Positions 1 through 64,000 of a stretch of 64,000 nt of DNA are shown piece after piece. The notes beneath the pieces were generated by a model. It was not told where the DNA came from. It searched no databases and saw only the letters and a program-made list of their open reading frames with translations. Within the stretch, counting starts at the first letter, position 1. Every line of letters begins with the position of its first letter. A program made the position numbers and the translations under genes. Source of the stretch: Xanthobacter flavus (GTDB taxonomy: Bacteria > Pseudomonadota > Alphaproteobacteria > Rhizobiales > Xanthobacteraceae); contig NZ_JAGGML010000001.1 in NCBI RefSeq assembly GCF_017875275.1, positions 2,377,001 through 2,441,000 on the forward strand, written 5' to 3'.

Positions 1-261
1 CGCATGCGCGCGGTCGAGGAGGGACTGCCGCTGGTGCGGGCGGCGAACACGGGCATCTCAGCCATCATTGATCCCGTGGGGCGTATTGTCGCATCACTTG
101 GTCTCGGCCGGGAGGGCTTGGTGGACGGTCCCCTGCCAAAGGCGCTGGAAACGGTTTCTCTCGCTGCCAAGCTTGGCGGTATAATTCTTTTTGCTCTTCT
201 GGCCGCGGCCCTCATTTTAGCGGCCATACCGCTTTGCGGTTGCATTACACGCAAAGGTTGA
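1..261 (+). CDS. lnt: apolipoprotein N-acyltransferase, C-terminal fragment (5' end outside window)
   Basis: The last 86 residues of an open frame that enters the window from the left. The segment LVRAANTGISAIIDPVGR is typical of the end of the carbon-nitrogen-hydrolase domain of Lnt. It is followed by a hydrophobic helix (about residues 55-77) matching the final membrane segment of Lnt, which transfers the third acyl chain onto lipoproteins at the periplasmic face of the inner membrane. The order lnt, XRE regulator, metK, trmB is common in Hyphomicrobiales and supports the call. The catalytic triad lies outside the window, so activity cannot be judged. Confidence 0.85.
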   Translation, partial: RMRAVEEGLPLVRAANTGISAIIDPVGRIVASLGLGREGLVDGPLPKALETVSLAAKLGGIILFALLAAALILAAIPLCGCITRKG

Positions 262-360
262 TCGACGCATACCGATTGTATGCCTATGTTCGCCGGCAAT
301 CAGGGCAGCCTTCGCGATGCGAAGTATCGAGTAATCTTTTCCGACATAGCCGGAGAGACC

Positions 361-768
361 ATGGTCAAGAAGGCGCCGAACCCTATTGATAAGCACGTTG
401 GCTCGCGTGTCCGCATGAGGCGGATGATGGTGGGAATGAGCCAGGAAAAGCTGGGCGAGCATCTGGGCATCACCTTCCAGCAGATCCAGAAGTACGAGAA
501 GGGCACGAATCGCATCGGCGCGAGCCGCCTCCAGCAGATTTCCATTGTCCTCGGCGTTCCCGTCGCCTTCTTCTTCGAAGGCGCTCCCACCGTCGGCCCG
601 GAAGGTGAGGGTTTCTCGGAAGAACAGTCCCCCGCCTATGTCTCCGACTTCCTCGCCACGTCCGACGGACTGACGCTCACCCGGAACTTCATGCGGATCT
701 CCGACGCCCGCGTGCGGCGCCGCATCGTCGATCTGGTGATCGCCATCGCCGGCGAAACGGAGGCGTGA
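361..768 (+). CDS. XRE-family helix-turn-helix transcriptional regulator
   Basis: A 135-residue protein with a Cro/C1-type helix-turn-helix at about residues 12-66; SQEKLGEHLGITFQQIQKYE covers the two DNA-binding helices. The tail of about 65 residues is the conserved C-terminal part of the rhizobial regulator found between lnt and metK. I chose the ATG at 361 over an upstream ATG at 280 because GGAGAG lies just before it and family members begin MxKKAPNPIDKHVG. Its targets are not evident from the sequence. It lies 107 bases before metK on the same strand, so co-regulation is possible, but a hairpin lies between them. Confidence 0.85.
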   Translation: MVKKAPNPIDKHVGSRVRMRRMMVGMSQEKLGEHLGITFQQIQKYEKGTNRIGASRLQQISIVLGVPVAFFFEGAPTVGPEGEGFSEEQSPAYVSDFLATSDGLTLTRNFMRISDARVRRRIVDLVIAIAGETEA

Positions 769-770
769 AG

Positions 771-788
771 CGTTCGTTTTGGCGAACG
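771..788 (+). other. small hairpin between the XRE gene and metK
   Basis: CGTTCG, the loop TTTTGG, then CGAACG form a perfect 6-bp stem immediately after the XRE stop codon. No T-tract follows, so it is not a convincing intrinsic terminator. It could be an attenuation element, an mRNA-stabilising stem or chance. I could not fold the whole 107-base leader into any SAM-sensing riboswitch class I know. Confidence 0.3.
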
Positions 789-875
789 ATTTCGCGCTGA
801 CGACCTTGACCGCCCGCCGCTGCGTTGCGAAAAAGGGTTGCCGCACCGTGGCGCGGGCGAAACAGGGGCCGTCTT

Positions 876-2069
876 ATGGCGCGTCAATCGTATCTTTTCA
901 CGAGCGAATCGGTTTCCGAGGGACATCCGGACAAGGTCTGTGACCGGATTTCCGACGAGGTGGTCGACACCTTCTTCCGCACTGCGGAAACGGAAGGCTG
1001 GGACCCGAGCCAGATTCGCGTTGCCTGCGAGACGCTGGCCACCACCAACAAGGTGGTGATCGCCGGCGAGACCCGCGGCCCGTCGTCCATCACCAAGGAT
1101 CTCCTCTCCCACGCCGCGCGCCTTGCCATCAAGGACATCGGCTACGAGCAGGACGGCTTCCATTGGGAAAACGCCGACATCGACGTTCTGCTGCATGCCC
1201 AGTCTGCGGACATCGCGCAGGGCGTGGACATCGCCGGCAACAAGGATGAGGGCGCCGGCGACCAGGGCATCATGTTCGGCTATGCCGTGCGCGAGACCCC
1301 GGAGCTGATGCCGGCTCCCATCTTTTATGCCCACAAGATCCTGAAGGTGCTGGCGGACGCCCGTCACTCCGGCGAAACCCATGCGCTTGGCCCCGACGCC
1401 AAGAGCCAGGTCACCGTGCAGTACGAGAACGGCAAGCCGGTCGGCGTGACGCAGATCGTGCTGTCCACCCAGCACATGGACGAGCACCTCACGTCCCACG
1501 ACGTGAAGTCCATCGTCGAGCCCTACATCAAGAAGACCCTGCCGGACGGCTGGGTGACGGACGCCACCGTCTGGCACGTCAACCCCACCGGCAAGTTCGT
1601 CATCGGCGGTCCCGACGGCGACTGCGGCCTCACCGGCCGCAAGATCATCGTGGACACCTACGGCGGTGCCGCACCGCACGGCGGTGGCGCCTTCTCCGGC
1701 AAGGACCCGACCAAGGTGGACCGTTCGGCCGCCTATGCCGCGCGCTACCTCGCCAAGAACGTGGTCGCTGCCGACCTCGCCGACCGCGCCACCATCCAGC
1801 TCGCCTATGCCATCGGCGTGTCCGACCCGCTGGCGGTCTATGTAGACCTCCACGGCACCGGCAAGGTGGACGAGGCGAAGCTTGAGAAGGTGCTGCGCGA
1901 GGTGATGAACCTGCGCCCCCGCGGCATTCGCGAGCATCTCGGCCTCACCAAGCCGATCTACGCCCGCACCGCCGCCTACGGCCATTTCGGCCGCGCGCCG
2001 GAAGCGGACGGCGGCTTCTCCTGGGAGAAGACAGATCTCGTCGACGCGCTCAAGTCGGCCGTGGCCTGA
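876..2069 (+). CDS. metK: S-adenosylmethionine synthetase
   Basis: This 397-residue cytosolic enzyme makes S-adenosylmethionine from ATP and methionine. Family signatures are plain: [14 protein letters not shown] near the N terminus, the [15 protein letters not shown]-binding motif near residue 120, and [15 protein letters not shown] toward the C terminus. Full length matches bacterial MetK. The ATG at 876 was chosen because [20 protein letters not shown] is the normal N terminus; the 17 upstream in-frame codons are not conserved-looking. A strong intrinsic terminator follows at 2117-2154, so metK probably forms its own unit or ends the XRE-metK unit. Confidence 0.97.
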
Positions 2070-2116
2070 GCCTCAAGGGCTGCCACGTCGATCTTGATGG
2101 CACCTGAGTTGACCCG

Positions 2117-2154
2117 CCGGCCGGATTGCCCCGCAGTCCGGCCGGTGCCTTTTT
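2117..2154 (+). terminator. intrinsic terminator after metK
   Basis: CCGGCCGGA and TCCGGCCGG form a perfect 9-bp GC-rich stem around an 11-base loop, followed a few bases later by TTTTT. It sits about 50 bases after the metK stop and only a few bases before the start chosen for trmB. It therefore separates metK transcription from trmB, and it also argues against a TTG start at 2126 that would lie inside it. Confidence 0.85.
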
Positions 2155-2158
2155 CAGC

Positions 2159-2923
2159 ATGACGCCCATGAGCCCAGACCCGACCCAGCACCGCGCAGAC
2201 CCCGACGATCGAGGCGGACCCACGGACCTCCTCGCCGGAGCCGAGGCTGCGGAGGCGCGCGGCGCCTTCTACGGCCGGCGCATCGGCAAGACGCTGCGCG
2301 GCCTGCAACAGGATGCGCTCGCGCATCTTCTGCCGCGCTACAGGCTCGACCTGGATGCGGCCGTCGCACCGGCCGACCTCTTCACCGCGCCAAGGCAAGG
2401 GTACTGGCTGGAGATCGGCTGCGGCTGCGGCGAGCACCTGATCGACCACGCGGCGCGGCGGCCGGACATGGGCTTCATCGGCGTCGAGCCGTTCCTCAAC
2501 GGCCTTGCGCGGATGCTGGTGGATCTCGATGCCCGGAGCCTCGCAAACGTGCGGGTCTTCGACCTCGACGCGGCACTGCTGCTCGACCGGCTGCCCACGG
2601 GAAGCCTCGATGGGGTGGACCTCTTCTATCCCGATCCCTGGCCGAAGAAGCGGCATTGGAAGCGGCGCTTCGTGCGCCCGGACAATCTCGACCGGTTCGC
2701 CCGGGTCATCCGCCCCGGCGGCGTGTTCCGCTTCGCTTCCGACGTTCCCCATTATGTCGGCTGGACGCTCGCCCATACCCGCGCGCACGGCGCATTCACA
2801 TGGCAGGCGGAGCGCGCCGACGACTGGCGCACGCCTTATCCGTTCTGGCCGGGTACGCGTTACGAGGCGAAGGCCGTGGCGCACGGCCGCGTGCCGACTT
2901 ACCTCACCTTCGTGCGGCGCTAG
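2159..2923 (+). CDS. trmB: tRNA (guanine-N7)-methyltransferase
   Basis: About 254 residues, a SAM-dependent enzyme that methylates G46 in the tRNA variable loop. The SAM-binding motif EIGCGCGEHLIDHA lies near residue 80. The family hallmark LFYPDPWPKKRHWKRRFV lies near 155-172 and holds the tRNA/guanine-binding region. The C-terminal TPYPFWPGTRYE... stretch is usual for TrmB. The start is uncertain: ATG at 2159 or ATG at 2168, neither with a clear ribosome-binding site because the metK terminator lies just upstream. The adjacency to metK, which supplies its cofactor, is conserved in related bacteria. Confidence 0.92.
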   Translation: MTPMSPDPTQHRADPDDRGGPTDLLAGAEAAEARGAFYGRRIGKTLRGLQQDALAHLLPRYRLDLDAAVAPADLFTAPRQGYWLEIGCGCGEHLIDHAARRPDMGFIGVEPFLNGLARMLVDLDARSLANVRVFDLDAALLLDRLPTGSLDGVDLFYPDPWPKKRHWKRRFVRPDNLDRFARVIRPGGVFRFASDVPHYVGWTLAHTRAHGAFTWQAERADDWRTPYPFWPGTRYEAKAVAHGRVPTYLTFVRR

Positions 2924-2929
2924 AAACCC

Positions 2930-3796
2930 TCACTCACCTGCGGCATAGAGCGCGGACAGGCCTTCGCGATAGGTCGGATGGCGCAGGATGACGCCGAGTT
3001 CTTCCTTGAGCCGGGCGTTGCCGACGCGCTTGTTGCCGGCCCAGAAGGAGAGCGCCATGGGGCTCATCTCCCGCGCTGCCTGATCAAACGGAATGGCCGG
3101 CGGCGGCTCCATGCCCAACAGGCTCGCGGCGTAGACGATGGGATCGCCGGGCGGGGCCGGCAGGTCGTCAGTGACGTTGATGACCCCGTCATAGCGGTGG
3201 GCGATGGCCGCGCGGATGGCGCAGACGATGTCGTCCACATGGATGCGGTTGAACACCTGCCCGGGCTTGTCGATGCGCCGCGCCTCACCGGCCCGCAGCT
3301 GGACCAGCGCATTGCGGCCCGGACCATAGATGCCGGCCAGACGCAGCACCGCCACGCGGATGCCGTGCCGCAGGCCGAAAGCCTGCCAGTCGGCTTCCGC
3401 CCTCAGCCGGCGTTCGAGGCGCGCGCTGCCGGCGCGTGGCGGCGTGGTCTCATCGACCCAGGCGCCATCGTGGTTGCCGTACACCCCGAGCGTGGTGAGA
3501 TAGATCACCTGCTTCAGCCGGCCGGCGGCAAGAATTTCCGCACCGCAGCACAGGATCGGGTCGCCGGTTTCGTCCGGAGGAGCGGACGCGAGCAGGATTC
3601 GTGCATCGCTCAGCGCGGCGGCCAGCTCCGGGCCGAGCGTCTTCCCGTCGAAGGCGAACGCCTCCACATCCCGCGGAAAGGCGGACAGGCGCGCCGCATC
3701 CCGCGCGGTTCCGATGACGCGGCCGAAGGCGGCCCGATCCTCGGCCAAGAGGTGCCGGGCGCAATAGCCGAAGCCGATGGCGGCAAGCGAGATCAT
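2930..3796 (-). CDS. NAD(P)-dependent epimerase/SDR-like protein (YeeZ-type)
   Basis: A 288-residue Rossmann-fold protein. The N terminus, ISLAAIGFGYCARHLL, resembles the nucleotide-binding glycine motif. IYLTTLGVYGNHDGAWVDE is the region that carries the catalytic tyrosine in epimerases of this family. The substrate is unknown; relatives are annotated as NAD-dependent epimerases or YeeZ-like proteins. Its ATG overlaps the plsC stop in an ATGA arrangement (3793-3796), so it is probably translated by coupling as the last gene of the fur-plsC-SDR unit. Confidence 0.75.
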   Translation of the reverse strand: MISLAAIGFGYCARHLLAEDRAAFGRVIGTARDAARLSAFPRDVEAFAFDGKTLGPELAAALSDARILLASAPPDETGDPILCCGAEILAAGRLKQVIYLTTLGVYGNHDGAWVDETTPPRAGSARLERRLRAEADWQAFGLRHGIRVAVLRLAGIYGPGRNALVQLRAGEARRIDKPGQVFNRIHVDDIVCAIRAAIAHRYDGVINVTDDLPAPPGDPIVYAASLLGMEPPPAIPFDQAAREMSPMALSFWAGNKRVGNARLKEELGVILRHPTYREGLSALYAAGE

Positions 3797-4758
3797 GACC
3801 CGTTGATGCCGGAGGTGGGCGTATCGGGCAAGAGCTGCTGCACTGGCTGCGGCGTTGCCTGATCGTCCGCCCGCCCGGCGAGGGCGCTGGCGCACAGCCG
3901 GCGTACCGTCGCCTCGCTCTCGCGCGTGACGCTCTTGCGGTCATGGGCGGCATCGAGCCGCACCGGAGCGCCGAAGCTCACCTCCACGTCGATGGCACCG
4001 TGGCGCAGAACGTCCATGAGATGAGGGGCAAGCTCCATGTCGCCGAACCAGGCCGCCACTGGCCTGTGGCTGCGGCCCATCGGCAGGCCCTGAAGGCGCA
4101 CATAGGAGACGGCGAGGGGCTGCACCACCACCTCCGTCCCGGCGGCGAAGGCCTCGCGCGCGGCACCCACCAGAGCCGTGCGGAACGGCAGCACGCGGTT
4201 GCCGTCGCTCGACGTCCCCTCCGCGAACAGCACCACGGGGTCACCGTCGGCGAGGCGGCCGGCGATCTCCCGGTTCACCGCTCCGGTGGCGTGGCGGCGC
4301 TGGCGATCAACGAAGACGGTCCGCTGGAATTTCGCGAGAAGGCCGATGAGAGGCCAGCCCGCCACTTCGCTCTTCGCCACGAAGAACAGGGGCGTCAGGG
4401 AGCCGACCACCGGAATGTCGAGCCAGGAGGCGTGGTTGGCGAGGATCAGTAGCGGCCGGTCGGCGGCCGGCGTCCCGCGCACATGCACGCGCACGCCGAT
4501 CATCCGCAGCAGGATGCGGTGATAGAGCCGCGGGATGTGGCGGCGGGCATCGAGGCCGAGCTTGAGCGAGATCCATTGCGCGGGAATGCCCGCCAGCGTC
4601 ACCGCGCCGACGACCGACAGCACACCGGCGAGCCGGAGGCGGTCCATCAGGCGCGAGACGCCGGGCTGTTCCGGACCGAGGGGCGCGAGTCCCGCCGGCG
4701 GATGGGACTGACCGTCGCTGGGAGCGGGCGCCGCGGGCGGCCCGCCGGGGGACATCAC
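3793..4758 (-). CDS. plsC: 1-acyl-sn-glycerol-3-phosphate acyltransferase
   Basis: A 321-residue membrane-associated acyltransferase that converts lysophosphatidate to phosphatidate in phospholipid synthesis. It has the NHASWLD block (HX4D catalytic motif) and the FAEGTSSDGN block (EGT motif) in the right order and spacing, after an N-terminal hydrophobic segment (VLSVVGAVTLAGIP). The first 45 or so residues are Pro/Gly-rich and not conserved-looking. The start codon overlaps the stop of the upstream Fur-family gene (4755-4758), and its own stop overlaps the next start, so three genes are translationally coupled. Why a Fur-type regulator is joined to a lipid acyltransferase is not evident here, but the pairing is seen in other rhizobia. 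Confidence 0.9.
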   Translation of the reverse strand: MMSPGGPPAAPAPSDGQSHPPAGLAPLGPEQPGVSRLMDRLRLAGVLSVVGAVTLAGIPAQWISLKLGLDARRHIPRLYHRILLRMIGVRVHVRGTPAADRPLLILANHASWLDIPVVGSLTPLFFVAKSEVAGWPLIGLLAKFQRTVFVDRQRRHATGAVNREIAGRLADGDPVVLFAEGTSSDGNRVLPFRTALVGAAREAFAAGTEVVVQPLAVSYVRLQGLPMGRSHRPVAAWFGDMELAPHLMDVLRHGAIDVEVSFGAPVRLDAAHDRKSVTRESEATVRRLCASALAGRADDQATPQPVQQLLPDTPTSGINGS

Positions 4759-5186
4759 GGCTTCTCGTCCTCGTCGAGGGGCACCGCGTAAAGCTCGAGG
4801 CGGTGGCCCCGCAGCTTGAAGCCCAGCTCGCGGGCGATCTGCTCCTGCAACGCCTCGATCTGTTCGGAGCGGAACTCGATGACCTGGCCGGACCTGAGAT
4901 CGATCAGATGGTCATGGTGCTCGTCGGGCATCTGTTCGTAGCGGGCGCGGCCGTCGCCGAAGTCGTGCCGTTCGATGATGCCGGCATCCTCCAGCATCTT
5001 CACGGTGCGATAGACCGTGGAGATGGAGATGTTGTCGTCGATGGCCACCGCGCGGCGGTGCAATTCCTCCACGTCGGGATGATCCTGCGCGCCCGACAGC
5101 ACGCGGGCGATGACCCGGCGCTGCTCGGTCATCCGCATGCCCTTGGCGAGGCAGGCTTCCTCAATGAGGCTGATCTTTCCGCTCAA
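4755..5186 (-). CDS. fur: Fur/Mur-family metal-responsive transcriptional regulator
   Basis: A 143-residue winged-helix metalloregulator. RMTEQRRVIARVLSGAQDHP and SISTVYRTVKMLEDAGI cover the DNA-binding domain, and EEHHDHLID-like PDEHHDHLID holds the regulatory metal ligands. There are no CXXC pairs for a structural zinc, as in the alphaproteobacterial Fur/Mur group, where the rhizobial member mainly senses manganese. Whether this one senses Fe or Mn cannot be decided from sequence. It heads a coupled unit with plsC and an SDR-like gene. A second Fur-family gene of the Zur type lies at 52069-52593. Confidence 0.9.
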   Translation of the reverse strand: MSGKISLIEEACLAKGMRMTEQRRVIARVLSGAQDHPDVEELHRRAVAIDDNISISTVYRTVKMLEDAGIIERHDFGDGRARYEQMPDEHHDHLIDLRSGQVIEFRSEQIEALQEQIARELGFKLRGHRLELYAVPLDEDEKP

Positions 5187-5291
5187 GCGGACCTCCGCGA
5201 CGACCCGGGAACTTTCCCCTGCCTTATCGCGCCGCCGCTTCAGCGCCGCAAGGGGGCGGACAAAGGCTCGCCGATGCTCGGTTGCCGCAAC

Positions 5292-5768
5292 TCAGAAGTC
5301 GCGACGCAGCAACAGCGCGTCGGCCCCGCCTGCATAATAACCGCGCCGGCGGCCGACCTCTGCATAGCCAAGGCGGGCGTAGAGCGTGCGGGCGGCGGCG
5401 TTGCCCGCCTCCACCTCCAGGAAGGAGGTCGAGATGCCTTCCACGGCGAGGCGCGCGAGATGGAAGGACACCAGCGCCCGTCCGATCCCGCGGCGGCGGC
5501 GGTCGGTGACCACGGCAACGGTGAGGATTTCCGATTCGGGCGGCACGGCATGGGAGAGGATAAAGCCCACCGGCGGCTTGCGGGGGCCGAGCGTCGCCAC
5601 ATGGGCGCGCACCGCGCGGTCGGCGAGGAGCCGCTCGAACTCGTCGGCATCCCAGCCCCGGGCGAAGGCGCGGGCGTGGATTGCGGTGAGCTGGGGAATG
5701 TCCGTCGCCGTGGCGACCCGCAGCAGCGGCGGGCGGGGCGGAAACAGACGGTCGAGCAGGCGCTTCAT
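5292..5768 (-). CDS. rimI: ribosomal-protein-alanine N-acetyltransferase-like GNAT protein
   Basis: A 158-residue GNAT acetyltransferase. The acetyl-CoA-binding loop RRRRGIGRALV (R/Q-x-x-G-x-G/A) is near residue 93, followed by the usual EVEAGNAAARTLYARLGY segment. The RimI name rests on its position next to tsaB, which is conserved across bacteria; the true target may be a ribosomal protein or another N terminus. The start ATG at 5768 overlaps the tsaB stop (5765), giving ATGA coupling. About 105 bases separate it from the Fur-family gene. Confidence 0.85.
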   Translation of the reverse strand: MKRLLDRLFPPRPPLLRVATATDIPQLTAIHARAFARGWDADEFERLLADRAVRAHVATLGPRKPPVGFILSHAVPPESEILTVAVVTDRRRRGIGRALVSFHLARLAVEGISTSFLEVEAGNAAARTLYARLGYAEVGRRRGYYAGGADALLLRRDF

Positions 5769-6448
5769 CGGCGGGCGATGCGGGCCTTGTCCTGCGGTTT
5801 GGCATCCGGTGGCCGCAGGTAGAGCGGGCGCGGCTCGGCCGCTTCGGGATCGGCCACCGAGCCCAGCCGGGCGACCCACGCCACGTCGGGCGCCGGCGTG
5901 TCGTCGACCAGCTCCGGCAGCTTTTCGGCCGGCGGCCAGGCATCGGCCACGAGATTCGCACCCGAGCCGACGATGCGCACCGCGCCGATGGCCACGGACC
6001 GCGCTGCCTCCCGCACGCTGGTGATGCGCGGGGCGATCAGCGTACGCCCGCCGACGCCGAACATCTGGAGGAAGACATGGCCATGGCGGGCATCGATGGC
6101 CGAGACCACGGGCACCGCATCGTCATGGGCAAGATAAGGCGCTGCGAGCGCGGCCAGCGTCGTCACGCCCAGCACCGGCCGATTGGCGGTGAGGCCGAAG
6201 CCACGGGCGGCCGACAGGCCCACCCGCAGCCCGGTGAAGCTGCCGGGACCTACCGTCACCGCGATGCGGGCGAGATGCTCGAAATCGATGCCGGCGGCGC
6301 TCATCACCTGCTCGACGAGCGGGATGAGCGTTTCCGCATGTCCCCGCTCCATGAGCAGCGAATCGCCCGAGACGATGCTGTCCGTCTCGGTGTCGAGCAC
6401 CGCGGCGGAGCAGGCGGCAAGCGCCGTGTCTATGGCGAGGACATACAT
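5765..6448 (-). CDS. tsaB: tRNA threonylcarbamoyladenosine biosynthesis protein TsaB
   Basis: A 227-residue ASKHA-fold protein that, with TsaD and TsaE, makes the t6A37 modification of ANN-decoding tRNAs. VLAIDTALAACSAAVLD at the N terminus and VGPGSFTGLRVGLSAARG near residue 70 are the family signatures. I chose ATG 6448 rather than an upstream alternative because MYVLAIDTA is the expected N terminus; the upstream 24 codons are not conserved-looking. It is coupled to rimI downstream. Confidence 0.92.
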   Translation of the reverse strand: MYVLAIDTALAACSAAVLDTETDSIVSGDSLLMERGHAETLIPLVEQVMSAAGIDFEHLARIAVTVGPGSFTGLRVGLSAARGFGLTANRPVLGVTTLAALAAPYLAHDDAVPVVSAIDARHGHVFLQMFGVGGRTLIAPRITSVREAARSVAIGAVRIVGSGANLVADAWPPAEKLPELVDDTPAPDVAWVARLGSVADPEAAEPRPLYLRPPDAKPQDKARIARR

Positions 6449-6576
6449 GAACGCGGGCACCCCGATCGCCGCCACGATCAACCGAAACCGTGGCGGGGGG
6501 AAGCGGCCCGGCACGCTCACTTTCGGGAAAGGTTAACGCTACCGTTCCCAAATACCACTGATCCGCCTCGCGGGGT

Positions 6577-7137
6577 TCAGACCGCGCGGACTTCCGCAAC
6601 TTCCGGCACGAAATGCTTCAGCAGGTTCTCGATGCCGTTCTTGAGCGTGGCGGTGGAGGAGGGGCAGCCCGAGCAGGAGCCCTTCATGTTGAGGAATACC
6701 ACGCCATCCTCGAAGCCCCGGAAGGTGATGTCGCCGCCGTCATTGGCGACCGCCGGGCGCACCCGCGTCTCCAGCAGTTCCTTGATGGTGGCGACGATCT
6801 CGCCATCCTTCGCGTCGAAGAACTCCTCGCCGTCGCCCACCTCCGGCTTCACCCCCTCCGACAGCACCGGGGCGCCGGACATGAAGTGCTCCATGATGGC
6901 GCCGAGGATGGCGGGCTTGAGCTGCGGCCATTCGCTGTCGGCCTTGGTCACGGTCACGAAGTCCGAGCCCAGCATCACCGCCGATACGCCGCGCACATCG
7001 AAGAGCCGCTGGGCGAGCGGGGAGAGATCGGCGTCCTCGGCCGAGCGCAGGTCGAGAACACCCTCGCCGAGCACCGAACGGCCGGGCAGGAACTTCAGGG
7101 TCGCCGGGTTCGGCGTGGTTTCCGTCTGGATGAACAT
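6577..7137 (-). CDS. nfu: NifU-family Fe-S cluster carrier (Nfu)
   Basis: 186 residues with an N-terminal Nfu domain beginning MFIQTETTPNPATLKFLPG and a C-terminal NifU-like domain carrying the CSGCPSS (CXXC) cluster-binding motif. Nfu receives Fe-S clusters from the assembly scaffold and passes them to client enzymes. I chose ATG 7137, with GAGG upstream, over an in-frame TTG two codons earlier. The genes hemJ, hemE and ispG elsewhere in the window are not obviously linked to it. It sits alone between rho and tsaB. Confidence 0.93.
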   Translation of the reverse strand: MFIQTETTPNPATLKFLPGRSVLGEGVLDLRSAEDADLSPLAQRLFDVRGVSAVMLGSDFVTVTKADSEWPQLKPAILGAIMEHFMSGAPVLSEGVKPEVGDGEEFFDAKDGEIVATIKELLETRVRPAVANDGGDITFRGFEDGVVFLNMKGSCSGCPSSTATLKNGIENLLKHFVPEVAEVRAV

Positions 7138-7336
7138 GGCCAATCCTCAAAAGAAACGGCGCGGGGAAAACCCGCCGGTTTCTTCCAAGATAGGGAGGAC
7201 GCCGCCAAACGGGAAGGGAGCGATCCGGGATCGTCCCGAATTGACACGCCCTGCCTGAGCGTCGCCGAACGGGAGCGGAACGAAGGGGGCGCGAATCACG
7301 CGCAGGGTATCGTTGCCTGTTCGTTCCTGACCAACC

Positions 7337-7357
7337 GGGCCGGGACAGGCCCGGCCC
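7337..7357 (-). terminator. GC-rich hairpin downstream of rho
   Basis: GGGCCGGG and CCCGGCCC pair perfectly around a five-base loop about 25 bases past the rho stop codon. A second stem (TGAGGGCGC with GCGCCCTCA, 7364-7385) overlaps the rho stop codon itself. Neither is followed by a T-tract on the minus strand, so they are more likely 3'-end stabilising or Rho-associated structures than classic intrinsic terminators. Confidence 0.45.
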
Positions 7358-7382
7358 GTAGAGTGAGGGCGCGGAAGCGCCC

Positions 7383-8654
7383 TCAGGTATTCATGGAATC
7401 GAAGAAGTCCTGATTTTTCTTCGTCTGCCGCAGCTTGTCGAGCAGGAACTCGATGGCGTCGACCGTGCCCATCGGGTTGAGGATGCGGCGCAGGACGTAC
7501 ATCTTCTTGAGCGTGTCGGCGGGGACCAGAAGCTCTTCCTTGCGGGTGCCGGACCGGGTGATGTCGATGGCCGGGAACACGCGCTTGTCGGAGACCTTGC
7601 GGTCGAGAATGACTTCCGAATTGCCGGTACCCTTGAACTCCTCGAAGATCACCTCATCCATGCGCGAGCCGGTCTCGATGAGGGCGGTCGCGATGATGGT
7701 GAGGGAGCCGCCTTCCTCGATGTTTCGCGCCGCGCCGAAGAAGCGTTTCGGCCGCTGGAGGGCGTTGGCGTCCACGCCGCCGGTCAGCACCTTGCCGGAG
7801 GACGGCACCACGGTGTTGTAGGCGCGGCCGAGGCGGGTGATGGAATCGAGGAGAATCACCACGTCGCGGCCATGCTCGACAAGGCGCTTGGCCTTCTCGA
7901 TCACCATCTCGGCCACCTGCACATGGCGCACGGCCGGCTCGTCGAAGGTGGAGGAGACCACCTCGCCCTTCACCGAGCGCTGCATGTCGGTGACTTCCTC
8001 GGGCCGCTCGTCGATGAGCAGCACGATCAGGAAGCATTCCGGATGGTTGGCGGTGATGGACTTGGCGATGTTCTGCAGCAGCACCGTCTTGCCGGTGCGG
8101 GGCGGCGCGACGATGAGGCCGCGCTGGCCTTTGCCGATGGGCGCCACGATGTCGATGATGCGCGGCGAGAAGTCTTTCTTGCTGCCCGCGGGCTCATCGT
8201 GTTCGAGCTTGAGCCGCTCGTCGGGATAGAGCGGCGTGAGATTGTCGAAATTGATCTTGTGCCGCGACTTCTCAGGGTCCTCGAAATTGATCGTGTTGAC
8301 CTTGAGCAGCGCGAAATAGCGTTCGCCCTCCTTGGGAGAGCGGATCTGCCCCTCCACGGTGTCGCCGGTGCGCAGGCCGAAGCGGCGGATCTGGGAGGGG
8401 GAGACATAGATGTCGTCGGGGCCAGGCAGATAATTGGCCTCGGGGGAGCGCAGGAAGGCGAAGCCATCCTGCAGCACCTCGACGACGCCCTCGCCAATGA
8501 TCTCCGTCTCGGTGGCAGCCAGCTGCTTGAGGATGGCGAACATCAGCTCCTGCTTGCGGAGCGTGCTGGCGTTTTCCACCTCATTCTCCTCGGCGAAGGC
8601 GAGGAGCTCGACGGGGGTCTTGGACTTGAGGTCTTGAAGTTTCACTTCCCGCAT
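7383..8654 (-). CDS. rho: transcription termination factor Rho
   Basis: 423 residues, the homohexameric RNA-dependent ATPase that ends transcription. The N-terminal RNA-binding cold-shock-like domain (about residues 50-120), the Walker A PPRTGKT near 180, the [13 protein letters not shown] segment and the arginine-finger region are all present at normal spacing. The longer frame upstream is non-coding in character; [18 protein letters not shown] is the expected N terminus. rho close to the origin with hemE is typical for this group. The 290 bases between rho and hemJ show no gene or clear signal. Confidence 0.98.
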
Positions 8655-8945
8655 AAGGGAAAGCCTCGATGGGTATTGGGGGGCCGGGAGCCGATCGGTC
8701 AGGATCGGGGTCGGCTGGTGGAGGGAAGGACGGGATCGCAGGTCTTCAGGGGAAGCCGGGGCACGCAGCTCGCCGCCTGACGCGCCGGACGGACCAAGAC
8801 GGCTCCACCAGGACAGCGTCTTCAAGACGACGCCAAGAGCGGATGCCGGACCGAAAGGAAGCGCGTTCGCCTGCGTTTGGGAAAGCACGCGCAAGATAGG
8901 CGCGCCGTGAAGGCCGCGCAAGTCCCCCTTAAGGCGAGGGTCGTA

Positions 8946-9371
8946 TCAAAACGGTTTGACCACAACCAGGATGACGATGCCGATCATCAGCACCGTCGGC
9001 ACCTCATTGGCGATCCGGTAGAAGCGCGCCGGCCGGACGTTGCGGTCTTCGGCGAAGTCGCGCACCCAGCGCACCAGGAAACCGTGCATCGCGGACATGG
9101 CCAGGACCAGCGCGAACTTGGCGTGAAACCAGCCGGCCCTGTACCAGCCGCCCTCATAGACCAGCCACAGACCGGCGAGCCAGGTGACGATCATCGCCGG
9201 GTTGATGATGGCCTTGAGCAGCCGGCGCTCCATGACCTTGAAGGTCTCCGACTGCACCGATCCGACCTCGGCCGCGCAGTGGTAGACCATCAGGCGCGGC
9301 AGATAGAGCATCCCCGCCATCCAGGCGATGACGGCGATGATATGCAGCGCCTTGATCCACTCATACAGCAT
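8946..9371 (-). CDS. hemJ: protoporphyrinogen IX oxidase HemJ
   Basis: A 141-residue integral membrane protein with four predicted helices, belonging to the CopD-like HemJ family that oxidises protoporphyrinogen IX to protoporphyrin IX in haem synthesis. The N-terminal ALHIIAVIAWMAGMLYLPRL carries the conserved histidine, and MVYHCAAE a second one. I placed the start at the ATG at 9371, since the upstream sequence belongs to the end of hemE. It lies 26 bases after hemE on the same strand, so hemE-hemJ probably form one haem unit. Confidence 0.92.
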   Translation of the reverse strand: MLYEWIKALHIIAVIAWMAGMLYLPRLMVYHCAAEVGSVQSETFKVMERRLLKAIINPAMIVTWLAGLWLVYEGGWYRAGWFHAKFALVLAMSAMHGFLVRWVRDFAEDRNVRPARFYRIANEVPTVLMIGIVILVVVKPF

Positions 9372-9397
9372 TGAAACCAAAGCCTTATCTGTTTCGT

Positions 9398-10444
9398 TCA
9401 GCCGGCGCGGCGCACCAGCTCGACGAACTTTTCCACATGCTCCAGCGGCGTCTCGGGACGGATGCCATGGCCGAGGTTGAAGATGTGGCGCACCCCGTCG
9501 AAATCGGCGCGGATGCGCTCCACCTCTTCCTCCAGCGCGGCACCGCCGGCGATCAGCCGCAGCGGATCGAGATTGCCTTGCAGGGCCACGTCGTCGGACA
9601 GCCTTTGCCGCGCCGCGCGGCGATCGGCGGACCAGTCGAGACCGATGCCGTCGATCCCGACATCGGCGATCTGTTCCAGCGCCTCCAGCGTCGCCCCCTT
9701 GGGGAAGGCGATGATCCGCACATAGGGATGACGCTCCCTCAGCCCCGCGACGATGCGGCGCAGGGGCTCGGCGCACCAGCGCTCGAACGAGGCAGGATCA
9801 AGCACGCCGGCCCAGGTGTCGAAGATCTGCACCGCGTCGGCGCCGGCTTCGACCTGTCCGGACAGATGGGTGATGGAGGCATCCACCAGACGGTCGATCA
9901 GTTCCTGGAACAGCTCCGGCTCGCGCAAGGCGAGGAGCCGCGCGGGGGCCTGATCGTCCGTGCCCTGGCCCGCCACCATGTAGGTCGCCACCGTCCACGG
10001 CGCGCCGCAGAAGCCGATGAGCGCCGTCTCCGGGGAGAGCTGCGCCCGCACGTCGGCGATGGCCTCATAGACCGGGCCCACCTTGGCGGGATCGAGCGTT
10101 TGCGAAAGCGCCGAGAGCGCAGCCCGGTCCGCCACCGGCGTCAGGCGCGGACCCTCGCCGACCTCGAACCGCAAGCCGGTCCCGAGCGCGTGGGGGATGA
10201 CGAGGATGTCCGAGAAGATGATGGCCGCATCGAAGCCATAGCGGCGGATGGGCTGGAGCGTCACCTCGGCGGCAAGGCGAGGGGTGTAGCACAGGGTCAG
10301 GAAGTCGCCGGCCTCAGCCCGCACGGCGCGGTACTCCGGCAGATAGCGGCCGGCCTGGCGCATCATCCAGAGCGGAGGCGGGTCCTGGATCGTGCCGTCG
10401 AGAACCGAGAGAAAGCGCGATCGCGTGGCAGGAGAGCGGTCCAT
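9398..10444 (-). CDS. hemE: uroporphyrinogen decarboxylase
   Basis: 348 residues; removes four carboxyl groups from uroporphyrinogen III to give coproporphyrinogen [20 protein letters not shown] near residue 25 is the substrate-binding signature, and [12 protein letters not shown] near 145 is the second family block. Length is normal. It reads away from the origin-like gap at 10445-10781. In Caulobacter and other alphaproteobacteria hemE is the gene bordering oriC, which supports the origin call. Confidence 0.97.
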
Positions 10445-10497
10445 CCCGTCCCTTCAATCAAAGAGAGATATTTTTAAAAGAGAGAGTCTTTGTTGTC

Positions 10498-10513
10498 TTA
10501 ACGGTTGATTAAC
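10498..10513. promoter_or_regulatory. CtrA binding box 1 in oriC
   Basis: The sequence TTAACGGTTGATTAAC matches the full CtrA consensus TTAA-N7-TTAAC exactly. It overlaps the AT-rich part of the origin. In Caulobacter, phosphorylated CtrA bound at such sites blocks initiation, so the same cell-cycle control is inferred here. Confidence 0.8.
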
Positions 10514-10601
10514 CAGTTGCCGGCTCGCCGACAACCGATCCACAGCGGAACCCATAGCCGACACGCGACTTGCCGCGGATGCGAAGCCGGCGAAAGGCAG
10601 G

Positions 10602-10617
10602 TTAACAAAGGATTAAC
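10602..10617. promoter_or_regulatory. CtrA binding box 2 in oriC
   Basis: TTAACAAAGGATTAAC is a second exact TTAA-N7-TTAAC match, 104 bases from the first and in the same orientation. Two perfect copies of this motif in a 340-base gap of a GC-rich genome are most unlikely by chance. Confidence 0.8.
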
Positions 10618-10781
10618 GCACCCCCTGCGAAAGCCCGTCCACATCGACGCACAGGGCGGGACGGGAATCTCTCCCGCAGGGTGATCGTGTGGATGGATTT
10701 CGCACTTATCCAGAGGCCGCCCTTGCACGGGGCCAAAGCGCGTGCCTTCCTCAACAGCCTTCCACAGGAGCGGTGGACAAA

Positions 10782-11636
10782 GTGACTCAGTCGAAGCCGG
10801 GCGAGGCCTATTTCCACCTCCACCTCGTGTCGGACGCCACGGGCGAAACCCTCATCAACGTGGGCCGGGCGGCCAGCGCGCAATATGCGAACGTGCTGCC
10901 CATCGAACACGTCTATCCGCTGGTTCGTTCCATGAAGCAGCTGGAACGGGTGCTGAGCGAGGTGGAGTCCAATCCGGGCATCGTCCTCTTCACCCTCGTG
11001 GACAAGGACATCCGCGCCCGGCTGCGGCAGCGCTGCGAGGAACTGGGCCTGCCGCATCTCTCGGTGATGGCGCCCGTGGTGCGCCTGTTCCAGTCCTATC
11101 TCGGCGGCGAGCCGACGCCGCGGGTGGGCGGGCAGCACGCGCTGGATGCGAGCTATTTCAAGCGCATCGACGCCCTCAACTTCACCGTCATGCACGATGA
11201 CGGGCATCTCACCGACGACCTCGAGCATGCGGACGTGGTGCTGCTCGGCGTCTCGCGCACGTCCAAGACACCCACCTCCATCTATCTCGCCAATCGCGGG
11301 ATCAAGGCGGCGAACATCCCGCTCGTGCCCAACGTGCCGCTGCCGCCGAACATCGAGAAGCTGAAAAAACCGCTGGTGGTGGGCCTCGTCGCCAGCCCCG
11401 AGCGCATCGTCGAGATCCGTCAGAACCGGCTCCTCGGGCTCAATGCCGTCGAGACGGGTTCATCCACCTACACGGACCGCGAGGCCGTCTCCGAGGAACT
11501 CGCCTTCTCCCGCCGCCTGTGCGCGCGCAACGGCTGGCCGCTGATCGACGTGACCCGGCGGTCCATCGAGGAGACGGCGGCCAACATTCTCAGCCTCTAC
11601 AGCGACCACAGGCGCCGTTCCATCGCCGAAACCTGA
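10782..11636 (+). CDS. ppsR: pyruvate, phosphate dikinase regulatory protein
   Basis: 284 residues of the DUF299 family: a bifunctional ADP-dependent kinase and Pi-dependent pyrophosphorylase that switches PPDK or PEP synthetase off and on. [14 protein letters not shown] at the N terminus and the P-loop-like [11 protein letters not shown] near residue 155 are diagnostic. The start is GTG at 10782, with AGGAG 11 bases upstream; another GTG at 10773 is too close to that site. This gene (RP001-like) borders oriC in alphaproteobacteria. A DnaA-box-like motif lies just before the start. Confidence 0.92.
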
Positions 11637-11741
11637 GGCGGCACCTTATCGGGCGGCCTCAAGGTTTGCATCGCGGGCGCAGGCGTGAGATCAGCGCAGT
11701 GCGTCATTTTCTGACGGCAGCGCAACAGAGGAGAGACGATC

Positions 11742-12341
11742 GTGTGGCGTGGCGAACAGCCGCTCGTGCTCGCGTCCAAGAGCGCGACCCGGTTGACCCT
11801 TCTCGTGCATGCGGGCGTGCCCGTGGAAACCGTGGCTGCCGACGTGGACGAGCGCGCCCTTCAGGACGCTGCCGGTGACACCGATCCGGCCGGGATCGCC
11901 CTTCTCCTCGCGCGGGCCAAGGCGCTGTCCGGCTCAAAGGCGGCGCCGGGACGCCTGGTGCTGGGCGCCGACCAGACCCTGGCGCTGGGGCCGAAGATCT
12001 ACCACAAGCCGGTGTCGGTGGAGGCCGCGCGCAAGCAGCTCCTGGAACTCGCCGGCCAGACCCACGCGCTGCATTCGGCGGTCGCGGTGGCGTTCGACGG
12101 CGAGGTGTTGTTCGATACCGTGGTGAGCGCCTTCCTGACCATGCGCCCCATGACCGATGAGACCCTCTCCGCCTATCTCGCCGCTGCAGGTCCGCGCGTG
12201 CTGACCTCGGTTGGCGCGTATCAGCTGGAGTCGGTGGGCGTGCATCTGTTCACCCGTGTCGACGGGGATCACTTCACCATCCTGGGCTTGCCCCTGCTGC
12301 AGCTTCTGCCCTTCTTCCGTGAGCAGGGGCTGCTGCCATGA
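11742..12341 (+). CDS. maf: Maf-family nucleotide pyrophosphatase
   Basis: 199 residues. Begins with a GTG codon preceded by GAGGAGAG. The Maf fold is marked by LVLASKSATRLTLL at the N terminus (S and R contact the nucleotide), then LGADQTL and the KP motif. Maf proteins hydrolyse non-canonical or methylated nucleoside triphosphates and can affect septation. The stop overlaps the aroE start (12338-12341), so the two are translationally coupled. The order maf-aroE-coaE-dnaQ is standard beside oriC in this group. Confidence 0.92.
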   Translation: MWRGEQPLVLASKSATRLTLLVHAGVPVETVAADVDERALQDAAGDTDPAGIALLLARAKALSGSKAAPGRLVLGADQTLALGPKIYHKPVSVEAARKQLLELAGQTHALHSAVAVAFDGEVLFDTVVSAFLTMRPMTDETLSAYLAAAGPRVLTSVGAYQLESVGVHLFTRVDGDHFTILGLPLLQLLPFFREQGLLP

Positions 12342-13186
12342 CGATCCGGGCCTGTGTCACCGGCCAGCCCGTCACCTATTCCCGCTCGCCGCTGCTGCAT
12401 GGCTACTGGCTCAAGGCCTATGGCATCGACGGCGCCTATGAGCGCGAGGAGGTGCCTCCCGAGACAGCGGCGGACTTCTACCGGAACCTCGCCGCGCGCG
12501 GCTATGCCGGCTGCAACGTCACACTGCCCAACAAGGAGATCGCCTTTTCCGTGCTCGACGAGGCGGACGAGAGCGCGGCGGCGCTGGGTGCGGCCAACAC
12601 CCTCTGGCTGGAGGGCGGCAAGCTGCATGGCGCCAGCACCGACGGCTATGGTTTCATCGCCAATCTCGACGCGTCCGCTCCGGGCTGGGACGGCGCGCGC
12701 AATTGTGCCCTCGTGATCGGCGCCGGCGGTGCGTCTCGCGCCGTAGTCCATGCGCTGGTCGGGCGGGGCTTCGACCGGGTTGTGCTCGCCAACCGCACGC
12801 TGGAGCGGGCGGAAACGGTGGCGGCGCTGTTCGGCCCGACCGTGCGTCCCCTTGCCTTCGACCGGATCGCCGAGGTGATGGGCGAGGCGGATATCCTCGT
12901 GAACTGCACCTCGCTGGGGATGAAGGGCTCGGAGCCGCTCACGCTCGATCTCAAGAAGCTCCGAGGCGAGGCGGTGGTGAGCGACATCGTCTACGTGCCG
13001 CTGATGACGCCGCTCCTGAAGGCGGCCTCTGCGGCCGGCTTCCGCACCGTGGACGGGCTCGGCATGCTGCTGCACCAGGGCGTGCCCGGCTTCCGGCGCT
13101 GGTTCGGCGTGACGCCGGAGGTGACGCCGGAGTTGCGCGCCGTTCTGGTGGAAGACCTGCGCGCCAAGGGGCAGCTGGAGGCCTGA
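12338..13186 (+). CDS. aroE: shikimate dehydrogenase
   Basis: 282 residues; NADP-dependent reduction of 3-dehydroshikimate in aromatic amino acid synthesis. The shikimate-binding SRSPLLHGYWL at the N terminus, the catalytic lysine in NVTLPNKE, DGYGF, and the nucleotide loop VIGAGGASRAVVHAL near residue 125 are all present. It overlaps maf by four bases and is followed after three bases by coaE. Confidence 0.95.
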   Translation: MTIRACVTGQPVTYSRSPLLHGYWLKAYGIDGAYEREEVPPETAADFYRNLAARGYAGCNVTLPNKEIAFSVLDEADESAAALGAANTLWLEGGKLHGASTDGYGFIANLDASAPGWDGARNCALVIGAGGASRAVVHALVGRGFDRVVLANRTLERAETVAALFGPTVRPLAFDRIAEVMGEADILVNCTSLGMKGSEPLTLDLKKLRGEAVVSDIVYVPLMTPLLKAASAAGFRTVDGLGMLLHQGVPGFRRWFGVTPEVTPELRAVLVEDLRAKGQLEA

Positions 13187-13189
13187 GGA

Positions 13190-13789
13190 ATGTGGGTTCT
13201 CGGCCTTACCGGCTCCATCGGCATGGGCAAGTCGGCCACCGCACGCATGTTTCGCGCGCTGGGTGTGCCGGTGCATGATGCCGACGCCGCCGTCCACGCG
13301 CTCTACCGGGGCGCGGCGGTGGGGCCGGTGGAAGCCGAATTTCCGGGCGTGACCCGAGACGGCGCCATCGACCGTGCGGCGCTGGGCGTCCGCGTGCTCG
13401 GCGATGCCGCGGCCATGAAGCGGCTGGAGGCGATCGTCCACCCCCTGGTCCGCGCGGCCGAGACGGAGTTTCTGTCACAGGCCCGGGCGAGCGGGGCGCG
13501 CCTCGTGGTGCTGGATATCCCTCTCCTCTTCGAGACGGGCGGCGACGGGCGCGTCGATGCCGTGGCTGTGGTCAGCGCGCCGAAAGCTGTGCAACGCGAG
13601 CGGGTGCTCGCCCGCGAGGGCATGACGGACGAGAAATTCGCGACCATTCTCGCAAAGCAGATGCCGGACGAGGAGAAGCGCCGCCGCGCCCATTTCGTCA
13701 TCGATACCGGTCGCGGCTTCGCCGCCGCCTCGCATCAGGTGGAGGGCATCGTGCGCGCGCTGTCCGGGCCGGGTCGGCGGAAGGGTTGA
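13190..13789 (+). CDS. coaE: dephospho-CoA kinase
   Basis: 199 residues; phosphorylates dephospho-CoA in the last step of coenzyme A synthesis. The P-loop [17 protein letters not shown] is at the N terminus, followed by the conserved [12 protein letters not shown] region and the [10 protein letters not shown] block near residue 105. It starts three bases after aroE and ends 22 bases before dnaQ, so all four genes are probably one transcript. Confidence 0.95.
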
Positions 13790-13811
13790 GGGGAAGGGCT
13801 GAGAGGAAGTC

Positions 13812-14534
13812 ATGCGCGAGATCGTTCTCGACACCGAGACCACGGGCCTTGAGGCCTATGGCGGCGACCGGCTGGTGGAGATCGGCTGCGTCGAGATGGT
13901 CAACCGCATCCTCACCGGCAACGTCTTCCACGTCTATATCAACCCCCAGCGGGACATGCCGCAGGAGGCTTTCAACGTGCACGGCCTGTCGTCGGAATTT
14001 CTATCCGACAAGCCGATCTTCTCGCAGGTTGCCGATGAATTCCTGGAGTTCATCCAGAACGATACTTTGGTCATCCATAACGCGGCGTTCGACATCGGCT
14101 TCCTGAACGCCGAGCTGGAGCGCCTCGGCCGCCCAACCATCGCCCGCGACCGGGTCATCGATACGCTGGCGCTCGCCCGCCGCAAGCACCCCGGCGGCGG
14201 CAATCGCCTTGATGACCTGATGAACCGCTACGGCATCGATTCGTCCCGCCGTGTGAAGCATGGGGCGCTCCTCGATGCGGAGCTGCTGGCCGAGGTCTAC
14301 AGCGAGCTGCTCGGCGGGCGGCAGGCGAGCCTGATCGGCCTGGTGGAGGAGACGACGGAAGCGCCCCGCCTTGTGGTGGAGGCCCGCGCGGCGCATCCGC
14401 GTCCCGTTCCCCTGCCCCCGCGCATCAGTGCCGCCGAATCAGAAGCCCATGCCGCCTTCGTCGCGGCGCTCGGCGAGAAGGCGATCTGGCTGAAGTACGC
14501 CGAGGTGCCCGCGGCTGAGAAAACGGCAAGCTGA
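13812..14534 (+). CDS. dnaQ: DNA polymerase III epsilon subunit (proofreading exonuclease)
   Basis: 240 residues. The three exonuclease motifs are present in order: DTETTGLEAYGGDRLVEIGC (Exo I, with D and E), HNAAFDIGFLN (Exo II) and KHGALLDAELLAEVY (Exo III epsilon type, H and D). The C-terminal 60 residues form the linker and the segment that binds the polymerase alpha subunit. It is the last gene of the maf-aroE-coaE-dnaQ run. The next 200 bases (14535-14735) are AT-richer and hold no gene that I can support. Confidence 0.95.
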   Translation: MREIVLDTETTGLEAYGGDRLVEIGCVEMVNRILTGNVFHVYINPQRDMPQEAFNVHGLSSEFLSDKPIFSQVADEFLEFIQNDTLVIHNAAFDIGFLNAELERLGRPTIARDRVIDTLALARRKHPGGGNRLDDLMNRYGIDSSRRVKHGALLDAELLAEVYSELLGGRQASLIGLVEETTEAPRLVVEARAAHPRPVPLPPRISAAESEAHAAFVAALGEKAIWLKYAEVPAAEKTAS

Positions 14535-14735
14535 TTTGTCGACCGGTCGGCGCTGCATCCCACGATTATGAGTACAACTGAAATTCAATTAAAAGTTGAT
14601 CGATTAGGAAGGCCGCTGACGGCGAAATGATGTCGGGTCCGGCTCATTGGTCATCCGATTTTGATTGGCCGCCAGTCGCCCTCTGAAGTGATTTGAAAGG
14701 GTACCATCTCACTCCGCGTGCTCACGAGAGCCGTT

Positions 14736-16748
14736 TCAGGCCAAAATCACCGACACTGCCGCCGCCAGCCCGTCCGGCTCGGTCACGGGAAGCGAACAGC
14801 GCTCTCCGACGCACACGAAGGCCGCTCCACCGTCCGGCGCCGACGCGATCCGGGCCGCCATGACGCTGCCGGCGACCGCCGTGACGCCTTCGGCGCGGAC
14901 CACCACCCGAAGCGGGAACGGCACCTTGAGCGCAGCCTTCGCCAAGGCCTCCCCTTTCGCGCCGGTGGTGACGATCTCGGCGAGGCCCAGCCGCGTTGCG
15001 ATGGCGTTCAGGGTCGCGCCATGGGCGAGCACATTGCGCGCCGCAGCGCCCGAGAGGCCGGCGAGGATACGGTCGGCGCGCGTGCGCAGGCTGTCGTCGC
15101 CGGTGAGCGCCGCGAGGCGGATGAGAGCGTCGGCGGCCACGGCATTGTAGTTCGGCACGGCCTCGTCATGGGTCGCCGAGGGCCGGACGATGAGGCTGTC
15201 TCCGTCATCGGCGGTGAGGAAATAGGTGCCGGTCGCCGGATCGAGATGGTGCTTTTCCAGCGTGTCGAGGAACACGCCAGCCAGCCGGAAAGGTGCCTTG
15301 TCGCCGGTGGCCTCGGCCAGCGCGATGCCCGCCCGCGCCATGGCCGCGAGGTCGGAGGCAAGGCCAGGCACCACCATCTTGTCGCCGCACCACGAATGGG
15401 CGAGCCGCCCACCCTCCACCATATGCGCCGTCACAGCGCCGAAGGCTGTGCGTGCGGTATCGACCCACTCGTCCTCGCCCAGGAAGGCGCCGGCGCGGGC
15501 GAGCGCGGCGATCATGAGGCCATTCCAGTCCGCCAGAACCTTGTCGTCCCGCCCCGGCCGCACCCGCTGCGCGCGGCGCGCAAGCAGCTTTTCACGCAGG
15601 GGGAGCAGCCGCGCCTCGTCCGCGGCGGAGACGACCCCGGCATCGGTCCGGTTGAGGATGTTGCCCGCCTCCCAGTTGCCGGCCTTGGTCACGTCGTAGA
15701 TGCGCGCGAAGAAGGCAGCGTCCTCTGCCCCCAGCACCTCCTCGATCTCCGCCAGCGACCAGACGTAGAAGCGCCCCTCATGCCCTTCGGAATCGGCATC
15801 GAGGCTGGCGGTGAAGGCGCCGGAGCGGGCGAGCATCTCCCGCTTGAGCCAGCCGACCGTCTCGCGGGCGCGCTGGAGAAAGAGCGCGTCGCCGGTGTCG
15901 GCATGGGCGAGCGCCAGCAGCTCCAGCAGCAGCGCGTTATCGTAGAGCATCTTTTCGAAGTGCGGGACGAACCAGATCTCGTCGACGGAATAGCGCGCGA
16001 AACCGCCGCCCAGATGATCATAGATGCCGCCCTCGCACATGCGGTTGAGGGTAAGGGCGACGAGCGCCTTCATGGCGTCGTCGCGATTGCGGGTGCCGGC
16101 CCTCCAGAGAAGTTCGAGCAGCCCCGATTGCGGAAACTTCGGCGCGCCCTTCAGGCCGCCGTGCACGGGATCGATCAGCGGCACGAGGCGCCGGGCGGCA
16201 TCGTTCAGATCGTCGATGCCGATGGCGGCACCCTCCGTCGGAGCGGCCGCCGTCTTCAGGCGCGTGAGGATGGCCTGGGCGTTCTTCTCCACCTTCTCCG
16301 GGCTCTCGGTGAAGACGGCCGAGACCTGCCGGAGGACGTCGACAAAGCCGGGCCGTCCATAGCTCGCCTTGGGCGGAAAATAGGTGCCGCCCCAGAACGG
16401 CCGGCCGGACGGATCGAGAAACATGGTGAGCGGCCAGCCGCCGCTCTGCCCCAGTTGCTGGAGCGCGGACATGTAGATCTGGTCCACGTCCGGCCGCTCC
16501 TCCCGATCCACCTTGATATTCACGAACAGCGCATTCATCACCGCCGCTGTTTCGGCATTCTCGAAGCTCTCGTGGGCCATCACATGGCACCAGTGGCAGG
16601 CGGCATAGCCGACCGACAGGAGGATGGGCTTGCCCGTGGCGCGCGCCTCTGCAAACGCCTCGTCCCCCCACGCCCACCAATGCACCGGATTGTCACGATG
16701 CTGGAGCAGGTAGGGGCTCGTCTCGCGGGAGAGGCGATTGAGGCTCAT
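14736..16748 (-). CDS. thioredoxin-domain protein of the DUF255/YyaL (SPATA20-like) family
   Basis: 670 residues. The N-terminal thioredoxin-like DUF255 domain (about 1-165) opens [21 protein letters not shown] and carries the [15 protein letters not shown] motif with its CXXC pair. The rest is an alpha/alpha-barrel resembling six-hairpin glycosidase folds. The family is widespread from bacteria to animals and its biochemical role is unsettled. ATG 16748 was chosen because [14 protein letters not shown] is the expected N terminus. It is convergent with dnaQ and divergent from mnmE across a 139-base gap. Confidence 0.88.
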
Positions 16749-16887
16749 GTCGGGAATCCTTCGGCTTCGGACCGGCTTTGAAGGCAACGGGATGGCGGGA
16801 TAATGGTTCGGGCAATGAAACACACGACGCATGGCGGCTTTGGCTGCACCGTGCAAATCCGCAGCCATCCGCCCGGAGGATCAGGCC

Positions 16888-18198
16888 ATGCCCGGTGACG
16901 CCACGAGTGACACCATCTTCGCTTTGTCCTCCGGGCGCCTGCCCGCCGGCGTCGCCGTCGTGCGCGTCTCCGGGCCTGAGGCTGCGGCGGCCGCGCTGGC
17001 CCTGTCCAGTACCCTGCCCCCGCCCCGCGTGGCTCGCTATTGCGCCCTCCATCATCCCGCGAGCGGTGAGCCGCTCGATCGCGGTCTGGTGCTCTTCTTC
17101 CCCGGCCCCGCCAGCGCGACGGGGGAAGATGTGGTGGAGCTTCATCTTCACGGCGGGCGGGCCGTGGTGGCGGCGGTGCTGCGCGCCCTCGGCATGCTTC
17201 CCGGCCTGCGTCCGGCCGGTGCGGGCGAGTTCACACGGCGCTCTCACCAGAATGGAAAGCTCGACCTCGCCGAGGTGGAGGGGCTCGCCGACCTCATCGC
17301 CGCCGAGACGGAGGCCCAGCGCCGGCAGGCCCTGGCGCTGGCCTCCGGCGTGCTTTCCGGCCGCGTGGCGGCCTGGCGGGGTAAGCTCGTCTCCGCCCTC
17401 GCCCTGCTGGAAGCGGGCATCGATTTTTCCGACGAGGCGGACGTCGCGGAGGACGTGGCCCGGCCCGCGCTGGATATCCTCCGCGCCATGGGAAACGAAC
17501 TTGGCGCCGCACTGGCCGATGCCGAGCGCGGGGAGCGGGTGCGGGATGGCCTCGTCGTCGCCATCGCGGGGCCGCCCAATGCGGGGAAATCGACCCTGCT
17601 GAATCGCCTCGCAGGGCGGGAGGCGGCCATCGTTTCCCCCATTCCTGGAACGACGCGTGATGTGCTGGAGGTGCATCTGGAACTCGCCGGACAGGCTGTG
17701 ACCCTCCTCGACACCGCCGGCCTGCGCGAGACGGCGGACGCCGTGGAGGCCGAAGGCGTGCGCCGCGCGCTCGCCCGGGCCGAGGCCGCCGACGCCGTGC
17801 TGTGGCTGAGCGAAACGGGAGAAAACCCGCCCGCCGCCTTTGCCTTCGCCATCCGGGTGCGGACGAAGATCGACCGGGGCGGGCCGGTGCCGGAAGGCTT
17901 CATCGGCCTGTCGGTCGCCACCGATCGCGGCCTCGAAGACATCGTGGAAGCTCTCGCGGCACGCGCCGAGGCCTTGTGCGGACGCGAACCGGCGCTGGTG
18001 ACGCGGGAGCGCCAGCGGCTCGCTCTGGAGCGGGCCGCGCACCATCTGGCGCGTGCGACGGGTGACTTCGGGGGCCACGAGGAATTGCGGGCAGAAGATG
18101 TGCGGCTCGCGGTCCGGGCGCTGGACGAGACCATCGGCCGGGTGGATGTGGAGCACGTGCTGGACGCCCTCTTCAGCACCTTCTGCATCGGGAAATAG
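16888..18198 (+). CDS. mnmE: tRNA modification GTPase MnmE
   Basis: 436 residues. With MnmG it installs the carboxymethylaminomethyl group on wobble U34. It has the N-terminal tetrahydrofolate-binding domain (1-115), a helical domain, and the inserted G domain with GPPNAGKSTLLN (G1), PGTTRD (G2) and DTAGLRET (G3). G4 is TKID rather than the usual NKxD. It ends in the FCIGK signature whose cysteine is conserved. GGAGGA precedes the ATG at 16888. A parS site follows 14 bases after the stop. Confidence 0.96.
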   Translation: MPGDATSDTIFALSSGRLPAGVAVVRVSGPEAAAAALALSSTLPPPRVARYCALHHPASGEPLDRGLVLFFPGPASATGEDVVELHLHGGRAVVAAVLRALGMLPGLRPAGAGEFTRRSHQNGKLDLAEVEGLADLIAAETEAQRRQALALASGVLSGRVAAWRGKLVSALALLEAGIDFSDEADVAEDVARPALDILRAMGNELGAALADAERGERVRDGLVVAIAGPPNAGKSTLLNRLAGREAAIVSPIPGTTRDVLEVHLELAGQAVTLLDTAGLRETADAVEAEGVRRALARAEAADAVLWLSETGENPPAAFAFAIRVRTKIDRGGPVPEGFIGLSVATDRGLEDIVEALAARAEALCGREPALVTRERQRLALERAAHHLARATGDFGGHEELRAEDVRLAVRALDETIGRVDVEHVLDALFSTFCIGK

Positions 18199-18211
18199 CG
18201 CCGCCCGAGGG

Positions 18212-18227
18212 TGTTTCACGTGAAACA
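18212..18227. promoter_or_regulatory. parS: parS centromere site 1
   Basis: TGTTTCACGTGAAACA is a perfect 16-base palindrome identical to the bacterial chromosomal parS consensus. It lies in the gap between mnmE and mnmG, about 7.6 kb from the oriC region and 3.6 kb from parB. ParB dimers are expected to load here, spread, and engage ParA for origin segregation. Confidence 0.95.
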
Positions 18228-18298
18228 TTCACCCCCGCCTTGACGCCGCCCCAGAACCGGCGTTTCCAGAGGGCACGTCTCTTCTCTCGCGGACCGCC

Positions 18299-20176
18299 AT
18301 GACCGAAACGCCCCCGCCGCTCGCCTTCGATGTCATTGTCGTTGGTGGCGGACACGCCGGATGCGAAGCCGCCGCTGCCGCGGCGCGGGTCGGCGCGCGC
18401 ACGGCGCTGGTCACCCATGCCTTCGCCACCATCGGCGCCATGTCGTGTAATCCCGCCATCGGAGGGCTCGGCAAGGGCCATCTGGTCCGCGAGATCGATG
18501 CGCTGGATGGGTTGATGGGCCGCGTGGCGGATCAGGGCGGTATCCAGTTTCGCGTTCTCAACCGCCGCAAGGGTCCGGCCGTGCGCGGGCCGCGCGCCCA
18601 GGCCGATCGCAAGCTCTATGCGCGGGCCATGCAGCAGGCGCTCACCGAGCAGCCGGGGCTCGTGGTGATCGAAGGTGAGGCGGACGACCTTCTGGTCAAG
18701 GAAGGCCGCGTGGCCGGACTTCGCCTCGCCGATGGCCGGGCGCTCACATGCGGCGCGGTGGTGCTCACCACGGGCACTTTCCTCAATGGGCTGATCCATC
18801 TCGGCGAGGAGAGCACTCCCGCCGGCCGCATGGGCGAGAAGCCGGCGCTTGGCCTCTCCCCTGCCCTCGCGCGCCTCGGCCTCGCCCTCGGCCGGCTTAA
18901 GACCGGCACGCCGGCCCGGCTTGATGGCCGCACCATCGATTGGGCCAGCCTGGAGATGCAGGCGGGCGATGATCCGCCCGAGCCTTTTTCGGCGCTGACC
19001 ACCCGCCTGCCCAATCCTCAGGTCGAGTGCGGCATCACCCGCACGACGGACGCAACGCATGCGCTGATCCGGGAGAACCTCTCCCGCTCGGCCATGTATT
19101 CCGGCCGCATCGGCAGCACCGGGCCGCGCTACTGCCCCTCCATCGAAGACAAGATCGTCCGCTTCGGCGATCGCGACGGCCACCAGATCTTCCTGGAGCC
19201 GGAGGGGCTGGACGATCCCACGGTTTATCCGAACGGCCTGTCCACCTCCCTGCCCGCCGATGTGCAGATCGCCTTCCTGCGCACCATCCCCGGCCTGGAG
19301 CGGGTCGAGGTGATGCGGCCGGGCTATGCCATCGAATACGATCATGTCGACCCGCGCGAGCTTGGCCCGACGCTCGAGACGAAGCGCGTCGCCGGGCTGT
19401 TCCTCGCCGGGCAGATCAACGGGACAACGGGCTACGAGGAGGCGGCCGCGCAAGGGCTTCTCGCCGGCTTGAACGCGGCGCGTCGGGCTGGCGGGGCGGA
19501 TGGCACCGTCTTCGACCGCGCCGAGGCCTATCTGGGCGTGATGGTGGATGATCTCGTCACGCGCGGCGTCAGCGAGCCGTATCGGATGTTCACCTCGCGC
19601 GCCGAGTATCGGCTCACGCTGCGGGCTGACAATGCCGACCAGCGCCTGACCGCCCGTGGCGCCGCACTGGGGCTGGTCGGGGGCGAACGGCTGACGCATT
19701 TCGACGGGCGCACCCAGGCGCTGGAGGCGGCGCGTGCGCTCACCCGCAGCCTCGCCCTGACTCCGTCGGAGGGTGCGCGGCATGGGTTGGCCCTGAACCG
19801 AGACGGCCAGCGCCGGTCGGCCTTCGACCTTCTCGCCTATCCCGACATCGACATGGCCCGTCTGGCGATAATCTGGCCCGAGCTGAAGGCTCTGCCCCAG
19901 GCCATCGCCGAACAGGTGGAGATCGATGCGAAGTACGCGGTCTATCTGGAGCGGCAGGCGGCCGACATCCAGACCTTGCGCAAGGACGAGGCGCTCGCTC
20001 TTCCGGAGGAGCTGTCCTATGTCGACCTGCCTGGCCTCTCCAACGAGCTGAAGCAGAAGCTGGAGCGCGTGCGGCCAAGGACTGTCGGTCAGGCCGGGCG
20101 GATGGAGGGGATGACCCCGGCAGCCCTCGCCCTCATTGCCACCCACGCGCGTCGGGCGGGCGGACGCTGCGCATGA
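18299..20176 (+). CDS. mnmG: tRNA U34 carboxymethylaminomethyl synthase subunit MnmG
   Basis: 625 residues; the FAD- and NADH-binding partner of Mnm[22 protein letters not shown] at the N terminus is the FAD dinucleotide motif. [20 protein letters not shown] is the family signature with its conserved cysteine, and [17 protein letters not shown] lies near residue 375. The C-terminal helical domain that binds MnmE is intact ([15 protein letters not shown]...). It lies between two parS sites and is followed by rsmG, which is the conserved order. Confidence 0.97.
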
Positions 20177-20219
20177 ACGTCTCGCGCGTGCTGTGGATCA
20201 TGGGGATGGAGGCACGTGC

Positions 20220-20876
20220 ATGAAGCCGACCGGGGCAGTCGCAGACGATGCCGCGCGCGCGGCTGTCGAGGCGGCGGTTTCACGTGAAACATTCCGCCGT
20301 CTCGGCCTCATCGTGGAGCTGCTGCGCAAATGGCAGAAGACCATCAATCTCGTTGCCCCGGCGACGTTGTCCGAGGTGTGGAGCCGCCACATCGCCGATT
20401 CGCTGCAATTGATTAACCATGTTGCAGCCGATTCGATACGGTGGGTGGACCTCGGTTCGGGCGGCGGATTTCCCGGGCTCGTGGTGGCGGCCGCGCTCTC
20501 GGAGCGGCCGGGGGCCGATGTTCATCTGGTGGAGAGCGACACGCGCAAGTCGGCCTTCCTGCGCGAGGTGGCGCGGGTGGCGGAACTGCCGGTGACGGTT
20601 CATGCCCACCGAATCGAGCAGGTGGCTCAAATGCTTGCGCCGGGCACCGAGGTGGTGTCCGCCCGTGCGCTGGCGCCCCTGCCCAAGCTTCTGGAGCTGG
20701 CTGAGCCTTTCCTCACCGCCGGCGCCCTCGGGGTATTTCCCAAGGGGCGCGACGCTGAACGCGAATTGACCGAGGCCCGTAAAGGCTGGACACTCGATTG
20801 CGATCTTCGCGCCAGCGTCAGCGACCGAGAGGCGCGGGTTCTTCTCGTCCGAAGCGCCCGGCGCAACAGCAAGTAG
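20220..20876 (+). CDS. rsmG: 16S rRNA (guanine-527-N7)-methyltransferase RsmG
   Basis: 218 residues; methylates G527 of 16S rRNA, and its loss gives low-level streptomycin resistance in several bacteria. [22 protein letters not shown] and the SAM-binding [16 protein letters not shown] (near residue 78) are diagnostic. The start ATG 20220 has GGAGG upstream. A parS site lies inside the coding sequence at codons 19-24, read as VSRETF. The same VSRETF peptide is common in RsmG of other species for that reason. Confidence 0.95.
20276..20291. promoter_or_regulatory. parS: parS centromere site 2, inside rsmG
   Basis: GGTTTCACGTGAAACA differs from the 16-base parS consensus only at its first base and keeps the full 14-base palindromic core. 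It lies within the rsmG coding sequence, 2.06 kb from site 1, so mnmG is flanked by two ParB loading sites. Confidence 0.9.
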
Positions 20877-20979
20877 CCGCCCCACCGGGAAGGCGCGCCC
20901 ATAGGGCCGGCGCCGCTCAGTGGACGTTCGACACCGCTGGCCCGCGCTCGCGGGATCAGATCCTAGGGGACCATGGGCC

Positions 20980-21834
20980 ATGAGCCAGGCTGACCATTCC
21001 GCGAAAGCCGATCTTTCCAAGCCGGCGGGCGCCCCGCGCGTGCTGGCGCTGGCCAACCAGAAGGGCGGCGTCGGCAAGACCACGACGGCGATCAACCTCG
21101 GCACCGCCCTCGCGGCCATCGGCGAGACCGTGCTCGTGGTGGACCTCGACCCGCAGGGCAATGCCTCCACCGGTCTTGGCATCGACCGCCGCTCGCGCAA
21201 CCTCTCCACCTATGACGTGCTGGTGGGCGAAGCCTCCATGCAGGAGACGGTGATGCCCACGGGCGTGCCGCAACTGTATGTGGCTCCCTCCACCCTCGAC
21301 CTTTCCGGCCTTGAGCTGGAGATCGCCGCGGAGCGCGACCGTGCCTTTCGCCTGCGGGACGCGCTCAAGGCGCTCGCGTCCGATCCACAGGCGCCGCGCT
21401 TCACCTATGTCCTGGTGGATTGCCCCCCGTCGCTCTCGCTGCTCACCGTGAACGCCATGGCGGCGGCGGACGCGATCGTCGTGCCGCTGCAATGCGAATT
21501 CTTCGCGCTGGAGGGCCTCTCCCAGCTGATGAAGACGGTGGAGCAGGTGCGGGTGGGGCTCAACCCCAGCCTCACCATCCACGGCATCGTGCTGACCATG
21601 TATGACGGCCGCAACAATCTGTCGGAACAGGTGGTGCAGGACGTGCGGCAATTCATGGGCGACAAGGTCTATGAGACCATCATTCCCCGCAATGTCCGCG
21701 TGTCCGAGGCACCGTCCTATGGCAAGCCGGTTTTGCTCTATGATCTCAAGTGCCTGGGATCTCAGGCCTATTTGCGGCTCGCCTCGGAAGTGATCCAGCG
21801 CGAGCGGGCGGCGCGCGCGGCGGCTGCAGCCTGA
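20980..21834 (+). CDS. parA: chromosome partitioning ATPase ParA
   Basis: 284 residues of the ParA/MinD family without an N-terminal helix-turn-helix, as in chromosomal ParA. The deviant Walker A KGGVGKTTTAINLG is near residue 30, DLDPQGNASTGLG follows, and Walker B is YVLVDCPPSLS. ATP-bound ParA on the nucleoid pulls ParB-parS complexes and so segregates the origin. The start ATG 20980 gives MSQADHSAK, a typical variable N terminus. parB begins 26 bases after the stop. Confidence 0.96.
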   Translation: MSQADHSAKADLSKPAGAPRVLALANQKGGVGKTTTAINLGTALAAIGETVLVVDLDPQGNASTGLGIDRRSRNLSTYDVLVGEASMQETVMPTGVPQLYVAPSTLDLSGLELEIAAERDRAFRLRDALKALASDPQAPRFTYVLVDCPPSLSLLTVNAMAAADAIVVPLQCEFFALEGLSQLMKTVEQVRVGLNPSLTIHGIVLTMYDGRNNLSEQVVQDVRQFMGDKVYETIIPRNVRVSEAPSYGKPVLLYDLKCLGSQAYLRLASEVIQRERAARAAAAA

Positions 21835-21860
21835 CGGAAGACCAGAGGGACAAGACCAAG

Positions 21861-22754
21861 ATGGCGGACGAACAGCGCTCCCGGCTCGGGCGGGGGCTTG
21901 CCGCGTTGATCGGCGAGATGGGGGAGCCGCAGGCCGCTCCGGCCCGCAGCTCCGGCCCGCGCGGGGGGCCGCGCCGCGTGCCCATCGAGCAGGTGAAGGC
22001 CAACCCGCGCAATCCGCGCCGCGCCTTCCTGGAGGAGGGGCTGGAAGACCTCACCGCCTCCATCCGCGAGAAGGGCATCATCCAGCCCATCGTGGTGCGG
22101 CCCCTGAAGGGATCGGACAGCTTCGAGATCGTGGCCGGCGAACGCCGCTGGCGCGCGGCCCAGCGGGCGAGCCTGCACGAGGTTCCCGTGGTGGTGCTGG
22201 AGCTCACCGATCGCGAGGCGCTGGAAATCGCCATCATCGAGAACGTCCAGCGCGCCGACCTCAACGCCGTCGAAGAGGCGCAGGGCTATGAAGCCCTGAT
22301 GGATGAGTTCGAATACAACCAGAACGAGCTTTCCAAGGTCATCGGCAAAAGCCGCAGCCACATCGCCAACACGCTGCGCCTGCTGAAACTGCCCGATTCG
22401 GTGAAGGGGCACCTGGCGGAGGGGCGGCTCAGCGCCGGCCACGCACGCGCCCTCCTCTCCGTGGCCGACCCGGAGAAGGTGGCCCGCGAAGTGATCTCCA
22501 AGGGGCTCACGGTGCGGGATGTGGAGGCGCTCTCCAGGTCCAAGCCGCCGATGGCGCCGGAGAAGGGCCGTGGCGCCCCTGCGCCAGCCTCCGAACGGAA
22601 GAGCGCGGATACGCGGGCGCTGGAGAAACGGCTTACCGATGCGCTCGGTCTGTCCGTCAGCCTTGACGGCAAGGGCGAGGCCGGCGAGCTGCGCATCCGC
22701 TATGCCAGCCTCGACCAGCTCGACGAGATCTGCCGCCGTCTCGGCCTGGATTGA
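21861..22754 (+). CDS. parB: chromosome partitioning protein ParB
   Basis: 297 residues; the CTPase clamp that loads at parS. RSRLGRGLAALIG is the N-terminal ParA-contact motif. NPRNPRR and GERRWRAAQRA form the CTP-binding ParB/Srx domain. SKVIGKSRSHIANTLRLLKL is the helix-turn-helix, and the C-terminal 45 residues are the dimerisation domain. The two parS sites lie within 3.7 kb upstream. An intrinsic terminator follows at once. Confidence 0.96.
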   Translation: MADEQRSRLGRGLAALIGEMGEPQAAPARSSGPRGGPRRVPIEQVKANPRNPRRAFLEEGLEDLTASIREKGIIQPIVVRPLKGSDSFEIVAGERRWRAAQRASLHEVPVVVLELTDREALEIAIIENVQRADLNAVEEAQGYEALMDEFEYNQNELSKVIGKSRSHIANTLRLLKLPDSVKGHLAEGRLSAGHARALLSVADPEKVAREVISKGLTVRDVEALSRSKPPMAPEKGRGAPAPASERKSADTRALEKRLTDALGLSVSLDGKGEAGELRIRYASLDQLDEICRRLGLD

Positions 22755-22775
22755 AGTTCAACGCAGCTGACAAAG

Positions 22776-22804
22776 AAAAGGCCGGGCGTGCGCCCGGCCT
22801 TTTT
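22776..22804. terminator. intrinsic terminator between parB and mucR
   Basis: AAAAGGCCGGGCG, a two-base loop, and CGCCCGGCCTTTTT form a near-perfect stem with A-tract and T-tract flanks on both sides. It lies about 20 bases after the parB stop. Because both flanks are suitable it could also stop transcripts from the convergent mucR gene, which ends 54 bases to the right. Confidence 0.9.
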
Positions 22805-22857
22805 GCGTTCCAGATGAGGCCCGCGTCTTCTTGCGCAGGCGCGGCCTTATCTTGAAA

Positions 22858-23322
22858 TCAGGCGGCGGCCTTGCGGCGGGTCGTCTTCTTCGCGGGGGCG
22901 ACGGGTGCCTTCTTGCGGGTCTGGCCGAGGCCCATGTTCTTGGCGAGTTCCGAGCGGGCCGCAGCATAGGCCGGGGCAACCATGGGATAATCCTTGGGCA
23001 GGCCCCACTTCTCGCGGTAAGCCTCGGGGGTCATGCCGTAGCTGGTGCGCAGGTGCCGCTTCAGAGACTTGAACTTCTTCCCGTCTTCCAGGCAGATGAT
23101 GTATTCGGGCGTCACCGACTTCTTGAGCGGGACGGCCGGCTTCTGCTCCTCCACCTGCGGCGCGGCGGGGGTGCCGAGCTGGCCGAGGGCGCGGTAGACG
23201 GACTCGATGAGACCGGGAAGCTCGGCGGCCGCGACGCTGTTGTTGCTCACATACGCGGCGACGATGTCCGCGGTGAAGTCGATGAAGGTCGGCGACGGAG
23301 TATTGGACGCGGAGTCGCTCAC
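22858..23322 (-). CDS. mucR: Ros/MucR-family zinc-finger-like transcriptional regulator
   Basis: 154 residues. The domain from about residue 75 to 135 contains [18 protein letters not shown] and [17 protein letters not shown], the signatures of the rhizobial Ros/MucR regulators, which are H-NS-like repressors of exopolysaccharide, motility and symbiosis genes. The finger is degenerate: the second cysteine is replaced by aspartate (C-x2-D) and a tyrosine stands where the last histidine would be. The tail is Lys/Arg/Ala-rich. I chose GTG 23322, preceded by AGGGA, giving MSDSASN; longer frames lack a better start. The AT-rich leader (23440-23580) suits autoregulation. Confidence 0.85.
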
Positions 23323-24015
23323 GGGAGTCCCTTTCTGTTCTTCGCTAAAGCGAGCTGGCAATGCGGGGAGCGGTTGGAATGCGACCGGGCTCGGTATGGC
23401 TTCGGCCACATGCTCCGCCGAGGCAGACGCCGCATCGGCTGATTAAGTTACGCGGTTTATCTATAGCACCTCGTCCTATAAATACAATCGGCAGCCAAAA
23501 ACTCTTGGAAAGTGAGCAATAGAGCCAGTTTGCGGCGGTCGATGAGGGGTCCTGCCCGGCTCCGTCGAACGAAATGATCCATGCCAGATCAGCGAATCGC
23601 AGCCTCGACAGATGAAAACATCGGCCATGGGAAGTGTTCCCGGTGCATGGTCCGCGAAGCCAGTGCGTCCATAGCCGGGGAGATACTAGCCCGACGCCTT
23701 CGCGCGCTGTTTTTCTGTGCCGGCGACAACAAGTACATGCCCCGATTTGTACAACTTCCAGATGCGGCAGACGGTCGAGGCTTCCGTCACGTCGGCGCCC
23801 CGCCGCCGTCCTGATTTGACGGAACGCATCACGCGCCTGAGCTTGCCGCTGGCGTAGCCGAGACTTCCGGGCCCGGCCACTGGTGTGGCGCGCCGAACCG
23901 GGTTAGGTGGGGTCGTTCCGCCCCTGGCCGGGGCGGCCACCGTTCAAGGGTCGATGCGGTTCCCGAAGCGGCATCGGCCGTGCAATGTCGCCCGCCCGGC
24001 GGGGACGAGGATGCC
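23323..24015. other. intergenic region between mucR and recR
   Basis: About 690 bases without a gene I can support. Bases 23440-23580 are distinctly AT-richer than the surroundings and probably hold the mucR promoter. Short open frames of 61-84 codons on both strands (for example 23581-23814 on plus and 23686-23940 on minus) have no recognisable domain. Around 23880-23908 a short stretch resembles the 5' half of an alphaproteobacterial SRP RNA but the distal half is missing. Confidence 0.5.
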
Positions 24016-24621
24016 ATGCCACGCACCGTCGCCGGACCCGAGATCGAGCGTCTGATCCAGCTTCTGGCCCGCCTGCCCGGCCTTGGGCCGCGTTCGGCGC
24101 GCCGCGTGGCCCTGCACCTCATCAAGAAGCGCGAGGCGCTCATGGCGCCGCTGGCGACGGCGCTGGGCGATGCCATCGGCAAGATCGTCACCTGCCGGAC
24201 GTGCGGCAACGTGGACGTGACGGATCCCTGCACGGTCTGCACCGACCCCACGCGCGACGGGCGCACGCTGGTGGTGGTGGCGGACGTGGGCGATCTCTGG
24301 GCCCTGGAACGCGCTGGCGTTCTCAATGCCCGTTATCATGTGCTGGGGGGCGTTCTCTCGCCGCTGGACGGCGTGGGGCCGGACGACCTGAATATCGCCA
24401 GCCTCGTCACCCGCGTGCACGCACAGGAGGTCTCGGAAGTCATCCTGGCGCTCGGCGCCACGGTGGACGGGCAGACGACGGCCCATTACCTCACCGATGT
24501 CCTGCGCGACACCGGCGCCCGTATCACCCGCCTCGCGCAGGGCGTTCCCGTGGGGGGCGAGCTCGATTATCTGGACGAAGGCACCCTCTCCGCCGCCATC
24601 CGCGCACGCACGCAGATGTGA
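24016..24621 (+). CDS. recR: recombination mediator RecR
   Basis: 201 residues of the RecFOR pathway, which helps load RecA at gaps. The N-terminal helix-hairpin-helix ([20 protein letters not shown]), the C4 zinc finger ([16 protein letters not shown], near residues 57-72) and the Toprim domain are in the right order. ATG 24016, giving [14 protein letters not shown], has GACGAGG upstream. Unusually, dnaX and the YbaB nucleoid gene that normally precede recR are not here. Confidence 0.94.
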
Positions 24622-24649
24622 TCGGCGGAGTGTCAGTCTTCCCCAGCTT

Positions 24650-25417
24650 TCACTGCAGCATCCGCTCGAAATTGATGACGAAGAGCTTGGGGTCGGGGCG
24701 CTTGTTCACCTGCACGTTCGACAGCGAGACCTGCGTGTCGTAGCCCTGCGGATCGGTCACGACCCACTGCTTCAGCGCCGAGGTCTTGGCGTCGAACAGG
24801 ATCAGCAGACGATAGGTGCCGAACATGGGCACGGTTTCCTGCATCACCACAGTCACGAAGCGGTCGTCCTGAAAGATGCCGGTCACATGCGGCTCGGTGC
24901 CGAGGTCGATGCGCTCCGCCAGCAGGAAGCGCAGCGGCGTCTGCGACAGGGGCGTGATGTCCTGGGTGTTGAGATTGCGGTCGCGCACGGCCACCGACTG
25001 GCCGTTGGAGATCAGCTCCACCGGGCTCGGCGCATCGTATTCGAAACGCACGCGTCCGGGCTTCTGCATGTAGAAGTCGCCGGTGCGCTTGGAGCCGTCC
25101 GGGTCGATCTGGGTGAAGGTGCCGGTCATGGACTGCACCGAATTGAAGTAGCTGGTGATGCGCTCCACGGTCGCCTTCGGCGCGCGGCCATCGGCCGGCT
25201 GCGCCACGGCAACGGGAGCCGCACCCTTCGCCTGGCCCTGGGGCCGCATGAGGTCGCCGGGGGGCTGCACCGTCTGGGCGACGGCAGGAACAGCCGCGAC
25301 CAGCCCCAGCGCCAGCAGCAGGCCGGCGGCGCCCGCGCGGCGCGTCTTCGCCGACGGGACGCGGGCCTCGCGGGGGGTGAAGCGGGTGGCGGCGGAGCGG
25401 ATGAGCATCATGGGCAT
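24650..25417 (-). CDS. lolA: outer-membrane lipoprotein carrier LolA-like protein
   Basis: About 255 residues with an Arg-rich start and a signal peptide ending GLVAAVPAVAQ. The mature part contains VERITSYFNSVQSMTGTFTQ and GDFYMQKPGRVRFEY, the LolA fold signatures. LolA ferries lipoproteins across the periplasm to LolB; alphaproteobacteria usually lack a clear LolB. Three closely spaced ATG codons (25417, 25411, 25408) make the exact start uncertain. It ends 28 bases from the convergent recR stop. The 232-base gap to ftsK shows no gene. Confidence 0.88.
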   Translation of the reverse strand: MPMMLIRSAATRFTPREARVPSAKTRRAGAAGLLLALGLVAAVPAVAQTVQPPGDLMRPQGQAKGAAPVAVAQPADGRAPKATVERITSYFNSVQSMTGTFTQIDPDGSKRTGDFYMQKPGRVRFEYDAPSPVELISNGQSVAVRDRNLNTQDITPLSQTPLRFLLAERIDLGTEPHVTGIFQDDRFVTVVMQETVPMFGTYRLLILFDAKTSALKQWVVTDPQGYDTQVSLSNVQVNKRPDPKLFVINFERMLQ

Positions 25418-25649
25418 CTCTGGCGCAGGGCGTGTCGCGGGCAGGAAGGTCATTTCCGACGCTCCGATCCCGCCCCGCGCGGGCTGATCGGATGGACAGG
25501 GGTCTAATACGCAACTTGCGGCCGGGCTATGGCGAACCTGTGGCCTTGCCGACGCCCGGGAAAACCGCCCAGCGCCGCTTGTGTTCCGGTTCGGCCGAAG
25601 CTGCAACCGGAACCGGGAACCGCTCACGCGGGAATGTGACGCAACGCGC

Positions 25650-28127
25650 CTACTCGGCTGCCTGCTCGGGCAGCAGGATCTCCCGCTTGCCGGCGTGATT
25701 GGGCGAGCCGACAAGGCCCTCCTTCTCCATGCGCTCGACCAGCGAAGCCGCGCGATTGTAGCCGATCTGAAGCCGGCGCTGGATATAGGAGGTGGAGCAT
25801 TTGCGGTCGCGCATCACCACCGCCACCGCCTGGGAATAGAGGTCCATGCCCTCGTCGCCCATACCGCCCTTGTCGAACACGGCGCCGTCGCCGTCCTCAT
25901 CCTCCGCATCCTCGGCGGTCACCGCCTCCACGTAGGAGGGCGCGCCCTGGGCCTTGAGGTGCTTCACCACGCTCTCCACCTCCTCGTCGGAGACGAAGGG
26001 GCCGTGCACGCGGCTGATGCGGCCGCCGCCGGCCATGTAGAGCATGTCGCCCTGGCCCAGCAGCTGCTCGGCGCCCATCTCGCCGAGGATGGTGCGGCTG
26101 TCGATCTTCGAGGTCACCTGGAAGGAGATGCGGGTGGGGAAGTTCGCCTTGATGGTGCCGGTGATGACGTCCACGGACGGGCGCTGCGTGGCCATCACCA
26201 GATGGATGCCCGCCGCGCGGGCCATCTGGGCAAGGCGCTGGATGGCGCCCTCGATGTCCTTGCCGGCGACCAGCATCAGGTCGGCCATCTCGTCGACGAT
26301 GACGACGATGTAGGGCAGGGGCTCGAGGTTCATCTCCTCGCTCTCGTAGATGGCTTCTCCGGTCTCGTGGTCGAAGCCGGTCTGCACCGTGCGGGCGATG
26401 GATTCGCCCTTCTCGCTGGCGTCCTTCACCCGGGCGTTGAAGCCGTCGATGTTGCGCACGCCCAGCTTCGACATCTTCTTGTAGCGGTCCTCCATCTCCT
26501 TCACCGCCCACTTCAGCGCCACCACCGCCTTCTTCGGATCGGTGACGACGGGGGCAAGAAGATGGGGGATGCCGTCATAGACGGACAGCTCCAGCATCTT
26601 GGGATCGACCATGATGAGCCGGCACTGTTCCGGCTTCAGCCGGTAAAGCAGGCTCAGGATCATGGTATTGATGGCCACCGACTTGCCCGAGCCGGTGGTG
26701 CCGGCCACCAGCAGGTGCGGCATGCGGGCGAGGTCGACGATCACCGGATCGCCGCCGATGGTCTTGCCCAGCGCGATGGCGAGCTTGTGCCCGGTATCGC
26801 CGAAATCCTTGGTGGCGATCAGCTCGCGCAGCAGCACCTTGTCGCGCTTCTGGTTGGGCAGCTCGATGCCGATGGCATTGCGGCCCGGCACCACCGCGAC
26901 GCGGGCGGACACGGCGCTCATGGAGCGTGCGATATCGTCGGCGAGGCCGATGACGCGGGACGACTTGATGCCGGGCGCGGGCTCCAGCTCATAGAGCGTC
27001 ACCACCGGGCCGGGGCGCACCTGGCCGATCTCGCCGCGCACGCCGAAGTCCTGCAACGTCGCCTCCAGCTCGCGCGCGGTCCCGGAGAGGGCCTCCGGGC
27101 TCATGGCGGGGGCCTTGGCGGGGGGCGCGGGCGTCAGCAGATCGAGGGAGGGATGCTGGTAGCCGGCGCGGCGGCCGCCACGACGGGCGGCCCGGCGGCG
27201 GGCGGCGGCGCCTTCGGGCGGGGCCTCCAGCGGGGCATCGGGGAGATCGTGGGGCGCGGGCGCGATGGCACCCTCCAGGCGCGGCTCCTGCCGCTGGCCC
27301 GGCCTTTCGGCGGGCGCGGCCGAGGTGGCGGCGGGCAGGGGCCGGCGGGCGAGGCCGGCGCCGGAGAGGCGCGCCTTCCACGACAGGAAGGTATGGGTGA
27401 GGGCGCCGAGGGAAACGGCGGTGCCGTCGTCCTCCTCGTCCTCGTCGCCCACCTCGCCCGGCAGCTCGGAGGCGGGAGCGAGCTTCAGCGGCGTGCGCCG
27501 GCCGCCGCTCAGGGCGAAGAACAGGCCGGCGGCCCCGATCGCGAGGCCGGCGGCCCCGATGAGCATGGAATCGAGGCCGGCGAGCGCGCCGCCCCGCATC
27601 ACGCCGAAGGCGCGTGGAAAGAGATCGCCCAAAGCGCCGCCGAGGCCGGTGAGGCCCGGCCAATGCTCGGGCTGGGGGATGGCGCCGAGGAAAGCGGTGG
27701 TGCCCAGCACGCCGATGAGCCAGCAGGTGATGCGCAGCCGCTCGCGAGCGAAGGGTCGGTGGGTCACGAGCCGCCAGCCGGCATAGAGCGGCGGCAGCAG
27801 CACGGCCAGCGCCGCGAGCCCGAACAGCTGGACCAGCAGATCGGCGATGATCGCGCCGGGCCGGCCCAGCAGGTTCGTCACCGGGGCATGGGTGGCGTTG
27901 GAGAGGCTCGGGTCGGTCGCGGACCAGGTGCCGAGCGCCACGAAGGAGGTCAGCGTCGCGAGGATGAGGCCGGTGCCGACGATCTCCCGCCCGCGCCGGC
28001 GCACCACCAGCCGGATGCTCTCCGGGATCAGTTCGAGCCGGTGCGCATGGTGGTGAGGCGCATCCATCCGGCTGTTGATGACGGCATCGGCGGTGGCTGC
28101 CTTCGGGCGTCGGCGGGCCATGGGCAT
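25650..28127 (-). CDS. ftsK: DNA translocase FtsK
   Basis: 825 residues. Four hydrophobic segments between about 40 and 190 anchor it at the septum. A Pro/Ala/Arg-rich linker of about 130 residues follows, then the RecA-like motor with Walker [14 protein letters not shown] near residue 490 and Walker [14 protein letters not shown]. The C-terminal gamma winged helix ([22 protein letters not shown]) recognises the KOPS polarity sequences. It clears the terminus DNA during division. ATG 28127 gives MPMARRRPK; 14 bases separate it from the upstream aminotransferase stop, so co-transcription is likely. Confidence 0.95.
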
Positions 28128-28141
28128 CGGCGCGGCTCCCT

Positions 28142-29392
28142 TCAGAGGGCTGCGACGAGGCGCTTCAGCACCTCCTCGCAGGTGGGCAGATCCTGGACCA
28201 GCGCGACGCGCAGGAACCCGGCGGAGGGGTTGGCGCCGGTGAGGTCGCGACGGGCGAGATAGCCGCCGGGCACCGTGCGCAGGCCCTGCTCGCGCCACAG
28301 CTTCACCGCCGCCGCCTCGCCGCCCGTGAGGCGGTCATCGGCGAGGTGGGACACGTCGAGCCACAGGAAGAAGCCGCCGCCGGGCCGCTCATAGCCGAAG
28401 CGGCCGGCGAGCATGCGGTCGGCGAGGTCGAACTTCGCGGCATAGAGTTCGCGGGAGCGGGCGACGTGGGCCTCGTCCTCCAGCGCGGCCACGGCCACCG
28501 CCTGCAACGGCTCCGGCACCTGCGGCGCTGCGACCCAGCGGAAGGCGAGAAAGTCCTTCAGGAAGGCGGGGTCCCCGGCGCAGAAGCCGCAGCGCAGGCC
28601 GGGCAGGGAGGAGCGCTTAGACAGGGAGTTGAAGGCCACGACGCGGGAGAGATCTGTGCCGGCCACTTCAAGGATGCCGGCCGGCTTTTCCGCGCCGAGG
28701 TAGATTTCCGAATAGCACTCGTCAGAGAACAGAAACGCCCCGTTGCGCCGCGCCAGCTCCAGCGCCTTGCCGAGATACTCGGCCGAGGCGATGGCGCCCT
28801 GCGGATTGGCGGGGGAGGCGATGTAGAGGGCGACCGTCCGCTTCAGCAGGTCCGGATCGAGGGCGTCGAGGTCCGGAAGCCAGCCGCTGTCCTTGGTGGT
28901 CGGCATCACCACGGCCTCGCAGCCGGCGGCTTCCGCGCCCGCGGCATAGGCGGCATAGAAGGGATTGGGCAGCAGCATGGCCGGCTTGCCATTGGCGCCC
29001 TTCGCGGGATCGGCCAGGCGCTGGGCGACGATGGCGGCGGAGAACAGGCCCTCGCGCGAGCCATTCAGCGCCAGCACTTCGCGGTCGGCATCGAGCGGCT
29101 TCGCCAGCCTGTAGCGCTGCGCCAGCCAGCTGGCGGCCGCGGCGCGGAAGGTCGGCGTGCCCTCGGCACGCGGATAGCGGCCGAAGCCGGCGAGATTGCT
29201 GTTGAGGACCGGACCGACGAAATCCGGCATGGCGTGCTGCGGCTCGCCCACGGCGGCGCTCAGCGGCTGGCGCCCCGGCTCGATCCCCGCGAGGAGGTCG
29301 GCAAGCCGGATGAAGGGCGAGCGGCGGTCTTCCGGGGGAGCGGCGGGGGCGGGTGGCACGGCTTTGCGGTCTTTTCTGGCGGACTTCGTCAT
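28142..29392 (-). CDS. class I/II PLP-dependent aminotransferase (DapC-like)
   Basis: 416 residues of the fold-type I aminotransferase family. The cofactor lysine is in [16 protein letters not shown] near residue 240. SPANPQGA near 195 and the arginine of FLRVAL near the C terminus are the usual substrate and phosphate contacts. The closest family in this lineage is succinyldiaminopimelate transaminase, which would suit the nearby cell-wall genes, but the specificity is inference. The first 30 residues are Lys/Pro/Ala-rich and not part of the fold. An inverted repeat, GGTTAAG with CTTAACC (29415-29438), lies just upstream of the start. Confidence 0.8.
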
Positions 29393-29448
29393 CCGCTCCA
29401 GAATGGGACCAGCCGGTTAAGGTGTGGCTAACTTAACCCGGCGATCCG

Positions 29449-30402
29449 TCAGACTTTATGCCCCAACACCTCGCGCGCCTGCCGTGCATCGGCCTTGATC
29501 TGCGCGACAAGCGCGTCGATGCCGTCGAACTTCAGCTCCGGCCGGATATAGGCGTGGAATTCCACCTCCAGCGACTGGCCGTAGAGGTCGCCGGAATAAT
29601 CGAACAGGTGGACTTCCAGAAGCGCCCGGCCGTTGTCGAAGGTGGGGCGCCGCCCGTAGTTCGCCACGCCGTCGAACCGGCCGGCCGGCGTGACGGCGCG
29701 CACGGCGTAGATGCCGAACGCCAGTTCCAGATCCTGCGGCAAGGCGAGGTTGGCGGTGGGAAAGCCGATGGTGCGGCCGCGCTTGTCGCCGTGGATCACC
29801 TCGGCCGTCACCGCGAAGGGCCGCCCCAGCATGTGGGCAGCGTGGCCCACCTGCCCCGCCGCCAGCGCCTTGCGCACGGCGGTGGAAGAAATCGCGTCGT
29901 TCTCGTCGCGCATGGGCTCGACCACGGTCACCGCAAAGCCGTGTCGTTCGCCGGCCTCCTTTAGGAAGGCGGGCGAGCCGGCGCGATGACGGCCGAAATG
30001 GAAATCGAAACCCACGGCGATCCCGGCGACGCCGTAGCGGCCCACCAGCACCGCGCGGACGAAGTCCTCCGCCTCCATGGCGGCGAGGGCAGCGTCGAAA
30101 TCGAGCACGATCGCCCCGTCGAGGCCGCTGTCGGCGATGTAGCGCAGTTTTTCCGCCGCCGGAGTCAGGCGGAAGGGGGCGGCGGCAGGATTGAAGAAGG
30201 TGCGCGGGTGTGGCTCGAAGGTCAGCGCCAGCGCCGGCCCGCCCGCCTCGGCCGCCATGGTTCGCGCTGCCGCGAATACCGCCTGATGTCCACGATGCAC
30301 GCCATCGAAATTGCCGATGGCGATGACGGGGCGCGCCAGCGCCGGCGGCAGGGGTTCGCCGCCACGCACCAGCACGAAATCAGGGGGAAGAGACACGGTC
30401 AT
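29449..30402 (-). CDS. ribF: bifunctional riboflavin kinase/FAD synthetase
   Basis: 317 residues. The N-terminal nucleotidyltransferase half has AIGNFDGVHRGHQAVF near residue 30. The C-terminal riboflavin kinase half has GDKRGRTIGFPTANL near 195 and the YxGxLYGQ-type segment. Together they turn riboflavin into FMN and then FAD. ATG 30402 (MTVSLPPDF) was chosen; the longer upstream frame is not conserved-looking. It stands between the HAD-type gene and the aminotransferase on the same strand. Confidence 0.94.
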   Translation of the reverse strand: MTVSLPPDFVLVRGGEPLPPALARPVIAIGNFDGVHRGHQAVFAAARTMAAEAGGPALALTFEPHPRTFFNPAAAPFRLTPAAEKLRYIADSGLDGAIVLDFDAALAAMEAEDFVRAVLVGRYGVAGIAVGFDFHFGRHRAGSPAFLKEAGERHGFAVTVVEPMRDENDAISSTAVRKALAAGQVGHAAHMLGRPFAVTAEVIHGDKRGRTIGFPTANLALPQDLELAFGIYAVRAVTPAGRFDGVANYGRRPTFDNGRALLEVHLFDYSGDLYGQSLEVEFHAYIRPELKFDGIDALVAQIKADARQAREVLGHKV

Positions 30403-30521
30403 CGGCGGGCGCAAGCCTTGCCTTGGTGTTCTGCGGAATGCCCGGAACCTCGGCGGCACCGGGACAGGATATTCGGCCTTCGGGATCGGTCAAACCGCAT
30501 GCCGGTTCAAGAAACGCACTG

Positions 30522-31415
30522 CTACCACGCGAGGCGGGGCATGACGCCGCGCGGATGGGCGTGGCCGGTGAAGAGATCGGCGAGGGATTCGGTGTCTGGA
30601 ATGGCGCCGTCGATGGATTTCAGCTCCTGCGCATGGATGCCGCCGGAGATGAAGAGGCTGTCGAAGCCGGCGTCGTTCGCGCCGGCGATGTCTGTGCGCA
30701 GCGCGTCGCCGATGCCGAGCACGCGGTTGCGCTCCACCGCCTCGCCGCGGATCACCTCGGCGCGCGCGAAGGCGGTGTCGTAGATGGGCCGGTAGGGCTT
30801 GCCGCACCAATAGGCCTTGCCGCCGATCTGCTCATAGGCCTGGGCAATGGCGCCGGCACAGAAGATGAGCTTGTCGCCGCGCTCCACCACGAGATCGGGA
30901 TTGGCGCAGATGAACGGCAGCTCCCGCGCCTTCATGGCGGCGAGGGCATCGGCATAATCCTCCGGCGTCTCCACGTCGTCGTCGAGGAGGCCGGTGCAGA
31001 CCACGAGGTCCGCGTCCTCAAGCGAGGCGAGGGTGAGGTCCAGCCCGTCGAACGTGCCCACGTCCCGTGCCGGGCCGAGGTGATAGACGCGGGCGCCGGG
31101 GCGCGCCTCAAGCATGTCGCGCGTCACGTCGCCGGAGGTGACGATGGCGTCATAGGCGGTGCGCGGCACGCCGAGGCCGTCGAGCATGCCCATGATGAAG
31201 CGGTTGGGCCGCGGCGCGTTGGAGACCAGCACCACGGTCGCGCCGCCGGCCCGCGCCTTCGTCAGCGCCTCGCAGGCGGCGGGAAAGGCCGCGACGCCAT
31301 TGTGCAGCACGCCCCAGACATCGCAGAGGATCAGGTCGTAGTCGCCGGAGAATGCGGAGAGGCCCTCCACCAGCGGCGGGGCGTGCAGGGGGTGGCGGGT
31401 GCCGGTCTCGGCCAT
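30522..31415 (-). CDS. TIGR01459-family HAD-type hydrolase
   Basis: 297 residues of the HAD superfamily, NagD/CUT-like branch. Motif I is LILCDVWGVLHNGV near residue 30 with the nucleophilic aspartate, motif II is VLVSNAPRP, and motif IV lies in VLGIGDALRTDIAGAND near 230. The group is found in alphaproteobacteria as an uncharacterised phosphatase with no settled substrate. ATG 31415 was chosen because GGAGAG lies four bases before it; two more in-frame ATGs lie upstream. It reads out of the end of murD with a gap of about 110 bases. Confidence 0.85.
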   Translation of the reverse strand: MAETGTRHPLHAPPLVEGLSAFSGDYDLILCDVWGVLHNGVAAFPAACEALTKARAGGATVVLVSNAPRPNRFIMGMLDGLGVPRTAYDAIVTSGDVTRDMLEARPGARVYHLGPARDVGTFDGLDLTLASLEDADLVVCTGLLDDDVETPEDYADALAAMKARELPFICANPDLVVERGDKLIFCAGAIAQAYEQIGGKAYWCGKPYRPIYDTAFARAEVIRGEAVERNRVLGIGDALRTDIAGANDAGFDSLFISGGIHAQELKSIDGAIPDTESLADLFTGHAHPRGVMPRLAW

Positions 31416-31526
31416 CGGTCTCTCCATTGTGCGGCGCACAGGTGCCATGGAAGGCCTTGAATCACAAGGCCGGGGCGCCCGGCGGGTCCGCGCTCTGCGC
31501 AGGTCGGCGGTGAAGCGCGGGCCGGA

Positions 31527-33098
31527 TCAGGGATGCCCTTTGCCGGGGTGACCACCAGGATGGCCGCCCGGATGCCCGCCGTGCTGCCCACCATGACCCC
31601 CCATGCCATGGGGATGCCCGCCGCCTCCCCCATGGGGATTTCCGTGCGGATGGCCGCCGCCCTTTGGCGGCTCCTTCTGCGCCACCGGCGTGGTGGAGCG
31701 GGTCCGGGCCTCGATGCCGGGCAGCGCCTGCACCAGCGTGCGGAAGGCGTCGCCCCGCACCTCGAAATTGGGATACTGGTCGAAGCTGGCGCAGGCGGGG
31801 GAGAGCAGCACCACCGCTTCCGCGCGGCCGGAGGCCTCGGCATCCCGCGCGGCGGCTTCCACCGCCTTGTCGAGGGTGCCGACGATCTCGTGGGGCACCG
31901 CGTCCCCCAGCGTCGCGGCGAAGTCCTGCGCCGCCTCACCGATGAGATAGGCCTTGGCGACACGATCGAAGAACGGCGCGAGCGGTTCGATGCCGCCGGC
32001 CTTGGGCTTGCCGCCGGCAATCCAGAAGATGTCGGTGAAGCTGGTCAGCGCCCGCTCGGCGGCGTCCGCATTGGTCGCCTTGGAATCATTGACGAACAGC
32101 ACCTTGCCCTTGTTGCCCACCTCTTCCATGCGGTGGGCGAGGCCGGGAAAGCGCTTCATCGCCACAGCGATCACCTCCGGCGCGACGCCGAGCGCCCGGC
32201 AGGTGGCATAGGCGGCGGCGGCGTTCTGGGCATTGTGGGTTCCCCGCAGGGAGCCGATGCCGCCGAGGGGCAGGCGGAAGACCTCGGCCCCGCCTTCGGA
32301 CACCACCAGCGTCTCGCCCTCGCGCCAGATGCCGTCAGGCAGGGGACGCCTGACCGAGATGCGCACCACGTGCTTGCCGGCGCGCTCCGTGCGGTCGGCC
32401 ATGGCGGCGGAGAAATCGTCGTCCACGCCGACCACGGCGGTGCCGGTCTGCTCGACGCCGGTGACGAGGCGTTCCTTCACCGCCGCGTAGTTCTCGATGG
32501 TGCCGTGGCGGTCGAGATGGTCCGGGGTGATGTTGAGCATCACGCCCACGGAGGGGTCGAGGCCGGGGGCAAGGTCGATCTGGTAGGAGGAGCACTCCAC
32601 CACATGCACGCGGCCGGGCTTCGGCGGGGCGAGGGAGAGGATGGCGGTGCCGATATTGCCGCCCATCTGCACGTCGCGACCGGCGACGCGCAGGATGTGG
32701 GTGATGAGCGCCGTGGTCGTCGACTTCCCGTTGGTGCCGGTGATGGCGACGAACGGCGAACGGCGCGCGATGGCCTGTCGCTCGCGGCAGAACAGCTCGA
32801 TGTCGCCGATGATCTCGACGCCCGCCGCCTGCGCGAGCTTCACCGACCAGTGCGGCTCGGGGTGGGTCAGCGGCACGCCGGGCGCCAGCACGAGGGCCTG
32901 GACGATGGTCCAGTCGATGTCGTGGAGGTCCTGAACGAGGATGCCGGCCTCGCCGGCCTTGCGGCGCGAGGCTTCTGAATCGTCATAGGCGACGACGGTG
33001 GCGCCGCCGGCCTTGAGCGCCTCTGCTGTGGCAAGGCCCGAGCCACCCAGCCCGAAAAGGGCGATGGTGGCATCCTTGAAGACGGTGACGGGGATCAT
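31527..33098 (-). CDS. murD: UDP-N-acetylmuramoylalanine--D-glutamate ligase with a Gly/His-rich C-terminal tail
   Basis: 523 residues; adds D-glutamate to UDP-MurNAc-L-Ala in peptidoglycan synthesis. The Rossmann-like start [17 protein letters not shown], the ATP loop [14 protein letters not shown] near residue 120, and [17 protein letters not shown] near 180 are normal. The enzyme proper ends around residue 470. The last 44 residues are almost only Gly, His and Pro with 11 histidines, a metal-binding-like tail I do not expect in MurD. ATG 33098 has no clear ribosome-binding site. It is the last dcw gene here and is cut off from mraY by a 2-kb insertion. Confidence 0.95.
31530..31661 (-). 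repeat. Gly/His/Pro repeat-coding tail of murD
   Basis: This stretch encodes the last 44 codons of murD as a run of GGH, HPHG and GGHP units (residues 480-523). It contains near-repeats at DNA level, chiefly variants of GGATGCCCGCCG. The coding strand stays in frame with murD and stops cleanly, so it is a real extension rather than read-through. Confidence 0.8.
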
Positions 33099-33141
33099 GG
33101 CGGTAAAATCGTCCGTTGTGGCAATGCACTCCGGGCTTTCG

Positions 33142-33172
33142 TCTAGAGCATGATGCGGAAAAGTGCGAACCC
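33142..33172. repeat. rhizobial-type intergenic palindrome half
   Basis: TCTAGAGCATGATGCGGAAA and the following AGTGCGAACC resemble the left arm of an intergenic repeat element common in Hyphomicrobiales (TAGAGCATGATCCGGAAAAGTG...). The right arm is degraded or missing. It lies between murD and the DUF2892 gene, next to the edge of the inserted segment. Confidence 0.5.
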
Positions 33173-33300
33173 CTTTCGTAGGCAGACGGCCGGCGGGGCG
33201 CGCCCTAAGGGAAATCCCCTGCTTGCCGTGGATGACATTCATACTATTGAATGTAGGAGACGGATACGCGGGACTGCCGCGCCAACCTTGGGAGAACGAG

Positions 33301-33522
33301 ATGGTCGCAAACGTGGGTGGATTTGATCGCGTGCTGCGTTTCGTCGCCGGGATCGTGCTGATCCTGGTGCCGTTCGTGGCCCCCTCCGTGCCGGCGCTGG
33401 GCGGGCTCGGCAACTGGACCTGGCTGATCGGCGCCGTGGGCGTGGTGATGCTGCTCACCGCCGCCTTCCGCTTCTGCCCGGCCTATCCGCTGCTGGGCAT
33501 CAATACGTGTGGGCGGGGGTGA
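33301..33522 (+). CDS. DUF2892 (YgaP-like) small membrane protein
   Basis: 73 residues. The start, [20 protein letters not shown], followed by two hydrophobic helices (about 12-29 and 42-58) and ending [14 protein letters not shown], is the DUF2892 / YgaP transmembrane family. These small inner-membrane proteins often accompany rhodanese or sulfur genes, but none is near. GGGAGAACGAG precedes the ATG. It is divergent from murD and points into the paralog pair. Confidence 0.85.
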
Positions 33523-33648
33523 GTTTGTTACGCTAGGGAATCTGCGGCACTTCGTCTGGTCCTGCCTATTCGAAGTATGGGGCGAAGTGAACAACTTCCG
33601 CGGGTGGTGTATGGATCGCCGCGTCTCAATCCGAAGGCGCGGCGACCG

Positions 33649-34452
33649 ATGGCACAGGACACATTCATTCCCCGTAGTCACTTCAATCCGGTGAACGTTT
33701 TTCTGAACGAGGCCTGCAATCCGGACTTTGAAGCGCTCGTCGCCGACATCGCGAAGGTCGAGCCGATCAAAGTGGATTCCAGCCAGGATGGCTCTGCCGT
33801 CATCAGCTGGCGCGGCTGCACTTTCATCTTAAGCGTGGCCGCCGGTCCGATTGCGCGACACGTTTATCACGGAATTGCGTCGACCACCGTGTTCTGGCCC
33901 GAGGCCGTCACGGCTCTCGCTTCGCATAAGACCTTCCTGACCGTGGCGGCTTTTCTTCGTCCGGATCGCCTCGTGGAAGACCTCCTCACGCAGTCGGTCC
34001 TGATCCGCTGTCTCATGGAGCATCTGCCGGTCAGTGGAATTCTGCGAGGGCCCGCTCTCACCAGCCCCGAATGGTACAAGTTCCTCGTTGATCGCTTCCA
34101 TCATAATGGCCGGCTTCCGATCCCCGCATGGATCAAGATCCAGTTGAGCTGGGACCAGCGCGGGACTGTTGCGTCGACCATCGGGATGCGAGATTTCGGT
34201 TTCATGGAAGTGGAGTGCAATCCATCACCGCTCGCGCCCGATCCTACGCTTGATGTAGTTCAGTATTTTATCGGATATGTATTAGATAATGGCCCCGTAC
34301 TGTCTGACGGTGACACAATCGATTTTGCCGAAGACATGAATACCTATGACAGGGCCATACGTGTCCATCACGCGCCTTCCTTCCGAGAGGGGTGTGGGAC
34401 TGTCTATCTGTTCGATTTCAATGGCGTCGACGGAGTAATGGATCGCCCATGA
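33649..34452 (+). CDS. uncharacterised protein, DUF4261-like, paralog A
   Basis: 267 residues, soluble-looking, no signal peptide or membrane helix. I do not recognise it with certainty. Features shared with the next gene are GRLPIPAWIKIQLSWDQRGT, IGMRDFGFMEVE, NGPVLSDGDTI and a closing HHAPSFREGCGTVYLFDF, a pattern that recalls DUF4261. DUF4261-type proteins are sometimes seen beside toxin or secretion genes, but no toxin gene is here. Base composition is visibly lower in GC than the flanking dcw genes. Its stop overlaps the next start (34449-34452). I chose ATG 33649 (MAQDTFIPRS) over a GTG-rich upstream extension. Confidence 0.7.
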   Translation: MAQDTFIPRSHFNPVNVFLNEACNPDFEALVADIAKVEPIKVDSSQDGSAVISWRGCTFILSVAAGPIARHVYHGIASTTVFWPEAVTALASHKTFLTVAAFLRPDRLVEDLLTQSVLIRCLMEHLPVSGILRGPALTSPEWYKFLVDRFHHNGRLPIPAWIKIQLSWDQRGTVASTIGMRDFGFMEVECNPSPLAPDPTLDVVQYFIGYVLDNGPVLSDGDTIDFAEDMNTYDRAIRVHHAPSFREGCGTVYLFDFNGVDGVMDRP

Positions 34453-35258
34453 CCTCCTCAGCAACGAAGATGCCGGAAGGTTGGGGGCTGCGTGCCCTTC
34501 TACTCATTGATGCTGAGCATTTAGATGTGGCGCGGGAGGTGATCCGCTCGGGCGATCCGAGCCTTGCAATGGTGTATGGGTCCGGTGACGATAAAAAGGC
34601 TGTCTTTACCGTCAACGATGTCGAGCATCGCGCCCGATTCGACGCTGAGCCAATGGACGAAGAAATGCTGCGTTGGTCTGTCAACACCAACGTACTCTGG
34701 CACGTCAAGGGTGCTCCCTATCCCCATCACACGGCGTGCGTCCTTGTCCGCCGCGATTTGGGAAAAGACAAGCTCTCAAATCTCCTCGCTTTTACGGAAG
34801 TCCTACACGCTCTCACGCGCAAAATTCCAACGCACGCAATTGCTTGGCTACCCTATACGGTGGTCAACATGGCGATGTTTGAGGAGGTTTATGATCTACT
34901 TTACAAGAATGGGACCTTTCCGATCTATGCGTGGACTAGATTTGCCTATTCCAGCCCAGGTGGACAGCTTATGGTTCGGACCTACGGGCTGGCGACTATT
35001 GGATTAATGGACGTCGAATTTCACACCGACGGCGATACAATCCGGATGGATGTTGGAACCGCGGCAATCCTCATTGCGCGCATGCTTGCAACTGGGAACG
35101 TCTTGCCCGACGGAGCGACACAAGAAGTCAATCTCGACGTGTTGCAGGCCTCGATAAAAATGAGCCACCGCCCGTCATGTCGGGAAGAGGGCGAAACGGT
35201 CTGCTTCTTGGAGATCTCGCGTTTCCCGGGTGGCCGTCCGCTGCCGGGGGTACACTGA
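34449..35258 (+). CDS. uncharacterised protein, DUF4261-like, paralog B
   Basis: 269 residues, homologous to the preceding product along most of its length: GTFPIYAWTRFAYSS, LATIGLMDVEFH, TGNVLPDGAT and SHRPSCREEGETVCFLEI align with the matching parts of paralog A. The N-terminal halves have diverged. The ATG overlaps the stop of paralog A in an ATGA junction, so the two are co-translated. Codon use is noticeably more AT-rich than mraY and murD on either side, suggesting acquisition. Function unknown; an immunity or defence-related role is speculation. Confidence 0.7.
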   Translation: MTSSATKMPEGWGLRALLLIDAEHLDVAREVIRSGDPSLAMVYGSGDDKKAVFTVNDVEHRARFDAEPMDEEMLRWSVNTNVLWHVKGAPYPHHTACVLVRRDLGKDKLSNLLAFTEVLHALTRKIPTHAIAWLPYTVVNMAMFEEVYDLLYKNGTFPIYAWTRFAYSSPGGQLMVRTYGLATIGLMDVEFHTDGDTIRMDVGTAAILIARMLATGNVLPDGATQEVNLDVLQASIKMSHRPSCREEGETVCFLEISRFPGGRPLPGVH

Positions 35259-35289
35259 CCGGCGGCTTTTTGTTCGTCGATACCGCCCC

Positions 35290-36375
35290 TCACCGCAGCT
35301 TCAGCGTCGCCAATCCCGCCAGCGCGAGCACCACGGCGACGATCCAGAAGCGGATCACCACCTGCGGCTCGGTCCAGCCGAGCTGCTCGAAATGGTGGTG
35401 GATGGGCGCCATCTTGAACACGCGCTTTCCGGTGAGCTTGAACGAGGCCACCTGCACGATCACCGAGACGGCCTCCAGCACGAACAGGCCGCCCACCACG
35501 GCGAGGACGATCTCATGCTTGGTGGCCACCGCGACCGTGCCGAGGAGCCCACCCAACGCCAGCGAGCCGGTGTCGCCCATGAAGACCTGGGCGGGTGGGG
35601 CGTTGAACCACAGGAAGCCGAGGCCGGCCCCCATCACCGCGCCGCAGACCACCGCCAGCTCGCCGACGCCGGCGACGTAATGGATCTGCAGATAGTCGGC
35701 GAAGCGCACGTTGCCGGAGAGATAGGCGATGAGGCCGAAGGTGCCGGCCGCGATCATCACCGGAACGATGGCGAGGCCGTCGAGACCATCGGTGAGGTTC
35801 ACCGCATTGCCGGCCGCGACGATGACGAACATGCCGAAGATGGCGAAGAAGACGCCGAGGTTGAGCAGCAGGTCCTTGAAGAAGGGGAAGGCTACCGAGG
35901 TGGAGAGGCCCGACTTGCCCATGGTCATGATGATGACCACGGCGACGCCGGAGATCACCGCCTCGATTGCGAGGCGCGTCTTGCCGGAGAGGCCGTTGTG
36001 GGTCTGCTTCGTCACCTTCAGGTAGTCGTCATAGAAGCCGATCATGCCGAAGCCGAGCATCACCAGCAGCACGGCCCAGATGTAGATATTGAAGAGGTTC
36101 GCCCACAGCAGCGTCGCCACCGCGATGCCGGCGAGGATCATCAGCCCGCCCATGGTGGGCGTGCCCTTCTTGGTGAGCAGATGCGACTGCGGCCCGTCGG
36201 TGCGGATGGGCTGGCCCTTGCCCTGCTTCAGCCGCAGCATGGAGATCATCGCCGGGCCGAACAGGAACACGAACAGCAGCGCCGTCATCACCGCGCCGCC
36301 GGTGCGGAAGGTGATGTAGCGGAAGACGTTGAAGGCCGTGAAGGACTGGTGGAGATCGGCAAGCCACTGGAGCAT
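35290..36375 (-). CDS. mraY: phospho-N-acetylmuramoyl-pentapeptide transferase
   Basis: 361 residues and about ten membrane helices; transfers phospho-MurNAc-pentapeptide to undecaprenyl phosphate to make lipid [13 protein letters not shown] with the conserved aspartates, [13 protein letters not shown] and the HHHFEQLGW loop near the C terminus are the catalytic signatures. ATG 36375 gives MLQWLADL, the usual start. It is seven bases after murF. It is followed downstream by the opposite-strand insertion rather than by murD directly. Confidence 0.96.
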
Positions 36376-36382
36376 CTGAATT

Positions 36383-37843
36383 CTATCCTTCGAGCAGCGC
36401 ATCCTCCCCGGCGCGGAAGCGCTCGGCGAGGCTCTTGACCAGCGGTCCCATGCGGCTGCCGTTGGAACCCTTGACCATCAACGTGTCACCGGCCCGGATG
36501 GCGGAGGCCACCATGGGCTCGAGGTGGGAGGCGTGGATCGCGTAGCCGCCCCGCCGCTCCGAGGGGAGGGCCTGCCAGAGCGCGTGCATGTGCGGCCCGC
36601 AGCAGAAGACCTGATCGATCTTCGCCGCGCGCACGGCCTCGGCCAATTCGGCATGGTGGGCGTCGCCGTCGTCGCCGAGCTCCAGCATGTCGCCCAGCAC
36701 CGCGATGCGGCGGCCGCGCGGGCCGACGGGGGTGCGGCTGAGCACGTCGAGGGCGGCGCGCATGGAGGCGGGATTGGCGTTGTAGCTTTCATCCAGCAGC
36801 GTCGCCTGCCCGCCCTTTACCTGAAGGCGCAGCGCGACGCCGCGTCCGGCCGGCGCCTTCATGCGGGAGAGGGCGAGGCCGGCCAGAGCGAGGTCGGCGC
36901 CCACCAGCTTCGCCGCAGCGAGCACCGCCAGCATGTTCTGCACGATATGGCGCCCGGGCATACCGACCTTGAAGGTCACCGGCGTGCCCATCACGTCGGC
37001 GACGCCCACCGAGCAATAGGATTGCAGCGCCGCCTCCTTCAGCCGCACGTCGGCGCCGGCCGTCTCGCCGAAGGTGACGATGCGGGCGATGCCCTGCGCC
37101 TCGGCGGCCGCCTTGAGGCGGGGAAACAGCGGGTTGTCGAGATTCAGCACCACCGCACCGCCCGGCTCCACGCCCTGGAAGATCTCCGCCTTGGCGTCGG
37201 CGATCTCCTCGATGCCGGAGAAGTGCGCGATATGCACCGCCTCCACCGTGGTGATGATGGCCACCTGCGGGCGCACCAGCTGCACCAGTGGCGTGATCTC
37301 GCCGGGATGGTTCATGCCGATCTCGAACACGCCGTAGCGCGCCTCGCGCGGCAGCCGGGCGAGGGAGAGGGGCACGCCCCAGTGATTGTTGTAGGAGGCG
37401 GCGGAGGCGTGGGTCTCGCCGTCGGCGCCGAGGGCGATGCGCAGCGCCTCCTTGGTGGTGGTCTTGCCCACCGATCCCGTCACGGCAACGATACCGGCGT
37501 TGGAACGCGCGCGGCTGGCGCGGGCAAGGTCGGTCAAGGCGGCGAGCACGTCGTCCACCACGAGGAGGGGGGCGTCGGACGGGAACTGATCCGCCTTGTC
37601 GCGCGCCACCACGCAGGCGGAGGCGCCGGCCTCCAGCGCCTTGATCACATAGGCATGGCCGTCGCTGTTCTCACCGGCGATGGCGAAGAAGACGTCGCCG
37701 CGGGCGAGCGACCGGCTGTCGATGGAGATGCCGGTGGCATCGCGCGGCGCGCCGCGCACCTCCGCCCCCATGGCCGCCACCATCTCGGCGACGCTGTGGA
37801 GGATGCGGCCCTTCTGTTCTGCCGTACCCGCGTCCGCACTCAT
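36383..37843 (-). CDS. murF: UDP-N-acetylmuramoyl-tripeptide--D-alanyl-D-alanine ligase
   Basis: 486 residues. [17 protein letters not shown], the ATP loop [16 protein letters not shown] near residue 120, [11 protein letters not shown] and [11 protein letters not shown] are the Mur-ligase and MurF-specific blocks. It adds D-Ala-D-Ala to complete the UDP-MurNAc-pentapeptide. The start overlaps the murE stop by four bases (37840-37843), so translation is coupled. Confidence 0.96.
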
Positions 37844-39336
37844 GCCGCGACCTCCTTGAGGGCGGCGAGGACTTCCGCCGCGTCCGAGAATGGATATGTC
37901 CGGTCGCCGATGATTTGGCCGGTTTCGTGACCCTTGCCGGCAACGAGCAGTGCATCCCCGGCTTCCAGCAGCGCGACGCCGGCCCGGATGGCCTCCGCCC
38001 GGTCGCCGATCTCCCGCACGTCGCCCCGGCCGGCGCCGCGCGCGCCTTCCAATACCTCCGCGCGAATCGCCGCCGGCTCTTCGCTGCGCGGGTTGTCGTC
38101 GGTGACGATCACCACGTCCGCCTTCATCGCGGCGATGGCGCCCATGATCGGACGCTTGCCCCGGTCGCGGTCGCCCCCGCAGCCGACCACCACCACCAGC
38201 CGGCCGGGGATGGCGGCGCGCAGCGTGTCGAGAACGGTCGCGAGCGCTTCCGGCTTGTGGGCATAGTCCACGAACACCGGCCGGCGCGAGTCATCGCCGA
38301 TACGCTCCAGCCGGCCGGGAACGCCCGTGAGGTGGGCGAGGGCGGCGAAGGCCTCCGCCCGGTCCGCCCCGCAGGCGATGGCGAGGCCGGCCGCGAGCAG
38401 CGCATTGTCCAGCTGGAAGCGCCCCACCAGCGGCACCACTGCGCTGGAGCCGTCCGCGAACATCACTTTCTGTCCGGCGGGCGAACCCGTCGCGGCGGCG
38501 ATGTCGATGCCGTCCGACCGGCCCTCGCCGATGGGCAGGAGCCTGAGCCCGCGGGTCTCAGCCCACGCGAGCGCGGTGGCGGCGAAGGGGGCGGAGGTGA
38601 CGGCGACAGCGGCGGCGTCCTGCGGCATCACCTCGGTGAAGAGGCGGAGCTTGGCGCGGAAATAGGCGTCCATCGTCGGGTGATAGTCGAGATGGTCGCG
38701 GCCGAGATTGGTGAAGCCGCCAGCGGCGAGCCGAACCCCGTCGAGCCGTTTCTGGTCCAGGCCGTGGGAGGAGGCTTCGAGCGCCATGTGGGTGACGCCC
38801 TCGCCCGCGAGCGCGTCGAGGGTGGCGTGCAGCTCCACCGGGTCGGGCGTGGTGAGGCTGCCATAGGTGGCGCCGTCCGGCTTCACCAGGCCGATGGTGC
38901 CGAGATACGCCGCGCGATGGCCGAGCCGCTCCCAGATCTGCCGCAGGAAGAAGGCGACGGAGGTCTTGCCGGCGGTGCCGGTGACGGCGGCGATGGTCTG
39001 CGGCTGGCGCGGATAGACGCGTGCGGCGGCCAGCGACAGCGAGCGCCGGGCATCCAGCGTGAAGGCGAGGGCGACCTGCGGCGGCAATCTCGGGGCGGGG
39101 GCGGTCGGCTCCATCAGGACGGCGGCGGCGCCGCGCGCGATGGCGTCCGCGATGAAGCGCGTGCCGTCCGCATGGGTGCCGGGGATGGCGACGAACAGAT
39201 CGCCGGGCGTGATGCGCCGGCTGTCGGAGGACAGGCCGGTGATGGGCTCCTGCGCGCCGTCCGGCGTCAGGATGCGGGCGTGGCCGTCCAGAATCTGTCC
39301 GAGGGGAAGGAGCTGTCCGAGGGAATGCATGGTCAT
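37840..39336 (-). CDS. murE: UDP-N-acetylmuramoylalanyl-D-glutamate--2,6-diaminopimelate ligase
   Basis: 498 residues. The ATP loop AAVTGTAGKTSVAFFL lies near residue 113. The DNPRSEEP motif near 405 contains the DNPR sequence that marks specificity for meso-diaminopimelate rather than lysine. ATG 39336 has AGGGG upstream; ATG 39330 is a close alternative. It ends overlapping murF and starts 90 bases after ftsI. Confidence 0.96.
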   Translation of the reverse strand: MTMHSLGQLLPLGQILDGHARILTPDGAQEPITGLSSDSRRITPGDLFVAIPGTHADGTRFIADAIARGAAAVLMEPTAPAPRLPPQVALAFTLDARRSLSLAAARVYPRQPQTIAAVTGTAGKTSVAFFLRQIWERLGHRAAYLGTIGLVKPDGATYGSLTTPDPVELHATLDALAGEGVTHMALEASSHGLDQKRLDGVRLAAGGFTNLGRDHLDYHPTMDAYFRAKLRLFTEVMPQDAAAVAVTSAPFAATALAWAETRGLRLLPIGEGRSDGIDIAAATGSPAGQKVMFADGSSAVVPLVGRFQLDNALLAAGLAIACGADRAEAFAALAHLTGVPGRLERIGDDSRRPVFVDYAHKPEALATVLDTLRAAIPGRLVVVVGCGGDRDRGKRPIMGAIAAMKADVVIVTDDNPRSEEPAAIRAEVLEGARGAGRGDVREIGDRAEAIRAGVALLEAGDALLVAGKGHETGQIIGDRTYPFSDAAEVLAALKEVAA

Positions 39337-39426
39337 CGGACCCCTTTCTGGCATTCGCCCGCCCCGGTTGTCACCCCGCGCGGGCTGCCGCTGCGGTGGC
39401 GGTAACGTGATCCCGCACCGGTGACG

Positions 39427-41373
39427 TTAATTGCGGTCGGCGACCTTGAGCGGCATGCGCAGCAGCTGCTCCGCGTCAGGCAGGTTCTGGCGCGGCGCGA
39501 TGTTGAGCATGGGCGCGATGCGCTCGACGATCTTGCCCGCCGTGGGCGCGGCGTTCCATCCCGAGGTGGCGTAGCCGTAGGTCTCGGGCGTCGCCTTGGG
39601 CTCGTCCAGCATCACCAGAACGAGGTAGCGCGGCTTGTCCATGGGGAAGACCGCGGTGAAGGACGTGAGCAGCTTGTTCTTGGCGTAGCGCCCGTTCACC
39701 ACCTTCTCGGCGGTGCCGGTCTTGCCGCCGACGAGGAAGCCGGGCACCTCGGCCTTCTTGGCTGAGCCCTTCTCGGCATTGAGGCGCATGACGTAGCGCA
39801 TCTTGTCCGAGGTCTCGGGCTTGAGCACGCGCACCGCCACCTTCTGCGCTTCTTCCGGCGTGCGCTTGATGAAGGTGGGCGGAATGAGGAAGCCGCCGTT
39901 GACCATGGAATTCACCGCCATCACCGCCTGCAGCGGGGCGACGGAGAGGCCGTGGCCGAAGGCGATGGTGGCCGAGTTCAGCTCGCCCCAGCGCTTCGGC
40001 ACGATGGGCTCGGAGCTTTCCGGCAGCTCGGTCTTGAGCCGGTCGAGCTGGCCCATCTTCTTCAGGAACGCCTTGTGCGCCTCCACGCCCAGGGAGAGCA
40101 CCATCTTCGCCGTACCCACGTTGGACGAGACGAGGAAGATTTCCGGCACGGTGAGCACGCGGTTCTCGGCGTGGTAGTCGTGGATGGCGAACTTGCCGAA
40201 ATGCAGCGCGCCGCGGGCATCGAAGCTCGAATTCAGGCCGATCTTGCCCGAATCCAGCGCCATGGCGAACGACAGCGCCTTGAAGGTCGAGCCCATCTCA
40301 TAGACGCCGGTGGTGAGGCGGTTGAGATAGGCGTCGTCCTTGGGGTTGCCGGACATGTTGGGGTCGAAGTCCGGGATCGACACCATCGAGATGATCTCGC
40401 CGGTATTCACATCGGTGACCATCCCCATGGCGTGCAGCGCCTGGAACTTGGTCTTGGCCTTCACCAGTTCGTCGCGCACGGCGTGCTGCACGCGCACGTC
40501 CATGGAGAGCTGGACCGGCTCCTGCTGCCGGTCGGTGGCGAAGCCGGCGAGATGCAGCTCGGCGAGGCCCCGGCTGTCGATCCACTTCTCGATGCCGGAA
40601 ATGCCCTGGTTGTCCACGTTCACGCCGCCCATCACGTGGGAAATGATGGGACCGTCGGGATAGATGCGGCGGTTTTCCTTGAGGAAGCCGATGCCGGGAA
40701 TCCCGAGCCGGTGGATGGCGCGCATCTGCGCCGGCGTGATCTCGCGCTTCAGCCAGGCGAAGCCCTTGCCGGAATTCAGGCGCTTGCGCGCCTCCTCGAC
40801 ATCGAGGTCGGGCAGCACCTTGAGCAGGCCTTCCAGCGCCTCGTCGGGGTCGATGAGGCGGCGCGGCTCGGCGAACAGGGACGGGGACTTCACGTCGATG
40901 GCGACGATATCGCCGTTGCGGTCGATGATGTCCGGGCGGGCGGAGGCCACCGCATCCGAGCCGCGCCCGCGCCCGCCGCCGCCGTCCGCGGTCATGGCGA
41001 GGTGGGAGAGCTGAACCGCGATGGCCACGAACAGGCAGCAGAACGCGAACATCACCAGCTTGATGCGTCCGCGCGCCACGGTATCTGGATCGCCCCGGTC
41101 GAGCCCGAACAGCCCCCGCACCACATGGCGGACACCGCGCCAGGCGAGGTGTCCGAGATGCACCGCGAACGGCCATACCACGTTCCAGCTTGCGACGGCG
41201 GCCCGCGCGGAGCCGCGCGCGGTGGCGCGACCGGCGGCCTTGCTGCCGGCACCAAGGCGATCGAGCAGGACCGCGCAGGAGGCATCGGCGTCCCGCAGCG
41301 CGGGGCCGACGGCGGCGACGATGCCGGCCCACATGCGGGCGAGGCGGGCGGAGATGGAAGACAGATCAGCCAT
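39427..41373 (-). CDS. ftsI: division-specific transpeptidase FtsI (PBP3)
   Basis: 648 residues. An N-terminal cytoplasmic part of nearly 95 residues, longer than in enterobacteria, precedes one membrane anchor (LVMFAFCCLFVAIAVQLSHL). The pedestal domain follows, then the transpeptidase domain with the active-site serine in GSTFKALSFA (SXXK), SSNVGT (SXN) and GGKTGTAEK (KTG). It cross-links septal peptidoglycan. ATG 41373 gives MADLSSISARL. It lies 11 bases after ftsL in the dcw order. Confidence 0.95.
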   Translation of the reverse strand: MADLSSISARLARMWAGIVAAVGPALRDADASCAVLLDRLGAGSKAAGRATARGSARAAVASWNVVWPFAVHLGHLAWRGVRHVVRGLFGLDRGDPDTVARGRIKLVMFAFCCLFVAIAVQLSHLAMTADGGGGRGRGSDAVASARPDIIDRNGDIVAIDVKSPSLFAEPRRLIDPDEALEGLLKVLPDLDVEEARKRLNSGKGFAWLKREITPAQMRAIHRLGIPGIGFLKENRRIYPDGPIISHVMGGVNVDNQGISGIEKWIDSRGLAELHLAGFATDRQQEPVQLSMDVRVQHAVRDELVKAKTKFQALHAMGMVTDVNTGEIISMVSIPDFDPNMSGNPKDDAYLNRLTTGVYEMGSTFKALSFAMALDSGKIGLNSSFDARGALHFGKFAIHDYHAENRVLTVPEIFLVSSNVGTAKMVLSLGVEAHKAFLKKMGQLDRLKTELPESSEPIVPKRWGELNSATIAFGHGLSVAPLQAVMAVNSMVNGGFLIPPTFIKRTPEEAQKVAVRVLKPETSDKMRYVMRLNAEKGSAKKAEVPGFLVGGKTGTAEKVVNGRYAKNKLLTSFTAVFPMDKPRYLVLVMLDEPKATPETYGYATSGWNAAPTAGKIVERIAPMLNIAPRQNLPDAEQLLRMPLKVADRN

Positions 41374-41384
41374 TTCGGACCTCG

Positions 41385-41990
41385 TCAGCGGAAACCGGCC
41401 AGGAATCCGGAGAGCTTTTCGAGGGGATTGGTCGGCTCCGGGGGCGGGGCCGGTGCGGCGGCGACCGGCGCCGGCTGCATGGGGGGCAGGGGCCGCGGCG
41501 CGGCTGGGGGCCGGGGCGTCGCCGACGCGCTCGGTACCGGCTTCGCCACCGGCGCGTTCGCCGGGCGCAGCGCCGATGTCGCAGGAACGGTGGCGCCGCC
41601 GGAGCTGGTGGGCGCGGTGGTGGAGGCTGGCGGCTTGGAGCTGGCCGAGGACGTGACGAGAGGTGCGTCCACCAGTGCCTCGATCATGCCGCCGATGCCG
41701 TCGCCGCCGGAGGCGGGCTTGGCGGGCAGATCGTCGAGGCTGGAAATCGAATCGACATCGAGCCGCTTCATGTCGAGATGCCGCTCGGCGAGGCCCTGGA
41801 TATAGATGGGCGACGTGCGGCGGGCCCATTCCGCGCGCAGCAGCGCGATCGAATCGCGCTCCTTGCGGATCTGGGTGCGCAGGGTGGCGAGCCGCTCGGC
41901 CTCGGCGGTGGACGAGACCTTGAGCTGGTAGACCACCGCGGCGGTCACCAGAAGCGCGACGACCATCACGACATTGGCGACCCGAAACAT
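41385..41990 (-). CDS. ftsL: cell division protein FtsL-like
   Basis: 201 residues. One membrane helix at the very N terminus (VANVVMVVALLVTAAVVYQL), then a short coiled coil (AEAERLATLRTQIRKERDSIALLRAEW) as in FtsL, and a Pro/Ala/Ser-rich C-terminal tail of about 100 residues. FtsL joins FtsB and FtsQ to activate septal synthesis. The call rests on topology and on position between rsmH and ftsI, since FtsL sequences diverge greatly. The long tail is unusual for the family but common in rhizobia. Confidence 0.85.
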   Translation of the reverse strand: MFRVANVVMVVALLVTAAVVYQLKVSSTAEAERLATLRTQIRKERDSIALLRAEWARRTSPIYIQGLAERHLDMKRLDVDSISSLDDLPAKPASGGDGIGGMIEALVDAPLVTSSASSKPPASTTAPTSSGGATVPATSALRPANAPVAKPVPSASATPRPPAAPRPLPPMQPAPVAAAPAPPPEPTNPLEKLSGFLAGFR

Positions 41991-41995
41991 CTCGA

Positions 41996-43033
41996 CTAGC
42001 GTCTCCGCCCTGGGCGTTGCGGTGATGGAGGCGGAAGCAGCCCCATCAGGTCACCGCCCGGATGCGCCGGGGCGTCCGTGCGCTCGGCCGCGCGAAGTTT
42101 CGCGGACCTGGAGCGCGGGTTGCCTGCCACTTCGTCGGGACCGGGCTCTACCGCTCCCTTCGCCACGAGGCGGAAGGAGGGCTCCGGCCCTTCCGCTTGC
42201 GGCTGGTGGCGCGAGGCGGACGGTGCCTTTGACCGGTGTGACAGAAAAGTCTTAACGATCCTGTCCTCCAGCGAATGGAAGGTGACGACCACCAGCCGCC
42301 CGCCCGGCCTGAGCGCCCGCTCGGCGGCGGCCAGCGCCTCCACAAGCTCCGACAATTCCTCGTTCACGGCGATCCGCAGGGCCTGGAAGGTGCGGGTGGC
42401 CGGATGCATCTCGCCGGGCTTCGCCCACACCACGCGGGACACGATTTCCGCCAACTGAGACGTGCGGGTGATGGGCGCTTCCTCCCGCGCCTTCACGATG
42501 GCCTTGGCGATGGCGCGTGAATGCCGCTCTTCGCCGAAGGTCCAGATGATATGGGCGAGGCGCACTTCATCGAGCGTGGCGCAGAGGTCGGCGGCCGAGA
42601 GCCCGTCCGCGCCCATGCGCATGTCCAGAGGCCCGTCGCGGCGGAAGGAGAAGCCGCGCTCCGCCTCGTCGAGCTGCATGGAGGAGACGCCGATGTCCAG
42701 CACCACGCCGTCGAGCGGGGCGAAATCCTGCTCGGCGGCGATCTCGTCGAGCCGGGAGAAGCGGTCCTGCACGAGGAGGAGGCGCTTGCCGGAGGCTTCC
42801 ACCAGCGTCTGCCCGGCGGCGATGGCCGTGGGGTCGCGGTCGATGGCGAGCACCTGGCAGTCGGCCGCGGCGAGGATGGCGGAGGTATAACCTCCCGCGC
42901 CGAAGGTGCCGTCCACATAATGGCCGGCGTCCTTCGGCGCGAGGTGCGCGAGAACCTCGCGGAGCATTACCGGCAGATGACGGGCCGGTCCGCCAGCGGC
43001 GTCGGCGGGGCCGACCCCGTGGCCCGTCGTCAT
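41996..43033 (-). CDS. rsmH: 16S rRNA (cytosine-1402-N4)-methyltransferase RsmH
   Basis: 345 residues. [13 protein letters not shown] and [16 protein letters not shown] near residue 40 hold the SAM-binding loop. [20 protein letters not shown] and [13 protein letters not shown] are the remaining family blocks. It methylates C1402 in the ribosomal decoding centre. Its ATG (43033) overlaps the mraZ stop by four bases. Longer upstream frames run through mraZ and were rejected. Confidence 0.96.
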
Positions 43034-43503
43034 GTCCGTTCGCCCCTCGGGTTCTCCGCTCGGGAGCCGATGGCCTGGCGCAGCTCGCGCACCCGTCGGG
43101 TGGCCTCCGCGAGATGTGCCTTCAGCCGCTCCGGTTCCCAGATCCGGAACTTGTGTCCTAGCCCGACGAACGCCACCTGGTCGGTGATCGCCGCATGGGC
43201 CTTCAATGTCTCCGTCAGCACCACCCGGCCCTCCGGGTCGATGCGCAGCGTCTCGCTGGTGCCATAGAGGGCGGCAGCCAGCTCCTCGCGCGCCTCGGAA
43301 TAGGGCGGGTAGCTGCCGATCAGCGCGTCGATCTCGCCGACCAGACGGTTGCCGCCGGCATCCAGCGCCGGTTCCGCGAGGCTCGGATGGCAATAGAGGC
43401 CGTCCGCGCCGTCCTTCATCAGTACCGTCCGGTAGGGCGCGGGGATGGAGACCCGGCCCTTGGCGTCAAGGCGCATCGTGTAGGTGGACACGAAGCGGTC
43501 CAT
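43030..43503 (-). CDS. mraZ: transcriptional regulator MraZ
   Basis: 157 residues with two AbrB-like repeats: [18 protein letters not shown] near residue 13 and [18 protein letters not shown] near 87. MraZ forms a ring-shaped oligomer that binds TGGG repeats and represses its own dcw cluster. It is the first gene of the cluster here, and four TGGG repeats at a 10-bp period lie 80-110 bases upstream of its start. Coupled to rsmH. Confidence 0.95.
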
Positions 43504-43582
43504 GGCGCCCGGGTGCCCTCGTGTTGCGGCGGGCGCCGCTCAAGGCCGCCCGCATGACGGCGACGGCCGTCCATCCTGTTCA

Positions 43583-43616
43583 TGGGTGCTTATGGGTTAT
43601 CATGGGCTGGCATGGG
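43583..43616. promoter_or_regulatory. putative MraZ operator: four TGGG repeats with 10-bp period
   Basis: TGGG occurs at 43583, 43593, 43603 and 43613, each preceded by A and exactly ten bases apart, with a fifth at 43634 out of phase. This matches the known MraZ target of TGGGN boxes separated by five bases. The repeats read TGGG on the plus strand, opposite to the mraZ coding strand, whereas in Escherichia coli they are on the coding strand. Confidence 0.65.
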
Positions 43617-43835
43617 CCGTCAACGAAACGGCATGGGCAGAGCCGTCCCGAAACGGGACGGTCGCCCGGCTCAAGGGGAACATCGCGCGAACGAATCGTG
43701 CGCGAATCGGAGTGAGTCCCGTCTTCCCCTTCCGTTCCGTCGCGTTCCGCCCCTCCTGCGCGCGCCTTGCCCCTGCCCCCTTGCCCATGGCCATATGCGC
43801 CACCGGCCGCAGGGGGCCGGCCGAAGGGGCGCCCC

Positions 43836-44828
43836 ATGATCGAGATCGGTCCCAACCTGTTCGTGCTGGTGCTGCTGGTGCTGGCCGTGGCGGTGGTCTT
43901 CTCCGGCGTGAAGACGGTGCCGCAGGGCTACCAGTACACGGTGGAGCGCTTCCGCCGGTACACCAAGACGCTGATGCCCGGCCTCAACCTCATCGTTCCG
44001 TTCATCGATCGCATCGGCAACCGCGTGAATGTGATGGAGCAGGTGATCGACGTTCCGAGCCAGGAGGTCATCACCAAGGACAATGCCACCGTGACGGTGG
44101 ACGGCGTGGTGTTCTTCCAGGTCTTCGACGCCGCCCGCGCCTCCTATGAGGTCGCGCGGCTCGACACCGCCATCCTCGCGCTGACCATGACCAACATCCG
44201 CACGGTCATGGGCTCCATGGACCTCGACCAGCTTTTGTCCCACCGCGACGAGATCAACGTGCGCCTGCTGACGGTGGTGGATGCAGCGGCCTCGCCGTGG
44301 GGCATCAAGATGACCCGCATCGAGATCAAGGACATCGTGCCGCCCGCCGACCTCGTGAACGCCATGGGCCGCCAGATGAAGGCGGAACGCGAGAAGCGCG
44401 CCGTGATCCTCGAGGCCGAGGGCCAGCGCCAGTCGGAGATTCTCAAGGCGGAGGGCCAGAAGCAGGGCCAGATCCTGCAGGCCGAGGGCCGCCGCGAGGC
44501 CGCGTTCCGGGACGCCGAAGCCCGCGAGCGGCTCGCGCAGGCCGATGCCAAGGCCACGGAGATGCTGTCCGTCGCGGTGGCGAGCGGCGATCCGGCCGCG
44601 CTCAACTATTACATCGCCGAGAAATACGTGAAGGCGTTCGAGACCATGGGCGCGGCGCCCAACCAGAAGGTGGTGCTCATGCCCTATGAGGGCACGGCGC
44701 TGCTCTCCTCCCTCGCCGGCATCGGCGAGATCGCCAAGGGCGCTTTCGGGGCGGAGGGCGTATCCGCTCCGCGTCCGTCTGGCCGCCGGCCCACCGGCCC
44801 CGCGACCCTGCCGCCCCGGGAGGACTGA
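43836..44828 (+). CDS. SPFH/band-7 (stomatin-like, QmcA-type) membrane protein
   Basis: 330 residues. One N-terminal membrane helix (LFVLVLLVLAVAVVFSGV), then the SPFH domain (VPQGYQYTVERFRRYTKTLMPG and PSQEVITKDNATVTVDGVVF). A long Glu/Gln/Ala-rich coiled coil (about 190-250) carries repeats of ILEAEGQRQ / LKAEGQKQG. Such proteins form membrane scaffolds and usually pair with an NfeD-like protein, which follows three bases downstream. GAAGGGG precedes ATG 43836. The 330 bases up to mraZ hold the MraZ-type repeats and presumably divergent promoters. Confidence 0.92.
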   Translation: MIEIGPNLFVLVLLVLAVAVVFSGVKTVPQGYQYTVERFRRYTKTLMPGLNLIVPFIDRIGNRVNVMEQVIDVPSQEVITKDNATVTVDGVVFFQVFDAARASYEVARLDTAILALTMTNIRTVMGSMDLDQLLSHRDEINVRLLTVVDAAASPWGIKMTRIEIKDIVPPADLVNAMGRQMKAEREKRAVILEAEGQRQSEILKAEGQKQGQILQAEGRREAAFRDAEARERLAQADAKATEMLSVAVASGDPAALNYYIAEKYVKAFETMGAAPNQKVVLMPYEGTALLSSLAGIGEIAKGAFGAEGVSAPRPSGRRPTGPATLPPRED

Positions 44829-44831
44829 GCC

Positions 44832-45278
44832 GTGATGCTCCTCACCCAACTCGGCCCCTGGGCCTGGTTCGTCCTCGGCGGCGTGCTGCTGGTTGCGGAG
44901 ATCGCGGCGCCGGGGGCGTTCCTGCTGTGGCTCGGGCTCGCTGCGCTGGTCACCGGCGCGATTGCCTTTGGGATTGCGCTCGCGTGGCAATTGGAAGTGC
45001 TGGTGTTCGCCGCGCTGGCGGTGGTCGCCGTCCTCATCGGCCGGCGCATCAGCCCGGCGCCGGGCAAGGCCTCCGACCGACCCTTTCTCAACCGGCGGGC
45101 AGAGGAATTCGTCGGCCGGGTGTTCACGCTCGATGCTCCCATCATGGGTGGCACCGGGCGGGTGCGCATCGGCGACACGGTGTGGCGCGTGGAAGGCCCC
45201 GATGTCGCCGCAGGGCGAGACGTGCGCGTGACCGGCGCCGACGGCGCGACGCTGAAGGTGGAGCCGGTGGAGGGCTGA
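44832..45278 (+). CDS. NfeD-family membrane protein
   Basis: 148 residues. Three hydrophobic helices (about 10-27, 31-48 and 53-72) are followed by an OB-fold domain of about 65 residues (EEFVGRVFTLDAPIMGGTGR ... VTGADGATLKVEPVEG). This is the short NfeD form that works with SPFH proteins. The start is GTG 44832 with GGAGG eight bases upstream; the next codon, ATG 44835, is an alternative. It is clearly in an operon with the band-7 gene. Confidence 0.9.
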   Translation: MMLLTQLGPWAWFVLGGVLLVAEIAAPGAFLLWLGLAALVTGAIAFGIALAWQLEVLVFAALAVVAVLIGRRISPAPGKASDRPFLNRRAEEFVGRVFTLDAPIMGGTGRVRIGDTVWRVEGPDVAAGRDVRVTGADGATLKVEPVEG

Positions 45279-45297
45279 CGCCTCCCCACCGTTCGCC

Positions 45298-47919
45298 TCA
45301 GTTCAGCCCGCGCAGCAGACGTTCGAGATAGTCGAGCTCGATCTGCGGGCGCTCCGGCTGTTCCAGCCGGCGGCGCAGCTCTTCCAGCACGCGACGGGCG
45401 CGCTGGGCGTCCACCTCGTCCGGCACCTTCACGGTGAAATCGTCGCCATAGTCCTGGCTGCGCAGCGGGCGGCCGAGGGGGTCGGTGCGCTGGGCGCTCT
45501 CCTCGCCGGGACCTCCGGGACCCTGACCCTCCTGCTGGCCGCGCTGCGCCTCGGCCATGGCCTGCGCGCCCTGCCGGAGCGACTGGAGGGCGCGGCCCTC
45601 GGCATCAAGCGCGCCCTGGCCCTCGCCGCGCCCGAGGGCTTCCTCCGCCTCGCGCATGGCCTGCTCCGCCCGGCCCATGGCCTCGCCGGCCCGGCCCATG
45701 GCGTCGCCTTCACCGCCTTCGCCGTTCTGGCCTTGCTGCCCCTGACCCTGCTGGCCTTGTCCCTGTTGGCCTTGCCCCTGGCCCTCTTGCATCCGGCGCA
45801 TCTGGTCGAGCATGCGGCCGAGGCGCTTGCGCAGCTCCTGCTGGCCCTGCTGCAACTCCGAGAAGCCGTTCTCGCCCGGCTGCTGGCCCTGTCCCTGTTG
45901 ACCTTGCTGCCCCTGCTGGCCTTCCCGGTTCTGACGCCAGGTGCGGTCGCGCAGGCGCTGCTGCTCCTGGATCATCTTGCCGATTTCGCTCTGCTGCTGC
46001 TGGCCCTGCTGCTGGCGGCCGGCCTGCCGGCTGCCGGGGCGCATGTTCTCCATCATGGCCTGGAGCTGGTCGAGCAGTTCGCGGGCCGCGTCCTTGTTGC
46101 CGGAGCGGGCGAGATTCTCGATGCGGTCCAGCATCTTCTGCAGGTCCTGCGGGCGAACGATGCGGGCGTTGGGGTCGAGCGGGCGGGCGTCCGTGCCGCT
46201 GTCGCGGCGCGCCTCCTCGGCCAGCTGGCGCATCATCTTTTCCATGGCCGCGCGCAGATCCTGCGTGAGGCGCTTGATCTCCTCGTCGCTGGCGCCGCGC
46301 TCCAGCGCCTCGCGCAGCGCCTCCTGGGCGGCGCGCAGCTCGCGCTCGGCATCCGAGAGGGTGCCGTCCTCGATCAGGACCGCGACTTCCCAGAGATAGT
46401 CCACCAGCGATCGCAGATCGTCGTCGTTGCGGGCGTTCTTCGCCCGGGCGAGCGCCGTGCGCAGGCCGAGATATTCGCCGGCACCGGGGGTGAACTGCGC
46501 TGGCGCGATGGTGAGGCCTTCCAGCACCGTGACCAGCCGGCGCCGGTTGCTGGCGTCGAAGGCAAGGCGGCGGCGTTCGTCGATCAGCGCCTTGGCGACG
46601 GGCTTCGAGAAGGCGCGGGCGGGCAGGCGGACGGTCTTCGTCTCGCTCACGCCCTCGTTGCCGGCGTCGTCGCGTGCCTTGAGATGAACCTCCACGCGGG
46701 CACCGGCCCAGGGATGCGCCACGAGATCCTTGGAGGTCTGCGCCGCGCCGGTGCGCCCGCCGGCCGGCAGGGTCAGCTTGAACTCGGGCGGAGGCACCAG
46801 CGGCTGCGCCATCTTGCGCGGTGACGAACCGGGTCGCGGGAAGAGGGGGGGCTCGGGCGGCAAAGGCGCGAACAGCGCCTCGGCTTCCTTCACCCCGTAA
46901 TCATCCTCCATCCGGTAGGCGAGCACCAGAGTGTTGCGCTGGCCGGGCTGCGGATCCTTGGCGAAGCTGATGGTTGGCTTCTGGTCGGCCAGCACCTTGA
47001 AGTGCCAGGAGAGGCGGCGCTGGTCGGGACCGAGGAAGCTGACATCGGAATCCTCGCGGATCACGTAGCGCTTCTCGCCGGCCGGCGCAGGTGCATCGCC
47101 CTCGGGCTTCATCTCGGTTATGCCGCCATCGAGCTTGAGGGCGGCCGTGTCGATGCCGGAGCCGCGCACCACCAGCGTGCTGCCTGCCGGCACCTGGAGG
47201 GCGGCGGCGTTCAGAGAGGTGGGGTCGTCCGAGCGCAGGCCCGGCAGCACCACGGGCGGGCGGCCGGTATAAGCGGGCGGATCGATCCAGGCATCCAGCC
47301 GGTAGGGCGGGGGCGGGACGATGGTCTTCCAGTCGAAGGCCGCGCCGATGCGCGACAGATGCTGCCCCGGTGCCATGAAGACCGTGGCCGCCAGCGCCAG
47401 AACCGCCAGCGCGCGGAAGGCGCGAGGATCGAGACGGGCGAGCCCGGGGGCGGGCGTGCCGGCCTTCAGCGTCCGCGCGGCGGCGAGCGCGCGGGAGAGG
47501 TGCGCGCGCCACAGCGCCGCGCCGACCGGATCGTCCGGGCGGGTGGCGAGGCTGTCGGAAATGGCGGTGGCGGGGCGGTGGGCGAGGGCGCTCCTGGCGT
47601 CCAGGCGGGCCACCGCCTCCTCCCGGCTGGGCCAGCGCAGGGCCAGCAGCGGGCGGGCGGCGAACAGGATGGCGAGCGCGAACAGGAGGACGCCGGCGAT
47701 GCGCGCCCAGATCGGCGCCGAAAGCCAGACGCCGGCGAAGGAAACCGCGAGAAACAGCGCCAGCGGCACACCGGCGCGGGCCAAGGCGGGCCAGGCCCGT
47801 TCCCAGAACAGAGCGTAGCGAGCGCGGCCGATGGCGCGGTCAAGAAGCTCGCGCGCGTGGTCTTCCGGGGTGCGGTCCTCGGGCCTGCGCGGGAGCTTTC
47901 CGTCGCGAGATGCGCTCAC
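45298..47919 (-). CDS. TIGR02302/DUF4175-family membrane protein
   Basis: 873 residues. Two or three membrane helices lie near the N terminus (about 45-95 and near 170). A large extracytoplasmic region follows, then coiled-coil segments (about 500-620) and a Gln/Gly-rich low-complexity stretch (about 640-780). This architecture defines an alphaproteobacterial family of unknown function. Ig-like features around 210-440 (LDAWIDPPAYTGRPP, VPAGSTLVVRG) suggest surface or envelope contacts. Length is as expected. It is convergent with the NfeD-like gene, only 19 bases apart. Confidence 0.88.
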   Translation of the reverse strand: MSASRDGKLPRRPEDRTPEDHARELLDRAIGRARYALFWERAWPALARAGVPLALFLAVSFAGVWLSAPIWARIAGVLLFALAILFAARPLLALRWPSREEAVARLDARSALAHRPATAISDSLATRPDDPVGAALWRAHLSRALAAARTLKAGTPAPGLARLDPRAFRALAVLALAATVFMAPGQHLSRIGAAFDWKTIVPPPPYRLDAWIDPPAYTGRPPVVLPGLRSDDPTSLNAAALQVPAGSTLVVRGSGIDTAALKLDGGITEMKPEGDAPAPAGEKRYVIREDSDVSFLGPDQRRLSWHFKVLADQKPTISFAKDPQPGQRNTLVLAYRMEDDYGVKEAEALFAPLPPEPPLFPRPGSSPRKMAQPLVPPPEFKLTLPAGGRTGAAQTSKDLVAHPWAGARVEVHLKARDDAGNEGVSETKTVRLPARAFSKPVAKALIDERRRLAFDASNRRRLVTVLEGLTIAPAQFTPGAGEYLGLRTALARAKNARNDDDLRSLVDYLWEVAVLIEDGTLSDAERELRAAQEALREALERGASDEEIKRLTQDLRAAMEKMMRQLAEEARRDSGTDARPLDPNARIVRPQDLQKMLDRIENLARSGNKDAARELLDQLQAMMENMRPGSRQAGRQQQGQQQQSEIGKMIQEQQRLRDRTWRQNREGQQGQQGQQGQGQQPGENGFSELQQGQQELRKRLGRMLDQMRRMQEGQGQGQQGQGQQGQGQQGQNGEGGEGDAMGRAGEAMGRAEQAMREAEEALGRGEGQGALDAEGRALQSLRQGAQAMAEAQRGQQEGQGPGGPGEESAQRTDPLGRPLRSQDYGDDFTVKVPDEVDAQRARRVLEELRRRLEQPERPQIELDYLERLLRGLN
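45721..45990 (-). repeat. Gln/Gly-rich repeat-coding segment in the TIGR02302 gene
   Basis: Tandem imperfect repeats of units meaning QGQ, GQQ and QGQQG (complement of CTGGCCTTGTCCCTG-type units) encode the low-complexity part of the protein. Such repeats can change length by slippage while staying in frame because the units are multiples of three. Confidence 0.7.
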
Positions 47920-48010
47920 ACCCTCTCCCTTTCCTGTCCCGTCGCCGGCAGCTTAACACGCAGCAAGTCCCGAGCCAGATTGCCCTTGCGGAACCGTCTT
48001 CACAAATTGG

Positions 48011-48835
48011 TCACGCACCGTGACCTGTCTCGTGATCGGCCCGCGCGGGCCGGATGTGCCCGGCGACCTTGGCGAAGGCGACCTGATCGGCGGCGGCGCC
48101 CACGGCAACCGGATCGAGGCCGAGGAGGGAAAGCGTCTCGCACATATGCGGCGGCAAAGGGGCGCTCACGTCCACCGGCGGCGCGCCCGCCTTGAGCGGC
48201 ACCACCACGCGGCGCGAATGCAGGTGCAGCTTCGGCCCGCCCGGCAGGCGCGAGGCGCCGCCATAGATCGCATCGCCAAGGATGGGCGTTCCGAGATGGG
48301 AGAGGTGGGCGCGCAGCTGGTGGGTGCGCCCCGTGACCGGCGACAGGGCGATCACGGCAAGATCGCCGGCCCGGTGCAGCACCTGGAAATCCGTGATGGC
48401 CTCCTGTGCACCGGGCGAGCCCTTGGGCACCGCCTGCATCCACCAGCCGCGATGCGGCGAGCGCTTGGCCAGGGGCTGGTCGATGCGGCCGGAGTCCGCC
48501 GCCGGGGCACCGAGGGTGACGGCGACATAAGTCTTCCCCACGGCCCCGCTGGCAAACAGCTTTCCGAGCTGCGCCAGCGCCTTGGTGTGGCGGCCGAGCA
48601 CGAGACAGCCGGAGGTGTCCTTGTCCAGACGGTGGGCCAGCTCGGGTGCGCGGGGCAGGCCGAAGCGCAAAGCGTCGAGATGATCGGCCAGCGTCTCCCC
48701 ACCCTTCGGCCCGGCGTGGACGGGCAGGCCGTAGGGCTTGTCGATGATGAGCATCAGCCCGTCGCGGTGGAGGAGGGGGAGATCCCGCCCGGTATCAGGA
48801 GCGGGCTGGGATGCCGTGGGCGCGGAGGGCGTCAT
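48011..48835 (-). CDS. RluA-family RNA pseudouridine synthase
   Basis: 274 residues. [18 protein letters not shown] near residue 68 holds the catalytic aspartate of the RluA group. [22 protein letters not shown] near 170 is the second signature. There is no S4 domain at the N terminus. Which rRNA or tRNA uridine it modifies is not decidable. Its start lies inside the 3' end of the macro-domain gene, with a 41-base overlap, so the two are tightly linked. Confidence 0.9.
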
Positions 48836-49364
48836 GATGGAGGTCGGCGGAGCCTTGCGAGAAGCAGCAGAAGACCACGCGGGTCACGCTGCCGGGGCGA
48901 CCAAGATGGTCGAGGACGGCGCCGACCGCCAGTGGGGCGGCGCGCTCCGGCGGGAATCCATAGATGCCCGTGGAGATGGCGGGGAAGGCGAGGGAGGCAA
49001 GGCCCGCTTCGTCCGCCAGCCGGAGGCTTTCCCGGTAGCAGGAAGCGAGCAGCGCATCCTCATCCGCGCCGCCGCCCCGCCAGACCGGACCGACGGTGTG
49101 GATCACATGGCGCGCCAGCAGCCGGAAGCCGGGGGTGAGCCGTGCCTCACCGGTGAGGCAACCGCCCAGCGTCCGGCAATGGGCGACGAGCTCCGGCCCG
49201 GCTGCCCGATGGATGGCGCCGTCCACGCCGCCGCCGCCGAGCAGGGAGGCGTTGGCAGCGTTCACGATGGCGTCAGTCGCAAGGCGGGTGATATCGGCGA
49301 CGATCACCTCGCAGGCCGCGGGGCCGCGGGGTGTCGCGCCATCGGGGGCCATTGATCGGCTCAT
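48795..49364 (-). CDS. macro-domain (O-acetyl-ADP-ribose deacetylase-like) protein
   Basis: 189 residues, a single macro domain. [20 protein letters not shown] and [19 protein letters not shown] are the ADP-ribose-binding MacroD signatures. [17 protein letters not shown] is the second loop. MacroD enzymes remove ADP-ribose from proteins or hydrolyse O-acetyl-ADP-ribose. ATG 49364 was chosen; ATG 49352 is possible. The gene end overlaps the rluA-like start by 41 bases. Confidence 0.9.
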
Positions 49365-49448
49365 GGTCGAAGCTCCCTGGCGTCTCACAATCCTCACAAT
49401 CGGTGGCGTAGCCATAAGGGGTCGGAAAACAAGAAGGAGATCCGCCCC

Positions 49449-49976
49449 ATGGCCCATCCCCGCAAGACGGAACGCCGCCTTCTCACGGAATCGGAAGTGG
49501 AGCTGGTGGAAAAGTCCCGCCAGCCCGTGGTGACCGCCCTCGGCGACGGCGAGGTCAACGACCTCGTTGCCCAATTGCGCGAGCGCCGGGATCGCGCCCT
49601 CACCATCGCCAACAACCAGCGGCGCGCGTTGCGCGGCAAGGGCGGGCGTGGCGAGGTGACGTTCGACAAGGCCGATTCGGGCAACCGCCAGAAGGCCTCC
49701 GTGCTCACCGATGCTCTTACCCGCGCCCGCCGCGAGCAGACCCGCCGCCGCACCCAGGCGGCCCGGGTAGAGCTGGTGGAAAATGCCCACAAGGCGCTGG
49801 AGCTGAAGCGGGATTCCAAGCGCGCCAAGCGCCCCGCCAACCTGCCGCGCCCCAACACGGGGATGAATCCGAAGGAGCGCACGCGCCTTCAGCGCATCGG
49901 CTCCGCCTCCGGCGAGGCCGGGCGCGTCACCAAGTTCGTGGCGGTGGCGCAGGCCAAAAAGGATTCTCGCGGCTGA
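49449..49976 (+). CDS. conserved hypothetical basic protein
   Basis: 175 residues, very rich in Arg, Lys and Ala, with long predicted helices ([20 protein letters not shown] and [20 protein letters not shown]) and no membrane segment. I recognise no domain. The high charge suggests nucleic-acid or ribosome binding. AAGGAGATCC precedes the ATG, a good ribosome-binding site, which with clean high-GC codon use argues that it is real. It is divergent from the macro-domain gene. Confidence 0.7.
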
Positions 49977-50009
49977 TGAACCTGGCAGGTCCGCTCCGGC
50001 GGGCCTGCC

Positions 50010-51050
50010 TCAATCTGCCAGTTCCAGCCTGAGATCGAGCGTCGAGCGGCGGCCCAAATCGTCGAAATGCTCGGTGAGGAAGCTTTCTGCCGCTGCCCGG
50101 CCGAGGTCGCGCAGATGCTGGAGGAAGGACCATTCCGCGTTGAGCTTGGAGGTGGCGTCGAGCGCCGCCAATTGATGCTCGCCGCCGATGCGGTGCAGCC
50201 GCACCCTGCGGAAGGGAGAGCCGCCCAGGGTCCAGCGGCTGATGAGCCCCTGCTCGATCAGCTTCGCCGCATTGTCGATCGCCCTCAGCTGCGCAAGCAG
50301 CGAGGCGTTGAAGGTGATCTCGTTGATCCGGTTCTGGATTTCGCTGGCGGTGCGGGGCGTCGTGTCGCGCACCACCGGGTTGATCTGGACCAGCAGGATG
50401 TCGTCAGCGTCCGCCATCTCGTAGAGCGGGAAGAGCGGCGGGTTGCCCATGTAGCCGCCGTCCCAATAGGGCACGCCGTCGATCTCCACCGCCTGGAACA
50501 GGAAGGGCAGGCAGGCGGAGGCCATCACCGCGTCCGCCGTCATCTCCTCATGCCCGAAGATGCGGGCACGGCCGGTATGGACGTTGGTGGCGGAGATGAA
50601 CACCTTCACCTGCGACGTGCGGATGGCCTCGAAGTCCACATGGGCCTCAAGAATCTCGCGCAGCGGATTGATGTTCAGCGGATTGAAGTCGTAGGGCGAC
50701 AGGAAGCGCGAGGCCACCTCAAAGGCGAGATAGACGGGGTTGTTGGCCAGCGACCAGTTGCCCATGAGCCGGTCGAACGCCGACCGCTGGATGGGCGACA
50801 TGCGCCCGTCCCGCGACACGTCCTTCCAGAACTGGGAGAGGGCGTGGCGCGCCTCCCCGGGGTCGCCCTTGGCGAGGCCGGCCGCAAGCACCACCGCGTT
50901 CATCGCGCCCGCGCTGGTGCCGGTGATGCCGGCGATGGCGATGCGCTCGTCCTGCAGCAGGCGATCCAGCACACCCCAGGTGAAGGCGCCGTGGGCGCCT
51001 CCCCCCTGGAGCGCGAGGCTAAGCGGCTTGACGCCGTCGCGCCGGGTCAC
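50010..51050 (-). CDS. patatin-like phospholipase
   Basis: 346 residues. The oxyanion loop LALQGGGAHGAFTWGVLD and the nucleophile elbow GITGTSAGAMNAV (GXSXG) lie near residues 12 and 42. The catalytic aspartate is in the DGG of PYWDGGYMGN near 205. All catalytic features are intact. The start is GTG 51050, which gives VTRRDGVKPLSLALQGGG. It begins 16 bases after the 3-hydroxybutyrate dehydrogenase stop. That pairing is seen in other rhizobia and suggests a role in polyhydroxybutyrate or lipid turnover. Confidence 0.9.
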   Translation of the reverse strand: MTRRDGVKPLSLALQGGGAHGAFTWGVLDRLLQDERIAIAGITGTSAGAMNAVVLAAGLAKGDPGEARHALSQFWKDVSRDGRMSPIQRSAFDRLMGNWSLANNPVYLAFEVASRFLSPYDFNPLNINPLREILEAHVDFEAIRTSQVKVFISATNVHTGRARIFGHEEMTADAVMASACLPFLFQAVEIDGVPYWDGGYMGNPPLFPLYEMADADDILLVQINPVVRDTTPRTASEIQNRINEITFNASLLAQLRAIDNAAKLIEQGLISRWTLGGSPFRRVRLHRIGGEHQLAALDATSKLNAEWSFLQHLRDLGRAAAESFLTEHFDDLGRRSTLDLRLELAD

Positions 51051-51066
51051 GGCACCAGCCCCGGCG

Positions 51067-51849
51067 TCACTCCGCCACCCAGCCGCCGTCGATCTGCTGC
51101 ATGGAGCCGGTGATGGACCGGGCGTTGTCGGAGCACAGGAACACCGCAAGCGCCGCCACTTCCTCCACCGTCACGAATTCCTTCGTGGGCTGGGCGGCGA
51201 GAAGCACGTTCTTCTTCACCTCTTCCTCGGTCATGCCGCGCGCCTTGGCGGTATCCGGGATCTGCTTCTCCACCAGGGGCGTCCAGACGTAGCCGGGGCA
51301 GATGGCGTTGCAGGTGATGCCGAAGGTCGCGGTCTCGAGCGCGGCGGTCTTGGTGAGGCCGGCGATGCCGTGCTTGGCCGAGACGTAGGCGGACTTGAAG
51401 GGCGAGGCCACCAGCGCATGGGCCGAGGCAGTGTTGATGATGCGGCCCCACTTCTTCGCCTTCATGCCGGGAATGGCCGCGCGCATGGCGAAGAAGGCCG
51501 CCGACAGGTTGATGGCGATGATCATGTTCCAGGTGTCGATCGGGAATTCCTCGATCGGCGCCACGTGCTGGATGCCGGCGTTGTTGACCAGGATGTCGCA
51601 GGCGCCGAGCTCGGTCTCGGCGAGCTTCACCATGCCTTCGATCTCGTCCGCCTTCAGCATGTTGGCCGCCGAATAGAGCGCCTTCACGCCGAAATCGCTC
51701 TCGATGGCGGCGCGCTCCTTCTCGATGGCGGCGGCGTCGCCGAGGCCGTTGATGACGACGTTCGCGCCTTCCTTGGCGAAGGCCCGCGCATAGGCGAGGC
51801 CGATTCCGCTGGTGGACCCGGTGACGACGGCGACCTTCCCCTTGAGCAT
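51067..51849 (-). CDS. bdhA: 3-hydroxybutyrate dehydrogenase
   Basis: 260 residues of the classical short-chain dehydrogenase family. VTGSTSGIGLAYARAFAKEG at the N terminus binds NAD, NNAGIQHVAPIEEF is the family-typical loop, and the catalytic Ser-Tyr-Lys lies in NTASAHALVASPFKSAYVSAKHG (Y and K three apart). The sequence pattern of IQHVAPIEEFP and the WGRIINTASAHALVASP stretch is characteristic of D-3-hydroxybutyrate dehydrogenase, which turns 3-hydroxybutyrate to acetoacetate in PHB use. ATG 51849. Confidence 0.93.
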   Translation of the reverse strand: MLKGKVAVVTGSTSGIGLAYARAFAKEGANVVINGLGDAAAIEKERAAIESDFGVKALYSAANMLKADEIEGMVKLAETELGACDILVNNAGIQHVAPIEEFPIDTWNMIIAINLSAAFFAMRAAIPGMKAKKWGRIINTASAHALVASPFKSAYVSAKHGIAGLTKTAALETATFGITCNAICPGYVWTPLVEKQIPDTAKARGMTEEEVKKNVLLAAQPTKEFVTVEEVAALAVFLCSDNARSITGSMQQIDGGWVAE

Positions 51850-52068
51850 GGCTTATCCCCGAAAAAGCGGCACGGCCCCTGTGGGACCGGCGGCACGGTG
51901 TAGCGGAACGGTGTGACGCTGCTGTCACGCGCAGGCATCCCCGAGGACGCCTGCCGACGGCAGATTGCAACGCCGTCCGGTGCGGTGCAATGCGGCGGGC
52001 CGGTCTTCCCCTTCCCTTCGTTCGCCCGACCCGTGGCGGAAACGGGGGACATCCACTAGATTTGCAGG

Positions 52069-52593
52069 GTGACCCGCACCGACGCCCATACCAAGGACCA
52101 CGACCACGGCCAATGCGTGGCAGGCGCCATGTCGCGCGTGGAGGAGTGCTGCGCGCGCAAGGGCCTGCGCATGACGCCCCTGCGGCGCAACGTCATGAAG
52201 GCGCTGGCGGAGAGCCATGTGCCACTGGGCGCCTACGAGATCGTGCAGAAGCTGTCCGACGCCGGCGACCCGGCGCCGCCCATGTCGGTCTATCGGGTGC
52301 TGGATTTCCTTGTGGCGGAGGGGCTGGCCCACCGAATCGAGAGCCGCAACGCCTATCTCGCTTGCGCCCATACCCACGATGATACCGACGTTGTGGTCTT
52401 CCTCATCTGCGAGCACTGCGGCCTGACGCGGGAGGTGGGCTCCCATGCCATCGGCCGCGATCTCGCCTGGGCGGCGCGGGCTGCGGGATTTGAGCCGCGA
52501 CAGCGTGTGCTGGAGGTGGCGGGCTCATGCGCCCATTGCCGCGAGGCGGCAGCCGCGCTCCCGCCGGTCACCCCCGAAACGGCCGGCGGTTGA
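52069..52593 (+). CDS. zur: zinc uptake regulator Zur (Fur family)
   Basis: 174 residues. The winged helix includes GLRMTPLRRNVMKALAESHVP and MSVYRVLDFLVAEGLAHRIE. ICEHCGLTREV and SCAHCREA provide the two CXXC pairs that hold structural zinc, and ACAHTHDDTD and the C-terminal part supply the sensing site. This CXXC pattern separates it from the Fur/Mur at 4755-5186. The N terminus, THAHTKDHDHGQ-like, is His-rich. The start is GTG 52069, with only a weak CAGG upstream. The 219 bases before it hold no gene. Confidence 0.9.
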   Translation: MTRTDAHTKDHDHGQCVAGAMSRVEECCARKGLRMTPLRRNVMKALAESHVPLGAYEIVQKLSDAGDPAPPMSVYRVLDFLVAEGLAHRIESRNAYLACAHTHDDTDVVVFLICEHCGLTREVGSHAIGRDLAWAARAAGFEPRQRVLEVAGSCAHCREAAAALPPVTPETAGG

Positions 52594-52709
52594 TTCTTTC
52601 CAGCCCCCGGCCTACTCGAAGCCCGACCGCATCCTCCGCTTGCCTCGCGGTCCACGCCTGCCCCGGCGCCGTACACCCACGGATCGCCCGTCGTTCGAGG
52701 ACCTGACCC

Positions 52710-54038
52710 ATGACCAGCGCCGACACCCTCTCCAGCGCCGCGCCCGTGGTTCCCGTCGATCTGCTTGAGGCCGGCCCGGCCCGGCGGCATGTGACTGTGG
52801 GCGTCCCGGTCGGCCGGGTGATGGTCGGCGGCGGGGCGCCGGTGGTGGTCCAGTCCATGACCAACACCGACACGGCCGACATCGCCGGTACAGTGCGGCA
52901 GGTGGCGGCGCTGGCCCGCGCCGGATCCGAGATCGTGCGCATCACCGTGGACCGCGACGAGGCGGCCGCCGCCGTCCCGCATATCCACGAGAAGCTGCTG
53001 GCGATGGGCATCGACGTGCCGCTGGTGGGCGATTTCCATTACATCGGCCACAAGCTGCTGGCCGATCACCCGGCCTGTGCGGAAGCGCTGGCGAAATACC
53101 GCATCAATCCCGGCAATGTCGGCTTCGGCGACAAGAAGGACCGGCAGTTCGCCGCCATCGTCGAGACCGCCATCCGGCACGACAAGCCGGTGCGCATCGG
53201 CGCCAACTGGGGCTCGCTGGACGGCGAATTGCTGACCCGCCTCATGGACGAGAACGCGGCCCTGCCGCAGCCCGCCGAGGCGCGGGCGGTCACCCGCGAG
53301 GCGCTGGTGCGCTCGGCGCTGCTGTCTGCGGCGCTGGCGGAGGAGATCGGCCTCGGCCGCAACCGCATCATCCTCTCCGCCAAGGTCTCGGCGGTGCAGG
53401 ATCTGATCGCGGTCTATTCCGAGCTGGCGCGCCGCTCGGACTATGCCCTGCACCTCGGCCTTACCGAGGCGGGCATGGGATCGAAGGGCATCGTCGCCTC
53501 CACCGCCGCCATGGGCGTGGTGCTCCAGCAGGGCATCGGCGATACCATCCGCGTGTCGCTGACCCCCGAGCCCAACGGCGACCGCACCCGCGAGGTGCAG
53601 GTGGCGCAGGAAATCCTGCAGACCATGGGGCTGCGCACCTTCGTGCCGCTGGTGGCCGCCTGCCCCGGCTGCGGGCGCACCACCTCCACGGTGTTCCAGG
53701 AGCTGGCGCAGAGCGTGCAGGACATGATCCGCACCCGGATGCCGGTGTGGAAGGCGCAATATCCCGGCGTCGAGACGCTCAATGTGGCGGTCATGGGCTG
53801 CATCGTGAACGGGCCGGGCGAGAGCAAGCATGCCGATATCGGCATCTCGCTTCCCGGGACCGGCGAGACCCCCTCCGCCCCCGTCTTCATCGACGGAAAG
53901 AAGGCCGTGACCCTGCGCGGCGCCAACATCCAGGAGGAATTCCGCCAGTTGGTGGAAGCCTATGTGGAGAAGCGCTTCGGCATCGGCGGCGGGACGAGCG
54001 CGGTAGAGAGTGGCACCCCGGCCGACGCGGCGGAGTGA
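52710..54038 (+). CDS. ispG: 4-hydroxy-3-methylbut-2-enyl diphosphate synthase (flavodoxin)
   Basis: 442 residues; the Fe-S enzyme of the MEP isoprenoid pathway. [20 protein letters not shown] at the N terminus starts the TIM barrel. [13 protein letters not shown] and [16 protein letters not shown] toward the C terminus carry the three cysteine ligands and the glutamate ligand of the 4Fe-4S cluster. ATG 52710 gives [14 protein letters not shown]. It follows zur by 116 bases; a link of zinc control to isoprenoid synthesis is not implied. Confidence 0.96.
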
Positions 54039-54138
54039 TCGGGCCGCGCCCCGCGCGTTACAAAAATTTCATCCGGGAGGCCCTTTCCCGGCCACGGTGG
54101 CCTGCTCATATCCCCGCCATCTCTTACCGGAGGCGGAA

Positions 54139-55047
54139 ATGACCCCCGAGGAACGTGCCCTGATCGACGGCCTGTTCGATCGCATGCGCAGTGTTGCCAG
54201 CCAGCCGCGCGATGCGGAGGCCGAGGCGCTCATCGCGCGCCGCGTCGCCGAGGCACCCCACGCGACCTATGCCCTTGCCCAGAGCGTGCTGGTGCAGGAG
54301 CACGCCTTGCAGCAGGCCTATGGTCACATCCAGGATCTGGAAGCCCAGCTCGCCGATGCCGAGGCCCGCGCGGCCGAGGCGCAGCAGCGCCAGTCGGGCT
54401 CCGGCGGTTTCCTCGGCGGCCTGTTCGGCGGCGGGCGCTCGTCCGTTCCGTCCGCTGGCGCGCGCGATGGCGGCCAGTATGCCAGCCAGCCCTCCGGTCA
54501 GGTCGCTGGTCAGGCTTGGGGCCAGCCCGCCGGCCAGCAGCCCGGTCAGCCCATGGGGCTTCCGACGGGCTACGGCCAGCAGGGATACGCCCAGCAGGGC
54601 GGGTATCCGCAGCAGGGTTATGGCCAGCAGGGCGGCTACTCCCAGCAAGGCGGGTACTCCCCGCAAGGCGGGCCTTGGGCCCAGCAGGCCGCGCCCCAGC
54701 GCAGCGGCGGCGGGTTCCTCCAGGGTGCGCTCGCCACGGCAGCGGGCGTCGCCGGTGGCGCGCTCCTCTATGACGGCATCAAGAACATGATGACCGGCGG
54801 TGGTGGCGCGGTGGCCCAGGCTGCTGCGGCGGAACTCGGCAAGCCGGAGACCCCCGGCACCGGCAACCTCGGACAGGATGCGCAGGCGGCGCTGGGCGGC
54901 CAGAATGCCGGCACCGACAATTTCTGGAACGGCGCCAGCCAGCAGGACGCCGGCGAGACCGAGGCCGGCCCGGAAGACACCGGCTATGACGACATCGGCG
55001 ATGAGGCCGGCTGGGACGACGGCGGCGACGACAGCAACTGGGCCTGA
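54139..55047 (+). CDS. DUF2076-family protein with Gln/Gly/Tyr-rich central region
   Basis: 302 residues. The N-terminal 80 residues (MTPEERALIDGLFDRMRSV..., helical, with a coiled coil HIQDLEAQLADAEARAAEAQQ) are the DUF2076 signature of proteobacteria, a family sometimes annotated as periplasmic ligand-binding sensor protein without clear proof. Residues about 115-190 are prion-like, with repeated GYGQQ, GGYPQQ and GGYSQQ units. A short hydrophobic helix (LATAAGVAGGALLYDGI) and an acidic Asp/Gly tail follow. GGAGGCGG precedes the ATG at 54139. A terminator follows at 55075. Confidence 0.85.
   Translation: MTPEERALIDGLFDRMRSVASQPRDAEAEALIARRVAEAPHATYALAQSVLVQEHALQQAYGHIQDLEAQLADAEARAAEAQQRQSGSGGFLGGLFGGGRSSVPSAGARDGGQYASQPSGQVAGQAWGQPAGQQPGQPMGLPTGYGQQGYAQQGGYPQQGYGQQGGYSQQGGYSPQGGPWAQQAAPQRSGGGFLQGALATAAGVAGGALLYDGIKNMMTGGGGAVAQAAAAELGKPETPGTGNLGQDAQAALGGQNAGTDNFWNGASQQDAGETEAGPEDTGYDDIGDEAGWDDGGDDSNWA
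54540..54690 (+). repeat. Gln/Gly/Tyr repeat-coding segment in the DUF2076 gene
   Basis: Tandem units of 15-24 bases built on GGCTACGGCCAGCAG-type sequence encode the GYGQQ / GGYSQQ repeats. Neighbouring units differ by a few bases, so the array looks old but still in frame. Confidence 0.7.
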
Positions 55048-55074
55048 CATCCCCCGACAGACCGATCAATGACG

Positions 55075-55100
55075 ACGGCGGCGCTCTGCGTCGCCGTTTT
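55075..55100 (+). terminator. intrinsic terminator after the DUF2076 gene
   Basis: ACGGCGGCGC and GCGTCGCCGT form a 10-bp stem with one G-T wobble around a three-base loop, followed by TTTT. It lies 28 bases beyond the stop codon. Confidence 0.75.
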
Positions 55101-55226
55101 CGTTTGCCGGGCAGGGTTCGTCATGGACTCGCAGGCGCCGATGGGGCTATCCGGATCGGGCGCGCGGGCCGGCCTCCAAGCCTTCCCGCGGCCCACGAAA
55201 AGACCGGAAGCCACAAGGACCTCGGC

Positions 55227-55592
55227 ATGACGCCCTTCGGACGCCGGGTGCGCGACCTGCGCGCCGAGCGCGGCGTGACCCTCACGGAAATGGCGCGGGC
55301 CATCGGCGTCACGCCCACCTATCTCTCGGCGCTGGAGACCGGCAAGCGCGGCAAGCCGACCTGGGCGCTGACCCAGCGCATCATCGCCTATTTCAATGTG
55401 ATCTGGGACGAGGCGGAGGATCTCCAGCGCCTCGCCGAACTGTCGCAGCCGCGAGTGGTGGTGGACACCGCCGATCTGTCGCCGCAGGCGACCGAGCTTG
55501 CCAACCTGCTCGCCCGCGAGATCGGCCACCTGCCGCAGGAGGCGGTGGCCGAGCTGCTGGGGCGGCTCAAGATCCTGCGCCGCCGCGGCTAG
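55227..55592 (+). CDS. XRE-family helix-turn-helix regulator
   Basis: 121 residues. The helix-turn-helix covers about residues 9-60: LRAERGVTLTEMARAIGVTP then TYLSALETGKRGKPTW. The C-terminal helical part (about 70-120) is unlike the regulator near metK. CAAGGAC lies upstream of ATG 55227, which gives MTPFGRRVRDLR; the longer frame upstream overlaps the terminator and was rejected. Target unknown. Its TAG stop forms the first bases of a palindromic repeat. Confidence 0.85.
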   Translation: MTPFGRRVRDLRAERGVTLTEMARAIGVTPTYLSALETGKRGKPTWALTQRIIAYFNVIWDEAEDLQRLAELSQPRVVVDTADLSPQATELANLLAREIGHLPQEAVAELLGRLKILRRRG

Positions 55593-55640
55593 AGCGCAAT
55601 TCGGGCGGATTGAATCAATCCGCCCGGCAAAGCGCCCTCT
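55590..55640. repeat. intergenic palindromic repeat (REP-like)
   Basis: CGGGCGGATTG (55602-55612), three bases, then CAATCCGCCCG (55616-55626) form a perfect 11-bp stem. The flanks AGAGCGC and GCGCCCTCT add an imperfect outer arm. No T-tract follows. The motif TAGAGCGC-N-CGGGCGGATTGAATCAATC recalls dispersed repeats of Hyphomicrobiales and could also act as a transcript end for the XRE gene. Confidence 0.6.
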
Positions 55641-55665
55641 CACTCTCGGCGGGCGAGACTGCCGC

Positions 55666-56112
55666 CTAGGGCTTGAGGCAGACCGCCACCACCTGCTTCA
55701 CCGGATGCAGACATTCCACCTCGGTCTTGTCGCCGCGCGCCGAGAACACCGCGATGTGCTGCAGGCCGCGATCGGTGTTCACGCAATAGCCGCCGATCAC
55801 GCTTTCGCCGGTCTCGCACGAGGCAAGGCAGCCGGCCTCCGGGCAGGCCGCGGCGCGCAGCGTGATGTTGGCCGCGCCCGCCGCACCGGCGGCTCCGGCC
55901 GGGCCGGCCGGACCCTGGGCGCCCTGCGGACCGGCCGGGCCAGCGGGACCGGCGGGGCCTGCCGCACCCGCAGGACCAGCGGGACCGGCGACACCGGCCG
56001 GACCTTGCGCGCCTGCCGCACCCGCGGGGCCGGCCGGGCCGGGCTTGCCCTCGAAACAGGCGGCAAGGCTCAGCGCCAGGGCGAGACCGATTGCGGCTTT
56101 CATCATTCTCAT
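55666..56112 (-). CDS. collagen-like lipoprotein
   Basis: 148 residues. A type II signal peptide ([14 protein letters not shown], lipobox LAAC) predicts lipid attachment at the cysteine near residue 21. About 20 consecutive Gly-X-Y triplets follow, mostly GPA and GAA. The C-terminal domain of about 65 residues carries six cysteines ([21 protein letters not shown]), probably three disulfides. Bacterial collagen-like proteins form surface trimers. A GGGGG tract lies about eight bases before ATG 56112; two later ATGs are possible. I know no function for this one. Confidence 0.85.
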
Positions 56113-56246
56113 ATGCGCGACCCCCATGGACCTTCTGATTGGTGCGCCATGGTGGCGCCTTACCTTGCGGGATGCAAGCGGCCAGAGCGTCGGCGCGGCG
56201 GTGAAAACATGATCCGGCTCAGGGGTTTGCTGGTCGGCCGTCGGGA

Positions 56247-56690
56247 TCAGCCGCGCGCCTTCACCAGGGCGCGCGTCGTCTCCTGAAGCCGCAGCGCCAG
56301 GTCACGCAGCACGGACCGAGCGAGGGAGGGCGTCTTGTCCAGCAGCGAAAGGAAGAGGTCCGAATCCATGCGCAGCACGCTCATGGCCTCGCCCGCGCGC
56401 ACCGTGGCGCTGCGCGCCTCGCCGGTGAGCACGCCCATCTCGCCCACCACGGTATCCTTGGAGAGGCGGGTGATCTCGTGGGTGGCGCCGCCCGCCGTCA
56501 CCTCGATGACGGCGGTGCCGTCGAGAATGACATAGGTGGCATCGGGCGCCTCGCCCTGATGGAACAGTACGTCGCCCGGCGCCACGTCGAGCCGCGTCGC
56601 GGAGAAGGCGAGCAGCCGGAGCTGGCTCGGCTCCAGATCGCGGAACATGGGGATGCGGGAGAGGACGCGCGCCTCGTCTTCAATGCTCAT
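56247..56690 (-). CDS. single-domain cyclic-nucleotide-binding protein
   Basis: 147 residues, almost entirely one cNMP-binding domain: FRDLEPSQLRLLAFSATRL, GDVLFHQGEAPDATYVIL and the phosphate-binding cassette GEMGVLTGEARSATVRA with its Glu and Arg. These residues indicate a working cAMP/cGMP site. There is no helix-turn-helix, so it is not a Crp-type transcription factor. It begins 21 bases after the ABC protein stop and lies two genes downstream of an adenylate cyclase, so it is the likely cAMP receiver of that cassette. Confidence 0.92.
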   Translation of the reverse strand: MSIEDEARVLSRIPMFRDLEPSQLRLLAFSATRLDVAPGDVLFHQGEAPDATYVILDGTAVIEVTAGGATHEITRLSKDTVVGEMGVLTGEARSATVRAGEAMSVLRMDSDLFLSLLDKTPSLARSVLRDLALRLQETTRALVKARG

Positions 56691-56711
56691 GACCTGATCC
56701 TTGTCGCTCCC

Positions 56712-59372
56712 CTACGTCCCCGTGGCGGCGAGTTCCGCCCCCTCGATGCGCTCGACCTGCCCGTGGGCCAGCACGATCACCTGTGTGAACAGGTCGAGCG
56801 GCTCGGCGGCATCGAGCACGACCAGCGTCGTGGCTCCCGCCCGGCTGGCGAGCACGCTCTCGATCAGCCGGCTCTGCTCGGACGGCGCCAGCGGAACCAG
56901 AGCGTCGTCGATGATGAGCAGGTCGGGCGCCGCCAGGAGGCAGCGGGCGAGGGTCAGCTTGCCGCGTTCGGCGGCCGAGAGCGGCAGGCCGCCTTCGCCC
57001 AGCGCCACATCCAGGCTCAGCCGCTGCACCTGGGCGATGAAGCCGTCCTGCGTCAGGCACGCGCGCACCACCTCGTCCACGACGGCGGCGGCGCCCGCGC
57101 GGTCGGCGGCGATGCGGCCGAACAGCAGATTGTCGCGCACGGTCAGCGCCCGGCAGTAGCTGTCCGGCTGATAGCGCGCGAGCGGGGTGCCGGACACCGC
57201 CTTCAGGTGGGCGAGCTGCGCGCGCGTGGCGAGTGCCCGCTGCTGCCACTCCTCGTCGATGAGGCCGAAGCGGTGGCGCGGCTCGCAATAGCGACCGGCG
57301 ACGCGCAGCAGCAGCGCGCGCTCGTCCGGCGCCAGCGCGTCGCCAGCGCCGGTGCCTGCATGGGCGAGCAGGGCGCGCGCTGCGGTCATCTCCTCGGCGC
57401 GCAGCAGGCCCTTGGTGTCGATATCGGCGATGGCCTCCGCCCCGCCGGCGAGCTCGGCGAGGGTGCGCAGGGCGCGAAGGCCGAGCCCCGCCAAATCGTA
57501 GGCGATCCCGAGCCGCTCCAGCTCAGGCATCAGCCCGGGATCGGACAGGAGCGAGGCGGCGCCGCGGGTGTCGTTCAGCGGGGCGGCGAACAGGATGTTC
57601 TCCGCCAGCGTCATGAAGCGGTTGAAGGCGGCGAACCGGAACGGCTCGATCAGTACGCGGCCCGTCTCCTGCTGGCGGCGGGAGATGGCATCGGTGACGG
57701 CGGCGCGGGCGGTCACGATGCGTTCGGCCAGCGCCGGGCTCGCCTCCGGGTCGAGCCGGCGTTCGAGGCCGAGCCTTACCACGAGGTCGCCGAGCCCGGC
57801 GAGGGCAAGGGCGGACAGGATCGACCGGTCGAGCTGGGCGGCGTCGGCGAGGTCGGAGGGCTCGGGCTCGGGCTCGGTGGCGCCCGCGGCCGGCCGGCCG
57901 GGGTGGCGCTCCAGCGCGCACAGCATGTTCTCGCGCAAAGAGGTGTTGAGGACGATGGGGTCGCCGCCCGCATAGGCGACATGCCGGCCGATGACGGATT
58001 CGGGCACGCTGGAGAGGTCGTGCCCGCCGATGCGCACCGAGCCGCTGAAGAGCGAGATGGCCCGGCCGCAGACGCGCGCCACCGCATGCTTGCCGCCGGC
58101 ATCCGGCCCCTTGAGCGCCACCGCCGTGCCCGCCGGCACGTCGAGGCTCACGCCATCGAGAAGGATGCTGCCGGCCGGGTCGACAACGCCGAGGTCGGCG
58201 ATCTTCAGACCGCCGTCGAAGGCCACGCCCTCCCAGCCCGTGTCATCCTGCGAGCCCTTGGGCCAGACTTCCTGCGTCTCGAGATAATAGCGGGCGAAAT
58301 CGTAGCGCACCTGCGCCACTACCCGCTTCTCGTCCCACTCGATCAGCTCTTTCAGCGGCTCGGGGATCTGGCCATAGGCCGCGACCACCGCCACCAGCTG
58401 GCCGATGTTGATGGCCCCCGTCAGCGCCAGCCAGCCGCCGACCGAATAGAAGACCAGCGTCGGCACGTCCGACATCAGCAGGTTCAGCACCCGGTCGACG
58501 AAATTCTGCCGCTTGAGGTCGAGGCTCGCCTCGGACACCACGGCGAGCCGGCCGTCCACCGCCGCCCGCTCCCACGGGCTGGTGGCGAAGCCGTGGACGA
58601 GGGGCAGGCGCTCGATGCCCGACATCACCCTCTTGCCGAGCGCCACCGCCTCGCGCTGGTAGATCTGCAGCTTGGTGGCATTGTCGCGCCGCTGGATGCC
58701 GAGCAGCACGTAATTGAGCGCGAGGATGCCGAGGGCGCAGCCGCCCAGCGCCGCGTTCTGGGTGAAGATGAGCAGCGTCGCCGACCCGATGAGGCCGGCG
58801 GACTTGAGCGGCTGGGCGAAAGCCATGCCGGCGAAGGGGGAGATCGGCCCCACCTCGAACCGCAGCATGTTGCCCACTTCCATCGCCTTGCTCTTCATCG
58901 GCGCCTCGGGGCGCAGGCGCTGGATCACGTCGAACAGCTGGCGGCGCAGCTCCACCAGGATGCGCTCGCCGAGGCGTGCCTTCGCCATTTCGATGAGGCG
59001 CGAGATGTGCTGCTGGATGAGTTGCAGCGCGAACAGCAGCGCCGCGAGGCCGGCGAGGAGCCCGAAGGCCGAGACCTCGTAACCGGTCAGGTCGATGATG
59101 ACCCCGCCGCCCAGGAAGTCCGGCCAGGCGAGATCGAAGTCGAACAGCTTGGGCACCGTCCCGCCGATGGAATCGGTGACGCCGTTGACGATGAGGCGAG
59201 GCAGTTCCAGCGAGGCGTAGTTGAACGGCAGCAGCAGCAGGACGAGGGCGAAGAGCTTGACGTGGGCGGCGGGCTCGGCCCGCCACAGATAGGTGAGCAC
59301 ATCGCGCGGGAGCGCCTCCCGCGTCGCCGGGGCCGTTCCACCGTGGGGGGAGGCTCGATCCGTGCCGTTCAT
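56712..59372 (-). CDS. ABC transporter-type protein with degenerate, expanded ATPase domain
   Basis: 886 residues. An ABC exporter-like membrane part (about 35-345, with hydrophobic stretches near 40, 105, 190, 215 and 305) is followed by a nucleotide-binding domain. Walker A reads GPDAGGKHA (near 423) in place of GxxGxGKST, the signature is LSAAERGKLTLAR (near 799) in place of LSGGQ, and Walker B is LLIIDDAL (near 819), with D where the catalytic E should be. About 300 residues separate Walker A from the signature instead of about 120. Three versions of the motif RENILFG occur there. Start GTG 59375 is also possible. Likely partner of the flanking cyclase and cNMP-binding protein. Confidence 0.88.
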   Translation of the reverse strand: MNGTDRASPHGGTAPATREALPRDVLTYLWRAEPAAHVKLFALVLLLLPFNYASLELPRLIVNGVTDSIGGTVPKLFDFDLAWPDFLGGGVIIDLTGYEVSAFGLLAGLAALLFALQLIQQHISRLIEMAKARLGERILVELRRQLFDVIQRLRPEAPMKSKAMEVGNMLRFEVGPISPFAGMAFAQPLKSAGLIGSATLLIFTQNAALGGCALGILALNYVLLGIQRRDNATKLQIYQREAVALGKRVMSGIERLPLVHGFATSPWERAAVDGRLAVVSEASLDLKRQNFVDRVLNLLMSDVPTLVFYSVGGWLALTGAINIGQLVAVVAAYGQIPEPLKELIEWDEKRVVAQVRYDFARYYLETQEVWPKGSQDDTGWEGVAFDGGLKIADLGVVDPAGSILLDGVSLDVPAGTAVALKGPDAGGKHAVARVCGRAISLFSGSVRIGGHDLSSVPESVIGRHVAYAGGDPIVLNTSLRENMLCALERHPGRPAAGATEPEPEPSDLADAAQLDRSILSALALAGLGDLVVRLGLERRLDPEASPALAERIVTARAAVTDAISRRQQETGRVLIEPFRFAAFNRFMTLAENILFAAPLNDTRGAASLLSDPGLMPELERLGIAYDLAGLGLRALRTLAELAGGAEAIADIDTKGLLRAEEMTAARALLAHAGTGAGDALAPDERALLLRVAGRYCEPRHRFGLIDEEWQQRALATRAQLAHLKAVSGTPLARYQPDSYCRALTVRDNLLFGRIAADRAGAAAVVDEVVRACLTQDGFIAQVQRLSLDVALGEGGLPLSAAERGKLTLARCLLAAPDLLIIDDALVPLAPSEQSRLIESVLASRAGATTLVVLDAAEPLDLFTQVIVLAHGQVERIEGAELAATGT

Positions 59373-59434
59373 CACGGCTTTTCTGCAGGCGGTCTAGCGT
59401 GTTGGCAAGGGGTAACGATTGCCGGCCGGCGGGC

Positions 59435-61621
59435 TCAGCCGGAAGCAGCAGGCGCGGCCGCCGGGTCCGCCGCACCCCGGCACCTCTCGGCATACAGGCC
59501 ATAGAAGCGGGAGAGCCGGGGCGGCGCGCTCGCCGCGAGCGCCTCCGCGAGCGCCGCCGCCTCCCCGAAGCGGCCGGCGCCGTAGGCGGCCATCAGCGCG
59601 CCGTGCCGCTCCTCCAGCCGGGAGAAGTCGTCCGACCGGGAAAAGTCGGGGGCGCCCGCGAGGAGGTAAAGCTGGCTCGCCTTCGACTTGCCCTTGAGCA
59701 TGAGGAGATCGGCTTCGAGGAAGGCGAGGTCGCCCGCCGCCTCGCGCGTCGCCTCGGAGACGAGGATGTCCACCCGCATGGACTTGGTGGCGCCCTCGAT
59801 GCGGGAGGCGAGGTTCACGTCGTCGCCGAGGCAGGAATATTCGAGCCGCTGCGCCGAGCCGAGATTGCCCACGCAGCAGGGGCCGGTGGCGAGCCCGATG
59901 CCGCAGCGCACGGGGTGCCACGGCCGCCCCTCCGCCTCCGCCGCCCGGAGCCACTCCGCGTTCAGCGCCTCCAGCCGCGCCGACATGGCGAGCGCGCACA
60001 GCGCGGCGTTGCGGGCGTGGGCGGCATCGTCCACCGGCGCGTTCCAGAAGGCCATGATGGCGTCGCCGATATATTTGTCGATGGTGCCGCCGTGGGCGAG
60101 CACCACCTCCGTCATGGGCGTGAGATAGGCGTTCATGAAGCGGGTGAGGGCCTGGGCGTCCATGGTCTCCGACAAGGAGGTGAAGTCGCGCAGGTCGCAG
60201 AACAGGATGGTGATCTCGCGGGTCTCGCCGCCCAGCACGAGGCGTTCCGGGTTTTCGGCGAGGCGCTCCACCACCTTGGGCGAGACGAAGCGGCCGAACA
60301 CAGAGCGCACCCACTTCTTCTGCCGCTGCTCGTCGCGATAGAGGGCGAGCACGCCCATGCCGTAGATTGCGAGCACCGCCGCCCCCGGCCCCATGGGATC
60401 GAGCAGCAGATCGAAGCGGGTGAAGGCCAGCCACGCCCCCGCGCCCAGCGCCGCCACCACCACGAGTCCGAGCGCCCCGGCCACGGGCGCCGAAACCCGG
60501 GGCAGGGCCAGCGCCAGCAGGAGGCCGAGGAGGCCGGTCAGCACGATCTCCGCCCCGCGCGCCCAGTCCGGCCGCACGAGGCGCGCGCCGGCGACGATGT
60601 GCTCGATGAGCTGCGCCTGGACTTCCACGCCGGGCACGGCGGCATCGAGGGGCGTCGCCCGCGTGTCCATCAGCCCCGGCGCGCTGGAGCCGACGAGGAG
60701 GATGCGCCCCTCCACTTCGGCGGGCGCGACCTTGCCGTCCAGCACATCGGCGGCCGAGAGGAAGCGGCGGGGATCGGTGGGGGTGAAGCGCACCCGCACC
60801 TCGCCCGAGGCATCGGTGGGCACGTCGAGGGCGCCGATCTTCACCGCCGTGATGCCTGTCTTCGTGCCGAACGCCTGGTCGCCGCTGGCGTTGGAGGCAC
60901 GCACCACATAGGTGGACGCGCCCTGCGCCACCCGGAGCGCCTCCGCCGACAGGCTCGGCACCAGCTTGCCGTCGAGGCCGAGGAGGATGGGCACGCGGCG
61001 CACCACCTGATCGCGGTCGGGCAACCAGTTCAACGCGCCGATGCCCTGCGCGGCTGCCGCCAGCTCCGGCAAGGGCGCGACGGCTCCGGAAAAGCGCGGC
61101 ACGAAGGCGCGGGGGTCATCGCCCGCGCTGGCCATGCCCCATTTCTCCGGATAGGCGGCGCCCTTTCCGTGGGTGAGGATGGCGCCGAGCACGGAGGGTG
61201 TGGCGGCCAGCGTCGTGGCGAGCTGCCGGTCGGAACTGTCGCGCCCGGCCAGCGCCGCCTCGGCCGGGGCGCGGGCCTCCGCCGGCAGGAGCTTCACGAC
61301 GGCGGCGGGATCGAGCCGGTCGGGTTCGGAGAACACCATGTCGAACGCCACCGCCGCCGCACCGAGGCTCGTGAGCTTCTGCGTCAGCTCCGCCACCGTT
61401 GTGCGCGGCCAGGGCCACTGACCCACGCGGGCGAGGGAGGCGTCATCCACGTCCACCACCCGCACCGGCAGGTCAGGGTCATACGCGCGGGGCGCGGCGC
61501 GCTGGTAGAGGTCGAACAGGCCGTTGCGCAGGTCAACGAGCGGCGCAGGATCGGCCCCCATCACCAGAAGGCCGGCGGCAAGGGGGCCGCCGACGGCGAG
61601 CCAGTAGAGGCGGGACCACAT
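59435..61621 (-). CDS. CHASE2-domain class III adenylate/guanylate cyclase
   Basis: 728 residues. One membrane helix at the N terminus, an extracytoplasmic CHASE2 sensor (about 30-335), three membrane helices (about 350-425), then a class III cyclase domain. The metal aspartates lie in FCDLRDFTSLSE and KYIGDAIMAFW. The lysine of TIDKYIGD and the aspartate of SCLGDDVNLASRIE fit ATP rather than GTP as substrate, and Asn and Arg of VNLASR are the transition-state residues. All catalytic residues are present. It is the first gene of the cyclase/ABC/cNMP-binding unit, 62 bases before the ABC gene start. Confidence 0.92.
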   Translation of the reverse strand: MWSRLYWLAVGGPLAAGLLVMGADPAPLVDLRNGLFDLYQRAAPRAYDPDLPVRVVDVDDASLARVGQWPWPRTTVAELTQKLTSLGAAAVAFDMVFSEPDRLDPAAVVKLLPAEARAPAEAALAGRDSSDRQLATTLAATPSVLGAILTHGKGAAYPEKWGMASAGDDPRAFVPRFSGAVAPLPELAAAAQGIGALNWLPDRDQVVRRVPILLGLDGKLVPSLSAEALRVAQGASTYVVRASNASGDQAFGTKTGITAVKIGALDVPTDASGEVRVRFTPTDPRRFLSAADVLDGKVAPAEVEGRILLVGSSAPGLMDTRATPLDAAVPGVEVQAQLIEHIVAGARLVRPDWARGAEIVLTGLLGLLLALALPRVSAPVAGALGLVVVAALGAGAWLAFTRFDLLLDPMGPGAAVLAIYGMGVLALYRDEQRQKKWVRSVFGRFVSPKVVERLAENPERLVLGGETREITILFCDLRDFTSLSETMDAQALTRFMNAYLTPMTEVVLAHGGTIDKYIGDAIMAFWNAPVDDAAHARNAALCALAMSARLEALNAEWLRAAEAEGRPWHPVRCGIGLATGPCCVGNLGSAQRLEYSCLGDDVNLASRIEGATKSMRVDILVSEATREAAGDLAFLEADLLMLKGKSKASQLYLLAGAPDFSRSDDFSRLEERHGALMAAYGAGRFGEAAALAEALAASAPPRLSRFYGLYAERCRGAADPAAAPAASG

Positions 61622-61798
61622 GCGGCAGGCGGATTCCGTTGCGACGGCGGGAGCCTAGCCCGGCACAAGGCGAGGCGGAAGGCGGGGTGAAAGGCGGGCC
61701 GGCACCCCGGGGCGATTGTCCGCTGCGCGGGCGTCTTGCGCTGGACCCCGGCTCGGCGCTCCGGCTGCGCCGTCGCTGGTCCGCGGAACAGGGGAGCC

Positions 61799-62812
61799 TC
61801 AGTCCCCCGATACCGCGAAGCGCAGCAGGATGGTGCGCTGGAGGGGGCTGAAATTGTCGTCGGAGATGAGCGTCAGCAGGATCTCGCCCGAGGCGGCACG
61901 GGTGACGCCGAGGCCTTCCATATTATCGATCTCATAGCCCATGTCGAAGCGGCCCAGCACCTCTCCGGTGATGCGCACGCCGGGCTTCACCTCGCCGGCG
62001 GGGAAGCGGCGGATCTGCATGCTCACGCCGTCCAGCGGCGTGTAATGGCGCTCCAGGAGGTAGAAATTACCGTCCGGCCCCAAGGCGAGGTCGGTGGCGT
62101 CGAACGGGCCGCTCTTGGCGACGGTGAAGGTGCCGGGCGCCGCCCCGCCGATGATGAAGCCGGGCAGATCATCGGCCTTCCTCGCTCCCTCCTCGCCGAT
62201 GGCGACGAGCGCGCCCTTGAGCGGGCCGGAGGGCATGTAGGCAAGGCTTTCGAGGCCGGTGTTGCGACGCAGCCCCTTGATGGCCGGAGCCGGCACCAGC
62301 TTGCCCGGCTTGCCGAGAGGATCGCGCGGATAGCGCCAGATCTCGTTGATGGTCTCCATCGCCACATAGGCGGCATCGGGCGCCAGTGTGACGGATTCCA
62401 CATCCTCGCGCGCGTTGTCCGCCTGCACCCGCCCCTCGGTATCGAGCAGCGCTGCGGCCTTGACGTCGGCGAGCCCGGTGGGGCGGTCATTCTCCGTCGC
62501 CAGGCGGCCGGAAAGGAACAGGCCGGCATCGGTGATGGCGAGGAAATGCCCGTCCTGCTCCAGCGCGAAGCCGGAGATGCCGCCGAAGCCGGGGAAGGGG
62601 GAGGTCAGCACCAGACCGCCGAGGAAGCGCAGCGGACCGAACTGCGCAAGTTCGTCCCCCCGCTTGAAGGCGGCGACAGGCTGCGCCGTGACCGTGATCG
62701 CGACCGGCTCGGGCGGCAGCGCGCCCGGCTTGGAGAAGGCGAGATTGAACAGGAATGCGCCGCCGAGCAGCCCGGCGGCGACAAAGGCTGCGAAACGCAG
62801 GCGACGCCTCAA
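61799..62812 (-). CDS. esterase-like activity of phytase family protein
   Basis: About 337 residues. An N-terminal signal anchor ([22 protein letters not shown]) exports it to the periplasm. The remainder is a beta-propeller-like domain: [54 protein letters not shown] and [20 protein letters not shown] are the phytase-like repeats. The substrate is unknown. The apparent start is TTG 62812, which overlaps the cobT stop in a TTGA junction; no good ATG lies nearby, so translation by coupling is inferred. Confidence 0.82.
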
Positions 62813-64000
62813 TGCAGTCGGCCGCCGCGCCCCGGCGCCCGGCCAGCGCTTCCCCGGCCGGCACCTCCGGGCGTCTCCTCGAACAGCTCGGCGAGCTTTT
62901 CGGTCATCACCCCGCCCAGCTCCTCGGCATCCACGATGGTGACGGCGCGGCGGTAATAGCGCGTCACGTCGTGACCGATGCCGATGGCGATCAGCTCCAC
63001 CGGCGAGCGCGTCTCGATCTCGGTGATAATGTGGCGCAGGTGCCGCTCCAGATAATTGCCGGCGTTCACCGAGAGAGTGGAATCATCCACCGGTGCGCCG
63101 TCGGAGATCATCATCAGGATGCGCCGGGCCTCGGTGCGGGCGAGCAGGCGCTTGTGCGCCCAGTCCAGCGCCTCCCCGTCGATATTCTCCTTGAGCAGGC
63201 CCTCGCGCATCATCAGGCCGAGGTTGCGGCGCGCCCGGCGCCACGGGGCGTCGGCCGATTTGTAGATGATGTGCCTGAGGTCGTTGAGGCGGCCGGGGGC
63301 GGCGGGCTTGCCGGCGGCGAGCCAGGCCTCGCGGGACTGGCCGCCCTTCCAGGCGCGGGTGGTGAAGCCCAGCACCTCCACCTTCACGCCGCAGCGCTCC
63401 AGCGTGCGGGCGAGGATGTCGGCGCAGGTGGCGGCCACGGTGATGGGCCGGCCGCGCATGGAGCCCGAATTGTCGATGAGCAGCGTCACCACCGTGTCGC
63501 GGAAGTCGGTGTCGCGCTCGCGCTTGAAGGAGAGCGCCGCCATGGGGTCCATGATGACGCGCGGCAGGCGCGCGGGATCGAGCACCCCCTCTTCCAGGTC
63601 GAATTCCCAGGCGCGGTTCTGCTGCGCCAGCAGCTTGCGCTGAAGGCGATTGGCGAGGCGCGCCACGACGCCCTGGAGATTGGCGAGCTGCTTGTCGAGA
63701 TAGGACCGCAGCCGCGTCAGTTCCTCCGGATCGCACAGGTCTTCGGCGGAGGTCTCCTCGTCGAACTTGGTGGTGAAGGCGTGGTATTCCGGCCCGCGAT
63801 TGTCGTGCGTCACCGGCGGGCGGGGCGACCACGGCTCGGCCGGCTCCTCGCTGTCGCCCATCTCGGTGCCGTCCGGCACGTCGGCGGGGGGCGCGGCCTC
63901 GCTCTGGGCGGCAGAGTCGGGCATCTCCTCCTCGGAAAGCTCGGCCTCCATCTCGGTCGCGCCCTGCTGGCTGTCGTCCTCGCGGCTTTCGCCGTTCTCC
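62809..64000 (-). CDS. cobT: aerobic cobaltochelatase subunit CobT, C-terminal part (N terminus outside window)
   Basis: The frame runs off the right edge of the window. It starts in an acidic Glu/Ser-rich segment, then [20 protein letters not shown], and ends in a von Willebrand A domain with the MIDAS motif [15 protein letters not shown] and [12 protein letters not shown]. CobT with CobS forms the AAA+ complex that, with CobN, inserts cobalt into hydrogenobyrinic acid diamide in the aerobic B12 pathway. cobS would be expected further right. Its stop overlaps the TTG start of the esterase-like gene. Confidence 0.95.

Follow-up and report, generated by a model that had tools for sequence, protein, structure and literature searches.

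Bacterial cAMP has mostly been studied through CRP-type transcription factors, and the question raised by the locus described here is whether this nucleotide may also act directly at the membrane. In the window (the whole 64,000-nucleotide stretch of a Xanthobacter flavus contig that was analyzed), three minus-strand genes follow one another in the order cyclase, ABC-type membrane protein, and stand-alone cyclic-nucleotide-binding (cNMP) protein, and the gaps of 62 and 21 bases on one strand given by an earlier sequence-only reading of this DNA agree with the coordinates of the three open reading frames. A sequence scan detected no minus-strand promoter-like or terminator-like sites in either gap, and a single transcript for the three genes is plausible. 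We think it rather probable that the set works at the inner membrane as an effector module for cAMP, in which the ABC and cNMP proteins form a cNMP-controlled ABC membrane complex. We found no description of this combination of ABC protein, cNMP protein, and cyclase in the open-licence literature.

The arrangement is not a peculiarity of one strain. A search for conserved adjacency recovered the complete three-gene unit in seven of the nine genomes of the genus that carry the ABC gene, and in the remaining two contig ends fall between the genes; the notion that the genes might adjoin only in this strain thus fails, and treating them as a unit within the genus is supported. The locus is syntenic across Xanthobacter, is flanked by ordinary genes, and the base composition of the ABC-cNMP pair there is ordinary. 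Three Xanthobacter relatives (G005, G007, and G010) carry the cyclase at the same site and lack both the ABC and cNMP genes, no remnant of which was found at that site, and the ABC gene was not found in other genera of the same family group (11 and 10 genomes in two listings).

The first gene (59435..61621, minus strand) encodes a class III nucleotide cyclase of 728 aa, identified by its reading frame and Pfam matches, with a CHASE2 sensor domain at residues 17-368 (60518..61573, minus strand; PF05226, E 8.9e-58) and a catalytic domain at residues 467-653 (59663..60223, minus strand; PF00211, Guanylate_cyc, E 2.7e-20). Enzymes of this class rely on two metal-binding Asp, a purine-reading Lys with Asp or Thr, and a transition-state Asn and Arg. 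The sequence-only reading had credited the protein with all catalytic residues, and D476, D520, K516, S596, N603, and R607 (positions read from the alignment) are indeed present, with S596 standing where Asp or Thr is usual; Ser occupies this position in 12 of 39 aligned cyclase rows, the window's own included, and K516 together with S596 is presumably a purine-type pair. Judging from its domains, the enzyme would make cAMP upon a signal outside the membrane. It is the only class III cyclase that we found in the window's genome, where a single PF00211 match exceeds the cut-off.

The last gene (56247..56690, minus strand), identified in the same way, encodes the stand-alone cNMP protein of 147 aa, in which cNMP_binding (PF00027, E 2.6e-18) is the sole Pfam family over the cut-off and no helix-turn-helix DNA-binding domain of the CRP/FNR type was found with Pfam, as had been proposed along with an intact phosphate-binding cassette. 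The alignment of relatives places that cassette, GEMGVLTGEARSATV, at residues 83-97 (56400..56444, minus strand), and its key positions are strongly conserved among 81 aligned relatives (three of them duplicates): G83 in 81, E84 in 77, R93 in 77, and A95 in 76. The C-helix carries T138 and T139, which we take to be the counterparts of CRP T127 and S128. A Ser or Thr in this helix sets cAMP specificity, according to one report (PMC11224242). The cassette Glu and Arg, A95, and the two C-helix Thr all match CRP, so that the pocket appears CRP-like and the protein would be expected to bind cAMP. The same may not hold for every relative: the C-helix varies across 87 family members (Thr-Thr in 45, Thr-Asn in 24), and five loci with an intact cyclase lack Thr-Thr, so some members may bind a ligand other than cAMP.

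Beyond the genus, the most constant element of the locus is the pair formed by the ABC and cNMP genes. An ABC-only query yielded 88 assessable distinct loci, most of them from Alphaproteobacteria; in 86 of these the cNMP gene adjoins the ABC gene on the same strand or is fused to it. Of 297 genomes sampled from the order, 99 carry the ABC part. Before counting, four duplicate rows were dropped (L030, L033, L034, and L035, identical to L043, L045, L044, and L046, respectively); L046 runs off the end of its contig, and L052, L054, and L084, where the cNMP frame sits inside a longer reading frame, were scored as adjacent. The ABC gene stands without a cNMP gene in L105 and L118. In most loci the two proteins are separate, and in five they are fused with the cNMP part C-terminal; four of these fusions belong to one clade (L071, L075, L103, and L122) and one lies elsewhere (L039), which requires at least two events on the ABC tree. 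Natural fusions of this sort include the Bosea sp. WAO and Labrys okinawensis types. Because adjacency is near-universal and fusion has occurred at least twice, the cNMP protein is very probably a subunit of the ABC protein. The adjacency of all three families proposed earlier therefore holds in part: the pair is conserved far beyond the genus, but the CHASE2 cyclase is not its fixed partner.

Class III cyclases are nonetheless enriched beside the pair, although the linkage is not obligatory. At 81 non-Xanthobacter loci, 23 such cyclases fall in the interval 1.3-4 kb downstream of the middle of the ABC gene, 18 of them sharing its strand; this is a density of 11.1 per 100 kb, while the five other distance bins range from 0.5 to 3.9. 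Genome-wide, 194 PF00211 matches were counted in about 100 Mb from 21 genomes, with a profile stricter than the one behind the bin densities and in genomes partly picked for having a neighbouring cyclase, so that these figures serve as background only. The neighbours fall into about five architectures (CHASE2-cyclase; 2Fe-2S-cyclase; response regulator-cyclase; zinc ribbon-cyclase-AAA-TPR; and cyclases without another clear domain), and this label must change at least 21 times on the ABC tree. Within 4 kb, the CHASE2 type occurs only in Xanthobacter and, tail to tail, in L071, and we set aside the idea of a fixed cyclase partner; more distant cyclases of the CHASE2 cluster occur in L090, L091, L094, and L104. 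An outside signal received by CHASE2, as the sequence-only reading had it, fits the genus unit, which does contain such a cyclase, but not the neighbours elsewhere, which are mostly of other types; judged from these neighbourhoods, CHASE2 sensing is a local feature.

Key residues of the cyclase and the cNMP protein also appear to be lost together. In a table of 35 loci, which counts the window as one and omits L046 and L105 (where the cNMP gene was not found), a cyclase was called intact if it kept D476, D520, N603, and Arg or Lys at 607, with K516 not required. All 24 loci with an intact cyclase, seven of them from Xanthobacter, keep the cassette, whereas six of the 11 with an altered cyclase have lost it; equivalently, wherever an altered cassette has a neighbouring cyclase (six loci), that cyclase is altered too. 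The resulting Fisher p of 2.8e-4 overstates the association, as the six cases sit in a single seven-row clade and may represent one or two events. In the five other altered-cyclase loci, including L115, a fragment match, the cassette is intact, and in L047 and L119 the cassette is altered and there is no neighbouring cyclase. Thr-Thr in the C-helix follows the same division, being present in 19 of 24 intact-cyclase loci versus 2 of 11 altered-cyclase loci. In an Ancylobacter/Bosea clade, key residues are missing from the cyclase as well as from the cNMP pocket, yet the genes remain side by side; retention of this altered pair suggests that the cyclase may be a structural subunit and that rewiring of the module to a cAMP-free form may be possible.

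The strongest competitor of an effector module holds that the ABC and cNMP proteins form a system of their own, with which the adjacent cyclase has nothing to do, the ligand being either something else or cAMP from anywhere in the cell. This would account for the 49 of 93 loci with no cyclase in the examined stretch (44 have one, or 41 of 89 distinct loci), for Sinorhizobium pSymB and R. etli pA, where the pair is present and no cyclase is nearby, for the three Xanthobacter relatives with a cyclase and no pair, and for the variability of the C-helix. A precedent for another ligand is HetC of Nostoc PCC 7120, a peptidase-containing ABC exporter whose N-terminal cNMP domain is needed for function and bound ppGpp, not cAMP (PMC10986499); it is the only ABC exporter with a cNMP domain for which we found such a test. 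An unrelated neighbour sits poorly, however, with the concentration of differing cyclase architectures immediately downstream of the pair, with the coupled decay, and with the CRP-like cassette and C-helix; in addition, the sole cyclase found in the window's genome is the neighbour. We regard this alternative as unlikely, if worth keeping in mind, and retain the effector module as the preferred reading. In the genomes of L092 and L100 the single PF00211 match is the neighbour by its coordinates, an observation biased by the partial picking of that genome set for a neighbouring cyclase.

What the module would act through is the middle gene (56712..59372, minus strand), whose 886-aa product was recognized from its reading frame and Pfam matches; a GTG one codon upstream is an alternative start. 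The exporter-type membrane domain at residues 107-333 (58374..59054, minus strand) is assigned from ABC_membrane (PF00664, E 5.5e-6; at 26.7 bits, slightly short of the 28-bit cut-off) and from profile matches of the family to ABC exporters in the PDB. ABC_tran is found as two separate stretches, which correspond to a first part of the nucleotide-binding domain at residues 405-513 (57834..58160, minus strand), with the P-loop GPDAGGKH in which H replaces Ser/Thr, and a second at residues 741-880 (56733..57152, minus strand), with the signature LSAAER and the Walker B motif LLIIDD. Unlike in an active ABC exporter, this domain is not contiguous: an insert of about 240-265 residues (57147..57875, minus strand) separates the Q-loop from the signature, and profile self-comparison indicates that the Q-loop/helical module recurs within it. 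A profile built from residues 540-650 aligns with one built from residues 690-800 (hhalign 98.9%, E 1.3e-17, 84 columns), and repeat motifs are seen as TLAENILFA at 588-596 and EPRHRFGL at 697-704. The matched blocks lie 281 residues apart, versus 16 in L023, a normal exporter that this genome also encodes and that lacks the inserted stretch. The earlier description of an ABC-type membrane protein between the other two genes was right as to family but missed the long insert and the degenerate ATPase motifs.

A working ATP-driven exporter, its rate tuned by the cNMP subunit, would agree with the alignment of both the membrane and the nucleotide-binding segments to exporters of known structure, with the conserved membrane part, and with the retained P-loop Lys. 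The protein nevertheless departs from the motif set of an active ATPase (GxxxxGK[ST], LSGGQ, catalytic Glu, H-loop His) in having H where Ser/Thr should follow the P-loop Lys, LSAAE in place of LSGGQ, Asp for the catalytic Glu (IIDD), and no H-loop His in the motif alignment; of 90 aligned family rows, 22 retain the P-loop Lys, 6 the catalytic Glu, and 4 an H-loop His, and the large insert also speaks against a pump. Given such degenerate motifs, an ordinary ATP-driven transporter is improbable, and the protein is probably no ordinary ATP-driven pump. Since the helical module is multiplied and most ATPase motifs are lost, it is more likely to be a regulated membrane effector, possibly a flippase or channel that is gated, or a protein that regulates some other machinery in the membrane. 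In the effector module that we prefer, cAMP binding would alter the state of the ABC protein, so that the cNMP subunit would gate it. Whatever its activity, the protein is a case of an ABC ATPase domain rebuilt by multiplication of the helical module and loss of catalytic motifs.

Known systems resemble the locus in part. CFTR and SUR are degenerate ABC proteins that act as a channel and a channel regulator, and they likewise use the ABC fold for regulation or gating instead of pumping; the likeness is by analogy only, as they are eukaryotic and their partner is unrelated to the cNMP protein. TIGR03896 (bacteriocin-type transport-associated protein), a mainly cyanobacterial family with two cNMP domains, is tied to transport by its model name, but the model spans 317 positions against 147 residues here, and the cNMP protein scores 64.6 bits, far under the curated cut-off of 161. 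HetC also joins an exporter-type ABC protein to a cNMP-type domain; as described (PMC10986499), it has a peptidase domain, an essential catalytic ATPase residue, and an N-terminal cNMP domain, whereas the window's ABC protein matches no peptidase family in Pfam, its ATPase motifs are degenerate, and the cNMP part is separate or C-terminal, with a canonical cassette and linked cyclases. The CHASE2 adenylate cyclases CyaD1, CyaD2, and CyaK of Sinorhizobium meliloti are like the window's cyclase in coupling an outside signal to cAMP, but their output (PMC13001267) is transcription through the CRP-type regulator Clr.

Pycsar systems also include membrane effectors. That the locus is a Pycsar-like anti-phage system, in which a cyclic pyrimidine nucleotide would activate a membrane effector via a cNMP domain, is very improbable: the gene logic is similar (a cyclase and a cNMP-domain effector encoded together), C-helix Thr-Asn would suit part of the family, and PADLOC matches exist (best 93.9 bits to PycC models over the catalytic domain; about 53 bits to TIR effectors over the cNMP domain), but these cover shared domains only and we rejected a defence assignment, as the ABC protein has no PADLOC match, a CHASE2 domain is part of the cyclase, the locus is syntenic among ordinary genes, T139 agrees with the Ser/Thr of CRP and not with the Asn of PycTIR, and K516/S596 differ by eye from the reported PycC residues (Y50/D94/R97 for UTP; F100/R142/Q144 for CTP; PMC11224242). 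Pycsar as described there pairs pyrimidine cyclases with a cNMP domain inside a TIR effector protein and has no ABC protein.

The effector module would also fill a gap in the window's genome. Of 11 PF00027 matches there, five are Crp/Fnr-like and none of these five keeps the cassette Glu and Arg, so that another kind of cAMP receptor seems needed; with one cyclase found and no canonical Crp/Fnr cassette, the role of cAMP in this Xanthobacter becomes testable. The pair beside its cyclases hints at a so far undescribed route by which cAMP could act at the membrane, and this widespread pair looks like a direct, non-transcriptional output of cAMP. More tentatively, the family may possibly define a novel class of cAMP receptor in bacteria, a membrane complex in which different class III cyclases have repeatedly been recruited to a degenerate ABC protein, its helical module multiplied and its cNMP subunit detachable, with the cyclase perhaps serving as a structural subunit.

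As for the target, no glycosyltransferase genes were seen beside the pair in Xanthobacter, and a GT28-like protein from L041 had no match in the window's own genome in a search run without a positive control. A link of smb20804/smb20805 to capsular polysaccharide (PMC5539429) was set aside because the pSymB records are unannotated and the tags SMb20804-SMb20809, a guess for the pSymB genes, cannot be matched to the pair. In many relatives, glycosyltransferase genes do lie near the pair, which makes a surface glycan or glycolipid step the likeliest target there.

The three genes of the cassette lie on the minus strand of the window, with the CHASE2 class III cyclase first (59435-61621), the ABC-type membrane protein in the middle (56712-59372), and the cNMP-binding protein of 147 residues last (56247-56690). 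The sequence-only reading had placed them in this order on one strand with gaps of 62 bases (cyclase to ABC) and 21 bases (ABC to cNMP), and the ORF coordinates agree; a scan of the window sequence found no promoter-like or terminator-like site on the minus strand within either gap. Adjoining the cassette is a small protein with collagen-like Gly-x-y repeats (55666-56127; Pfam Collagen, 5.1e-9), the C-terminal part of which is kept at the same site in two other loci (L037 and L169).

Adjacency of the three genes extends beyond this strain. Across 14 Xanthobacter genomes, including our own, a full-length ABC homologue occurs in nine, the cNMP protein in the same nine (at least 83% identity), and the cyclase in 12 (at least 67% identity). 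All three genes stand in one row in seven of the nine ABC-carrying genomes, and in the other two (G006 and G008) contig ends fall between the genes. Three further genomes (G005, G007, and G010) have the cyclase in place, both ABC and cNMP genes absent, and unchanged neighbours on the other side (the HTH gene, ispG, and others); the gaps between flanking matches measure 162, 470, and 527 bases, respectively, and hold only chance-level fragments of the pair. Beside a retained cyclase, the ABC-cNMP pair thus comes or goes as one unit. Homologue searches found none of the three genes in G003 and G013. A second CHASE2-type cyclase, 36-37% identical, occurs in G006, G008, G010, and G011; the G008 and G010 copies contain in-frame TGA codons.

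An ABC-only profile search that extended beyond the genus detected the family in 99 of 297 genomes sampled from the order; among the matches listed, the closest named relatives are in Xanthobacter. We compared 93 loci, comprising the best 80 of 377 confirmed matches, which are mostly alphaproteobacterial with some labelled Betaproteobacteria or Burkholderiales, and 13 further loci; four of the 93 are duplicates. As a separate frame on the same strand, the cNMP gene adjoins ABC in 81 of these 93; in three more it lies beside ABC within a longer frame, and in five (L039, L071, L075, L103, and L122) it is fused to ABC. On the ABC tree, four of these fusions group in a single clade; L039 sits apart on a long branch, its place uncertain. 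Conserved adjacency, put forward as a check for all three families, holds for the pair, with cNMP adjacent or fused in 86 of 88 distinct loci uncut by contig ends (the exceptions, L105 and L118, have ABC without cNMP), but does not hold for the cyclase, which is missing from the stretch examined in 49/93. In S. meliloti 1021, the pSymB ABC gene (L155) is read as two overlapping frames, and as a single frame in strain 2011 (L154), a difference that may be a sequencing error or a genuine change.

These no-cyclase loci count against a cyclase-pair link, as do S. meliloti pSymB and R. etli pA, where the stretch examined likewise shows no cyclase. However, a profile grown from the catalytic domain of the window cyclase marked 56 frames as cyclases, spread over 44 of the 93 loci (41 of 89 distinct loci). 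At the 81 non-Xanthobacter loci, these frames are densest 1.3-4 kb downstream from the middle of the ABC gene, where 23 of them (18 sharing its strand) amount to 11.1 per 100 kb; the equivalent upstream interval has 3.9, and more distant intervals have 0.5-3.1. The neighbours include CHASE2 cyclases, a 2Fe-2S domain with cyclase, a response regulator with cyclase, and a zinc ribbon-cyclase-AAA-TPR type, and others carry no further clear domain; the neighbour-cyclase label needs at least 21 changes on the ABC tree when "none" is taken as a state. Some loci, L040 for example, have a metallo-beta-lactamase-fold protein encoded between the cNMP and cyclase genes. A short-chain dehydrogenase cluster lies within ~10 kb of ABC in nine of the 93 loci, none Xanthobacter (L042, L047, L050, L053, L068, L070, L076, L099, and L103); it resembles the window dehydrogenase at 51067-51849, judged from the sequence start alone, hinting at wider synteny.

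Cyclase and phosphate-binding cassette also seem to decay together. The two could be compared in 35 loci, including the window and six other Xanthobacter rows, that have a readable cNMP domain and a cyclase no more than 4 kb away. Both are intact in 24; no locus pairs an altered cassette with an intact cyclase; both are altered in six (Ancylobacter L079 and L082; L078; and the Bosea group L092, L093, and L100); and in five the cyclase alone is altered, one being a fragment. The Fisher test on the cassette gives 2.8e-4, with all six doubly altered loci in one seven-row clade, so the pattern, which may represent one or two events, is suggestive rather than proof. Two loci without a cyclase also show an altered cassette: L047, the seventh row, and L119, outside the clade (E84 to D). 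Thr-Thr in the C-helix (45/87 cNMP members; Thr-Asn in 24/87) occurs in 19 of 24 intact-cyclase loci, two of 11 altered-cyclase loci, and none of the six doubly altered. Residue 139, the base-reading position, is T in 46 of 87 members and N in 30; since PycTIR has N at an apparently equivalent position for uracil (PMC11224242), some members may recognize a different nucleotide.

The membrane part of the ABC protein matches exporters, and its nucleotide-binding domain is split: matched blocks lie 281 residues apart versus 16 in L023, an ordinary exporter that our genome also encodes, and the Q-loop-to-signature distance is 311-373 residues across 90 aligned rows. Within this stretch, residues 540-650 and 690-800 have profiles that align with each other across 84 columns (hhalign 98.9%, E 1.3e-17). 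The Q-loop segment is less similar to the latter (85%, E 6e-6) and only marginally so to the former (42%), so the helical module has been at least doubled, perhaps tripled. Few of the 90 rows keep the ATPase motifs (P-loop Lys in 22, catalytic Glu in six, H-loop His in four), which suggests that catalysis has been lost; all of them share N592, R701, N748, and G752.

The sequences themselves show the order of the genes, the fusions, the residues of the pocket, the loss of motifs, and the enrichment of cyclases; the ligand, the complex, gating, and the signal are inferred. In the most likely scheme, the neighbouring cyclase would make cAMP, which would bind a cNMP subunit docked on the ABC protein, and the cAMP-bound form would change the ABC state. 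Four glycosyltransferase clusters have frames in 58/93 loci, mostly upstream, and make a step in surface glycan or glycolipid handling a possible output in many relatives; one such neighbour protein, searched in our genome without a positive control, gave no match. The nearest described protein found, HetC, differs by its required ATPase residue, peptidase domain, and ppGpp-bound cNMP domain (PMC10986499), and Pycsar shares the cyclase and cNMP logic but not the base-reading residues (PMC11224242). The literature searched contained no description of a cyclase, degenerate ABC, and cNMP combination, and there is a fair chance that the module represents a new cAMP receptor class.

When our whole genome was searched with PF00211 and matches were listed to E 10, the window cyclase alone passed the cut-off and was the only class III cyclase found (second best, E 0.09 over 18 positions). 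PF00027 matches 11 proteins; five of them look by eye like Crp/Fnr proteins ending in a DNA-binding tail, and not one of these five keeps the Glu and Arg of the cassette, both of which the window cNMP protein retains; its best short PDB match is 5d1i, a cyclic nucleotide-binding protein. Parts of the cassette persist in L157 and L166, less clearly in L160 and L165, so the window cNMP protein is not the sole possible receptor. L157 (C1:2341742-2342170), ~91 kb from the cassette genes, is another stand-alone cNMP protein that lacks an HTH domain, 29% identical to the window protein and with a PRPAT-type cassette. By eye, L160 is glutaminase-STAS-like, L165 thioredoxin reductase-like, and L166 SpoIIE-like, each joined to a cNMP domain, and these are further candidate non-transcriptional receptors.
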